In this document: piece by piece, positions 1 through 41,321 of the stretch | Numbering within the stretch: position 1 is the first letter of the stretch | Layout of the letters: every line of letters begins with the position of its first letter | The notes under the pieces: model-generated | The model's database searches: none | What the model was told of the DNA's origin: nothing | What the model saw: the letters and a program-made list of their open reading frames with translations, nothing else | Assembly: GCA_003331265.1 (NCBI GenBank) | Contig: QOPV01000008.1 | Span: 1 to 41,321 of the forward strand | Direction of reading: 5' to 3' | DNA: 41,321 bases | Source: Cryomorphaceae bacterium | GTDB lineage: Bacteria > Bacteroidota > Bacteroidia > Flavobacteriales > Flavobacteriaceae | Position numbers and translations under genes: made by a program

Positions 1-352
1 GATTTAGTTTTCCAAAAACCTTAAACCTTCTTAAAGCTACATATCTATATACTGAGTCTGTGAAAGAAATTGGTAGTATACTAAAGATTAATAAAACTTT
101 CCAAAACCCACCAATTGTTTTAGAGATCTCAAAGACCGCACTTGACCTAGTATATATTTGATCATTTTTTTGAAATATAACTGTGTCAAAATCTGAATTA
201 CTAAAATCCATTTTATTTAATAATTTTTGACCGCTATTTCCCTGTAGGGTAGCAAATTTCAAATCACTATCTGTTTTTAATAGAAACTTTACAAAAGAAT
301 TGCATAAACCACATATTCCATCAAAATATATTATATGTTTATTATAACTCAT
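1..352 (-). CDS. DCC-family (DUF393) thiol-disulfide oxidoreductase-like protein, 3' end outside window
   Basis: Translating the minus strand from the ATG at 352 gives 117 residues, open to the window edge, so the C-terminus is missing. The N-terminus reads MSYNKHIIYFDGICGLCNSF. The DGICGLC stretch (residues 11-17) matches the D-x-x-C-x-x-C motif that names the DCC family, which is thioredoxin-like and of mostly unknown substrate. Later residues (GGFWKVLLIFSILP, YRYVALRRFKVFGK) also match the usual family pattern of a hydrophobic segment followed by a basic YRxVAxxR-like stretch. The start lies one base after the stop of mutS2 on the same strand, so the two are probably co-transcribed. The family assignment is firm; the specific role is unknown. 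Confidence 0.85.
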   Translation of the reverse strand, partial: MSYNKHIIYFDGICGLCNSFVKFLLKTDSDLKFATLQGNSGQKLLNKMDFSNSDFDTVIFQKNDQIYTRSSAVFEISKTIGGFWKVLLIFSILPISFTDSVYRYVALRRFKVFGKLN

Positions 353-353
353 A

Positions 354-2501
354 TTAAACAATATCTAATCTAACTAAATCCACTTTAGTGGTAAAAGTAC
401 CATAATTAACAATTGCTTTATTTTTTTCAATTTTATCAATTGTTCCAATAGATCTACTTTCTTCTAACCTAACTTTATCACCAACCCTTAATTCAACTTT
501 ATTTTTCTTAATTATAACTTTACTTTTGTTTTTCTTCTTTTCTTTCCTAATATCAATTAATTCTGTCTCCAAGATTTGAGCAGTTCTCTTCTTTCTGTTT
601 TTTTCCAATTTATTTTTTAAAAAATTTTTCTTTTTTCTTTTAGAGTTTAATGAGTCAACTAATTTAATAACCTCGCTAACTAGACTTCTTTTCTTGTTGT
701 CATTAAAAAAGCGCTGAGCAATATCATTTAACTTATTTCCTACAACTATCATTCTTTGGTTACTGTCAAATAATTCTTGATAATTAATAAGTTTAGATTT
801 TATCTTATCATTAGTAACATTTAATCTTTCATTCTCTCTCTTAAATCTAGACTCTTCATTCTTTAACGAACTAGCAGTCTTATCTAACTGTATCCTCTGC
901 TTTTGAAGTTTAGCTATAGTTGCATCAAATCTAACTTTACCTCTTTCAATTTTTTTCTTAGCTCTATTTATTAGACTATAAGGAATCCCATTTTTTTCTG
1001 CTACTTCAAAGGTAAAAGAACTACCTGCCTGACCAGTGATTAAACTAAAAGTGGGCTCAAGAGTTTTATCATTGAACTGCATGTTAGCATTGCTCATGAA
1101 AGGTAATTCGTCTGCCAATAGCTTTAAATTTGAATAATGAGTTGTAATTACACCAAAGCTTTCTCTCTCATAAAAAACTTCTAAAAAAATTTCTGCCAAA
1201 GCCCCACCAAGTTCAGGATCAGAACCAGTTCCAAATTCGTCAATTAAAAACAAAGTATCGGAATTACACTTTCTTAAAAAACTGTTCATATTTTTCAATC
1301 TATAACTGTAGGTGCTTAATTGATTTTCTATCGACTGATTGTCACCTATATCTGAGATAATATTTTTAAAAATAGAAATTTCACTTGAGGGGTGAACTGG
1401 AATTAATATCCCAGACTGTACCATGAGTTGAAGAAGCCCTATGGTTTTAAGTGTTATACTTTTACCACCAGCATTAGGACCTGAAATAACTATTATCCTA
1501 TTACTTTTATACATTTTAATAGTTTGGGGAAAAGTTTTTATTTTCTGTTTTTTATTAGACAAATAGAGTAGGGGGTGAAAAGCATCTTTTATAGAAACTT
1601 TTTTTGCAGAAGATATGTTTGGTTTGATAGCATTTATTTCATTGGCATATTTAGCTTTTGAATATATGACATCAATATGAGCTAAATATTTTTGATAATT
1701 TGATAAGGTGGAAACAAAAGGACTCAAATACGCTGTCAACTCCTTTAAAATTCTTTTAATTTCTTGATCTTCATCATAAAGAAGGTCTTGCAGTTTTCTG
1801 CTTTGAATAAGAGTTTCCTGGGGTTCTATATAGACAATACTTCCAGTTTTGGAGCTTCCCATCATTTGCCCTTTAACTTTTCTTCTATACATAGCTTTTA
1901 CAGCTAAAACACGTCTATTATCAATAGTCGACTCTTTTATTTCGTCTAAATAACCTGAATTATTGTATAAACTCAGTGCACTTGAAAAGGTCTGTCTAAT
2001 TTTAGATTTAGTAGTATTTATTACTTTTCTAATATCTAAAAGTTCAGGGCTGGCATTATCTTTAATAAATCCAAACTTATCAACAACAGAGTTTATTTCT
2101 GTCACAATACTCTTTTCGAGATTTAAATTTTCAACAAGAGAGTATATGTTTTTATAATAGGTTTTAAATTTCTTTAAAAACTTAACATGACTTAATGTTG
2201 ATTCCACTAAATGCTTAATTTTTCTAAAAGATTCTATTTCTAATTGACTATTTTCTATTTCAATTATTTTTAATTCCTTAGTAATACTTTCAAAGCCGTG
2301 ATTAGGAAAGTTATTATCATTATCCAGTGAAGACAAATACTCAGAAACTAAATTTAAATTAAAGTCAATTAATTCAATTTTTGTCTCAGGTTTAAGTGAA
2401 TTTATTATGTCTTTTCCAATTGATGTTACTGAGTGATTAGAAATATTATCAATAACTATATTGTATTCTAAATCTTCTAATGTTTTTTTGGAAATTGACA
2501 A
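354..2501 (-). CDS. mutS2: MutS2-family DNA-binding ATPase without a Smr domain
   Basis: The protein has 715 residues. A MutS-like core and clamp region (about 1-320) is followed by an ABC-type ATPase with Walker A GPNAGGKS (341-348) and Walker B/signature LFLIDEFGTGSDP (417-429). A long charged coiled-coil region (about 500-660) and a short KOW-like tail (VGDKVRLEESRSIGTIDKIE, about 675-695) complete it. Bacillus-type MutS2 is longer and ends in a Smr nuclease domain; this protein stops before it and the next gene begins almost at once, so Smr is truly absent here. MutS2 proteins act on recombination intermediates and, in Bacillus, on stalled ribosomes. The start is a TTG (2499-2501) giving MSISKKTLEDLE, which fits the family N-terminus; I see no ATG in a suitable position. 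It is divergent from ung, with 42 bases between them. Confidence 0.93.
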   Translation of the reverse strand: MSISKKTLEDLEYNIVIDNISNHSVTSIGKDIINSLKPETKIELIDFNLNLVSEYLSSLDNDNNFPNHGFESITKELKIIEIENSQLEIESFRKIKHLVESTLSHVKFLKKFKTYYKNIYSLVENLNLEKSIVTEINSVVDKFGFIKDNASPELLDIRKVINTTKSKIRQTFSSALSLYNNSGYLDEIKESTIDNRRVLAVKAMYRRKVKGQMMGSSKTGSIVYIEPQETLIQSRKLQDLLYDEDQEIKRILKELTAYLSPFVSTLSNYQKYLAHIDVIYSKAKYANEINAIKPNISSAKKVSIKDAFHPLLYLSNKKQKIKTFPQTIKMYKSNRIIVISGPNAGGKSITLKTIGLLQLMVQSGILIPVHPSSEISIFKNIISDIGDNQSIENQLSTYSYRLKNMNSFLRKCNSDTLFLIDEFGTGSDPELGGALAEIFLEVFYERESFGVITTHYSNLKLLADELPFMSNANMQFNDKTLEPTFSLITGQAGSSFTFEVAEKNGIPYSLINRAKKKIERGKVRFDATIAKLQKQRIQLDKTASSLKNEESRFKRENERLNVTNDKIKSKLINYQELFDSNQRMIVVGNKLNDIAQRFFNDNKKRSLVSEVIKLVDSLNSKRKKKNFLKNKLEKNRKKRTAQILETELIDIRKEKKKNKSKVIIKKNKVELRVGDKVRLEESRSIGTIDKIEKNKAIVNYGTFTTKVDLVRLDIV

Positions 2502-2543
2502 AGTGTTTGTATATTTTGTAAAAGTAAAAAATAAACAAATTCT

Positions 2544-3212
2544 TTGAAGGTAAATATTGAAAAAAGTTGGTTAAAGCTATTAAATAAGGAATTTGATAAA
2601 GAATATTTTAATGAACTTATATGTTTTGTAAAAAATGAATACAATAAGAATGTTTGTTATCCGCCAAAGAATTTAATCTTTTCTTCTTTTAATAACTGTA
2701 AACTAGATAATTTAAAAGTTGTTATAATGGGACAAGACCCTTATCATGGTAAAGATCAAGCAAATGGCTTATGCTTTTCAGTTGATTCAAAGATAGTTAA
2801 CCCTCCCTCACTAAACAATATATTTAAGGAAATATCAAATGATTTAAATTGTAAAATAAGAAAAAATGGTGACTTATTGGACTGGTCAAAACAGGGTGTA
2901 CTATTATTAAATTCCGTTTTGACTGTTGAAAAAGGTGTTCCAGGAAGCCATTCAAATAAGGGCTGGGAAATTTTTACTGATAATGTTATAAAATTAATAT
3001 CTAATAACAAAAGAGATATCGTATTTATGCTGTGGGGAGGATATTCAAAAAAAAAAGAACACCTAATTAATGAAAAAAATCAATTAATTCTAAAATCAGG
3101 CCACCCATCTCCACTTAGCGCAAACAGAGGACATTGGTTTGGAAATAAGCATTTTAGTAAATGTAACGATTACTTAAGTGAGAGGAAATTAAGTCTTATT
3201 AAATGGTGTTAG
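2544..3212 (+). CDS. ung: Uracil-DNA glycosylase, family 1
   Basis: A 222-residue enzyme that removes uracil from DNA in base excision repair. The catalytic water-activating motif GQDPYH is at residues 63-68 (Asp65), and the DNA-intercalation loop HPSPLS at 187-192 carries the second catalytic histidine. Length and motif spacing are normal for the family. The reading frame starts with TTG (MKVNIEKSW), since no ATG fits upstream of the conserved region. It is divergent from mutS2 with only 42 bases between the two start codons, so their promoters must overlap; a TATATTTTG element in this gap is a possible -7 box for ung. Confidence 0.96.
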   Translation: MKVNIEKSWLKLLNKEFDKEYFNELICFVKNEYNKNVCYPPKNLIFSSFNNCKLDNLKVVIMGQDPYHGKDQANGLCFSVDSKIVNPPSLNNIFKEISNDLNCKIRKNGDLLDWSKQGVLLLNSVLTVEKGVPGSHSNKGWEIFTDNVIKLISNNKRDIVFMLWGGYSKKKEHLINEKNQLILKSGHPSPLSANRGHWFGNKHFSKCNDYLSERKLSLIKWC

Positions 3213-3257
3213 TAAAATTAAATTATTGATTTTTGTATCTTTAAATAAAATTAATTT

Positions 3258-3572
3258 ATGTTAATCACAACCACAGAAACAATACCCGGTAAAAATATTT
3301 TAGAATCACTAGGTATAGCAAGAGGATCAACCGTTAGGGCTAGAAATGTTGGAAAAGATATTTTTGCGTCATTTAAAAATTTAATTGGAGGAGAAATTGA
3401 AGAATACACTAAACTTCAAGCAGATTCCAGAGAACAGGCACTTTCTAGAATGACTGCTGATGCTGAAAAACTAGGTGCTAATGCGATAGTTAATGTAAGA
3501 TTTATGACCTCAGTTATTTCTCAAGGAGCAGCTGAAGTTCTTGCATATGGAACTGCTGTAAAAACAAACTAA
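3258..3572 (+). CDS. YbjQ/UPF0145 family protein (putative heavy-metal-binding domain)
   Basis: 104 residues, the usual length of this single-domain family (PF01906). Characteristic pieces are the N-terminal TTTETIPGKNI, the GIARGSTVRARNVGKDI segment, the GGEIEEYTKL turn and the C-terminal GANAIVNVRFMTS...EVLAYGTAV. The family forms pentameric rings in solved structures and is called heavy-metal-binding, but no biological function is established. It is cytoplasmic, with no signal peptide. The next ORF begins one base after its stop codon, so the two form a transcription unit. Confidence 0.93.
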   Translation: MLITTTETIPGKNILESLGIARGSTVRARNVGKDIFASFKNLIGGEIEEYTKLQADSREQALSRMTADAEKLGANAIVNVRFMTSVISQGAAEVLAYGTAVKTN

Positions 3573-3677
3573 ATGATTTTTAATTATATATTTTGGGGAA
3601 TATGTGTTATTCTACTTATTGCAGCTTTATTAAATAGATTCTCCAAAAAAGATAAATTTGACAAAAGAAATAATTAA
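3573..3677 (+). CDS. Small single-helix membrane protein, 34 residues, hypothetical
   Basis: An ATG directly abuts the stop of the YbjQ-family gene (TAA then ATG). The 34-codon frame reads MIFNYIFWGICVILLIAALL, followed by the basic/polar tail NRFSKKDKFDKRNN. This is one hydrophobic helix of about 18 residues with a positively charged cytoplasmic end, as expected for a small inner-membrane protein. I do not recognise a family. Direct abutment to the upstream gene and the sensible topology argue for a real gene; its short length argues for caution. Confidence 0.55.
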   Translation: MIFNYIFWGICVILLIAALLNRFSKKDKFDKRNN

Positions 3678-3736
3678 TACATTCATAATAGTATGTCAAA
3701 ATAATTTTTATATATTGTTGATATAATTTATTTATT

Positions 3737-4255
3737 ATGAAAAAATTCTTTCAATTTAATGGAACAATAAGTGGTACAACATTATTTTTAAGACTTCTCT
3801 TTACAATATTACTTGCCATTCCAGGGATTATAATTTTAATATCTTTTTTCTCTAGTTATTTGATAAATGAAGGTATAATTGACATGAGTAATCCTGAGGG
3901 TTTTGATCAAATTGCATTTCAAGAAAGTATTGAGGAAAATCCAGAAGAATTTTTTTCTAACATATTTAGCTCTATTACAAGCGGATGGATAATGGCAGTT
4001 GTTTTAGCTTTTTTACCTGTAATTTGGTTTAGTTTAGCCTCTTATTATAAAAGAATCTCTGCATTATTTTATGAAAACAGAAAAAATATTTTTGCGATTT
4101 TCGTAGGCTTTGAACTTATTTCAGATGCGACAGGATTAGGAATTCTGAGCGCCTTAAGCTTTTTAAAAACTCCCTTTTCAATATTGTCATTAATAATATT
4201 ATTGTTTTTGATATTTAAAAATTCTGAAATTGATAAAGATGATCACGAGGGTTAA
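3737..4255 (+). CDS. Four-helix membrane protein, weakly DUF805-like
   Basis: 172 residues. Hydrophobic segments lie at about 17-44, 83-105, 113-135 and 146-163, with an acidic loop (NPEGFDQIAFQESIEENPEE) between the first two. The MKKFFQFNGTISG start, the YYKRISALF stretch after helix 2 and the closing FLIFKNSE pattern are reminiscent of DUF805 (YhaH-type) inner-membrane proteins, but the match is loose and I cannot confirm it by eye. The last four bases overlap the convergent SUI1-family gene, leaving no room for a separate terminator. Function unknown. Confidence 0.8.
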   Translation: MKKFFQFNGTISGTTLFLRLLFTILLAIPGIIILISFFSSYLINEGIIDMSNPEGFDQIAFQESIEENPEEFFSNIFSSITSGWIMAVVLAFLPVIWFSLASYYKRISALFYENRKNIFAIFVGFELISDATGLGILSALSFLKTPFSILSLIILLFLIFKNSEIDKDDHEG

Positions 4256-4593
4256 CCTCCAATTCTTTTAACTGAGTGACCCATACCAACTAATATAGAA
4301 GTAATTTTCTCTCTAAACTCTCCTTGTATAATAATCTGTCCATCTTTAACAGACCCACCAACTCCACATTTATTTTTGAGAATTTTTGCCAAATCTTTCA
4401 TTTCATTTTTACTTCCTTTAAAGCATTTAATAACAGTAACTGGTTTTCCGGCTCTACCCTTTTTACTGTAATGAGCTTCCAAGTGCTGTTTAATTACTGA
4501 TTTATTTGGTATGGTTGATTGATCATTTATTGAAGATAAATCAGATGGATTTATTAATGATTTTAAGTCAGAAAGAGAAGATAGTTTTTTCAT
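4252..4593 (-). CDS. SUI1/eIF1-family translation factor, YciH-like
   Basis: 113 residues. The C-terminal half contains the SUI1 fold signatures: KPVTVIKCFKG, the KNKCGVGGSVKDGQIIIQGEF core, and the closing GHSVKRIGG. Bacterial YciH is a homologue of eukaryotic eIF1 and can influence initiation-codon fidelity in vitro; its cellular role is not settled. The N-terminal 45 residues are low-complexity, serine-rich and variable, as usual for bacterial members. Its ATG overlaps the end of the upstream oxygenase gene by four bases (ATGA), so the two are translationally coupled, and its 3' end overlaps the convergent membrane-protein gene by four bases. Confidence 0.92.
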   Translation of the reverse strand: MKKLSSLSDLKSLINPSDLSSINDQSTIPNKSVIKQHLEAHYSKKGRAGKPVTVIKCFKGSKNEMKDLAKILKNKCGVGGSVKDGQIIIQGEFREKITSILVGMGHSVKRIGG

Positions 4594-5540
4594 TCTTTTT
4601 TCATCACTCCAATATCAATCAATCTATTTATTAAAAAATCTTGAGCTGTGATATCTTTATATTTTTTGGGGTTTTTTTGGTCAATACAATTTTCTAAAAC
4701 ATTCAAATTCATAGATCCAACAGGATGAAGAAAGAAGGGGATAGAATATCTTGATTTATTCCAATATTCTTTTGGTGGGTTGACCACACGGTGAATTGTT
4801 GATTTTAATTTATTATTTGTATATCTAGAAAGCATATCCCCAACATTAATGACAATTTCATCTTTACTTGCAATAGCATCTATCCATTGATCCTGATTGT
4901 TTTTTACCTGCAAACCTTTTCCGTGCGCACCCATTAATAAAGTAATTAAATTAATATCTCCATGAGCAGCAGCTCTAACAGCTTTTTTAGGTTCTTCTTT
5001 GATAGGAGGGTAGTGAATTGGTCTCAAAATACTATTTCCATTTATAACATATTTATCAAAGTGATATTCATCAAGATTTAGAAATAATGCAATAGCTCTT
5101 AAAACATAAATACCTGTTTTTTCTAAAGCCTTATAAGTATCGTGACCTGCCTTATTAAATTCTGAAAATTCATCAATAATGATGTTTTTAGGATAATTGA
5201 AATCTTTACTATCTTTTTCTAAATATTGTCCAAAATGCCAAAATTCTTTTAAATCTCCTTCTTTTTTACCCTTAGCATGTTCTTTTCCAAAAGAGGTATA
5301 TCCTCTTTGTCCTTTGAAACCTTCAAACTCATATTTATTTTTAGTCTTTTGAGGTAAGTCAAAGAATTTTTTTATTTGAGTATATAAATTATCTGTACTA
5401 TTCTGAGAAAGAAAATGACCTTTTAATGAAACAAAACCAATTTCTTCATAAGCTTTACCTATTTTTTTTACAAAATTCCTTTTGAGAGTTTCATCCTTAG
5501 ATAAGAAGTGGGATAGGTTTACTGATGGTATATTGGACAT
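4590..5540 (-). CDS. 2-oxoglutarate/Fe(II)-dependent oxygenase, isopenicillin-N-synthase-like
   Basis: 316 residues with the double-stranded beta-helix oxygenase pattern: an N-terminal DIOX_N-like half (IGFVSLKGH, residues 35-42) and a C-terminal Fe(II)/2OG half. The iron ligands are visible as HGD (His193, Asp195) and His250 in STIHRVV. Arg264 with Ser266 (RYS) fits the 2-oxoglutarate-binding RxS motif. The substrate cannot be read from sequence; this family includes ethylene-forming enzyme, gibberellin oxidases and many uncharacterised bacterial members. It sits two bases after alanine dehydrogenase on the same strand and overlaps the YciH-like gene, so the three probably form an operon. 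Confidence 0.9.
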   Translation of the reverse strand: MSNIPSVNLSHFLSKDETLKRNFVKKIGKAYEEIGFVSLKGHFLSQNSTDNLYTQIKKFFDLPQKTKNKYEFEGFKGQRGYTSFGKEHAKGKKEGDLKEFWHFGQYLEKDSKDFNYPKNIIIDEFSEFNKAGHDTYKALEKTGIYVLRAIALFLNLDEYHFDKYVINGNSILRPIHYPPIKEEPKKAVRAAAHGDINLITLLMGAHGKGLQVKNNQDQWIDAIASKDEIVINVGDMLSRYTNNKLKSTIHRVVNPPKEYWNKSRYSIPFFLHPVGSMNLNVLENCIDQKNPKKYKDITAQDFLINRLIDIGVMKKE

Positions 5541-5542
5541 AA

Positions 5543-6655
5543 TTACATAAGTTGATCAATATCAGTGTAATCTAATTTAAATGCATCAGCAACTGCTCTA
5601 TATACAATTTTACCATTTACTATATTAAGACCTAGTTTTAACGATAAATCATCGTTACAGGCATCTTTCCATCCTTTATTAGCAATAGCCAAACCTCTAC
5701 TTATAGTTGCATTAGTTAAAGCTTCGGTTGAAGTTACAGGGACAGCACCTGGAATATTTGCTACACAATAATGTAAAACATTATCAATTATGTAGGTTGG
5801 ATCTTTGTGTGTAGTAGGATGAGTTGTTTCAAAACAACCCCCTTGATCAACCGCTACATCAACCAAAACAGTACCATCATTAATATCTTTAAGCATCTCT
5901 TTGGTAATTAAATTAGGAGCTTTTGCGCCAGGAACTAAAACAGCTCCAATAATTAAGTGAGCATTCTTTACAGCCTTTAATATGTTGTAAGTATTTGAAA
6001 ATTGTGTATTCACATTATTGGGCATGATATCATCTAATTTTCTTAATCTATCGAGACTTATATCAAAAATTGTGACATTAGCACCTAACCCTGCAGCCAT
6101 CTTTGCTGCTTGAGTTCCAACAACACCACCACCTAAAACAATCACATTGGCAGGCTTTACACCTGGGACACCACCTAGAAGAATTCCATAACCATTCTGC
6201 GGTCTTTCTAAAAATTTTGCTCCTTGTTGAGTAGCCATCCTTCCAGCAACTTCTGACATAGGAGTTAAAAGAGGAAGTGAATTATCAGGATTTTGAACAG
6301 TTTCATATGCTATGCATATTGCCTTACTATTTATCATAGCTTCTGTTAGTTCTTTAGAAGCTGCAAAATGAAAAAAAGTATATATAATTTGATCTTTCTT
6401 TATAAGATTATATTCTTGTTTTAAAGGCTCTTTTACCTTAATTATCATTTCAGAAATTGAATAAACCTCCTCAATAGAATTACATATTTTTGCACCAATA
6501 TTTACATATGAGAGGTCAGAAAATCCACTGCCTAAGCCAGCTCCTTTTTCAATATATACAATGTGACCACTTCTAATAAAGGAATTTACACCTGAAGGAG
6601 TCAATCCAACTCTAAATTCATTGTTTTTAATTTCTTTAGGGACACCAATTATCAT
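5543..6655 (-). CDS. ald: Alanine dehydrogenase
   Basis: 370 residues, the standard length. It catalyses reversible NAD-dependent deamination of L-alanine to pyruvate and ammonia. The substrate-binding and catalytic residues fall at the canonical positions: Arg15 (NEFRVG), Lys75 (KVKEPL) and His96 (FFHFAA). The Rossmann NAD-binding loop is VLGGGVVGTQAAKMA (about 172-186). The cytoplasmic enzyme links nitrogen and carbon metabolism. It begins after an 80-base gap from the amidohydrolase gene, in which I find no exact TAnnTTTG box. Confidence 0.96.
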   Translation of the reverse strand: MIIGVPKEIKNNEFRVGLTPSGVNSFIRSGHIVYIEKGAGLGSGFSDLSYVNIGAKICNSIEEVYSISEMIIKVKEPLKQEYNLIKKDQIIYTFFHFAASKELTEAMINSKAICIAYETVQNPDNSLPLLTPMSEVAGRMATQQGAKFLERPQNGYGILLGGVPGVKPANVIVLGGGVVGTQAAKMAAGLGANVTIFDISLDRLRKLDDIMPNNVNTQFSNTYNILKAVKNAHLIIGAVLVPGAKAPNLITKEMLKDINDGTVLVDVAVDQGGCFETTHPTTHKDPTYIIDNVLHYCVANIPGAVPVTSTEALTNATISRGLAIANKGWKDACNDDLSLKLGLNIVNGKIVYRAVADAFKLDYTDIDQLM

Positions 6656-6736
6656 GTTAGTATTTTATTATTAATGCATAGTTAATCACAAATAATCAAT
6701 TTACAAAACAGTAACAATATATAAAGGATTGAATTC

Positions 6737-7912
6737 TTATTCAAACAATTGTTCATCAATTGAGGGAAATAATTTCAAAGCATTTTTATAATAAACTTTC
6801 TTTAAAACTTCGTCTGGAAGATTAAGACCATACATTTTCCATAAACCATGTCTTTTTCTGTAATAATCAAAATATTCATCATCTGTCTCCAAAACTCTAA
6901 AATAAACATCGAATTCAGATTTTTTATAAGAGTCTTTTCCAAACATAATCCTGTCTTGATAATCAATAAAAAACTTCCTAGCTCTTCTTGGCTGTCTTCC
7001 AAGTTCCCCAATCATTGCACCAATCTCTGTATAAACATTGGGTAAACTATCTAAATGTTTTTCCAATTTATCCAAATCGTTTGCCATCCAACCCATATGA
7101 GCATTAATAAAAATAGTCTTTGGATTGTTTTTAAACATATTATATTGTTCATTCATTACTGTATCAAATGAAGGGTACTTTTCTGGTGGTCTAAAACTTT
7201 TTGGTTTTTGTCTAGCATGTAAAAACCTTTCATTAAACTTATCAACAGGGTCGAAGAAAGGGGAGGGCTCACCAGAATGAATCAAGACTGGAATGTTTAG
7301 TTTGGCACAAGCTTCCCATATTGGATAAAGTCTTTTATCATCTACTTTTACTCTATTTCCCTTTGAATCTTTTAAATCTAAACCTAAATTTTTATATATT
7401 TTTAGACCAATTGCACCTTCATTGACAGCATTTTCTAATATTTCAGCAGATTTAGAGCCAAAATCGTTATCATTAATATTATTAAATTTTAAATTAACAA
7501 ACACACCAAATCTACGAGGATAATTCTCTCTAATATTTTTTACGGATTTTGAAAGATTAAGATCCATTAGAGACTGATTTCCAGAAAAAGTAGCAACACC
7601 AGACCCACTTAGATTAATCATGTATTTCATATTTAAATCATTCATCTCTTTAACTAAACCGGAAAGATCTTTAATTGCCATGTTCCATTGATGACTATGC
7701 ACGTCTACGAAGGGAAACTTAGCTCTTTTAATTGGATTTTCAGGAACTTTTAAGGTTGAAATTGGAGAATATTCTTCAATATCCATCACATTCTTTTTAA
7801 TTTGATTTTTTTCAATTAAATAGTAAGAAATACTACTAAAAATTAAAATGATGATAAGTATTGAAAAAAGAAAAAGGGTTGCTTTTAAAAAATTTTTAAA
7901 AGAAAAAAACAT
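6737..7912 (-). CDS. Membrane-anchored metal-dependent amidohydrolase (amidohydrolase-2 / TIM-barrel type)
   Basis: 391 residues. A hydrophobic segment at 9-32 with a basic N-terminus predicts a signal anchor, placing the barrel outside the cytoplasmic membrane. Metal-ligand candidates are the VHSH pair (His72, His74) at the end of strand 1, His212 (LIHSGEP), His272 (NAHMGW) and Asp327 (FGKDSYK), in the order typical of amidohydrolase-superfamily TIM barrels. The fold resembles the aminocarboxymuconate-semialdehyde decarboxylase group of PF04909, but the substrate is unknown. It starts five bases after the DUF2911 gene, which also has an N-terminal membrane helix, so the pair is likely co-transcribed and may act together in the periplasm. 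Confidence 0.88.
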   Translation of the reverse strand: MFFSFKNFLKATLFLFSILIIILIFSSISYYLIEKNQIKKNVMDIEEYSPISTLKVPENPIKRAKFPFVDVHSHQWNMAIKDLSGLVKEMNDLNMKYMINLSGSGVATFSGNQSLMDLNLSKSVKNIRENYPRRFGVFVNLKFNNINDNDFGSKSAEILENAVNEGAIGLKIYKNLGLDLKDSKGNRVKVDDKRLYPIWEACAKLNIPVLIHSGEPSPFFDPVDKFNERFLHARQKPKSFRPPEKYPSFDTVMNEQYNMFKNNPKTIFINAHMGWMANDLDKLEKHLDSLPNVYTEIGAMIGELGRQPRRARKFFIDYQDRIMFGKDSYKKSEFDVYFRVLETDDEYFDYYRKRHGLWKMYGLNLPDEVLKKVYYKNALKLFPSIDEQLFE

Positions 7913-7917
7913 AACAG

Positions 7918-8466
7918 TTACTTAAAGGGAATAACAACTTCTGTTTGATCCCATCTTAAAATTATAGCCGATGAGGAAAGGCCATCAGACGAGGATGATT
8001 TAAATTCAATTACAAATTGTTCAGTTGAATCTGACAAGGAATTAGACGGAACTGACATTGTAAATAAATCCATTTCTGGATCAGGCTGCATAATACCAAA
8101 GTACTCATTCGTAGAATTGAAGGTAATATCCCAAGATTGTTCGCCAGGAACAGTGTACATTGAATATTCACCCGCAGAAAGGACATTATTTCCAAATTTC
8201 AAATCTGACAGGGTATTAATCATTGTATGACGATTAGCTCCAGTTCTCCAGTATTTATTGAACGGGACTAAAGCAGATTCAGATTCTGGACCGAATATTA
8301 ATCTATCATTTTTAAATGGAGCACTGTAAGTAATTGTAATATTTTGTCCATCTTCATTAAAAGAGACAGTTTTCAAGGGACTAACCGGATTACTAATTGT
8401 GTATGTAACATATACTACAAAAATAATAACTAAACCAAGTAGGGCATATAAAATTTTTTTCTTCAT
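7918..8466 (-). CDS. DUF2911 family protein, membrane-anchored
   Basis: 182 residues with an N-terminal hydrophobic helix (about 4-24), then a beta-rich domain. The diagnostic stretches are ITITYSAPFKNDRLIFG, VPFNKYWRTGANRHTMI and LSAGEYSMYTVPGEQSWDITFN, all characteristic of DUF2911, a family common in Bacteroidetes with no known activity. The order of the N-terminal helix and domain predicts a periplasmic location. It is upstream of the amidohydrolase with a five-base gap. No promoter box was found with confidence in the 63 bases upstream. Confidence 0.92.
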   Translation of the reverse strand: MKKKILYALLGLVIIFVVYVTYTISNPVSPLKTVSFNEDGQNITITYSAPFKNDRLIFGPESESALVPFNKYWRTGANRHTMINTLSDLKFGNNVLSAGEYSMYTVPGEQSWDITFNSTNEYFGIMQPDPEMDLFTMSVPSNSLSDSTEQFVIEFKSSSSDGLSSSAIILRWDQTEVVIPFK

Positions 8467-8529
8467 TCTAGTACAATTGTTTTAAATAGAATCGATTTAA
8501 CATAATATAAATTATAGTTCAATAAGTTA

Positions 8530-8976
8530 TTAAACCTTCTTTACTTTAATAGCGTTCATACCTTTAGCGCCTTTTATTGTGTCGAACTCCACTTTGTCTC
8601 CCTCTGTAATTTCATCGATACATTCACTTATATGAACAAAAAACTTTTCTTGTGACTCTGGGTCAATAATAAAACCAAATCCTTTAGAGTGATCAAAGAA
8701 ATTAACTTTTCCAATAAAACCGCTTGTTTTTACAGCTTCACGCTTAGGAACACCAATAACTATACTTTTGGCATTAATTTTTTCTTTTTCAGCTGGATCA
8801 GGCGGTGTATCTGTAAAATTGCCGTTATAATCTACATAAACAAACTCATTAGTAACAAGTTCTCCACTTTCTTTAGCTTCTTTACGAGCTAACATCTTCT
8901 TTCTTTTATCTTCCTTCTTTTTTTTACGTTTTTTCTCTTTTTCTAATTTATTAAAGGTTTGTTGTGATTTTGCCAT
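8530..8976 (-). CDS. Cold-shock-domain protein with basic N-terminal extension
   Basis: Starting at the ATG at 8976 gives 148 residues. Residues 1-40 are very basic and lysine-rich (KLEKEKKRKKKKEDKRKK). The C-terminal 65 residues form a cold-shock domain with the RNP1-like KGFGFI and RNP2-like KFFVHIS nucleic-acid-binding motifs. Such proteins bind single-stranded RNA or DNA. The frame stays open 93 bases further upstream to another ATG, but the shorter start gives MAKSQQTFNK, the usual N-terminus of flavobacterial relatives, and a -7 box lies 17 bases before it. The gene is divergent from the channel-like gene. Confidence 0.92.
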   Translation of the reverse strand: MAKSQQTFNKLEKEKKRKKKKEDKRKKMLARKEAKESGELVTNEFVYVDYNGNFTDTPPDPAEKEKINAKSIVIGVPKREAVKTSGFIGKVNFFDHSKGFGFIIDPESQEKFFVHISECIDEITEGDKVEFDTIKGAKGMNAIKVKKV

Positions 8977-8993
8977 ATATAATTTAATTACAA

Positions 8994-9001
8994 CAAAAAT
9001 A
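8994..9001 (-). promoter_or_regulatory. Bacteroidetes-type -7 box for the cold-shock gene
   Basis: The minus strand reads TATTTTTG, an exact match to the Bacteroidetes -7 consensus TAnnTTTG. It ends 17 bases before the ATG at 8976. I do not see a convincing TTG at -33. Its position favours the shorter cold-shock reading frame. Confidence 0.55.
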
Positions 9002-9029
9002 CATGATTTATAGCTTATATTAAAATTAG

Positions 9030-9037
9030 TATGTTTG
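9030..9037 (+). promoter_or_regulatory. Bacteroidetes-type -7 box for the channel-like gene
   Basis: TATGTTTG matches TAnnTTTG exactly and ends 11 bases before the ATG at 9049. A transcript starting about six bases downstream would exclude the in-frame ATG at 9031, which lies inside the box. No clear -33 TTG is present. Confidence 0.5.
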
Positions 9038-9048
9038 TAATTATAATA

Positions 9049-10338
9049 ATGAAAAGTTTTAATAGTCACATAAAAAATTTATTAGTAGTCTTATTTTGCT
9101 TGTTTCTTTCAATAAATGATAATTATGCACAAAATGATGATATCCAAATAAAAAAGGATTCTATCACAAAATCAGATCAAAAACCTTTAAGATATTATCA
9201 AAGATTTGGCCCACCATATTACCCTGATATTAATCTTACTGATAAAGACTCATTAGAATGGCCATTGGAATTTGAGATCGCTTTAACCTTTAAAGACATT
9301 AAAGATTTAGATGTTAAAAACAATAGTTTTATTGCAGATTATATTTTTGAAATTTATTCAGATTATGATTTAGAATACACAACTGAAAATGGGGAAGTTC
9401 TAGAATATTTTCATCACCCTGATTGGATTCAAGCATTTTTAAAAATTACAGAAGAAACACAAATTGACGGCCCCTATTATAGCTTTAGAAGTGTTCCATC
9501 TAAAGTTTCAGAGCAAATGTTAGAAGATTTAATTGCAGCTGAAAGAATAACACCTGGTGATTTTGAGAATTACTTAACAAATGATGAAATATCTTTTTAT
9601 GACAAAAAATTTTCTAAAAGTTCAGTTGCTATTGTCAATGAATTTGATCATAATTGGGACTTAAGTGATTATCCTTTTGACACTCAAAAACTATTATTTG
9701 AATTTCAGACTACTTACGACACATCAGTGGTAGTGCTTAATCCAAGCACTAAATTTATCAGTTCATTTGAAAAAAAGATGAGAAACTTAACAGCTGGTTA
9801 CCAAATTAGAGATGTTACATACCGAAGTGAATACAAATCTGTTCCCTCAGATGTGATTAGAATCACCCCTACTCTAGCAAGACCGCAAGTAACACAATCT
9901 CTTATAGTCGAATTAAATGTTGAAAGAAACGGTTTAGTATTGTTTTTTAAAATATTTACTGGAGGAATACTTTCTTATTTTATTTCTTGTATGGTATTTT
10001 TAATTCCCTTAAAAGAACTTGAATCAAGAATTAATTTGGCAGTAGGTGGAATTTTTGGCGCCATAGGAAGTAGCGCTTTTGTGTATGAGGTACTTCCTGT
10101 TGTAAATGTATTTAATAAGGCAGATGCTATAAATAACTTAATAATTGGAATGGTTGTTTTCAATATCTTGATATTGCTTCTTCAGCAAGGGACTTTTAAA
10201 AGAGTTAATCTTGATGGAAAATATATGTACCAAAATGTAGAAGTTAAATATTTTAAACGCCTTCAAGACAGCGAGTTTGCATTCTTTTATTCTATTTTTG
10301 CATTCTTTGTGATTCTATTAGCCATATTATTATGGTAA
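9049..10338 (+). CDS. Pentameric ligand-gated ion channel (Cys-loop family)-like membrane protein
   Basis: 429 residues from the ATG at 9049, beginning with a signal peptide (hydrophobic LLVVLFCLFLS, probable cleavage after NYA). A beta-rich extracellular region of about 270 residues contains WDLSDYPFDTQ (about 203-213), which matches the pro-loop (F/Y)PFDxQ of pentameric ligand-gated channels. Four membrane helices follow at about 296-321, 328-352, 360-380 and 410-429. The second segment reads ESRINLAVGG...EVLP, and its E-R-x-x-L start and closing Leu-Pro match the pore-lining M2 and M2-M3 turn of the family. Known bacterial relatives include GLIC and ELIC. Ligand and ion selectivity cannot be read. 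An in-frame ATG at 9031 is less likely because it lies inside the putative -7 box. Confidence 0.85.
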   Translation: MKSFNSHIKNLLVVLFCLFLSINDNYAQNDDIQIKKDSITKSDQKPLRYYQRFGPPYYPDINLTDKDSLEWPLEFEIALTFKDIKDLDVKNNSFIADYIFEIYSDYDLEYTTENGEVLEYFHHPDWIQAFLKITEETQIDGPYYSFRSVPSKVSEQMLEDLIAAERITPGDFENYLTNDEISFYDKKFSKSSVAIVNEFDHNWDLSDYPFDTQKLLFEFQTTYDTSVVVLNPSTKFISSFEKKMRNLTAGYQIRDVTYRSEYKSVPSDVIRITPTLARPQVTQSLIVELNVERNGLVLFFKIFTGGILSYFISCMVFLIPLKELESRINLAVGGIFGAIGSSAFVYEVLPVVNVFNKADAINNLIIGMVVFNILILLLQQGTFKRVNLDGKYMYQNVEVKYFKRLQDSEFAFFYSIFAFFVILLAILLW

Positions 10339-10640
10339 AAAACTATTTATTTTTTCTAAAATAATTGAAAAATAAACATACTTTAAAGAATGTAATACCT
10401 ATATTGTAAACAAATTAATATCCAACAAAAAATTAAAGTATTAGGAAATAATTTAATCTACTTTATTTTCCAAATAGTAAAATTTACATACAAAAACCGT
10501 TTATAATTATTGTTGTTAAATTTTAATAGTTTCTTTATTTCCTAACACTTTATTTAGATAAACCATTAATATACAAACTTTTAAGTTTTTTAAAAATATT
10601 GAAAAGTATTTTTTAGCAATTGGATTTGTTTGATTAAATT
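10339..10640. other. Long intergenic stretch between the channel-like gene and the arginine leader
   Basis: About 300 very AT-rich bases without a credible ORF, tRNA or recognisable RNA family. The one structured element I see is the spaced inverted repeat at 10434-10552. The stretch probably holds the end of the channel transcript and upstream control sequences of the arginine operon. No strong intrinsic terminator is visible after 10338. Confidence 0.6.
10434..10552. repeat. Imperfect 18-bp inverted repeat, 83-base spacer
   Basis: The left arm TAAAGTATTAGGAAATAA (10434-10451) and the right arm TTATTTCCTAACACTTTA (10535-10552) are reverse complements at 17 of 18 positions. No target-site duplication flanks the arms and the spacer has no coding sequence, so a miniature transposon is possible but unsupported. 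The pair could equally be two oppositely oriented operator sites upstream of the arginine operon, or a long-range hairpin. Confidence 0.6.
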
Positions 10641-10659
10641 TTTTTTTATAATATTTGTA
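10641..10659 (+). promoter_or_regulatory. Promoter-like element shared with the his leader
   Basis: TTTTTTTATAATATTTGTA here is identical over 19 bases to the minus-strand sequence at 26584-26602 in front of the his leader. Its core TAATATTTG differs from the TAnnTTTG -7 consensus only by one extra spacer base. The element ends at the first ATG of the arg leader ORF, so a transcript from it would have almost no 5' leader. A weaker alternative, TGGATTTG at 10621-10628, would leave a leader of about 25 bases. Confidence 0.5.
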
Positions 10660-10745
10660 TGATGAATTTTTTAAATAGATCTTTTATTATTTCTTCAAAG
10701 CCCGCCCCTCGTCGCGCCCGCCCACTTGGGTATCTTTCTATTTAA
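10659..10745 (+). CDS. Putative arginine-operon leader peptide, 28 residues (Arg/Pro-rich)
   Basis: The ORF ATG-ATG...TAA encodes MMNFLNRSFIISS followed by KPAPRRARPLGYLSI. Codons 15-22 are CCC GCC CCT CGT CGC GCC CGC CCA, a GC-rich island in otherwise AT-rich DNA. Three CGN arginine codons within four positions (10710-10721) contrast with neighbouring genes, which write arginine mostly as AGA. The C-rich island has no G-rich partner nearby to make a stem, which argues that it is selected as coding sequence. It sits 61 bases upstream of the first gene of the arginine operon. By analogy with the his leader in this window I infer attenuation or nascent-peptide control by arginine supply. If the first ATG is too close to the promoter, the second (10662) may be used. 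Confidence 0.68.
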   Translation: MMNFLNRSFIISSKPAPRRARPLGYLSI

Positions 10746-10767
10746 GAAACTAGGTGAGTCCAGTTTC
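10746..10767 (+). promoter_or_regulatory. Hairpin directly after the arg leader stop codon
   Basis: GAAACT (10746-10751) pairs with AGTTTC (10762-10767). Inside it GG (10753-10754) pairs with CC (10760-10761), leaving a bulged A and the loop TGAGT. The 5' arm could alternatively pair through AGAAA (10745-10749) with TTTCT (10735-10739) at the end of the leader ORF. The two structures are mutually exclusive, as in attenuators. No T run follows directly; eight Ts occur only at 10792-10799, so it is not a clear intrinsic terminator. Confidence 0.45.
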
Positions 10768-10806
10768 ATTTCAAATTCAATTTTAGTCTAATTTTTTTTA
10801 ATCATC

Positions 10807-11334
10807 GTGGAAATTCTTATTGCTTCTTTAAAGCACATTAAATATTGTAATGTCATTTCTCAAAATATAGCATCATCTGCTAAAGTTAGAGGAACTGGTA
10901 TTGCATTGAGATCACCCGAGTATATTCAAACTAAAATTGAAAACAATAATGCTGTAATTGCAATAGAAAATAATGAGTTTGCGGGATTCTGTTACATAGA
11001 AATATGGGGACATGGAAAATATGTTGCTCATTCAGGTCTAATAGTCTCTCCAAAATTTAGAGGAAAAGGATTGGCAAAAAAAATAAAAACATTAACATTT
11101 AATCATTCAAAAAATAAATATCCAAATGCTAAAATATTTGGAATAACAACTGGGCTGCCCGTTATGAAAATAAATTATGAATTAGGCTACAAACCTGTTA
11201 CATTTTCTGAGCTGACTGATGACGAAGCTTTCTGGAAAGGATGCTCTACATGTAAAAATTATGATGTGCTTAATAGAACTAGAAGAGAAATGTGTCTTTG
11301 TACAGGAATGCTTTATGACCCAAATAAAAATTAA
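10807..11334 (+). CDS. GNAT-family acyltransferase heading the arginine operon (candidate glutamate N-acyltransferase)
   Basis: 175 residues from a GTG start (MEILIASLKH), two bases before argG. The GNAT acyl-CoA-binding motif is SPKFRGKGLAKK (about 81-92), preceded by the beta-4 strand HSGLIV. The protein ends with an unusual cysteine group, CxxC (Cys146, Cys149) and CxC (Cys163, Cys165), which may bind a metal. As the first gene of an otherwise complete arginine operon that lacks argA and argJ, it is the best candidate for acylating glutamate at the first step. Given the transcarbamylase residue 90, the donor could be succinyl-CoA rather than acetyl-CoA. Family firm; substrate inferred. Confidence 0.82.
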   Translation: MEILIASLKHIKYCNVISQNIASSAKVRGTGIALRSPEYIQTKIENNNAVIAIENNEFAGFCYIEIWGHGKYVAHSGLIVSPKFRGKGLAKKIKTLTFNHSKNKYPNAKIFGITTGLPVMKINYELGYKPVTFSELTDDEAFWKGCSTCKNYDVLNRTRREMCLCTGMLYDPNKN

Positions 11335-11336
11335 AT

Positions 11337-12521
11337 ATGAAAAAAATAGTATTAGCCTATAGCGGAGGATTAGACACCTCATATTGTTTAAAAAAACTGT
11401 CTCAAGAAAAAAACGAAGTTCACGCAGTATGTATTAATACTGGTGGATTTACAAAAACTCAAATAAAATCAATTAAAGAAAAAGCAATTAAACTTGGTGC
11501 TTTCAAATTTGACTTAATTGATGCTGTTGAGTTTTATTACAATAACATAATCAAGTATTTGATTTACGGTAATGTGCTTAGAGGCAATACCTACCCCCTC
11601 TCTGTAAGTGCTGAAAGAACAGTTCAAGCTATTGAAATAATTAATTATGCTAAAAAAAATAACGCTACTCATATCGCTCACGGCAGTACAGGTGCTGGAA
11701 ATGATCAAGTCAGGTTCGATATGCTGTTTCAAATCATAGCACCTGAAATAGAAATTATAACTCCAATAAGAGATAATAGCTTAACCAGAGAAGATGAAAC
11801 AAAATTTTTACAAAATCATGGAGTAAATATTGAATGGGAAAAAGCAAAATACTCAATTAATAAAGGTTTATGGGGAACTAGTGTTGGTGGAGATGAAACT
11901 TTAACATCAAACAAAAAATTGCCAAACAACTCCTTCCCAAGTCAACTAAAATCTAATCAATCTGAGGAATTGATTTTATCGTTTAAAAATGGAGAAATTT
12001 CTGGATTTAATGGGAAAAACTATGACCCTGTAACCTCTATAGAACTGATTTCTGAAAAATGTAATAACTATTGCATTGGAAGAGATATTCACGTTGGTGA
12101 TACTATAATAGGAATAAAAGGAAGAGTAGGCTTTGAAGCAGGTGGACCAATTGTAATTTTAAAAGCCCATCACCTACTAGAAAAACATACTTTGACTAAA
12201 TGGCAACAGTATCAAAAAGAACAAATGTCTAATTTTTTTGGTATGCATCTACATGAAGGACATTATTTAGATCCAGTAATGCGAGATATTGAAGCTTTTT
12301 TAGAAAGTAGTCAGAAAAACGTTAGCGGAGAAGTTTATGTAACTCTTCAACCCTACAGATTTGAACTAAACGGAATTAAATCAGAAAATGATTTAATGAA
12401 TAATGGGTTTGGATCTTATGGCGAATTAAATAAGAAATGGACAGCTCAGGATGCTAAAGGCTTCATTAAAATCATGTCTAATCAAAATAAAATTTACCAT
12501 AATGTCAATAAATCAAAGTAA
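11337..12521 (+). CDS. argG: Argininosuccinate synthase
   Basis: 394 residues. It joins citrulline and aspartate with ATP to form argininosuccinate, the penultimate step of arginine synthesis. The N-type ATP pyrophosphatase P-loop AYSGGLDTSYCL is at residues 7-18. HGSTGAGNDQVRFD and the GLWGTSVGGDE segment are also characteristic. Its 3' end overlaps the start of argC by 20 bases, and it follows the GNAT gene after two bases, so expression is tightly coupled. Confidence 0.96.
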   Translation: MKKIVLAYSGGLDTSYCLKKLSQEKNEVHAVCINTGGFTKTQIKSIKEKAIKLGAFKFDLIDAVEFYYNNIIKYLIYGNVLRGNTYPLSVSAERTVQAIEIINYAKKNNATHIAHGSTGAGNDQVRFDMLFQIIAPEIEIITPIRDNSLTREDETKFLQNHGVNIEWEKAKYSINKGLWGTSVGGDETLTSNKKLPNNSFPSQLKSNQSEELILSFKNGEISGFNGKNYDPVTSIELISEKCNNYCIGRDIHVGDTIIGIKGRVGFEAGGPIVILKAHHLLEKHTLTKWQQYQKEQMSNFFGMHLHEGHYLDPVMRDIEAFLESSQKNVSGEVYVTLQPYRFELNGIKSENDLMNNGFGSYGELNKKWTAQDAKGFIKIMSNQNKIYHNVNKSK

Positions 12522-13500
12522 AATTAAAGTTGGAATCGTAGGTTCATCAGGTTATACAGGAGGTGAACTCATTAGATTACTTATCAATCATCCTAATTGT
12601 GAATTGATTTTTGCTAATAGTAAAATTTATGAAGGAAAGTATATTTCAGAAATTCACAAGGATTTGGAAGGAGAAATTGAAATGAAATTCTCAAAAGAAA
12701 TCAATAACGATATTGATGTTTTATTTCTATGCTTGGGTCATGGCAACTCAATTAATTTTTTAGAGAAAAATAAATTAAAAGAAGAAATTAAAATTATTGA
12801 TTTAAGTCAAGATTTTAGACTTGAAACATCATTTTCAAATTCAAAAAATAGTAGAAATTTTACTTATGGTTTACCCGAACTTCAAAAAGAAAAAATTATA
12901 AATTCAAAAAACATTGCTAATCCTGGATGTTTTGCTACAACTATTCAACTGGGACTACTACCATTAATTGAAAAGGATTTAATTGAAGGTGAAATACATA
13001 CAAGTGCAATAACGGGGAGTACAGGAGCTGGAATAAAACCAAGTCCGACCACACATTTTAGTTGGAGAAATAACAATATATCGTGGTATAAACCTTTTAC
13101 TCATCAACACTTAAATGAAATAAATTATTCATTTAATAATTTAAGTAACAAAAAAAATAAAATCAATTTTGTTCCATTAAGAGGAGATTTTACAAGAGGA
13201 ATTTTTTGTACCAGTTATTTTAAAACCTCTTCAAAATTATCAGATTTAGAAATACTTTTCAAAGAATATTATAAAAACGACCCTTTTACGTTTGTATCTG
13301 AAAATGAGATTCATTTAAAGCAAGTAATCAATACAAATAAATGTTTAATCCATTTACATCAAAATGATGATCTAATTATGGTTACCTCAACAATTGACAA
13401 TCTTATTAAAGGTGCTTCAGGACAAGCCATACAAAACATGAACCTAATGTTCAATATAAATGAAGAAGCAGGACTAAAATTAAAAAGCTCAATATTTTAA
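12502..13500 (+). CDS. argC: N-acyl-gamma-glutamyl-phosphate reductase
   Basis: 332 residues starting MSINQSKIKVGIVGSSGYTG. The NADP-binding loop GSSGYTGGEL is at about 14-23 and the catalytic cysteine is Cys143 in NPGCFATT. The enzyme reduces the acyl-glutamyl phosphate made by ArgB to the semialdehyde. A start 51 bases upstream is possible in frame but would add a non-conserved basic tail and deepen the overlap with argG to 71 bases; the ATG at 12502 gives the conserved N-terminus and a 20-base overlap. Confidence 0.95.
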   Translation: MSINQSKIKVGIVGSSGYTGGELIRLLINHPNCELIFANSKIYEGKYISEIHKDLEGEIEMKFSKEINNDIDVLFLCLGHGNSINFLEKNKLKEEIKIIDLSQDFRLETSFSNSKNSRNFTYGLPELQKEKIINSKNIANPGCFATTIQLGLLPLIEKDLIEGEIHTSAITGSTGAGIKPSPTTHFSWRNNNISWYKPFTHQHLNEINYSFNNLSNKKNKINFVPLRGDFTRGIFCTSYFKTSSKLSDLEILFKEYYKNDPFTFVSENEIHLKQVINTNKCLIHLHQNDDLIMVTSTIDNLIKGASGQAIQNMNLMFNINEEAGLKLKSSIF

Positions 13501-13504
13501 AATA

Positions 13505-14305
13505 ATGAAAATTTCAATTATAGGAACCGGAAATCTTGGAACAAGTATCGCTAAAGGCCTGCTTGCTAACGATATGTTTACTAGCCTTTATTTAACAAAG
13601 AAAAACATTTCTTCTCTTAATGAATGGCAAGATATTTCTAGCGTATCTGTAACCAATGATAATATTAAAGCAGTAAAAAACTCAGACTTTATTATTATTT
13701 CAGTTCAGCCGAATCAATTTGAAAAAATTGCAAATGAAATAAAAAGTTCGATAACCAAAAGACATACTATCATCTCAACAATAACTGGTCTTTCAATAAA
13801 TTCTATTGAAAGTTTAATTGGATATGAAATCAGTATTGTAAGAAGTATGCCCAACACTGCCGTCTCTGTTGGAAAGTCTGTAACATGTCTTTGTAGTAAT
13901 GAGATTGGAATAAAACAATTAAAAGTAGCTGAGGCAATTTTTAACAATTTAGGTGAAAGCTTTTTAATTGAGGAAAAAGACATGCAATCCGCTACTGTTT
14001 TATGTGCTAGTGGAATTGCTTTTTGGATGAGGTTAATTAGAGCTACTGCTCAAGGAGGAGTACAACTTGGCTTTGAATCAAAGCAAGCCTTAGAGATGTC
14101 TCTCAATACAGCGCTGGGGGCCATTAGTTTGTTAAAAACAAATAAATCACATCCCGAAGAAGAAATTGATAAGGTCACGACACCAAGCGGATGTACTATT
14201 AAAGGACTTATCGAAATGGAGAATCAAGGACTTAGCTCGGCACTAATAAGTGGATTAGAAGCTTCTTATCAAAAAATCAATAACATATCAAATCAAAAAA
14301 AATGA
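13505..14305 (+). CDS. proC: Pyrroline-5-carboxylate reductase
   Basis: 266 residues. The Rossmann loop GTGNLGTSIAKGL (7-19) binds NAD(P)H. The C-terminal dimer domain contains the family signature region TTPSGCTIKGLIEME. It reduces pyrroline-5-carboxylate to proline. Its place between argC and argD is a known Bacteroidetes arrangement. It ties proline formation to the arginine operon, since glutamate semialdehyde chemistry connects both. It overlaps argD by four bases. Confidence 0.94.
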   Translation: MKISIIGTGNLGTSIAKGLLANDMFTSLYLTKKNISSLNEWQDISSVSVTNDNIKAVKNSDFIIISVQPNQFEKIANEIKSSITKRHTIISTITGLSINSIESLIGYEISIVRSMPNTAVSVGKSVTCLCSNEIGIKQLKVAEAIFNNLGESFLIEEKDMQSATVLCASGIAFWMRLIRATAQGGVQLGFESKQALEMSLNTALGAISLLKTNKSHPEEEIDKVTTPSGCTIKGLIEMENQGLSSALISGLEASYQKINNISNQKK

Positions 14306-15429
14306 GTTTATTTAAAGTCTATCCATTATATGAAATGACACCCTCGCACGCTAAAGGATGTTATGTGTTTGATAAAAAAGGAAATAAATTTTTGGACTTG
14401 TATGGCGGACACGCTGTAATTTCAATTGGACATAGTCATCCAAATTATGTGAGTAGCTTATCTAATCAGTTAAATAAAATTGGCTTCTATTCAAATTATA
14501 TTATTAATGATTTGCAAGAGCAAGTTGCCAAAAAACTTATTGATCAATCAAATTGCGAAGATTATGAATTATTCATGTGCAGCTCAGGTGCGGAAGCAAA
14601 TGAAAATGCTCTTCAAATCGCTTCATTTCATAACAACAAATCAAGAATAATTGCATTTAAAAATTCTTTTCATGGAAGAAGTAATGCTGCTTTGAGCGCA
14701 ACAGATAATCAAAACATAAAAACAAAATTAAATACTAAAATTGATGTTACTTTTTTAAAGTTTAATGATAAAGAGTCATTAATAAAAGAAGTATCCAAAA
14801 GTGATGTTAGTGCTATAATATTTGAATCAATTCAAGGAGTTGGAGGACTGGACGAGCCAGATACTGAGTTTGTAAAGTTTCTAAGAGAAACTTGTGACAA
14901 GTATAATATTTGTTTAATTGCTGATGAAGTTCAATCTGGTTTTGGAAGAACAGGAGATTTTTTTGCGTTTCAAAAACACGATATAAAACCTGATATTATT
15001 CCAATGGCCAAAGGAATGGGAAATGGATTTCCTGTTGGCGGAGTATTAATTAATAAAAAAATAAAAGCAAAATTCGGAATGCTTGGAACTACGTTTGGAG
15101 GAAATCATTTAGCATGTTCAGCAGTTTTATCAGTTCTTGATACCATTAAGAAAGAAAATCTACTAAAAAACAGTAAAAACCAAGAGGAATATTTTAAAAA
15201 TAAATTATCTAAAATAAAGTCTATAAAAAAAATAAAAGGTCGAGGTTTAATGTTAGGACTAGAATTTGATTTCGATGCGAAAGAACTTAGAAAAAACCTA
15301 ATCTTTAAACACAATATTTTTACAGGAGGAAGTTCCAATAAAAAATTACTAAGAATTTTACCCCCTTTAAATATAACTGAACACCATATTGACATGTTGT
15401 ATAATGCTCTAACAATTGAATTAGAATGA
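14302..15429 (+). CDS. argD: N-acylornithine aminotransferase
   Basis: 375 residues, a class-III PLP-dependent aminotransferase. Markers are the YGGHAVISIGHSHP segment near residue 40, SSGAEANE for phosphate binding, the ADEVQSGFGRTG loop with the PLP-ring aspartate, and the Schiff-base lysine in PMAKGMGNG. It converts the acyl-glutamate semialdehyde into N-acylornithine. Start and stop overlap proC and argF' by four bases each, consistent with translational coupling along the operon. Confidence 0.95.
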   Translation: MSLFKVYPLYEMTPSHAKGCYVFDKKGNKFLDLYGGHAVISIGHSHPNYVSSLSNQLNKIGFYSNYIINDLQEQVAKKLIDQSNCEDYELFMCSSGAEANENALQIASFHNNKSRIIAFKNSFHGRSNAALSATDNQNIKTKLNTKIDVTFLKFNDKESLIKEVSKSDVSAIIFESIQGVGGLDEPDTEFVKFLRETCDKYNICLIADEVQSGFGRTGDFFAFQKHDIKPDIIPMAKGMGNGFPVGGVLINKKIKAKFGMLGTTFGGNHLACSAVLSVLDTIKKENLLKNSKNQEEYFKNKLSKIKSIKKIKGRGLMLGLEFDFDAKELRKNLIFKHNIFTGGSSNKKLLRILPPLNITEHHIDMLYNALTIELE

Positions 15430-16376
15430 AAAATTTTATAAATATTAATAACGTCAAGGATTATCAGGATCTTATTAAAGAATCTATAGAAATTAAAAAC
15501 AATCCTTATTCCCTTAAAAAAATAGGCGTTAATAAAACGCTAGGTCTAATTTTTTTTAATTCCAGTCTTAGAACTAGGCTGAGTACCATAAAAGCAGCTA
15601 AAATGCTTGGTTTGGAAACGATAGTTATGAATTTTAACAATGAAGGATGGGAGATTGAATTTGAAGAAAAGACAATTATGTCGAAAAACTCAGCTGAACA
15701 CGTTAAAGAAGCTGCTCAAGTTATATCTCAATATTGTGATATCATTGGAATTAGAGCCTTTGCTGAGTTAAAAAATAAAAATCATGATGAAAGTGAAAAA
15801 ATATTAAATTCATTCGTTAAGTACGGGTCAGTTCCAATTATAAATTTAGAAAGCTCTTGTGCTCATCCTCTTCAAGCATTAGCAGATGCTATTACAATTG
15901 AGGAGCATAAGAACAAACCTAATCCCAAAATAGTAATTTCATGGGCACCACACCCTAAATCACTTCCTCACGCAGTAGCAAATTCATTTATAAATATGGC
16001 CAGAATGAGTAATTATGACCTTGTTATCACAAACCCTATTGGGTATGATTTAAATCCAAAAGTAACAAAAGGAATAAATGTGATACATAATCAAGAGGAA
16101 GCTTTCAAAAATGCAGATTTTATATATGCTAAAAACTGGTCGAGTTACAATGATTATGGAAAAATCTTGATTAATGATAATAAATGGATGATAAATAAAA
16201 GAAAAATGGAAATAACTAATAATGCAAAATTTATGCATTGTCTCCCTGTTAGAAGAAATATAGTAGTCGATGATTCGGTTTTAGATTCAAATTATTCTTT
16301 AGTTATTAATCAAGCTAATAACAGAACGTATGCAGCTCAAACCATTTTAAAAAAAATAATATTAAATGAAGGATAA
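15426..16376 (+). CDS. argF': N-acylornithine carbamoyltransferase, probably N-succinylornithine type
   Basis: 316 residues. The carbamoyl-phosphate motif is the Bacteroidetes form FFNSSLRTRLST (43-54), and HCLPVRRN near 258-265 matches the Bacteroides fragilis succinylornithine transcarbamylase very closely. The specificity residue equivalent to Pro90 of that enzyme and Glu92 of Xanthomonas acetylornithine transcarbamylase is Ala90 here (NSAEHV). As I recall, replacing Glu92 by small residues including alanine shifts the Xanthomonas enzyme to succinylornithine. I therefore infer a succinyl substrate, with the acetyl form not excluded. Confidence 0.92.
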   Translation: MKNFININNVKDYQDLIKESIEIKNNPYSLKKIGVNKTLGLIFFNSSLRTRLSTIKAAKMLGLETIVMNFNNEGWEIEFEEKTIMSKNSAEHVKEAAQVISQYCDIIGIRAFAELKNKNHDESEKILNSFVKYGSVPIINLESSCAHPLQALADAITIEEHKNKPNPKIVISWAPHPKSLPHAVANSFINMARMSNYDLVITNPIGYDLNPKVTKGINVIHNQEEAFKNADFIYAKNWSSYNDYGKILINDNKWMINKRKMEITNNAKFMHCLPVRRNIVVDDSVLDSNYSLVINQANNRTYAAQTILKKIILNEG

Positions 16377-17145
16377 ATTAACTATAATCAAAGTCGGTGG
16401 AGCAGTTTTAAACGATAATAAGATTTTCAAAACATTCTTAAATAATTTTTCAAAAATTAAAGAAAAAAAAATATTAGTTCATGGTGGCGGAATAATAGCA
16501 TCAAACTATTTGGTTCGATTAGGAATTCCTCCCAAATTTATAAAAGGAAGAAGAATTACAGATGAAAAAACCTTAGACGTTGCTATTATGACTTATGCTG
16601 GTTTGATAAATAAAAAAATTGTAGCTCAGCTTCAAAAATCAAACTGTAATTCAATCGGTCTTTCTGGAGCAGATTGTAATTTAATTAAATCTAAAAAAAG
16701 AGAAATAAAGGATATTGATTTTGGTCTTGTTGGTGATATTACTCAAATTAATGTCAATTTTATAAATAATTTAATAAAAACAAATATTCATCCTGTTATT
16801 TGCTCACTATCGCACGACGGAAATGGTCAATTATTAAATACCAATGCAGATACAATTGCTTCAAAATTTGCAATAGAATTATCATCAATTTATGATGTTA
16901 CATTAAAATTTTGCTTTGATAAAGGAGGAGTTTTAACTAATCAAAACGACTCCTCCACAATTATTAGTTCTATAAATATAAATGACTATGAAAGTTTGAT
17001 AAATCAAAACATCATAACTGATGGAATGATTCCAAAAATCGAGAATTGTTTTAATGCCCTTAAAAAAGGAGTTAAAAATATTTTAATGGGAGACCATGAC
17101 ATAATAAAAAATGAAAAAGACTGTACTAAACTAACTCTTAACTAA
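16366..17145 (+). CDS. argB: N-acylglutamate kinase
   Basis: 259 residues, amino-acid-kinase fold. The N-terminal phosphate loop reads KVGGAVLNDN. LVHGGG is at about 39-44, and the substrate loop RRITDEKTLDV follows. The pathway's second step phosphorylates N-acylglutamate. In organisms using this kinase it is often the target of arginine feedback inhibition, but the N-terminal extension seen in arginine-inhibited hexameric forms is missing here. It overlaps argF' by 11 bases and its stop codon shares one base with the argE start. Confidence 0.94.
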   Translation: MKDKLTIIKVGGAVLNDNKIFKTFLNNFSKIKEKKILVHGGGIIASNYLVRLGIPPKFIKGRRITDEKTLDVAIMTYAGLINKKIVAQLQKSNCNSIGLSGADCNLIKSKKREIKDIDFGLVGDITQINVNFINNLIKTNIHPVICSLSHDGNGQLLNTNADTIASKFAIELSSIYDVTLKFCFDKGGVLTNQNDSSTIISSININDYESLINQNIITDGMIPKIENCFNALKKGVKNILMGDHDIIKNEKDCTKLTLN

Positions 17146-18200
17146 TGGAAAAAATAATTTCTGAATCAATCGAATTACTAAAAGATTTAATTTCTATTGA
17201 GTCATTTTCTTTTAATGAAGATAAAAGTGCTGGTAGAATTGAAAAATGGTTTTTCGATCACAACATTTCTTGCAAGAGAATAAAAAACAATGTCTATTCT
17301 AAAAATGAATTTTTCGATATTAAAAAACCTACAATCCTATTAAATTCTCATCACGATACAGTGAAACCTAATAAAGGATACACTAAAAACCCCTTTTCAA
17401 GTATCATTGAAAAAGGAAAATTATTTGGCCTTGGAAGTAACGATGCAGGTGGAGCATTAGTTTCATTAATTGGAGTATTTACTTATCTATACAACAAAAA
17501 AAATTTAAAATATAATTTCATATTGCTAGCTTCTGCTGAAGAGGAATGTTCAGGGGATAATGGGATAAGCTCAATAATTCCTGTTCTACCAAAAATAAAT
17601 TTTGGCATTATTGGTGAACCTACTCTAATGAAAATGGCTGTAGCTGAAAAAGGACTTGTAGTTTTGGATTTACATGTGAAAGGAACTGCAAGTCATGCTG
17701 CCCATCCAAATAACGATAATCCTATACTTAAATCAATACCTGTGTTAAATTGGATAAAAAATCTAAACTTTAATAGACGATCAGATTTTCTTGGAGATAC
17801 AAAAGCTACAATAACTCAAATAAGTTCGGGTAATCAGCATAACGTAGTTCCCTCAGAGCTAAATATAGTTCTTGATGTTAGGGTGAATGATAGGTATACT
17901 AATAAAGAGATTTACGAAATACTAAAAAAAGATGCTCCTTGTAAAATTAAGCCAAGATCATTAAATTTAAATTCTTCGTCAATTGATTTAGAGCATCCAA
18001 TAGTTAAAGGAGCAGATAGTATTCAAATTGAAAAATATGGTTCTCCGACTCTATCAGATCAGTCTAAGATTTCATTTCCTTCAATAAAAATTGGTCCAGG
18101 AGATTCCAAAAGATCTCATACTGCTGATGAATTTATTTATATAAATGAAATTAAAAATGCCATTCCCATTTATATAAAACTATTAAATACAATAATTTAA
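17145..18200 (+). CDS. argE: N-acylornithine/N-acylcitrulline deacylase, M20 peptidase family
   Basis: 351 residues, zinc-dependent M20 family. The first metal-site motif is NSHHDTVKP, followed by GSNDAGGALVS with the bridging aspartate and AEEECSGDNG carrying the catalytic glutamate pair. The dimerisation lid is the HVKGTASHAAHP segment. In the transcarbamylase-type pathway the acyl group is removed from acyl-citrulline, so this protein probably acts after ArgF' and before ArgG. It is 11 bases upstream of argH. Confidence 0.93.
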   Translation: MEKIISESIELLKDLISIESFSFNEDKSAGRIEKWFFDHNISCKRIKNNVYSKNEFFDIKKPTILLNSHHDTVKPNKGYTKNPFSSIIEKGKLFGLGSNDAGGALVSLIGVFTYLYNKKNLKYNFILLASAEEECSGDNGISSIIPVLPKINFGIIGEPTLMKMAVAEKGLVVLDLHVKGTASHAAHPNNDNPILKSIPVLNWIKNLNFNRRSDFLGDTKATITQISSGNQHNVVPSELNIVLDVRVNDRYTNKEIYEILKKDAPCKIKPRSLNLNSSSIDLEHPIVKGADSIQIEKYGSPTLSDQSKISFPSIKIGPGDSKRSHTADEFIYINEIKNAIPIYIKLLNTII

Positions 18201-18211
18201 AAATTACAATT

Positions 18212-19495
18212 ATGAAACTTTGGAATAAAAATGACCTTCTTAACAAAAAAATTGAAAAATTTACTGTTGGCAACGATAGAATATATGATTTGTACATAGC
18301 AAAATATGATATTAAGGCATCTATTGTACATGCAAAAATGTTAAATAAGTCGAAAATTATTTCAAACAATGAAATGAATTTGATAGTTAATGAGTTAAAT
18401 GTCTTAAATACTCAAATATTAAAAGATGATTTTATTATTGAAGAAAAATTTGAGGATATTCATTCAAAAATTGAATTTATATTAACAAAAAAATTGGGAG
18501 ATGTCGGAAAGAAAATTCACACTGGAAGATCAAGAAATGACCAGGTGCTTGTTGCAACTCAACTTTATTTAAAAGATCAAATAAAAGAAATTAAAGATAG
18601 TATCAAAGAATTATTTGAGACATTAATTGATTTAGCCGAGAAGAACAAGAATCATTTATTACCTGGCTATACTCACCTACAAGTAGCTATGCCATCTTCA
18701 TTTGGTCTTTGGTTTTCCTCATATGCTGAATGTTTAATAGATGATATTTTATACTTGAACACTGCCTATAAAATTAATAATCAAAACCCTTTAGGAAGTG
18801 CTGCTGGCTATGGAAGTTCATTTAAAATTGATAGAAATTACACGACAAAAGAATTAGAATTTGAGACATTAAAATTCAATGTAGTTGCTGCACAAATGAA
18901 CAGAGGGAAAATCGAAAAATCTGTTGCAATAGCGATTTCGCAAATAGCAAATACATTATCAAAATTTTCATCTGATATATGTTTTTATATGACTCAAGAA
19001 TTAAATTTCATTTCTTTTCCAGATGAATTAACGACAGGCTCAAGTATTATGCCTCACAAAAAAAATCCTGATGTATTTGAATTAATAAGAGGAAAATGTA
19101 ATGCAATTCAATCTATCACAAACGAATTGAATCTTATTACTACAAACCTTACTAGTGGCTATCATAGAGACATGCAACTTTTAAAAGAAAAAATAATAGA
19201 GGGCATTAATGAAATAAAAAAATGTATTGAATTAACTAGTTATTCAATTAAGAAAATTAAGATAAGAAAAAATATTTTAGATGATAAAAAATATGAGTAC
19301 TCCTTTACAGTAGAAAATCTTAATAAATTAGTAAATAGTGGTTTATCATTTAGAGATGCCTATATAAAAATATCAGAATCGATAAAAAAAGGTAATTACA
19401 TTCCAGAAAAAAATATAGAGCACAATCTTATTGGAAGTATAAATAATTTATGTTTAGAAGAAATAAGAGCTAAGATGAAAAATTACTTTAATTAA
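18212..19495 (+). CDS. argH: Argininosuccinate lyase
   Basis: 427 residues of the fumarase/aspartase superfamily. HTGRSRNDQV is near residue 104, and the signature loop GSSIMPHKKNPD holds the catalytic serine. It splits argininosuccinate into arginine and fumarate, the last step. It ends the arginine operon and lies tail-to-tail with hisIE with a single base between the two stop codons, so no dedicated terminator fits between the operons. Confidence 0.96.
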   Translation: MKLWNKNDLLNKKIEKFTVGNDRIYDLYIAKYDIKASIVHAKMLNKSKIISNNEMNLIVNELNVLNTQILKDDFIIEEKFEDIHSKIEFILTKKLGDVGKKIHTGRSRNDQVLVATQLYLKDQIKEIKDSIKELFETLIDLAEKNKNHLLPGYTHLQVAMPSSFGLWFSSYAECLIDDILYLNTAYKINNQNPLGSAAGYGSSFKIDRNYTTKELEFETLKFNVVAAQMNRGKIEKSVAIAISQIANTLSKFSSDICFYMTQELNFISFPDELTTGSSIMPHKKNPDVFELIRGKCNAIQSITNELNLITTNLTSGYHRDMQLLKEKIIEGINEIKKCIELTSYSIKKIKIRKNILDDKKYEYSFTVENLNKLVNSGLSFRDAYIKISESIKKGNYIPEKNIEHNLIGSINNLCLEEIRAKMKNYFN

Positions 19496-19496
19496 A

Positions 19497-20090
19497 TTAT
19501 TTAGATCTCGATTTTAAAACATCAATTACATTTTTCATTTTATATCCCTTGTCTTGCAGAAGAATTAAATAGTGAAACAAAAGATCAGCAGACTCATTTA
19601 AAAATAATTTCCCGTTGTTATCTTTAGCTTCAATAACCATCTCTACTGCTTCCTCTCCAACTTTTTGAGCAATCTTATTTGTTCCTTTTCTAAAAAGATT
19701 TGAAACGTAGCTAGATTCATCAAGATTATTTTTTCTATTTTCAATTACTCCCTCGAGGATATCAATAAAATTTTCTGATTTGTTAATTTCTTCAAAACAA
19801 GTGTCATCTCCTTTGTGACAAACTGGACCGACTGGATTTACTTTTATTAATACAGTATCGTTATCACAATCTTCTTTTAAAGAAACAACATGTAATTCGT
19901 TACCACTTTCCTCTCCTTTTTTCCAAATTCTTTGTTTAGTTCTACTATAAAAATGAACAATATCAGTATTTAAAGTTAAACTTAAGGATTCTTGATTTAA
20001 ATAACCTAACATCAATACTTTATAAGTTGTATTGTCTTGAATAATTGCGGGCACTAAACCGTCTTTGTTTTTACTAAAATCTAATTTCAT
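19497..20090 (-). CDS. hisIE: Bifunctional phosphoribosyl-AMP cyclohydrolase / phosphoribosyl-ATP pyrophosphatase
   Basis: 197 residues, two domains. The N-terminal HisI part (about 1-110) shows [18 protein letters not shown] and the metal-binding cysteine segment EDCDND...[10 protein letters not shown]. The C-terminal HisE part (about 110-197) is the helical MazG-like fold with [10 protein letters not shown] carrying the Mg-binding acidic residues. It performs steps 2 and 3 of histidine synthesis and closes the operon. It overlaps hisF by four bases. Confidence 0.95.
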
Positions 20091-20842
20091 AATCGTATTG
20101 GTATATTATTATTTTTTAATTCTGTTTTAAGATCTTTTAATCTTATTTCATTAAAATGAAATACACTAGCAGCAAGTGCTGCGTCAATATTACCAGATTT
20201 AAAGACTTCATTAAAATGTTCAATTTTTCCCGCTCCTCCTGATGCAATTATTGGGATATTGACTATTTGCGACAACTTTTCAAGCGCCTGACAAGCAAAT
20301 CCATTTTTAGTTCCATCATGATCCATCGAAGTAAAAAGAATTTCTCCTGCTCCCCTATCCTCTACTTCTTTAGCCCAGTCAAATAACCTGATTTCTGTTT
20401 TAACTCTTCCTCCAACCAAATACACAAACCAATCATTATCGACATACTTAGCATCAATTGCCACTACAATGCACTGGGTTCCAAAATTTGTTGCTAATTC
20501 ATTAATAAAATCAGGGTTTTTTACAGCATAGCTATTTATCGAAACCTTATCTGCTCCGCTTTTAAGAAGAATATCAACATCTTCTACTGTTTTAATTCCA
20601 CCGCCAACAGTGAAGGGGATATTAATATTCTTTGAAATCTCATCAGCTAGCTTAGCAAATGTTTTTCTATCTTCTTTTGTAGCGGTTATATCTAAAAAAA
20701 CAAGTTCATCTGCTCCATTTTCAGAGTAATACCTAGCAAGCTCAACCGGATCCCCCGCATCTACAAGATCAACAAAATTAACTCCCTTTACAGTTCTTGA
20801 GTCTTTAATATCAAGACACGGAATTATTCTTTTTGCTAGCAT
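20087..20842 (-). CDS. hisF: Imidazole glycerol phosphate synthase, cyclase subunit
   Basis: 251 residues, a (beta-alpha)8 barrel. The catalytic aspartate at the start is in RIIPCLDI (residue 11 region) and the second in AIDAK near 130. Half-barrel phosphate loops are visible as FTVGGGI and IASGGAG. It works with HisH to make imidazole glycerol phosphate and AICAR. The start overlaps the 3' end of hisA by seven bases. Confidence 0.96.
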
Positions 20843-21564
20843 TTTGTTTCTATAAAATTCATTAAACTTTTCAATTCTATTTTGTTTTCATAAATAGCTT
20901 TCCCTAAAATAGCACCCTCACAACCAGCTTCATTCAATTTTTCTAAATCTTCAATACATGATATTCCACCTGAAGCAATTAAAGAAATACCTTTAAATGA
21001 CTTCAATATATCTTTATATATTTCTGTAGAGGGTCCTTTTAACATTCCGTCTTTGGATATATCTGTTGGAATGACATATTTAATTCCTTTAGAAATGTGA
21101 TATTCTAAAAAATCCATAAGATCATTTCCTGAATCATTAAGCCACCCATTAGTTTTAATCTTATTGTCTAAAAAATCAGCTCCTAAAATTATTTTATCGC
21201 TTCCATATTTTTCAAACAAATCATCAAAGGTTTCAGGATCTGAAACAGCTATGCTTCCTAGTGTTACTTGAGATGCGCCTGACTCAAATGCGACTTTAAC
21301 ATCTTCAATTGATTTTAAACCACCTCCAAAATCTACTTTTAAAGCTGTTTTTAAGGCAATTTGCTCAAGAATCTTATAATTTATAATCTTACTTGACTTA
21401 GCTCCATCTAAATCAACCAAATGAAGAAAATCTATTCTATGATCTTCAAATCGCTGAGCCATCTCAAATGGATTAGAGCTATAAATAGTTTTTTTATTAT
21501 AATCACCCTGTGATAACCTAACACATTTTCCCTCAATAATATCTATAGCTGGAATTACTCTCAT
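20836..21564 (-). CDS. hisA: ProFAR isomerase
   Basis: 242 residues, a (beta-alpha)8 barrel homologous to HisF. The catalytic aspartate is near the N-terminus in RVIPAIDI (Asp8), with partner residues in the [11 protein letters not shown] segment. Phosphate loops are VDFGGGLKS and LIASGGI. It isomerises ProFAR to PRFAR, step 4. It is two bases downstream of hisH in the operon. Confidence 0.95.
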
Positions 21565-21566
21565 TA

Positions 21567-22148
21567 CTAATTATTTATAAAATTTTTAAGCACTAATTCA
21601 CCTTTACTTCCACTTTTTTCAGGATGAAACTGAACACCAGTGAAGTTATTTTTTTTAATAGCAGTACTATAATTGATTCCGTAATTGGAGATAGCAACAG
21701 CATGTTTTAAAATCGGAACATAATAACTATGAACTAAATACATGTATTCGTTTTCATTAATTGAATCAAATAAACTGGTTTTTAAATCAAAAATAGTGTT
21801 CCACCCTATTTGAGGAACTTTTAATGAATTATTAAACCTTTTTACATTTGAATCAAATATTTTCAAGCAATCTGTATTTCCTTCCTCAGAAAAATTACAC
21901 ATTAACTGCATGCCTAAGCATATACCCAACACAGGCTGCTTGAGTTGTGGAATAAGCAAGTCTAAACCTTTAGATTTAAGTTTTCTCATTGCACTAGTGG
22001 CCTGACCAACACCAGGGAAAATAACTTTATCAGAACTAGAAATAACTTCTTTATCTGATGTTAATACACTATTACAACCTAGTCTTTTCAAAGCATACTT
22101 AACACTTTGAGTATTTCCAGCACCATAATCAATTATTGCTATTCTCAT
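21567..22148 (-). CDS. hisH: Imidazole glycerol phosphate synthase, glutaminase subunit
   Basis: 193 residues, class-I glutamine amidotransferase. The nucleophile cysteine is in LGICLGMQ (about residue 77), the oxyanion loop precedes it, and the His-Glu pair is in VQFHPEKSG near the C-terminus. It hydrolyses glutamine and channels ammonia to HisF. Its start shares one base with the end of hisB. Confidence 0.95.
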
Positions 22149-23260
22149 TATAAAACTCCCTTTGTTGAGGGTAATATTAGTTTATCTTGATTTTTTGAAA
22201 CTGCTGTTTTTATACACTTAGCAAAAGCTTTAAATATAGATTCGATTTTATGATGTTCATTTGTTCCTTCAACTTTAATATTAGCATTTAACTTGGCTCC
22301 ATCACAAAAAGATTTAAAAAAATGATAAAACATTTCTGTTGGCACATCTCCTATTTTTTCTCTTTTAAACTCAGCATCCCAAACCAGCCAACCTCTTCCC
22401 CCAAAATCTATAGCAACCTGAGCTAAGCAATCGTCCATAGGTAGGGAAAAAGCATATCTTTCTATACCTATTTTCTTCCCTAAAAGAGATGAAAAAGATT
22501 CTCCAAGAGCAATAGCGGTATCCTCTACAGTGTGATGTTCATCAACATTTAAATCACCATCTACTTTGATGTTTAAATCTACAAGTGAATGTTTGGAAAG
22601 CTGATCAAGCATATGATCAAAAAAAGAAAGACCAGTATCTATATTACTTTTACCAGTACCATCTAAATCAAGTTCAACCTCAATATTTGTTTCATTAGTT
22701 TTTCTTTTAAAAGAGGAATACCTGTTTAATCCACTCAAGTAATCATAAACAGATTTCCAAGAATCTGTTTTAAGTTTAACAACATCATTTAATGAATCGT
22801 TAACATCTGATCCGTTATAAAGTATTCCAGAACAGTTTAAATTTTTAGCAAGATGCATATCAGACTCTCTGTCTCCAATAACAAAAGAATTCTTGATATC
22901 AATTTCAGGATCCTCAATATATTCTGTTAACATTCCAGTTCTTGGTTTTCTGTAATTGGAGTTCTCATTTTCAAAACTTTTATCAATGTGAGTTTTAAAA
23001 AAACTAACCTCTTCATTTTTAAATGAATTAATAATAAAATTTTGAACAGGCCAAAACGTTTCCTCTGGAAAAGAATCTGTACCTAAACCGTCTTGATTAG
23101 TAACCATAACCAGTTTAAAGTCTAACTCTTCACTTATCTTATTTAAATACTTAAAAACACCAGGAAAAAAAGATAATTTATCAAAACTATCTAATTGTTT
23201 ATCAATCTTAGGTTCCTCAACTAAAGTTCCGTCTCTATCTATAAATAGAATTTTTTTCAT
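22148..23260 (-). CDS. hisB: Bifunctional histidinol-phosphatase / imidazoleglycerol-phosphate dehydratase
   Basis: 370 residues. The N-terminal HAD phosphatase domain (about 1-175) has the nucleophile pair in FIDRDGT (Asp8, Asp10) and VIGDRESD (about 127-134). The C-terminal dehydratase domain (about 180-370) has the manganese-binding motifs FDHMLDQ (214-220) and DEHHTVED (240-247). The zinc-binding Cys/His loop of the E. coli phosphatase domain is not present: the equivalent stretch reads THIDKSF...SNYRKPRTGM without cysteines. The fusion is normal in Bacteroidetes and enteric bacteria. It overlaps hisC by four bases. Confidence 0.95.
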   Translation of the reverse strand: MKKILFIDRDGTLVEEPKIDKQLDSFDKLSFFPGVFKYLNKISEELDFKLVMVTNQDGLGTDSFPEETFWPVQNFIINSFKNEEVSFFKTHIDKSFENENSNYRKPRTGMLTEYIEDPEIDIKNSFVIGDRESDMHLAKNLNCSGILYNGSDVNDSLNDVVKLKTDSWKSVYDYLSGLNRYSSFKRKTNETNIEVELDLDGTGKSNIDTGLSFFDHMLDQLSKHSLVDLNIKVDGDLNVDEHHTVEDTAIALGESFSSLLGKKIGIERYAFSLPMDDCLAQVAIDFGGRGWLVWDAEFKREKIGDVPTEMFYHFFKSFCDGAKLNANIKVEGTNEHHKIESIFKAFAKCIKTAVSKNQDKLILPSTKGVL

Positions 23261-24294
23261 AACTGATTAAGTATTTTAATTAAACTTTTATTTTCATTTT
23301 CTGTTCCAATCGTGATTCTTAAACAATTTTGACACAATGGTTGATTAGACCTGTCTCTAACAATAATACCATTCTTTAATAACTGATTATATCTTAAATC
23401 AGCATTATCAACTTTAACTAAAAGAAAATTTGAATCAGATTTATATATTTTCTCAATAAAATCAAGTTTTTCTAAACAGGATAGTAATAGCTTTCTTTGA
23501 TTTAATACAAGATCAATATTCTTTTTAATCTCATCGATCTTGTTCAGCTCCTCTAAAGCTTTTCTCTCTGTAAGTACATTTATATTATATGGTGGTTTAA
23601 TTTTATTTAAGTAATTAATAATTTTTTGATTTGAAAACCCCATACCAAGTCTTATTCCAGCCATTCCATAAGCTTTAGACATAGTTTGAGTAATTATCAA
23701 GTTATTATTATCATTTATTAAGCTGATTAAAGACTGTTTAGATGAAAAATCTATATAAGCCTCATCAACCACAACAACCCCATTAAAACCTTTGATTAAG
23801 TCAGTTAAATCATTTGTATCAAATGAATTTCCTGTAGGGTTATTAGGTGAACACAAAAACAAAATCTTAATGCATGATGAACTTAATTTTAGGATTTCAT
23901 TTTTATCAATTGAAAAATCACTTTTTAATGGAATTTCAATATTCTCAACTCCATTGGTTTTAGCGATGACATCATACATTCCATAAGTTGGCGGAAGAGT
24001 GATGATTTTATCCTTATTAGGATTGCAAAAGACTCTTACAATTAAATCTAAAATTTCATCAGTTCCATTTCCAAATACAATTTGATTTACATTAACATTT
24101 TTTATATTAGAAACTACCTTTGTTAGTTCAGTGTGTTTATTATCTGGATACCTATTAATTGCATTCTCAAAAGGAGATTCATTTGCATCCAAATAGATGA
24201 ATTTCTTATCGTTTAACTTCTTAAAATCATCTCTTGCAGATGAATAAGAGGACATGTTTTTTATATTATTTCTTACCAGAGTATCTATATTCAT
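23257..24294 (-). CDS. hisC: Histidinol-phosphate aminotransferase
   Basis: 345 residues, fold-type I PLP enzyme. DANESPFEN near residue 37 binds substrate, NNPTG is at 151-155, Asp177 (VVDEAYIDF) contacts the PLP ring, and the Schiff-base lysine is Lys207 in TMSKAYG, with GIRLGMGF after it. It converts imidazole acetol phosphate to histidinol phosphate. It follows hisD after one base. Confidence 0.95.
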   Translation of the reverse strand: MNIDTLVRNNIKNMSSYSSARDDFKKLNDKKFIYLDANESPFENAINRYPDNKHTELTKVVSNIKNVNVNQIVFGNGTDEILDLIVRVFCNPNKDKIITLPPTYGMYDVIAKTNGVENIEIPLKSDFSIDKNEILKLSSSCIKILFLCSPNNPTGNSFDTNDLTDLIKGFNGVVVVDEAYIDFSSKQSLISLINDNNNLIITQTMSKAYGMAGIRLGMGFSNQKIINYLNKIKPPYNINVLTERKALEELNKIDEIKKNIDLVLNQRKLLLSCLEKLDFIEKIYKSDSNFLLVKVDNADLRYNQLLKNGIIVRDRSNQPLCQNCLRITIGTENENKSLIKILNQL

Positions 24295-24295
24295 T

Positions 24296-25582
24296 TTAAT
24301 TATTTAAATCTTTTACTCTAATTGATATTGCATTTTTGTGGGCTTGTAAACCTTCAGCATCAGCCATAGTTTCAACTGTTTTAGAAATATTCAATAAACC
24401 TTCTTTTGATATTTTTTGAAACGTTATGGTCTTTAAAAAACTATCTAAATTAACTCCACTGTATTGTTTAGCATTTCCATTTGTAGGAAGTGTGTGATTT
24501 GTTCCAGAGGCATAATCACCAGCACTTTCAGGTGTATAGTTCCCTATAAAAACAGAGCCAGCACTTACTATTTTGTCAATAAAAAAAGATTCATTTTCTA
24601 CATTAATTATATAATGTTCTGGCGCATATTGATTAATAAATTCAACTGCCTCTAATTTATTTTCAAAAAATATAAGTTTTGAATTTGAAATTGATTTATT
24701 TATAAAATCCTTTCTGTCTAAATTTTCAATTTGATCATTTATACATTTTTCAACATCATTAATTAAAGACTTTGAAAGACTCACAAAAATCACTTGACTG
24801 TCTGGACCATGCTCTGCTTGAGATAATAAATCTGAGGCTATATACTCAGGATTAGCGTTCTGATCTGCTAAAACTAATAATTCACTAGGACCAGCAGGCA
24901 TATCTATTGCAGTATTGAAATTTATAGATTTTAATTTTGCATAGGTAACGTACTGATTTCCTGGGCCAAATATCTTGTTAACTTTTGGTACTGACTCCGT
25001 ACCAATACTCATAGCTGCTATTGATTGTGCTCCACCAACACAAATAACTTTATTTACCTTACATAGTTTAGCACAGTATAATATTGCAGGATGAAGTTCA
25101 CCATTATTGTTTGGAGGAGAGCAAAGAACTATATTTTTACAATTTGCTATCATAGCTGGAATTGCCAACATTAATACTGAAGAGAATAATGGAGCTGTTC
25201 CACCAGGAATATATAAACCAACATTTTCAATGGCTCTTTTTTCTTGCCAGCAAAACACACCAGGTGTTGTTTCAGTTTTTTTAGAGTTAAAAGCCTGATT
25301 TTTATGAAATTTGTAAATATTATTAAAAGCTATATTGATGGATTCTTTTAAATCTTTATCAATATCATTTTCAGAATTATTTATTTTTTTATCACTAACT
25401 AGCAGATCATTTAAATTAACCTTATCAAATTTATTAGTATAATCAACTAAAGCCTCATCTCCTTTTAATTTGACATTTGTAAAAATTTCATCTACAATAC
25501 CTTTTACAGAGTCAAGACTGTATAAAGGTCTTTTTGCAAGTGATGACCATGTGTTTTTTTCAGGATTAAATACTTTATTCAT
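24296..25582 (-). CDS. hisD: Histidinol dehydrogenase
   Basis: 428 residues, the standard length. It oxidises histidinol to histidine in two NAD-dependent steps using zinc. Typical segments are GLYIPGGTAPLFSSVLMLAIPA, the QSIAAMSIG region, AEHGPDSQ with the zinc-binding Gln/His region, and APEHYI with the catalytic Glu-His pair. The C-terminal HKNAISIR carries the last zinc ligand. Its start and the hisG stop share one base. Confidence 0.96.
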   Translation of the reverse strand: MNKVFNPEKNTWSSLAKRPLYSLDSVKGIVDEIFTNVKLKGDEALVDYTNKFDKVNLNDLLVSDKKINNSENDIDKDLKESINIAFNNIYKFHKNQAFNSKKTETTPGVFCWQEKRAIENVGLYIPGGTAPLFSSVLMLAIPAMIANCKNIVLCSPPNNNGELHPAILYCAKLCKVNKVICVGGAQSIAAMSIGTESVPKVNKIFGPGNQYVTYAKLKSINFNTAIDMPAGPSELLVLADQNANPEYIASDLLSQAEHGPDSQVIFVSLSKSLINDVEKCINDQIENLDRKDFINKSISNSKLIFFENKLEAVEFINQYAPEHYIINVENESFFIDKIVSAGSVFIGNYTPESAGDYASGTNHTLPTNGNAKQYSGVNLDSFLKTITFQKISKEGLLNISKTVETMADAEGLQAHKNAISIRVKDLNN

Positions 25583-26439
25583 TATAAAACCATTTTTTCA
25601 ATTGGACATACTAATATATCTTCTGCACCAGCATCTTTAATTTTATCAATCACTTCCCAAAAGGCATTCTCATTTATCACTGAATGTAATGAGCTCCAAC
25701 CCTCCTTGTTAAGCGGGAGAACGGTAGGACTTTTTAAAACTGGCAGTATTTTTGAAATAGCGCTTATTTTATCATTTGGGGCGTTTAAAAGAATATACTT
25801 AGATTCTTTAGCTTTTAAAACAGCTCTAATTCTAAATAAAAATTTTTCTAACAAGTACTTATTAGATTTTAATAATTTTTTATTTCCAGCTAAAACAGCT
25901 TGTGATTCGTGAATTACGAACACTTCCTTTAGATTGTTTTTATAAAGTGTACTTCCGCTTGAAACTATATCACATATAGCATCTGAAAGCCCAATATTTG
26001 GAGCTATTTCAACAGAACCGTTAATTACGTGAATATCAGCTGTAATATTATTTTTAATTAGAAACTTTTTAAGTGTATTAGGATATGATGTCGCAATTTT
26101 TAAACTATCCAGAAAAGATACTGATTCAAAGCTTGCATCTTTTGGAACAGCAATTGAAACTTTACATTTTGAAAAACCTAGATTTTCAATAATGTCTATA
26201 TCAAAATCTTTTTCAATTAGTAAATTTTCACCAATTATTGCCAAATCAACTACACCATCATTAATGTATTTAGGAATATCACTATTTCTTAAAAAATAAA
26301 CTTCAATTGGAAAGTTTCTTGAGGATGCTATTAATTGGTCTTTGTAGTTATCTATGTTAATTCCACATTTATTTAAAAGATTTAGAGAATCTGTATTAAG
26401 TCTTCCAGATTTTTGAATTGCGATTTTAAGTTTTTTCAT
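25582..26439 (-). CDS. hisG: ATP phosphoribosyltransferase, long form
   Basis: 285 residues. This is the long, HisZ-independent form: the catalytic domain (about 1-210) includes the PRPP-binding DIVSSGSTL segment. It is followed by an ACT-like regulatory domain (about 215-285, with TVLPLNKEGWSSLHSVI) through which histidine inhibits the enzyme. It commits ATP and PRPP to histidine synthesis. The gene begins 15 bases after the T run of the attenuator terminator, so its transcription depends on readthrough there. Confidence 0.95.
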   Translation of the reverse strand: MKKLKIAIQKSGRLNTDSLNLLNKCGINIDNYKDQLIASSRNFPIEVYFLRNSDIPKYINDGVVDLAIIGENLLIEKDFDIDIIENLGFSKCKVSIAVPKDASFESVSFLDSLKIATSYPNTLKKFLIKNNITADIHVINGSVEIAPNIGLSDAICDIVSSGSTLYKNNLKEVFVIHESQAVLAGNKKLLKSNKYLLEKFLFRIRAVLKAKESKYILLNAPNDKISAISKILPVLKSPTVLPLNKEGWSSLHSVINENAFWEVIDKIKDAGAEDILVCPIEKMVL

Positions 26440-26454
26440 TTATTAATTTTTATT

Positions 26455-26489
26455 AAAAAAAAAACCCGTTTGAATTAACAAACGGGTTT
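26455..26489 (-). terminator. Attenuator terminator in front of hisG
   Basis: On the minus strand AAACCCGTTTG and CAAACGGGTTT form an 11-bp perfect stem with a 6-base loop (forward arms 26479-26489 and 26462-26472), followed by a run of Ts. It lies between the His-rich leader ORF and hisG. The 5' arm segment CGTTTG can alternatively pair with CAAACG inside the leader ORF (forward 26522-26527), giving a mutually exclusive antiterminator. Confidence 0.92.
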
Positions 26490-26511
26490 ATATAATAATA
26501 TAACAATATCA

Positions 26512-26568
26512 TCACATCACTCGTTTGAGGATATTTAAATGATGATGATTGTTACGATTAAATTTCAT
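26512..26568 (-). CDS. his operon leader peptide, 18 residues with HHH
   Basis: The ORF reads MKFNRNNHHHLNILKRVM. Three consecutive CAT codons (26539-26547) lie in front of the antiterminator segment. When histidyl-tRNA is scarce a ribosome stalls on these codons, leaving CAAACG (26522-26527) free to pair with the 5' arm of the terminator so that transcription continues into hisG. When histidine is plentiful the ribosome covers that segment and the terminator forms. The start is the only ATG, 17 bases after the promoter-like element. Confidence 0.9.
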   Translation of the reverse strand: MKFNRNNHHHLNILKRVM

Positions 26569-26583
26569 TATTAGAATTTGAAG

Positions 26584-26602
26584 TACAAATATTATAAAAA
26601 AA
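26584..26602 (-). promoter_or_regulatory. Promoter-like element of the his leader
   Basis: The minus strand reads TTTTTTTATAATATTTGTA directly after the stop codon of the prohibitin-like gene. It is identical to the 19 bases at 10641-10659 before the arg leader. The TAATATTTG core resembles the TAnnTTTG -7 box with one extra base. It ends 15 bases before the leader ATG. Confidence 0.55.
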
Positions 26603-27421
26603 TTATTGATTTCCTAGAATTATTGGCAAACCATCTTTTCCACTTCCAATTACAATTACTTTTGAATTTGGAGACTCAGATAATTTAGTAGTAGCTTCAA
26701 TACCTTTATCTCTCAAAATATTTGTAGTTAGAGAAGAATTAAGTATTCTATTTGCATCTGCTTTACCTTGGGCATCAATTCTAACTTTTTCAGCTTCTTT
26801 TCTAGCTGATTCAAGTTTAAACTCATATTCCAAAGACATTTGTTCTTGACTAAGCTTTCTTTCTATTGCCTGTTTTATTGTATTTGGTAGCGTTACATCT
26901 CTAACTAAAACATCATTAATTTGAACATGTTGTTCCTCTACTCCTTTTTTTAATTCATCAAAAATTTCACTTTCAATAGCATCTCTCTTGGTTGAATATA
27001 GTTGTTCTGGTGTATATCTTCCTACAACACTTCTAGCAACAGCCCTGATATTAGGAACAATAACTATATCTAAATAATTCGAACCTTTAGTTTGGTGTAG
27101 TAAACCTAATTCATCTGCTTTAGGTTGATATAACACAGAAACATCTAATGAAATTTCTAGACCATTTGAAGATAATACTTGCATTTGACTTTCAAAAACT
27201 TCCTGTTGTTTTACATTATACAAGTAAACTTTATTCCAGGGTGCAATAATATGAAAACCTTCACCCAGTGGTGGCTCATCAGTCACCACACCTCCTCCAA
27301 ATGTTTCAAATAATACTCCTGCTTCTCCATAGCCAATGTTTACAGCTGATTTCATAAGAATTATGAAACTAACCATTACTGCTATCACAATAGGTAATCC
27401 AATTTTGTTAATTCTGTCCAT
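26603..27421 (-). CDS. Prohibitin-like SPFH/Band 7 membrane protein
   Basis: 272 residues. One N-terminal hydrophobic helix (about 9-27) is followed by the SPFH domain with prohibitin-like features: GYGEAGVLFETFGG, GEGFHIIAPW and the VKQQEVFESQMQVLSSNGLEI-type strand. A coiled-coil region (about 185-225, LEYEFKLESARKEAEKVRIDA) lies near the C-terminus. Such proteins form large ring or cage assemblies on the membrane, sometimes with FtsH. It lies 26 bases downstream of fabG on the same strand, and the his promoter element begins right at its stop codon. Confidence 0.9.
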   Translation of the reverse strand: MDRINKIGLPIVIAVMVSFIILMKSAVNIGYGEAGVLFETFGGGVVTDEPPLGEGFHIIAPWNKVYLYNVKQQEVFESQMQVLSSNGLEISLDVSVLYQPKADELGLLHQTKGSNYLDIVIVPNIRAVARSVVGRYTPEQLYSTKRDAIESEIFDELKKGVEEQHVQINDVLVRDVTLPNTIKQAIERKLSQEQMSLEYEFKLESARKEAEKVRIDAQGKADANRILNSSLTTNILRDKGIEATTKLSESPNSKVIVIGSGKDGLPIILGNQ

Positions 27422-27430
27422 TTTATTTTT

Positions 27431-27448
27431 ATTATTATTATTATTATT
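27431..27448. repeat. (ATT)6 simple repeat between fabG and the prohibitin-like gene
   Basis: Six tandem ATT units fill most of the 26-base gap between the fabG stop and the prohibitin-like start. On the transcribed strand this is (AAT)6 in the region where ribosomes would load. It is simple AT-rich spacer sequence; length variation by slippage is possible but not shown. Confidence 0.6.
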
Positions 27449-28194
27449 TATGTTAACATGCCTCCGTCCACATTAATTACTTGACCAGTAATAAAATTAG
27501 AAAGATCTGAAGACAAAAATAAGCAAAGATTTGCAACATCTTCAGGTTTTCCTCCTCTTTTTAAAGGAATTCCTTCAATCCATTTATTTACTATGTCCTC
27601 ACTCAGTTGATCGGTCATTTCTGTCTGGATAAAACCAGGCGCAACAACATTTGATCTAATATTTCTTGAACCTAATTCTAAAGCAATTGACTTTGAAAAC
27701 CCAATAATTCCAGCTTTGGAAGCGGCATAATTAGATTGACCAGCGTTACCTTTAACCCCAACTATTGAACTTATATTTATAATACTTCCTGATCGTTTTT
27801 TTAAAAAAACTCTCTGACAAGCTTTAACCATATTAAAGACCGATTTTAAATTAACCTCAACCACTTTGTCAAAATCTTCCTCATTCATTCTTAATAACAA
27901 ATTATCTCTAGTAATACCAGCATTATTAATTAAAACATCAAACGTGTCAAAATCATTTAATATATTTTCAACTAAAGATTGAGATTCTTCATAACTGGCC
28001 GCATTACTTTGATAAGCCTTACATTCAACCCCTGTGCATTTGATTTCCTTTACAAGTTTATTAGCAGATTCAATCGACTGACTGTAGGTGAAAGCAATAT
28101 TTGCTCCATTTTTAGCTAGAATTGAAGCAATTCCTTTTCCAATACCCCTACTAGCTCCAGTGATAATTACTGTTTTCCCTTTTAATAAATTCAT
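27448..28194 (-). CDS. fabG: 3-oxoacyl-ACP reductase
   Basis: 248 residues, classical short-chain dehydrogenase. The NADP-binding motif is TGASRGIGKGIA (13-24), NNAG follows near 90, the catalytic Ser is in NISSIVG, and Tyr/Lys are in YAASK. The closing GQVINVDGGM is typical of FabG. It reduces 3-oxoacyl-ACP in fatty acid elongation, which fits the neighbouring lpx and fabZ genes. Other short-chain dehydrogenases are possible, but length and motifs match FabG well. Confidence 0.9.
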   Translation of the reverse strand: MNLLKGKTVIITGASRGIGKGIASILAKNGANIAFTYSQSIESANKLVKEIKCTGVECKAYQSNAASYEESQSLVENILNDFDTFDVLINNAGITRDNLLLRMNEEDFDKVVEVNLKSVFNMVKACQRVFLKKRSGSIINISSIVGVKGNAGQSNYAASKAGIIGFSKSIALELGSRNIRSNVVAPGFIQTEMTDQLSEDIVNKWIEGIPLKRGGKPEDVANLCLFLSSDLSNFITGQVINVDGGMLT

Positions 28195-28222
28195 GAATTT
28201 ATAATAAACTTATTCAAAATTA

Positions 28223-29098
28223 CTAATTATATAGAATCTCAGCTACTTTCTTTCCAATTTCTGCAGGAGAATCCACAACATGAATCCCACATTCTCTCAT
28301 TACTTTTTTCTTAGCCTCAGCTGTGTCTTCAGTTCCTCCAACAATAGCACCTGCATGGCCCATAGTTCTTCCTTTTGGAGCAGTTTCTCCAGCAATAAAA
28401 CCAACAATTGGCTTTTTATTTCCATTTTCTTTAACCCATAATGCAGCAATAGTTTCTAATTGACCTCCAATTTCACCAATCATAACAATACAATCTGTTT
28501 CATGATCTTCCATAAACAACTTTATTGCATCTTTGGTTGTTGTGCCAATTATTGGATCACCTCCAATTCCTATTGCTGTAGAAATCCCCAAACCCTGTTT
28601 AACAACCTGATCAGCAGCTTCATATGTTAGAGTACCAGATTTTGATACCAAACCTACTTTACCCTTTTTAAAAACAAAACCAGGCATAATACCGACCTTT
28701 GCTTCGTCAGGGGTTATAATGCCAGGACAATTAGGTCCAATTAATGTACAATCTTTGTTTTTTATATATTGATTAACCTTCGTCATGTCAGAAACAGGTA
28801 TTCCTTCAGTTATTGCAATTATTATCTTTATACCAGCATCTGCTGATTCCATTATAGCATCAGCAGCAAAACCAGCTGGAACAAAGATTATTGATGTGTT
28901 AGCTTTAACTTTTAAAACCGCTTCATATACAGTATTAAAAACGGGTTTATCTAAATGCAACTGCCCTCCTTTTCCTGGGGTGACACCACCAACAATATTA
29001 GTTCCATAAGAAATCATTTGCTCCGAATGAAAAGTACCTTCACCGCCAGTAAATCCTTGTACAACAATTTTAGAATTCTTATCTACTAGTATGCTCAT
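28223..29098 (-). CDS. sucD: Succinyl-CoA ligase, alpha subunit
   Basis: 291 residues. The CoA-binding N-terminal domain includes VQGFTGGEGTFHSEQM, and the phosphorylated histidine lies in GHAGAIVGG (about 247). It forms succinyl-CoA or ATP/GTP in the citric acid cycle with SucC, whose gene is not in this window. The separation of sucD from sucC is common in Bacteroidetes. It lies seven bases after efp. Confidence 0.95.
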   Translation of the reverse strand: MSILVDKNSKIVVQGFTGGEGTFHSEQMISYGTNIVGGVTPGKGGQLHLDKPVFNTVYEAVLKVKANTSIIFVPAGFAADAIMESADAGIKIIIAITEGIPVSDMTKVNQYIKNKDCTLIGPNCPGIITPDEAKVGIMPGFVFKKGKVGLVSKSGTLTYEAADQVVKQGLGISTAIGIGGDPIIGTTTKDAIKLFMEDHETDCIVMIGEIGGQLETIAALWVKENGNKKPIVGFIAGETAPKGRTMGHAGAIVGGTEDTAEAKKKVMRECGIHVVDSPAEIGKKVAEILYN

Positions 29099-29105
29099 AT
29101 ATGTT

Positions 29106-29672
29106 TTAATTTTTAACTCGTTCTATGTAAGATCCTTTTTCAGGGTCAATTTTTATTGAATCTCCTTCATTAATAAATAATGGTACATTTATAGATGCCG
29201 CAGTTTCAAGAATAGCAGGTTTAGTTGCATTAGTAGCGGTATTTCCTTTTAAACCCGGTTCAGTAGAAGTTACTTTCAAAATAACACTTTGCGGCATTTC
29301 TATTGAAAGACTCGTTCCATCTTCAGTGTTTGTTAGAACAGTAACTATTTCACCTTCTTTTAAAAATCCGTGAGCATCTAACAAGTTTTCTTCAATTGTA
29401 ATCTGATTGTAATCACTAACATTCATGAAATGATAAGTTTGACCATCTTTATACAAAAATTGAAACTTTTTGGTTTCAACCCTAACTTCATCTATCTTAT
29501 GTCCAGCAGAAAAAGTATTATCAATAACTTTTCCATTAGTTACGCTTTTGAGTTTAGTCCTGACAAACGCAGGGCCTTTTCCTGGTTTGACATGTAAAAA
29601 ATCTATAATTTTATAAATATCGTTATTATAGTGAATACAAAGTCCTTTTCTAATATCTGATGATGATGCCAT
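29106..29672 (-). CDS. efp: Translation elongation factor P
   Basis: 188 residues, three beta-barrel domains (KOW-like, OB, OB). The modification-site loop reads HVKPGKGPAF, with Lys32 equivalent to the residue lysylated in E. coli EF-P. EF-P rescues ribosomes stalled on proline runs. It is three bases downstream of lpxA, in the lipid A operon, and close enough to be of interest for the Pro/Arg-rich arg leader peptide. Confidence 0.96.
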   Translation of the reverse strand: MASSSDIRKGLCIHYNNDIYKIIDFLHVKPGKGPAFVRTKLKSVTNGKVIDNTFSAGHKIDEVRVETKKFQFLYKDGQTYHFMNVSDYNQITIEENLLDAHGFLKEGEIVTVLTNTEDGTSLSIEMPQSVILKVTSTEPGLKGNTATNATKPAILETAASINVPLFINEGDSIKIDPEKGSYIERVKN

Positions 29673-29675
29673 ATC

Positions 29676-30458
29676 TTAATTTTGAAAATATCCTTTCATT
29701 ATTCCTCTTTGTGAGTTTTGAATAAATTGTATTATTTCATCTCTTTCTTTGGTGGCTTCCATTTCACCTTCAATAATTTTTACAGCTTGCGTATTATTAT
29801 ATTTTTTTTGATATAATGTTCTGTAAATAGATTGAATTTCCATAATTACTTTACTGTCAAAGCCTCTTCTTCTCAATCCAACTGAATTTATTCCAACATA
29901 AGAAATAGGTTCTCTGGCAGCTTTTACAAACGGAGGAATATCTTTCCTGACAAGTGAACCTCCAGCAACGAAAGCATGGTTTCCGATAGAACAAAATTGG
30001 TGAACAGCGACCATTCCAGCTAAAATAACATAACTGCCTACCGTAACATGACCAGCCAAAGTAGAATTATTTGAAAAAATACAATTGTTTCCAATTAGAC
30101 AATCATGAGCAATATGAGAATAAGCCATTATCAAACAGTCTTTTCCAATAACGGTTTTATTTCTATCCTCAGTTCCTCTGTTGATAGTCACACATTCTCT
30201 CACAGTTGTATTATCTCCAATTACAGCAGTTGTATCCTCCCCATTAAACTTTAAATCTTGAGGAACAGCAGAAATTACAGAACCTGGGAATATTGAACAA
30301 TTTTTTCCAATTCTGGCTCCACTCATAATAGTAACATTTGAACCTATCCAAGTTCCTTGACCAATAATAACATTATTATCAATAGATGAAAATGGTTCAA
30401 CTACAACATTTTTAGCGATTTTAGCTCCAGGATGAATAAATGATAACGGTTGATACAT
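29676..30458 (-). CDS. lpxA: UDP-N-acetylglucosamine acyltransferase
   Basis: 260 residues, a left-handed beta-helix of hexapeptide repeats (residues 8-190) followed by a helical C-terminal domain. HPGAKIAKNVVVEPFSSI opens the helix. The catalytic histidine lies in the MAYSHIAHDC stretch (about 120), with HVTVGSYVILAGMVAVHQF after it. First step of lipid A synthesis. The gene's start shares one base with the lpxC-fabZ stop (TAATG). Confidence 0.96.
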   Translation of the reverse strand: MYQPLSFIHPGAKIAKNVVVEPFSSIDNNVIIGQGTWIGSNVTIMSGARIGKNCSIFPGSVISAVPQDLKFNGEDTTAVIGDNTTVRECVTINRGTEDRNKTVIGKDCLIMAYSHIAHDCLIGNNCIFSNNSTLAGHVTVGSYVILAGMVAVHQFCSIGNHAFVAGGSLVRKDIPPFVKAAREPISYVGINSVGLRRRGFDSKVIMEIQSIYRTLYQKKYNNTQAVKIIEGEMEATKERDEIIQFIQNSQRGIMKGYFQN

Positions 30459-31852
30459 TATGTGTCTGTTTTTCTTATAATTTTAGCCATTAAATCGGCT
30501 TCACTTGTTAATTTACCATCTACAAAAGCTTGTGCTCTCATATGGCATATTCCTCTTCTCAAAGGAGATAATAATTCGCATTTAAAAATTAAAGTATCAC
30601 CAGGAACAACAGGGTATTTAAACTTTGCATTATCGATTTTAGCAAAAAAAGTTAAATAATTTTGAGGATCTGGAACAGTATTTAAAATTAAAACACCTCC
30701 TGCTTGAGCCATAGCTTCAATTTGAAGTACTCCTGGCATAATAGGCTTTCCTGGAAAATGACCATTAAAAAAGTCTTCATTAATAGTTACATTTTTTAAA
30801 CCTATAACATGATCATCGGAAATTTCTAAAATTTTATCAATAAATAAAAATGGAGGTCTATGAGGTAAAAGCTCTTGAATTTGATTAACGTCCATTATTG
30901 GAGGTTTTGTTAAATCAATTTGAGGAGCTAAATTTCTCTTTTCATTTTTAATTATTGAAGACAGGTGTTTAGTAAACATAGAGTTTACAAAATGTCCAGG
31001 TTTATTGGCAATAACCTTACCTTTAATTCTGGTTCCTAATAGAGCAAGATCACCCACTACATCTAACAGTTTATGTCTCGCCGCTTCATTAGGATAATGT
31101 AAATTTAAATTGTCAAGAATTCCATTGCTTTTAACGGAAAGTTTATCTGTATTGAAAGCTTTTTTAAGTTTGGACATGGTTTCGTCAGAAAGTTCTTTAT
31201 CAACATAAACAATTGCATTGTTTAAGTCACCTCCCTTAATTAGACCATTGTCTAAAAGCATTTCAATTTCATGAAGAAAACTAAAGGTTCTTGCATTAGC
31301 AAACTCAGTATTGAACTGTGATATTTTTTTCATTGTAGCATTTTGAGTTCCTAAAATTTTTGTCCCAAAATCAACCATGGTCGTAACTTCATAAGAATTG
31401 GATGGAATAACCGTTATATCACTGCCTGTATTTTCATCATAATAAGAAATCACTTCTTTGACTACATATTCATTTCTAATTGCTTTTTGCTCTTTTATGC
31501 CTGCTTTTTGTAATGCTTCAACAAAATATTTAGAGGAACCATCCATGATTGGAGGCTCAGATGCATCTAGTTCAATGAGGATGTTGTCAATTTCCATTCC
31601 AACTAGGGCAGCCAGAACATGCTCAGATGTTTTAATCTTTATTCCATTTTTATCAAGATTTGTTCCTCTGTCAGTGTTGACTACATAGTTAATGTTCGCT
31701 TCAATAATTGGCTTTTCAGGTAAGTCAGTTCTACAAAATGCATACCCAAAATTTTCCTCAGCAGGTTTAAAAGTTAAATTAACTTCCTTCCCAGTATGAA
31801 TTCCTACTCCTTTCAATGAAACAGGTTTTGAAATAGTATGTTGTTTAGACAT
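30458..31852 (-). CDS. lpxC-fabZ: Bifunctional UDP-3-O-acyl-N-acetylglucosamine deacetylase / 3-hydroxyacyl-ACP dehydratase
   Basis: 464 residues. The LpxC half (about 1-310) has the zinc-site segments SEHVLAALVGM (about 77-87) and a later KLLDVVGDLALLG. The FabZ half (about 320-464) has the active-site stretch NGHFPGKPIMPGVLQIEAMAQ-like sequence with catalytic His and Glu. The fusion joins lipid A deacetylation with fatty acid elongation and is a known Bacteroidetes/Chlorobi arrangement. It overlaps lpxD by eight bases. Confidence 0.96.
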   Translation of the reverse strand: MSKQHTISKPVSLKGVGIHTGKEVNLTFKPAEENFGYAFCRTDLPEKPIIEANINYVVNTDRGTNLDKNGIKIKTSEHVLAALVGMEIDNILIELDASEPPIMDGSSKYFVEALQKAGIKEQKAIRNEYVVKEVISYYDENTGSDITVIPSNSYEVTTMVDFGTKILGTQNATMKKISQFNTEFANARTFSFLHEIEMLLDNGLIKGGDLNNAIVYVDKELSDETMSKLKKAFNTDKLSVKSNGILDNLNLHYPNEAARHKLLDVVGDLALLGTRIKGKVIANKPGHFVNSMFTKHLSSIIKNEKRNLAPQIDLTKPPIMDVNQIQELLPHRPPFLFIDKILEISDDHVIGLKNVTINEDFFNGHFPGKPIMPGVLQIEAMAQAGGVLILNTVPDPQNYLTFFAKIDNAKFKYPVVPGDTLIFKCELLSPLRRGICHMRAQAFVDGKLTSEADLMAKIIRKTDT

Positions 31853-32870
31853 CTTTATTGTTTTTAAAAATCTTTTCCAAAGATTTAATTATTGATGGTA
31901 AATTTTTAAAATGAACATAGGATTTGTTGTAATCAATGTATTTAATTGCAGGGTAACCCATTACAGATGTGTCCGACTTAATACTCCTTAATACACCAGA
32001 TTGTGCCTGAATCATAACTCTATCTCCAATTGTTAGATGACCTCCTACTCCAGCTTGCCCTCCAATCATACAGTTTTTTCCAATGGTTGTTGATCCAGCT
32101 ATTCCTACGCAAGCAGCAATAACTGTGTTCTCACCAATGATTACATTATGAGCCACTTGAATTAAATTATCCATTTTAACCCCTTTTTTTATGATTGTAG
32201 AACCTAAGGTTGCTTTGTCAATTGTACAATTAGATCCGATCTCGACATCATCCTCGATTATAACGTTTCCATTGTGACTAACTTTAATTTGATTTCCGTT
32301 TTTATCTAAATTGAAACCAAATCCATCAGAACCAATAACAGTTCCACTATGAATAATGCAACTATCGCCAATAATTGAATTGTTATATATCTTAACCCCA
32401 GAATAAATTATGGTATTATCTCCAATAACCACATTTTCACCAATGAAAACTTGAGAGTGAATTTTAACGTTTCTACCAATTTTTGAATTTGATTTGCAAA
32501 TTGAGAAGGCTCCAAAGAAAAGGCCATTTTTATAAATAACATTTTTTTCAATAATAGAATGCTTTTCAATACCTATTAATTGTTTTTTATCAGAACCAAA
32601 ATGATTTAATAATTTAGAAAAAGACTCATTTGGATCATTAACCCTAATCAAGGTGCATTTAACAGGCTTTTCTATTTTTAATTTTTTGTCAATAATAATA
32701 ATTGAAGAATTTGATGTGTAGAGAAAATCATTGTACTTAGGATTTCCTAAAAAAGATAATGAATTTTTTTCGCCACTTTCAATTTTTGAAAGTTTATCAA
32801 TAAAAACCTTATTGTTTCCTTCAACAATTCCCCCTAACATGTCAGCGATTGTAATGGCATTTAATTTCAT
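31845..32870 (-). CDS. lpxD: UDP-3-O-(3-hydroxyacyl)glucosamine N-acyltransferase
   Basis: 341 residues. An N-terminal uridine-binding domain (about 1-105) precedes a hexapeptide-repeat beta-helix with repeats such as IGENVVIGDNTIIYSG and the catalytic-region VAHNVIIGENT. It adds the second acyl chain in lipid A synthesis. It is the first gene of the lpxD - lpxC/fabZ - lpxA - efp - sucD - fabG run. A -7 box ends only five bases before its ATG, so its mRNA may be leaderless. Confidence 0.95.
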   Translation of the reverse strand: MKLNAITIADMLGGIVEGNNKVFIDKLSKIESGEKNSLSFLGNPKYNDFLYTSNSSIIIIDKKLKIEKPVKCTLIRVNDPNESFSKLLNHFGSDKKQLIGIEKHSIIEKNVIYKNGLFFGAFSICKSNSKIGRNVKIHSQVFIGENVVIGDNTIIYSGVKIYNNSIIGDSCIIHSGTVIGSDGFGFNLDKNGNQIKVSHNGNVIIEDDVEIGSNCTIDKATLGSTIIKKGVKMDNLIQVAHNVIIGENTVIAACVGIAGSTTIGKNCMIGGQAGVGGHLTIGDRVMIQAQSGVLRSIKSDTSVMGYPAIKYIDYNKSYVHFKNLPSIIKSLEKIFKNNKDV

Positions 32871-32875
32871 CGACG

Positions 32876-32883
32876 CAAAAGTA
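32876..32883 (-). promoter_or_regulatory. -7 box of the lpxD operon
   Basis: The minus strand reads TACTTTTG, an exact TAnnTTTG match, five bases before the lpxD ATG. Transcription would begin at or next to the start codon, suggesting a leaderless or nearly leaderless message. Confidence 0.5.
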
Positions 32884-32946
32884 TGAAAAATGAATTAATT
32901 ACATTTTGGATATTTAATATTATAATGATTGATATTTATATTTAAC

Positions 32947-32954
32947 TAAATTTG
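32947..32954 (+). promoter_or_regulatory. -7 box of the porX operon
   Basis: TAAATTTG matches TAnnTTTG exactly and ends 16 bases before the porX ATG. A TTG at 32929-32931 is a possible -33 element, though the spacing is short. Confidence 0.5.
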
Positions 32955-32970
32955 AAATATAAATATATAT

Positions 32971-34509
32971 ATGATTAATATTTTATGGATTGACGATGAA
33001 ATAGAACATTTTAAATCTCACATTCTCTTTTTAAATAAAAAAGGGTATGAAGTCACAACCTGTAAAAGTGGCCCTGAAGCAATTAAATATCTTAATAAAA
33101 ATTTTTGTGAAGCCATACTAATAGATCAAAATATGCCTGGTCTCTCCGGAACTCAATCAATTGAATTAATAAATAAAAATCACCCTTTTGTTCCTATAAT
33201 TATGATTACTCAAAGTTTAGAAAATGAAACAATTGAAAATGCATTAGGACTTAAGGTGAGTGATTATTTATTCAAGCCATTAAATCCTAATCAAATTTTA
33301 TTGAGCCTCACAAAACTCTTTAGAAATAAAGAAATTGTTAGCAGTAAAATCATTTCTGATTATCAAAATTCTTTTCAAAAAATAAATAATAAAATTAATT
33401 TTTCTAATTCGATCGAAGATTGGATTGAAATTTATAAAACTATATGCAATTGGGAACTCAAGTTAAGTGACATTGATGAATTAGAAATCTCAGAAATTCT
33501 TATGTCTCAAAAAAAACAAGCTAATAAATTGTTTTCTGATTTTATAGAAAATAATTACGAATATTTAATTAATAATAATGACTTCCTATCCTCAATAAAT
33601 TTATTTAAAACCAATATAGTTCCAGAATTATCTAAAGGACACCCTACTCTAATGATTTTAATTGATAATCTTAGATACGATCAATGGAAAACCATCGAGC
33701 CTTTTGTAGTTGAAGATTATAGTATTAAGAAAAATATAATATACACAAGTATATTACCAACAACAACTCAGTACTGTAGGAATTCCATCTTTTCTGGCTT
33801 AAGCCCGATAGACATTAATAAGTTTCATCCAAATTACTGGGTTAATGAAACTGATGAGGGAGGGAAAAACAAATATGAAGATGAGTTAATTAATGAACAG
33901 TTTTTAAGGCTAGGTCTCGAGTCTAACTATAAATATCATAAAATATCAAATCCAAAGGACGGAGAGTCATTTTTAAATCGCATGAGTAACGAAAAACAAA
34001 ATGAACTAACAGTAATGGTTTATAACTTTGTTGATATGATTTCACATGCAAAAAAGGATGTGAAGTTCATAAAAGAATTGGCATCAAGTGATAGAGCATA
34101 CAGAGAATTAACTAAAGGGTGGTTTAAAAATTCTAAACTTAACGAAATAATAAAAAAAGGAAAAGATTTAGGGTTTAAGATTATTATAACGTCCGATCAC
34201 GGTACCATTAATGTTGATAAGGCTACTTTAGTTTCAGGTGATAAAGAGATTTCAAACAATCTTAGATACAAGACATCTAGACAAATTCATTCTTCAAAAA
34301 AAGAAGCACTAAACTTAAAAAATCCTGAAAAGTTTTTGTTGCCATCTAATCATTTATCAAGTTGTTATATTTTTGCTAAAGAGAATACTTTTTTTGTTTA
34401 CTCAAATAATTACAATAATTATGTCAACATGTTTAAAAATACATACCAACATGGAGGAATATCAATGGAAGAAATGTTTGTTCCTTTTATTGTTTTAGAC
34501 CCTAAATAA
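32971..34509 (+). CDS. porX: PorX-type response regulator with PglZ domain (type IX secretion control)
   Basis: 512 residues. The receiver domain (1-115) has the acidic pocket Asp8/Asp9, phosphorylation site Asp52 (LIDQNMPG) and Lys102 (FKP). A helical linker (about 116-220) leads to a PglZ/alkaline-phosphatase-like domain. Its metal ligands are visible in LIDNLRYDQW (Asp232), PTTTQYCRNS (Thr265 region), DMISH, TSDHGT and the late HGGISMEE. PorX of Porphyromonas and Flavobacterium has this architecture and controls type IX secretion genes with the sensor PorY. No PorY or DNA-binding domain is present here. It is six bases upstream of tsaE. Confidence 0.94.
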   Translation: MINILWIDDEIEHFKSHILFLNKKGYEVTTCKSGPEAIKYLNKNFCEAILIDQNMPGLSGTQSIELINKNHPFVPIIMITQSLENETIENALGLKVSDYLFKPLNPNQILLSLTKLFRNKEIVSSKIISDYQNSFQKINNKINFSNSIEDWIEIYKTICNWELKLSDIDELEISEILMSQKKQANKLFSDFIENNYEYLINNNDFLSSINLFKTNIVPELSKGHPTLMILIDNLRYDQWKTIEPFVVEDYSIKKNIIYTSILPTTTQYCRNSIFSGLSPIDINKFHPNYWVNETDEGGKNKYEDELINEQFLRLGLESNYKYHKISNPKDGESFLNRMSNEKQNELTVMVYNFVDMISHAKKDVKFIKELASSDRAYRELTKGWFKNSKLNEIIKKGKDLGFKIIITSDHGTINVDKATLVSGDKEISNNLRYKTSRQIHSSKKEALNLKNPEKFLLPSNHLSSCYIFAKENTFFVYSNNYNNYVNMFKNTYQHGGISMEEMFVPFIVLDPK

Positions 34510-34515
34510 TATTTA

Positions 34516-34926
34516 ATGATTTATTCAAAAAATGATTTAAAAAAAGCAAGTAAGTTTATCATTAAAAACTGTAAATCAAAAAATTATTTATTTAAAGGAA
34601 AAGTTGGTGCTGGAAAAACTACTTTAATTAAAGAACTTTGTTTAAACATGAATGTAAAAGACAATGTAAATAGTCCCACTTTTAGTATTATAAATGAATA
34701 TTTAACTAACAGTTCTAACTATATTTATCACATGGACTTGTTTAGATTAGAAAGTGAAAATGAAGTAAATGATTTAGGTATAATAGAATATTTAGAAAAT
34801 GATGATATTGTTATTATTGAATGGCCTGAAATAATATTAAATAATCTAAACATAAAACATTCTTTAATTGAAATAGACTATGTCAATGAAAACAAAAGAA
34901 AACTAACAATAACTAACAAAGTATAA
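34516..34926 (+). CDS. tsaE: tRNA threonylcarbamoyladenosine ATPase TsaE
   Basis: 136 residues with Walker A GKVGAGKTTL (28-37), the SPTFSIINEY segment and HMDLFRL. A Walker-B-like IVIIEWPE is near 96-103. It works with TsaB and TsaD in making the t6A modification at tRNA position 37. It is essential in many bacteria. Its stop overlaps the start of the next gene by one base (TAATG). Confidence 0.94.
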   Translation: MIYSKNDLKKASKFIIKNCKSKNYLFKGKVGAGKTTLIKELCLNMNVKDNVNSPTFSIINEYLTNSSNYIYHMDLFRLESENEVNDLGIIEYLENDDIVIIEWPEIILNNLNIKHSLIEIDYVNENKRKLTITNKV

Positions 34927-35273
34927 TGAGTTTATTCAAAAGATTACTTTTTTATTTTTTTGGTTTTCTAATCGGGTTGATTTTTTTATTTTATTTCATG
35001 GATAAAAAGAATACCACTTTTAATTATTCACCCAACAAAAGAGTTTTAGCTGATATTAAAAAAAAGAAATGGATTTTTAGTTCAGATATTGATTCCATTG
35101 AAATAAATAAAATTAATATTTTAAATGATTTTAACGTTGATTTTTCTAAAAGTGATGTAGATTTAGATTCATGTAAAATTTATGTAGTTGAAAAAAAATT
35201 AAAAGAAGATAATTTTTATTATTGGGTGAAAAATTGTTCTAAAAGCGCAATGTTTAAAAAAAATTCTTATTAA
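34926..35273 (+). CDS. Small membrane-anchored protein, conserved-looking, function unknown
   Basis: 115 residues with an N-terminal membrane helix (about 7-25, FYFFGFLIGLIFLFYFM) and a polar, lysine-rich periplasmic or cytoplasmic tail containing NYSPNKRVLADIKKKKW. Position after tsaE and this layout are familiar from flavobacterial genomes, where it may be annotated as a DUF4258-like protein; I cannot confirm that. Its last four bases overlap the convergent proline dehydrogenase gene. Confidence 0.75.
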   Translation: MSLFKRLLFYFFGFLIGLIFLFYFMDKKNTTFNYSPNKRVLADIKKKKWIFSSDIDSIEINKINILNDFNVDFSKSDVDLDSCKIYVVEKKLKEDNFYYWVKNCSKSAMFKKNSY

Positions 35274-36439
35274 ACATTTACTGATTTCCTTCTTTTTATT
35301 TCATTAAGAATCAGCTGAAGTTCTCTTCCAGTTTGACCTTGAACTGATGAGTTTTCTTCTGCTCGACGTATAAGATAGGGCATTAAGTTTTTTACTGGAC
35401 CAAATGGAAGTATCTTAAAAACATTAAAACCTTCTTTTGCTAAATTAAAAGTAATATTGTCACTCATCCCATATAATTGACCAAACCAAATTTTATCATC
35501 ATTTTTTAAAACTCCATTTTTAGACATCATGCTCATTATTTTTAGGACAGAAGCTTCATTATGTGACCCACAAACAAGACTAATTTTATTAATATTATTA
35601 AAAACAAAATCTAGACCTTTATTAAAGTTTAAATCTGTAGCTGATTTATCTTTACATATTGGAGATTTTATTTTCATAATAGCTGCTAATTCTCGTTCTT
35701 TTTCCATGTAAGCTCCTCTAACTAATTTGAAACCAAAAGTAATTCCAGTATTATTTTTTAATAATTTTTTCATATAATCTAAACGATCCCATCTATACAT
35801 TTGAATAGTATTATAAACTATTGTTTTGTCTTTATTATATTTTAACATCATTTTGACTGCTAAATCATCAATCGCTTTTTGAACTAAAGTTTCTTCAGCA
35901 TCAATTAAAATTTTAACGTTATTATCATAAGCTTTCTGACATACGCCTTGAAATCTTTTTACAACTCTATTCCACTCTGCATTTTCAATTGGATTTAAAC
36001 TTATCCCTGATGTTACTTTTTCAAATAAATGAATATTTCCTAAACATGTTGGTTTAAAAACAGCAAATGGGATTTCATTGCGATTTTTTATAAATTCAAT
36101 TATGGAAAGTTTCTTTTTATAGCATGAATCAAATTCATCTTCGGTCTTAAATGCTTCAGTGGAAAAATCAAGAACCGAGGATACGTTTTTATCAAACATT
36201 TTCTTTATTGTAGGGTCGCAATCTTGTTCGGAAATTCCTCCACAAAAATGATTAAAAACAAAAAACTTAATTATTGAAGTTACTGGAAGATTAAATTTTA
36301 GAGAAAAATTTGTTAAGGAAGTACCCAATTTGACCAAAAACTTATTTTGAATGATATTAAATAAAAACTTCCCTCTTAAAAGTTCAAAATCTGTTTTTAA
36401 GGAAAATGCATCTTTAGTATTACTAAATATAGACTTCAA
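35270..36439 (-). CDS. Proline dehydrogenase
   Basis: 389 residues, monofunctional FAD-dependent (beta-alpha)8 barrel. Typical motifs are AVFKPTCLG, the DAEETLVQKAIDD active-site loop, the FGFKLVRGAYMEKER substrate loop and the closing YLIRRAEENSS with two arginines that bind proline. It oxidises proline to pyrroline-5-carboxylate, the reverse direction of ProC in the arginine operon. The start is TTG (36437-36439) giving MKSIFSNTKDAFSLK; an in-frame TAG lies 21 bases upstream of it, with no ATG between. Confidence 0.93.
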   Translation of the reverse strand: MKSIFSNTKDAFSLKTDFELLRGKFLFNIIQNKFLVKLGTSLTNFSLKFNLPVTSIIKFFVFNHFCGGISEQDCDPTIKKMFDKNVSSVLDFSTEAFKTEDEFDSCYKKKLSIIEFIKNRNEIPFAVFKPTCLGNIHLFEKVTSGISLNPIENAEWNRVVKRFQGVCQKAYDNNVKILIDAEETLVQKAIDDLAVKMMLKYNKDKTIVYNTIQMYRWDRLDYMKKLLKNNTGITFGFKLVRGAYMEKERELAAIMKIKSPICKDKSATDLNFNKGLDFVFNNINKISLVCGSHNEASVLKIMSMMSKNGVLKNDDKIWFGQLYGMSDNITFNLAKEGFNVFKILPFGPVKNLMPYLIRRAEENSSVQGQTGRELQLILNEIKRRKSVNV

Positions 36440-36494
36440 TTTTTTAAAATATTTATAATGCTAATTTACATGGTTTTTTAATAAAAAAAGATGT

Positions 36495-36502
36495 TATTTT
36501 TG
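36495..36502 (+). promoter_or_regulatory. -7 box of aroB
   Basis: TATTTTTG matches TAnnTTTG exactly and ends 20 bases before the aroB ATG, in the 83-base gap to the divergent proline dehydrogenase gene. Confidence 0.5.
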
Positions 36503-36522
36503 TAATGTATCATTGAAATGTA

Positions 36523-37581
36523 ATGAAAGAAATTAAATCCACAGACTACTCAATTTATTTTAAAAACGACGGGTATAGTGAACTTTTTAAGTTTATTAAA
36601 TTAAAAAATTATTCTAAAATATTTATTCATTTAGATACCAATACTCATAAGCTTTGTTTAAAAGTTTTTTTAAATCAAGTTCAAGAGTTCAATTATCATT
36701 CGATAATATCAAAAGCTGGAGAAGAAAATAAAAATATTGAATCATGCGTGAAATTATGGAACAACCTGTCTGAATTAAATGGAGACAGAAAAAGTCTAAT
36801 TATAAATTTAGGTGGTGGAGTTGTGGGAGATATGGGTGGGTTTGTTGCAAGTTGTTATAAAAGAGGAATAGATTTTGTAAATATTCCTACAACCCTATTA
36901 TCTATGGTTGACGCTTCAGTTGGTGGTAAGACAGGAATAGATCTTGGTGTTTTAAAAAATCAAATAGGAATATTTTATGATCCAAAAATAGTTATTATTG
37001 ACCCGCTTTATTTAGAAACCTTAGATGAGTCTGAACTGTTAAGTGGATATGCAGAAGTTTTTAAGCATTCCATTATTTCATCACTAAATACTTTTGATAA
37101 TTTAATTTCAAAAAATGTTTCTTTGGATTTTAAAGATCTGAAAACTATAAAAAATTCCATAGAAATTAAAAATAATATTATATTGATAGACAGGAAGGAA
37201 TTAAAGGAAAGAAAAGCACTTAATTTTGGACATACTCTTGGTCATGCTATTGAATCATATTTTTTGAACACTGAAAAAAAACTTTTACATGGCGAAGCAA
37301 TTGCAATTGGAATTATTTTGGCATCATATATATCTAACAAAACTGTAGGTTTTTCAACTGAAGATATGAACAAAATCAAATCACATTTAATGATTTTTTA
37401 CAAAAAAATAACATTTACTAGTTTAGAAATTAAAGGAATTACAAAACTATTGATTCACGACAAAAAGAATAGTCACGGTAAAATCAATTTTGTTCTTATC
37501 AAAGAAATAGGCAGACCTGTCTATGATATTGAAATCAACAATGAATTAATAACAGATTCATTTAAGTATTACTCTATTTAA
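36523..37581 (+). CDS. aroB: 3-dehydroquinate synthase
   Basis: 352 residues. The NAD-binding core has NLGGGVVGDMGGFVA (about 94-108) and the substrate site IPTTLLSMVDASVGGKTGI. Zinc ligands are in the FGHTLGHAIE pair and HGEAIAIG. It makes dehydroquinate in the shikimate pathway. It stands alone, divergent from proline dehydrogenase, and ends exactly where the convergent PEP carboxylase gene ends, with no base between. Confidence 0.96.
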   Translation: MKEIKSTDYSIYFKNDGYSELFKFIKLKNYSKIFIHLDTNTHKLCLKVFLNQVQEFNYHSIISKAGEENKNIESCVKLWNNLSELNGDRKSLIINLGGGVVGDMGGFVASCYKRGIDFVNIPTTLLSMVDASVGGKTGIDLGVLKNQIGIFYDPKIVIIDPLYLETLDESELLSGYAEVFKHSIISSLNTFDNLISKNVSLDFKDLKTIKNSIEIKNNIILIDRKELKERKALNFGHTLGHAIESYFLNTEKKLLHGEAIAIGIILASYISNKTVGFSTEDMNKIKSHLMIFYKKITFTSLEIKGITKLLIHDKKNSHGKINFVLIKEIGRPVYDIEINNELITDSFKYYSI

Positions 37582-40167
37582 TTAAGCTGAATTTCTACTG
37601 GCATTAATATTTCCAAAAAGTGATCTAGTAACCATTTTTTCATATGTTTTTAAATCGCTTTTAGTAAGTTCTCCACCTTCAATTTGTTTGATTTTTCTTA
37701 AAGCATATTGTTGTATAGTAATGAGAGGCAATACTATTTTTTCTCTTGTTTCTATTGAAGCTTTATTAGCTGGTTCGTTTTCCATCAAATTTTTAAAACC
37801 AGATAATTTTAAAATTAACAATTTAGATAATTCATATTCATTATAAATAATAGTCCAAAACTCCCCAAATTCGGGATCTTCTTTCATATATGCAGTGAGC
37901 TTAAAAAAAGATTTTGTTAAACTCATCATACTGTTAGATATTAAAGTTCTAAAAAAAGGTGATCTTTTATAGAGTTTTTTCAAATCAGAAAACTTGTTAT
38001 TATCATCATAATATTTCAAAGCTGTTCCAACCCCATAAAAACCTGGGACATTTTGCTTTAATTGACTCCAACTACCTACAAAAGGAATAGCTCTCAAGGA
38101 ATTAAAATCAAATTTATCATCAGATTTACCTCTCTTAGAGGGTCTACTCCCAATATTTGTTTTAGCATAATATTTAATGGTACTCATGTGTTCTAAATAA
38201 GGAACAAATTTAGGGTGATTTTTAAAATCGGTGTATGATTTGTAACTTATTTGAGCAAGTTTATCTAAAATAGCCTTATCATCTTTTTTTGAATCATTTG
38301 AATCAAAATTTAGAACTCTATTTTGAATACCCGCACTTAACAGCTGTTCCAAATTATATTGACACGAATCTACAGTTCCAAAATTAGAGCTTATAGTTTG
38401 ACCTTGAACAGTTAACTGAATTTCGTCAGATTCAACAAAAGTTCCCATGGATGCATAAAATTGATGTGTATTACCTCCTCCTCTAGCTGGAGGTCCACCT
38501 CTCCCGTCAAAAAACACCACTTTAACGCCATATTTTCTAGAAATAGAAGTTAGAGACTCTTTTGCTTTTAAAATACTCCAATTAGCCATTAAATAGCCTC
38601 CATCTTTGGTTCCATCAGAAAAACCTAACATTATTGTTTGCCTATCTTCTCTGTTTGCTAAATGTTTTCTGTATGTAGAGTTATTATAAACCGATTCCAT
38701 CACCTTAGCTGCTACTTTTAAATCTGAAACTGTTTCAAACAAAGGAATAATATCAACCGTTGGACTCTTCCAATCACTTAATTTAAACATTGAAAATACT
38801 TCCAATATGTTCAAAGCAGATTGGTTGTTACTAATTATATATCTATTTGACCCCATTTCACCATTTGATTTTTGAATCAACTTCATTGCTCTTATTGAAC
38901 TAAGAATTGACACTACTGAATCATTAGTAAAGGAATTTACTGGAATATCTCCACTAAGTTTAGAGAGAATTTTTATTTTTTGATCTTCAGATAAAGTGCT
39001 GTAATTCTCCTTTGAATTAGTTATTAAAAGATCTTGGGCAACTTTAAATACACTTTCGAATGCCTTACTATGTATTCTAGAATCTTGCCTAATATCCAAA
39101 CTTGCAAAATGATATCCAAAAATATTTACTTTATTAATTATATCATCCAACTGATCTAAAAACAAAGATTTATGTTCAGAAATTAAAATTTCACGAACAT
39201 TATAAAGTTGTTTTTTTAATTCGATTAGGCTTATTTTTGGATCTTTGCTATGATTAGTGATACTCAAATACAATCTATTTTCTAAATCAATTATAATTGT
39301 CTCTATATTCTTAAATGTCAATCTTCTTCTTAACTTTCTAATATCCCTGTAATAATTTTTTATAATATCACTTCTTAATTTTAATGAAGTTTTTAAAGTA
39401 ATTTCTGTTGTTACAAATGGATTACCATCCCTATCTCCACCAGGCCAAAAGCCTAAATTTAAAATATCATTATTAAACTCTTTTCCATCAAAAATATTTG
39501 ATCTTATGTATTTATATATATTACTTATGGAATTATAGAAAACATTCTCTAAATACCATGTTAAACTTACTGCCTCGTCATATGGAGAAGGTTTTTTATT
39601 TTTAAAAAAGGGGGTTTTTCCTAACTGAGATAATAAAGTCTTTATTTCAACTAAATCATTGTTCTTAACCGCATCGGTTAAATCAGTAATAATTCCCAAA
39701 ACTGAACCAGGGTAAAACTGAGTTGGGTGAGCAGTTAAAACTGGTCTTACTTTAAATTTAGATAAGTATTTTTTAAACTCCGTTTTTTTATTTTTTGATT
39801 CAACTTCCTCCTTCAAACTTCTTAGTGTTCCCCTACCATCAAGATTATTTATTTTAGAAAATGAAGCATCTTCAACAGCGTCAAATAAAACAACCTGTCG
39901 TTCTATATATTGAATAAATTGAAATAATAATGCAATTTTCTCTTTTTCACTACTCTTGTTTAAATAGATCGTAAAAAAATTATCAACTATTTGAGTTGGA
40001 TTATTGTTGTTATTATAACCTTCCACACAAATTTTTTCGAATAAAGGTAACATCACTCCAGTATTAGATATACTTTCGTAGGGAAGAGTTGAAAATATGC
40101 TGTTATAAACTTGGAATTTAGATAGTACTTTATCGTTAAATCTTTCCTTTTTTGTAAGTTTTCTCAC
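37582..40167 (-). CDS. ppc: Phosphoenolpyruvate carboxylase
   Basis: 861 residues, full length for the bacterial type. Catalytic segments are LTAHPTQ (His near 146), the GGDRDGNPFVT loop, LGFSDGTKDGGYLMANW with the active-site lysine, and FFDGRGGPPARGGG with the mobile phosphate-binding loop. Near the C-terminus FGNINASRNSA differs from the classical NTG ending: it stops in Ala after Ser. It replenishes oxaloacetate. It is 16 bases downstream of an Lrp/AsnC regulator on the same strand. Confidence 0.96.
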   Translation of the reverse strand: MRKLTKKERFNDKVLSKFQVYNSIFSTLPYESISNTGVMLPLFEKICVEGYNNNNNPTQIVDNFFTIYLNKSSEKEKIALLFQFIQYIERQVVLFDAVEDASFSKINNLDGRGTLRSLKEEVESKNKKTEFKKYLSKFKVRPVLTAHPTQFYPGSVLGIITDLTDAVKNNDLVEIKTLLSQLGKTPFFKNKKPSPYDEAVSLTWYLENVFYNSISNIYKYIRSNIFDGKEFNNDILNLGFWPGGDRDGNPFVTTEITLKTSLKLRSDIIKNYYRDIRKLRRRLTFKNIETIIIDLENRLYLSITNHSKDPKISLIELKKQLYNVREILISEHKSLFLDQLDDIINKVNIFGYHFASLDIRQDSRIHSKAFESVFKVAQDLLITNSKENYSTLSEDQKIKILSKLSGDIPVNSFTNDSVVSILSSIRAMKLIQKSNGEMGSNRYIISNNQSALNILEVFSMFKLSDWKSPTVDIIPLFETVSDLKVAAKVMESVYNNSTYRKHLANREDRQTIMLGFSDGTKDGGYLMANWSILKAKESLTSISRKYGVKVVFFDGRGGPPARGGGNTHQFYASMGTFVESDEIQLTVQGQTISSNFGTVDSCQYNLEQLLSAGIQNRVLNFDSNDSKKDDKAILDKLAQISYKSYTDFKNHPKFVPYLEHMSTIKYYAKTNIGSRPSKRGKSDDKFDFNSLRAIPFVGSWSQLKQNVPGFYGVGTALKYYDDNNKFSDLKKLYKRSPFFRTLISNSMMSLTKSFFKLTAYMKEDPEFGEFWTIIYNEYELSKLLILKLSGFKNLMENEPANKASIETREKIVLPLITIQQYALRKIKQIEGGELTKSDLKTYEKMVTRSLFGNINASRNSA

Positions 40168-40183
40168 TTAATTAATCAAAATC

Positions 40184-40663
40184 TTAAAGTTCATTAAAAA
40201 TTCTATGCATTAGGCGTTTTTTATCATTTATACTTTCCTCTAAAGAAATCATTGTTTCTGTTCTAGAAACACCCTCAATGTCATCAATATTAAAAATAAT
40301 CTCCTTAGCGTGATCAGTACTTTTGGCCCTAACCTTACAAAATATATTAAATTTTCCAGTCGTTATATGAGCTACTGTTACAAATGGAACAGCCTCAAGA
40401 CTCTTTAACACATATTTTGTTTGATGAGTTTTTTCTAAGAAAATCCCAATGTAAGCAATAAAAGTATATCCTAACTTTTTATAATCTAAGGTCAATGAAG
40501 AACCTTTAATTATTCCTGCATCTTCCATTTTTTTAACTCTTACATGAACAGTTCCAGCGGAAATTAATAATTTTTTTGCTATATCAGTAAAAGCTGTTCT
40601 GGTATTATCAATTAAAAGGTCTAATATTTGATGATCAATTTCATCTAATTTGATTTTAGTCAT
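40184..40663 (-). CDS. Lrp/AsnC-family transcription regulator
   Basis: 159 residues. Residues 1-60 hold the winged helix-turn-helix (DEIDHQILDLLIDNTRTAFTD, then AGTVHVRVKKMEDAGII). Residues 65-155 form the RAM/AsnC effector domain, with VTVAHITTGKFNIFCKVRAK matching the ligand-binding strand. Members usually sense amino acids and bend DNA as octamers. It shares a transcription unit with ppc, so amino-acid control of anaplerosis is plausible but inferred. Confidence 0.93.
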   Translation of the reverse strand: MTKIKLDEIDHQILDLLIDNTRTAFTDIAKKLLISAGTVHVRVKKMEDAGIIKGSSLTLDYKKLGYTFIAYIGIFLEKTHQTKYVLKSLEAVPFVTVAHITTGKFNIFCKVRAKSTDHAKEIIFNIDDIEGVSRTETMISLEESINDKKRLMHRIFNEL

Positions 40664-40726
40664 TTTATTGTTTTTAAATTTAAAGAAAAGTAAATATATT
40701 GAATTATTTTCACATAATTATTAAAA

Positions 40727-41321
40727 TCATTGAATTATTCGCAATTTATTAACGTAAACTAATAAATCACTTAATATATTCGTATTTAAATCGAAGCATT
40801 TTTTTACATTTTTGAAATCTAAATCACTATGTCCAAACATATTAGCTAAATTTCCTTTTTTATCAATGTATGGATCAAATTTTATTTCTTTTAAGCTATG
40901 GTCTAGAGTCTCGTTAAACATGATCGAAATATTAGTTCTGTAAATCTTACTCTCTTTCAGCACCTTCACGTTTCTCAATAAAATATCTGTTAAGTAGGTT
41001 GTGTTTTCAGGAATTAAATAATAATCCTTGTAATCAATATCTACAAATTCGTTAAAAGCAATTGATTTTAAAGATAAAATTAATGCAATACACATATACT
41101 TTCGAGTAACTTCTCTATCATAATCATCCTTAAAATGACCAGATTCAAAAAGAATAGTTGGGGTTTTTAATGATTGAAAAGTATCTCCCACACAATTTTC
41201 ATTAAAATCATCATTATATCTAGAAAAATGTCCTGGAATTAATTCTGATAGACTATTTGCAATTGAAGATATTATCTTCATACTAGTTATTCTGGATTTA
41301 CTTTCAGACTTATTAATATCT
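40727..41321 (-). CDS. C-terminal part of an M14 zinc carboxypeptidase, 5' end outside window
   Basis: The frame is open across the window edge: codons upstream of the ATG at 41281 continue as DINKSESKSRITS, so this is an internal methionine, not a start. The visible 197 residues include SRYNDDFNENCVGDTFQSL and TPTILFESGHF, where the glutamate fits the catalytic base of M14 carboxypeptidases (Glu270 in carboxypeptidase A). The zinc ligands HxxE and H lie in the missing part. The family is common in Bacteroidetes; substrate is unknown. Confidence 0.75.
   Translation of the reverse strand, partial: DINKSESKSRITSMKIISSIANSLSELIPGHFSRYNDDFNENCVGDTFQSLKTPTILFESGHFKDDYDREVTRKYMCIALILSLKSIAFNEFVDIDYKDYYLIPENTTYLTDILLRNVKVLKESKIYRTNISIMFNETLDHSLKEIKFDPYIDKKGNLANMFGHSDLDFKNVKKCFDLNTNILSDLLVYVNKLRIIQ

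Follow-up and report, generated by a model that had tools for sequence, protein, structure and literature searches.

Attenuators of the his and trp type combine a short ORF close to the promoter, codons for the end product of the operon, and overlapping hairpins. In Salmonella, the speF leader orf34 has consecutive Arg codons and a hairpin after the stop codon, and its authors report pausing at the Arg codons and Rho-dependent termination, with no intrinsic terminator found (PMC6386406). In Staphylococcus aureus, rare Arg codons in the uORF rbfL are reported to sense arginine limitation, and stalling represses a biofilm regulator by covering the downstream ribosome binding site (PMC13009471). 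In Flavobacterium psychrophilum, strong clues have been presented that operons for amino-acid biosynthesis are preceded by attenuating leader peptides (PMC9723704). Leader-like small ORFs are also mentioned for Bacteroides (PMC7366714), and leader genes and uORF motifs have been treated in general, with no flavobacterial arginine leader in the main accounts (PMC4833913, PMC8632094). Among structured RNAs, Bacteroid-trp RNA (RF01692) is described as a likely cis-regulator, and the GUCCY-hairpin as a motif of Bacteroidetes and Proteobacteria (PMC2864571).

Here we describe an element upstream of the arginine operon in a stretch of 41,321 nucleotides from a Cryomorphaceae bacterium, referred to below as the window. 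The element has the features of his/trp-type attenuators listed above, which are also seen in a his leader of the same window, but one of its hairpins takes up the last control codons in an arm and often the stop codon in the loop. Like orf34, it has consecutive Arg codons, a hairpin after the stop codon and no intrinsic terminator found; it differs from orf34 in gene, peptide and RNA, and orf34 controls polyamine synthesis and also responds to ornithine (PMC6386406). With rbfL it would share the sensing of arginine limitation by rare Arg codons, but neither the target gene nor the reported mode of repression (PMC13009471). The leader candidates of F. psychrophilum are from the same family as the window, and the main text of that report names no arginine leader, RRP ending or AGGUGNGUCC hairpin, although its supplement may (PMC9723704). 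The GUCCY-hairpin, which has no Rfam number in the published table, probably differs, as GUCC in our second hairpin is followed mostly by A or G and not by Y (PMC2864571). No Rfam covariance match to Bacteroid-trp (RF01692), T-box or riboswitch models was found in the arginine leader, and a search of titles and abstracts found no description of this element. We consider it likely that the element is a ribosome-mediated arginine leader, that is, an attenuator-like cis-regulator of the arginine operon. The features of the locus are as follows.

10625..10632, + strand: candidate -33 element TTTGTTTG, as read against the Bacteroidetes consensus
10649..10657, + strand: candidate -7 promoter element of the Bacteroidetes type, TAATATTTG, ending 1 nt ahead of ATG 10659 and 4 nt ahead of ATG 10662
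10662..10745, + strand: putative arginine leader ORF, start ATG 10659 or likelier 10662, stop TAA 10743-10745, frame kept in congeners
10710..10721, + strand: putative control-codon cluster CGT CGC GCC CGC (Arg-Arg-Ala-Arg), from codon usage and frame-wise CGY count
10720..10731, + strand: hairpin H1, GCCC-ACTT-GGGT, 4 bp, alternative 5' arm GCCC 10716-10719, from alignment and folds
10746..10767, + strand: hairpin H2, GAAACT-A-GG-TGAGT-CC-AGTTTC, with covarying lower stem, bulged A and conserved AGGTGNGTCC top
10807..11334, + strand: first operon gene, GNAT acyltransferase with CxxC...CxC motif, from homologue search and Pfam domains
11337..12521, + strand: argG (argininosuccinate synthase), from Pfam domains
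12502..19495, + strand: remainder of the operon, argC-, proC-, argD-, argF-, argB-, argE- and argH-like, names inferred from Pfam domains

The Pfam domains downstream of the leader are, in order, GNAT, argininosuccinate synthase, semialdehyde dehydrogenase and P5C reductase, followed by class III aminotransferase, carbamoyltransferase, amino-acid kinase, M20 peptidase and lyase. The start of the argC-like gene (12502) was chosen by eye, the ORF listing giving 12451. The motif GCxTCKNYD...MCLCTGM is conserved in the GNAT protein (10807-11334), which has a basic tail in most of the 30 loci compared; we infer that this protein is possibly the acyl-glutamate synthase of the arginine pathway. Upstream of the leader, a membrane protein (window 9031-10338) had no Pfam match above the cut-off, and its layout, judged by eye, may resemble that of pentameric ligand-gated channels.

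The 28-codon ORF that the initial annotation had placed 61 bases ahead of the arginine operon is present as described (10659-10745, + strand, MMNFLNRSFIISSKPAPRRARPLGYLSI), the 61 bases separating its stop codon from the GTG (10807) of the first operon gene. Codons 15-22 indeed encode PAPRRARP with three CGN Arg codons (CGT 10710, CGC 10713 and CGC 10719), and Arg is otherwise mostly AGA, as had been claimed: the 311 Arg codons of 34 window ORFs comprise 249 AGA, 39 AGG, 12 CGA, 7 CGT and 4 CGC. Because CGY is so rare in these ORFs (11 of 311), the presence of three CGY among the four Arg codons of the leader is unlikely to be due to chance. A search of NCBIfam with the leader peptide gave no match, and there is no tRNA-Arg gene inside the window. 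When the window sequence was folded alone, the whole leader was unremarkable (z -1.51, 20 of 200 shuffles as good), and so was H1 (z -1.17, 26 of 200); H2 gave the sole notable folding score (z -3.38, 0 of 200). With a short ORF and so weak a whole-leader fold in one species, a chance ORF without function might be considered, and the case for a leader rests on comparison.

We searched 149 Flavobacteriaceae genomes with the first operon protein, found it in 98 (own genome included), and collected the upstream sequence of all 98 GNAT loci, first for the own locus and 29 relatives and then for 68 more. The leader core was found by pattern in 90 of the 98 loci, and 95 loci could be aligned over H1 and H2. 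The eight loci with no core by pattern were L009, L024, L050, L069, L070, L074, L087 and L102, of which L009, L024, L050, L087 and L102 nonetheless entered the 95-row alignment. L087 aligned poorly and has degenerate H1 and H2; L069, L070 and L074 are without the element next to GNAT, L074 retaining only an upstream leader. Recognisable or intact H1 and H2 are missing from these four loci (4/98: L069, L070, L074, L087). The ORF of L097 was mis-traced; it is among the 90 traced leaders and was left out of the frame count, which covers 89. The stem shuffles and the structure scan used 87 loci, the helix pairing 85, the spacing 79, and the terminator search 94. It appears from these sequences that an Arg-rich leader with hairpins precedes the arginine operon in most of the gene-carrying Flavobacteriaceae genera examined. 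With 95 of 98 loci alignable and the reading frame kept in 12 congeners, conservation already refutes a chance ORF, to which we assign a negligible probability. Among family genomes without GNAT, 20 of 51 were checked for argG (G004 and 19 others), and a full-length match was found in two, a third match being a weak 52-residue stretch. Thus, absence of GNAT mostly accompanies absence of arginine synthesis.

Conservation of the peptide frame in relatives had been posed as a test of the leader. In the genus of the window, 14 of 22 genomes have the GNAT gene (own included), and 12 of the 13 congeners could be aligned with the own locus, the thirteenth (L284) being unanchored at a contig start. 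The frame is kept in all 13 aligned sequences. All 13 have Arg-Pro, a Gly two codons further along and Ser-Ile-stop at the end, and the two Arg codons ahead of Arg-Pro are kept in 11 and 12 of 13. Within the genus, CGT and CGC are exchanged silently at two Arg codons. Between genera, the peptide ahead of the Arg cluster is not conserved, and what the leaders have in common is mainly that cluster and the Pro constrained by H1. CGY was counted by frame over the 48 nt that precede the last two Arg codons of 89 leaders: the leader frame has 164, and each of the two remaining frames has 31. The last two Arg codons of each leader belong to the H1 stem or adjoin it; with these set aside, CGY makes up 170 of the 231 Arg codons that are left, compared with 124 of 524 Arg codons in GNAT and argG of 30 loci. 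Thus, as expected of an amino-acid leader, codons for the product of the operon are enriched, and judged by its sequence signature the leader is probably a short translated ORF upstream of a biosynthetic operon. A different reading would be that the region is an untranslated arginine aptamer RNA whose ORF is a by-product of a GC-rich stem, which would fit a conserved RNA with a specific loop and no Rfam match (no match to Rfam covariance models in the window at the gathering score, and none at E up to 1 in the window, the own locus and four relatives). An aptamer is hard to reconcile with a CGY enrichment that is specific to one frame, with the synonymous CGT/CGC exchange, and with the occurrence of a second leader having a similar Arg-rich ending, and we consider it highly improbable.

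The initial annotation had stated that the C-rich island has no complementary G-rich stretch and had concluded that it was selected as codons rather than as a stem. Both statements were mistaken: GGGT at 10728-10731 can pair with either of two GCCC to form H1 (with 10720-10723 in two longer folds and with 10716-10719 in the shortest), and the island serves as both codons and stem. The form of H1 common in relatives is CGCCC-GTAA-GGGTG, whose loop contains the stop codon, and H1 holds the last Arg-Pro codons of the leader. Over the 13 pairs of H1 and H2 in 95 of the 98 loci, 90.0% of cells were paired compared with 83.3% after shuffling, and covariation was 0.259 compared with 0.141, neither value being reached in 500 shuffles, which ignore relatedness. 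Sliding the partners of H1 or H2 lowered both pairing and covariation. H2 is the most conserved part of the leader region. All five pairs of its lower stem change on both sides, and the lower stem has a mean of 6.2 bp, while the maximum in 1000 shuffles of the 3' arm was 4.93 (87 loci). H1 is weaker than H2, with the outermost pair missing in 32 of 94 rows and double changes in two of five pairs. A scan of 34-nt windows over the leader in 87 loci gave a clear structure signal only at H1, H2 and a third hairpin, H0, which sits in the middle of the ORF and, by eye, is not evident in the window or its genus. Of 79 loci examined, 76 had both patterns, and in all of these 18-22 nt separate the H1 end from GGTG in H2, whereas H2 lies anywhere from 45 to 104 nt from the gene; H1 and H2 therefore look like one unit. 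The conserved hairpins overlap or follow the control codons, again as in amino-acid leaders.

The ends of the leaders bear on the suggestion in the initial annotation that the nascent chain stalls on a motif like RAPP or RAGP. An arrest peptide of this kind would be a nascent chain ending in Arg-Arg-Pro that stalls the ribosome, either at Pro-stop in the manner of TnaC or in that of SecM, possibly with free arginine as the ligand, and codon identity would be secondary. The leaders of 74 of the 90 traced loci end in Arg-Pro-stop, and 70 of 90 in RRP-stop, an ending in favour of arrest, as RP-stop may resemble the end of TnaC. However, Pro-stop is missing in 15 of the 89 correctly traced leaders, the window's included, in which the frame runs on (often RPLG..) because the H1 loop has a sense codon where the stop would be; reading continues beyond RP in the window, in the aligned congeners and in L006. 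In L009, L024 and L050 (the latter two by eye), Leu or Thr follows the Arg pair instead of Pro, and L024 and L050 keep H1 with bases changed on both sides. The H1 stem could account for the Pro codons, CCN; in addition, CGY is the favoured choice for Arg, and the peptide before the Arg cluster varies between genera. Apart mainly from the Arg cluster and the H1-constrained Pro, we did not see the residues conserved at fixed places in the nascent chain, a stall site included, that an arrest peptide would have. Since neither the Pro nor the following stop is obligatory, while the Arg codons and H1 are kept, arrest is disfavoured, and we regard it as unlikely.

The top of H2 is GGTGNG[T/C]CC (GGUGNG[U/C]CC in RNA) in 87 of the 98 loci and different in seven (L008, L028, L042, L045, L073, L077, L102). 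The own genome has one other copy of AGGTGNGTCC, by eye in apparent coding sequence. With its covarying stem and sequence-specific top, H2 has the look of a protein-binding site, and the GNAT with its Cys motif and basic tail might bind there and repress its own operon. In four loci (L224, L225, L258 and L120) another acyltransferase replaces the first operon gene and the Arg leader stays. Three of these, L224, L225 and L258, keep the H2 stem without AGGUGNGUCC, as would be expected if GNAT recognised it, but L120 retains AGGUGUGUCC intact with the other acyltransferase, and L102 has GNAT without the H2 top. Autoregulation by GNAT is thus weakened and, in our judgement, highly improbable. Whatever reads it, the conserved top of H2 offers a direct handle for finding the read-out factor.

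Returning to the ribosome-mediated leader, we searched for the arginine repressor ArgR (PF01316) and found none in 18 genomes (own and 17 relatives); among controls it was found in 9 of 14, 8 of them over the cut-off. The arginine-sensing reading proposed in the initial annotation is well supported by the frame-specific CGY count, the frame kept in the genus, the placement before the operon and this result for ArgR. Throughout the family, the leader could account for the control of arginine synthesis in bacteria where no ArgR was found. The his operon provides a local comparison, for which the window has two features.

26568-26512, - strand: his leader peptide MKFNRNNHHHLNILKRVM, before hisG
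26489-26455, - strand: his intrinsic terminator, before hisG

A strong intrinsic terminator was found before hisG in all 18 genomes tested, and a His-rich leader ORF by a set criterion in 17 of the 18 (L299 fails). In contrast, no intrinsic terminator was found behind H2 of the arginine leader in 94 loci. H2 itself was ruled out as an intrinsic terminator, as it has no U-tract. Terminator-like arginine leaders numbered eight of 94, all consisting of H1 and the U-rich spacer, and with eight of 94 for arg compared with 18 of 18 for his, a classical intrinsic-terminator attenuator was rejected. As the arginine leader is without a his-type terminator, it is not merely a his leader of these genomes with the codons replaced; its read-out is not the textbook terminator, though the genomes tested have one for histidine. 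Because the spacer is U-rich, H1 could possibly act as a weak terminator or a pause hairpin.

We also looked for a helix that would be mutually exclusive with H1 or H2, and found none with covariation support in 85 loci. CGCC in the H1 arm and GGUG in the H2 loop are on average as complementary as any pair outside H2 itself; in 85 loci their mean complementarity was 10.28, compared with 10.43 for permuted pairs, and neither of the two varies. A long-range helix between AAATAGA at the leader start and TCTATTT in the H1-H2 spacer was seen in the window fold and in the genus. Over 87 loci it was slightly above permuted pairs (z 2.3, 0 of 60), but when the stretch behind H2 was tested in this way, z was 2.9 (0 of 60). 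The helix is AU-rich and, by eye, its core is broken in L280 and L282; we propose it tentatively. With no intrinsic terminator found behind H2 and no exclusive partner helix supported by covariation, the anatomy of a classical switch is therefore incomplete.

The start of the leader is probably the second ATG (10662), by comparison with the congeners and L006. Since TAATATTTG ends 1 nt before the first ATG and 4 nt before the second, the leader of the window may be nearly leaderless, if this candidate promoter spacing is correct. Among the 90 traced leaders, 25 have TAnn(n)TTTG at a distance of 0-40 nt upstream of an in-frame start, compared with 12 of 90 in the control, and in 16 of the 25 this distance is exactly 7 nt; with this pattern, 65 of 90 leaders had no -7 element within 40 nt of a start. 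Most transcripts of F. johnsoniae are reported to carry a leader, so that a near-leaderless ORF would not be typical of that species (PMC6847099). The initial annotation had passed over the hairpin at 10746-10767, TAATATTTG ahead of the ATG and the probable start at the second ATG.

We envisage that transcription starts at or beside the leader ATG, as the promoter spacing suggests, and that a ribosome would then load at once. When charged tRNA-Arg for CGY is short, the ribosome would park on the CGY codons and cover the 5' arm of H1, leaving H1 open. When arginine is ample, the ribosome would reach the stop codon and leave, and H1 would re-form. The state of H1 and H2 would decide expression of the operon, most likely with high expression at low arginine. 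Because most leaders have no more than a few codons between the control codons and the stop, stalling would alter the duration of ribosome occupancy more than its position. Our first guess for the read-out is Rho-dependent termination or pausing of RNA polymerase at H1 with the U-rich spacer, and our second is control of GNAT translation or of mRNA decay.

A pattern scan of public genomes for H1-H2 gave at least 119 stretches. Among the matches listed, 67 of 80 loci are flavobacterial or Bacteroidetes by title, and 64 of these 67 have GNAT 47-107 nt downstream on the same strand; of the remaining listed ones, L120 lies before argG but has a different acyltransferase as its first gene, and two are cut off ahead of the gene. 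Named records with the pattern include Maribacter arcticus, Zobellia uliginosa and Winogradskyella ludwigii. The other 13 of the 80 listed loci, from other or unassigned taxa, have neither GNAT nor argG. The covariance model R1 was built from alignment A2, which includes the row of the window, so that the match in the window is by construction; R1 searches over more than 40 genomes used stricter filters, and weak members may escape them. In the order, 42 of 395 genomes had an R1 match at E up to 1e-3, of which 36 belong to the family and six to other families (f5/f7), and in the class 13 of 395 had one, with three weak matches outside the family. The six f5/f7 matches and the three in the class had no GNAT or argG match by tblastn nearby and were taken as chance, as was, on inspection, the match in G194 within the family.

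In 40 of the 95 loci, including L013, L015, L017, L018, L020, L046 and L092, a second Arg-rich leader ORF lies upstream, 190-460 nt before GNAT, so that leader ORFs for one amino acid stand in series. The criterion was at least three CGY in the last 13 codons (L082, L094 and L097 left out); it gave none on the reverse strand, none in the next 240 nt upstream and at most two in 50 shuffles. The second leader often ends in RRR-stop or RRRF-stop. There is no second Arg-rich leader in the window. By eye, complementary AU-rich arms flank the second leader in L013, L017, L018, L020, L027 and L029. More tentatively, and on balance we doubt it, the element could represent a distinct class of leader without an intrinsic terminator, in which the last control codons are in the H1 arm with the stop often in the loop, and the signal goes on to the AGGUGNGUCC hairpin, a fixed distance away, which either is read by a trans factor or contacts the CGCC codon region; in many species, two such sensors would act in series, as in tandem riboswitches, without ArgR.

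In the genus g127 (L267-L275), possibly Flavobacterium, we found an unrelated arginine leader, MNKISLHITSLSRTNSP..SPEVR.LSL, with two CGG codons, and it appears that the control codon has switched. This leader is nearly identical in 9 of 12 loci, the 12 including one locus of another genus. By eye, each of the CGG codons lies in or beside a small hairpin.
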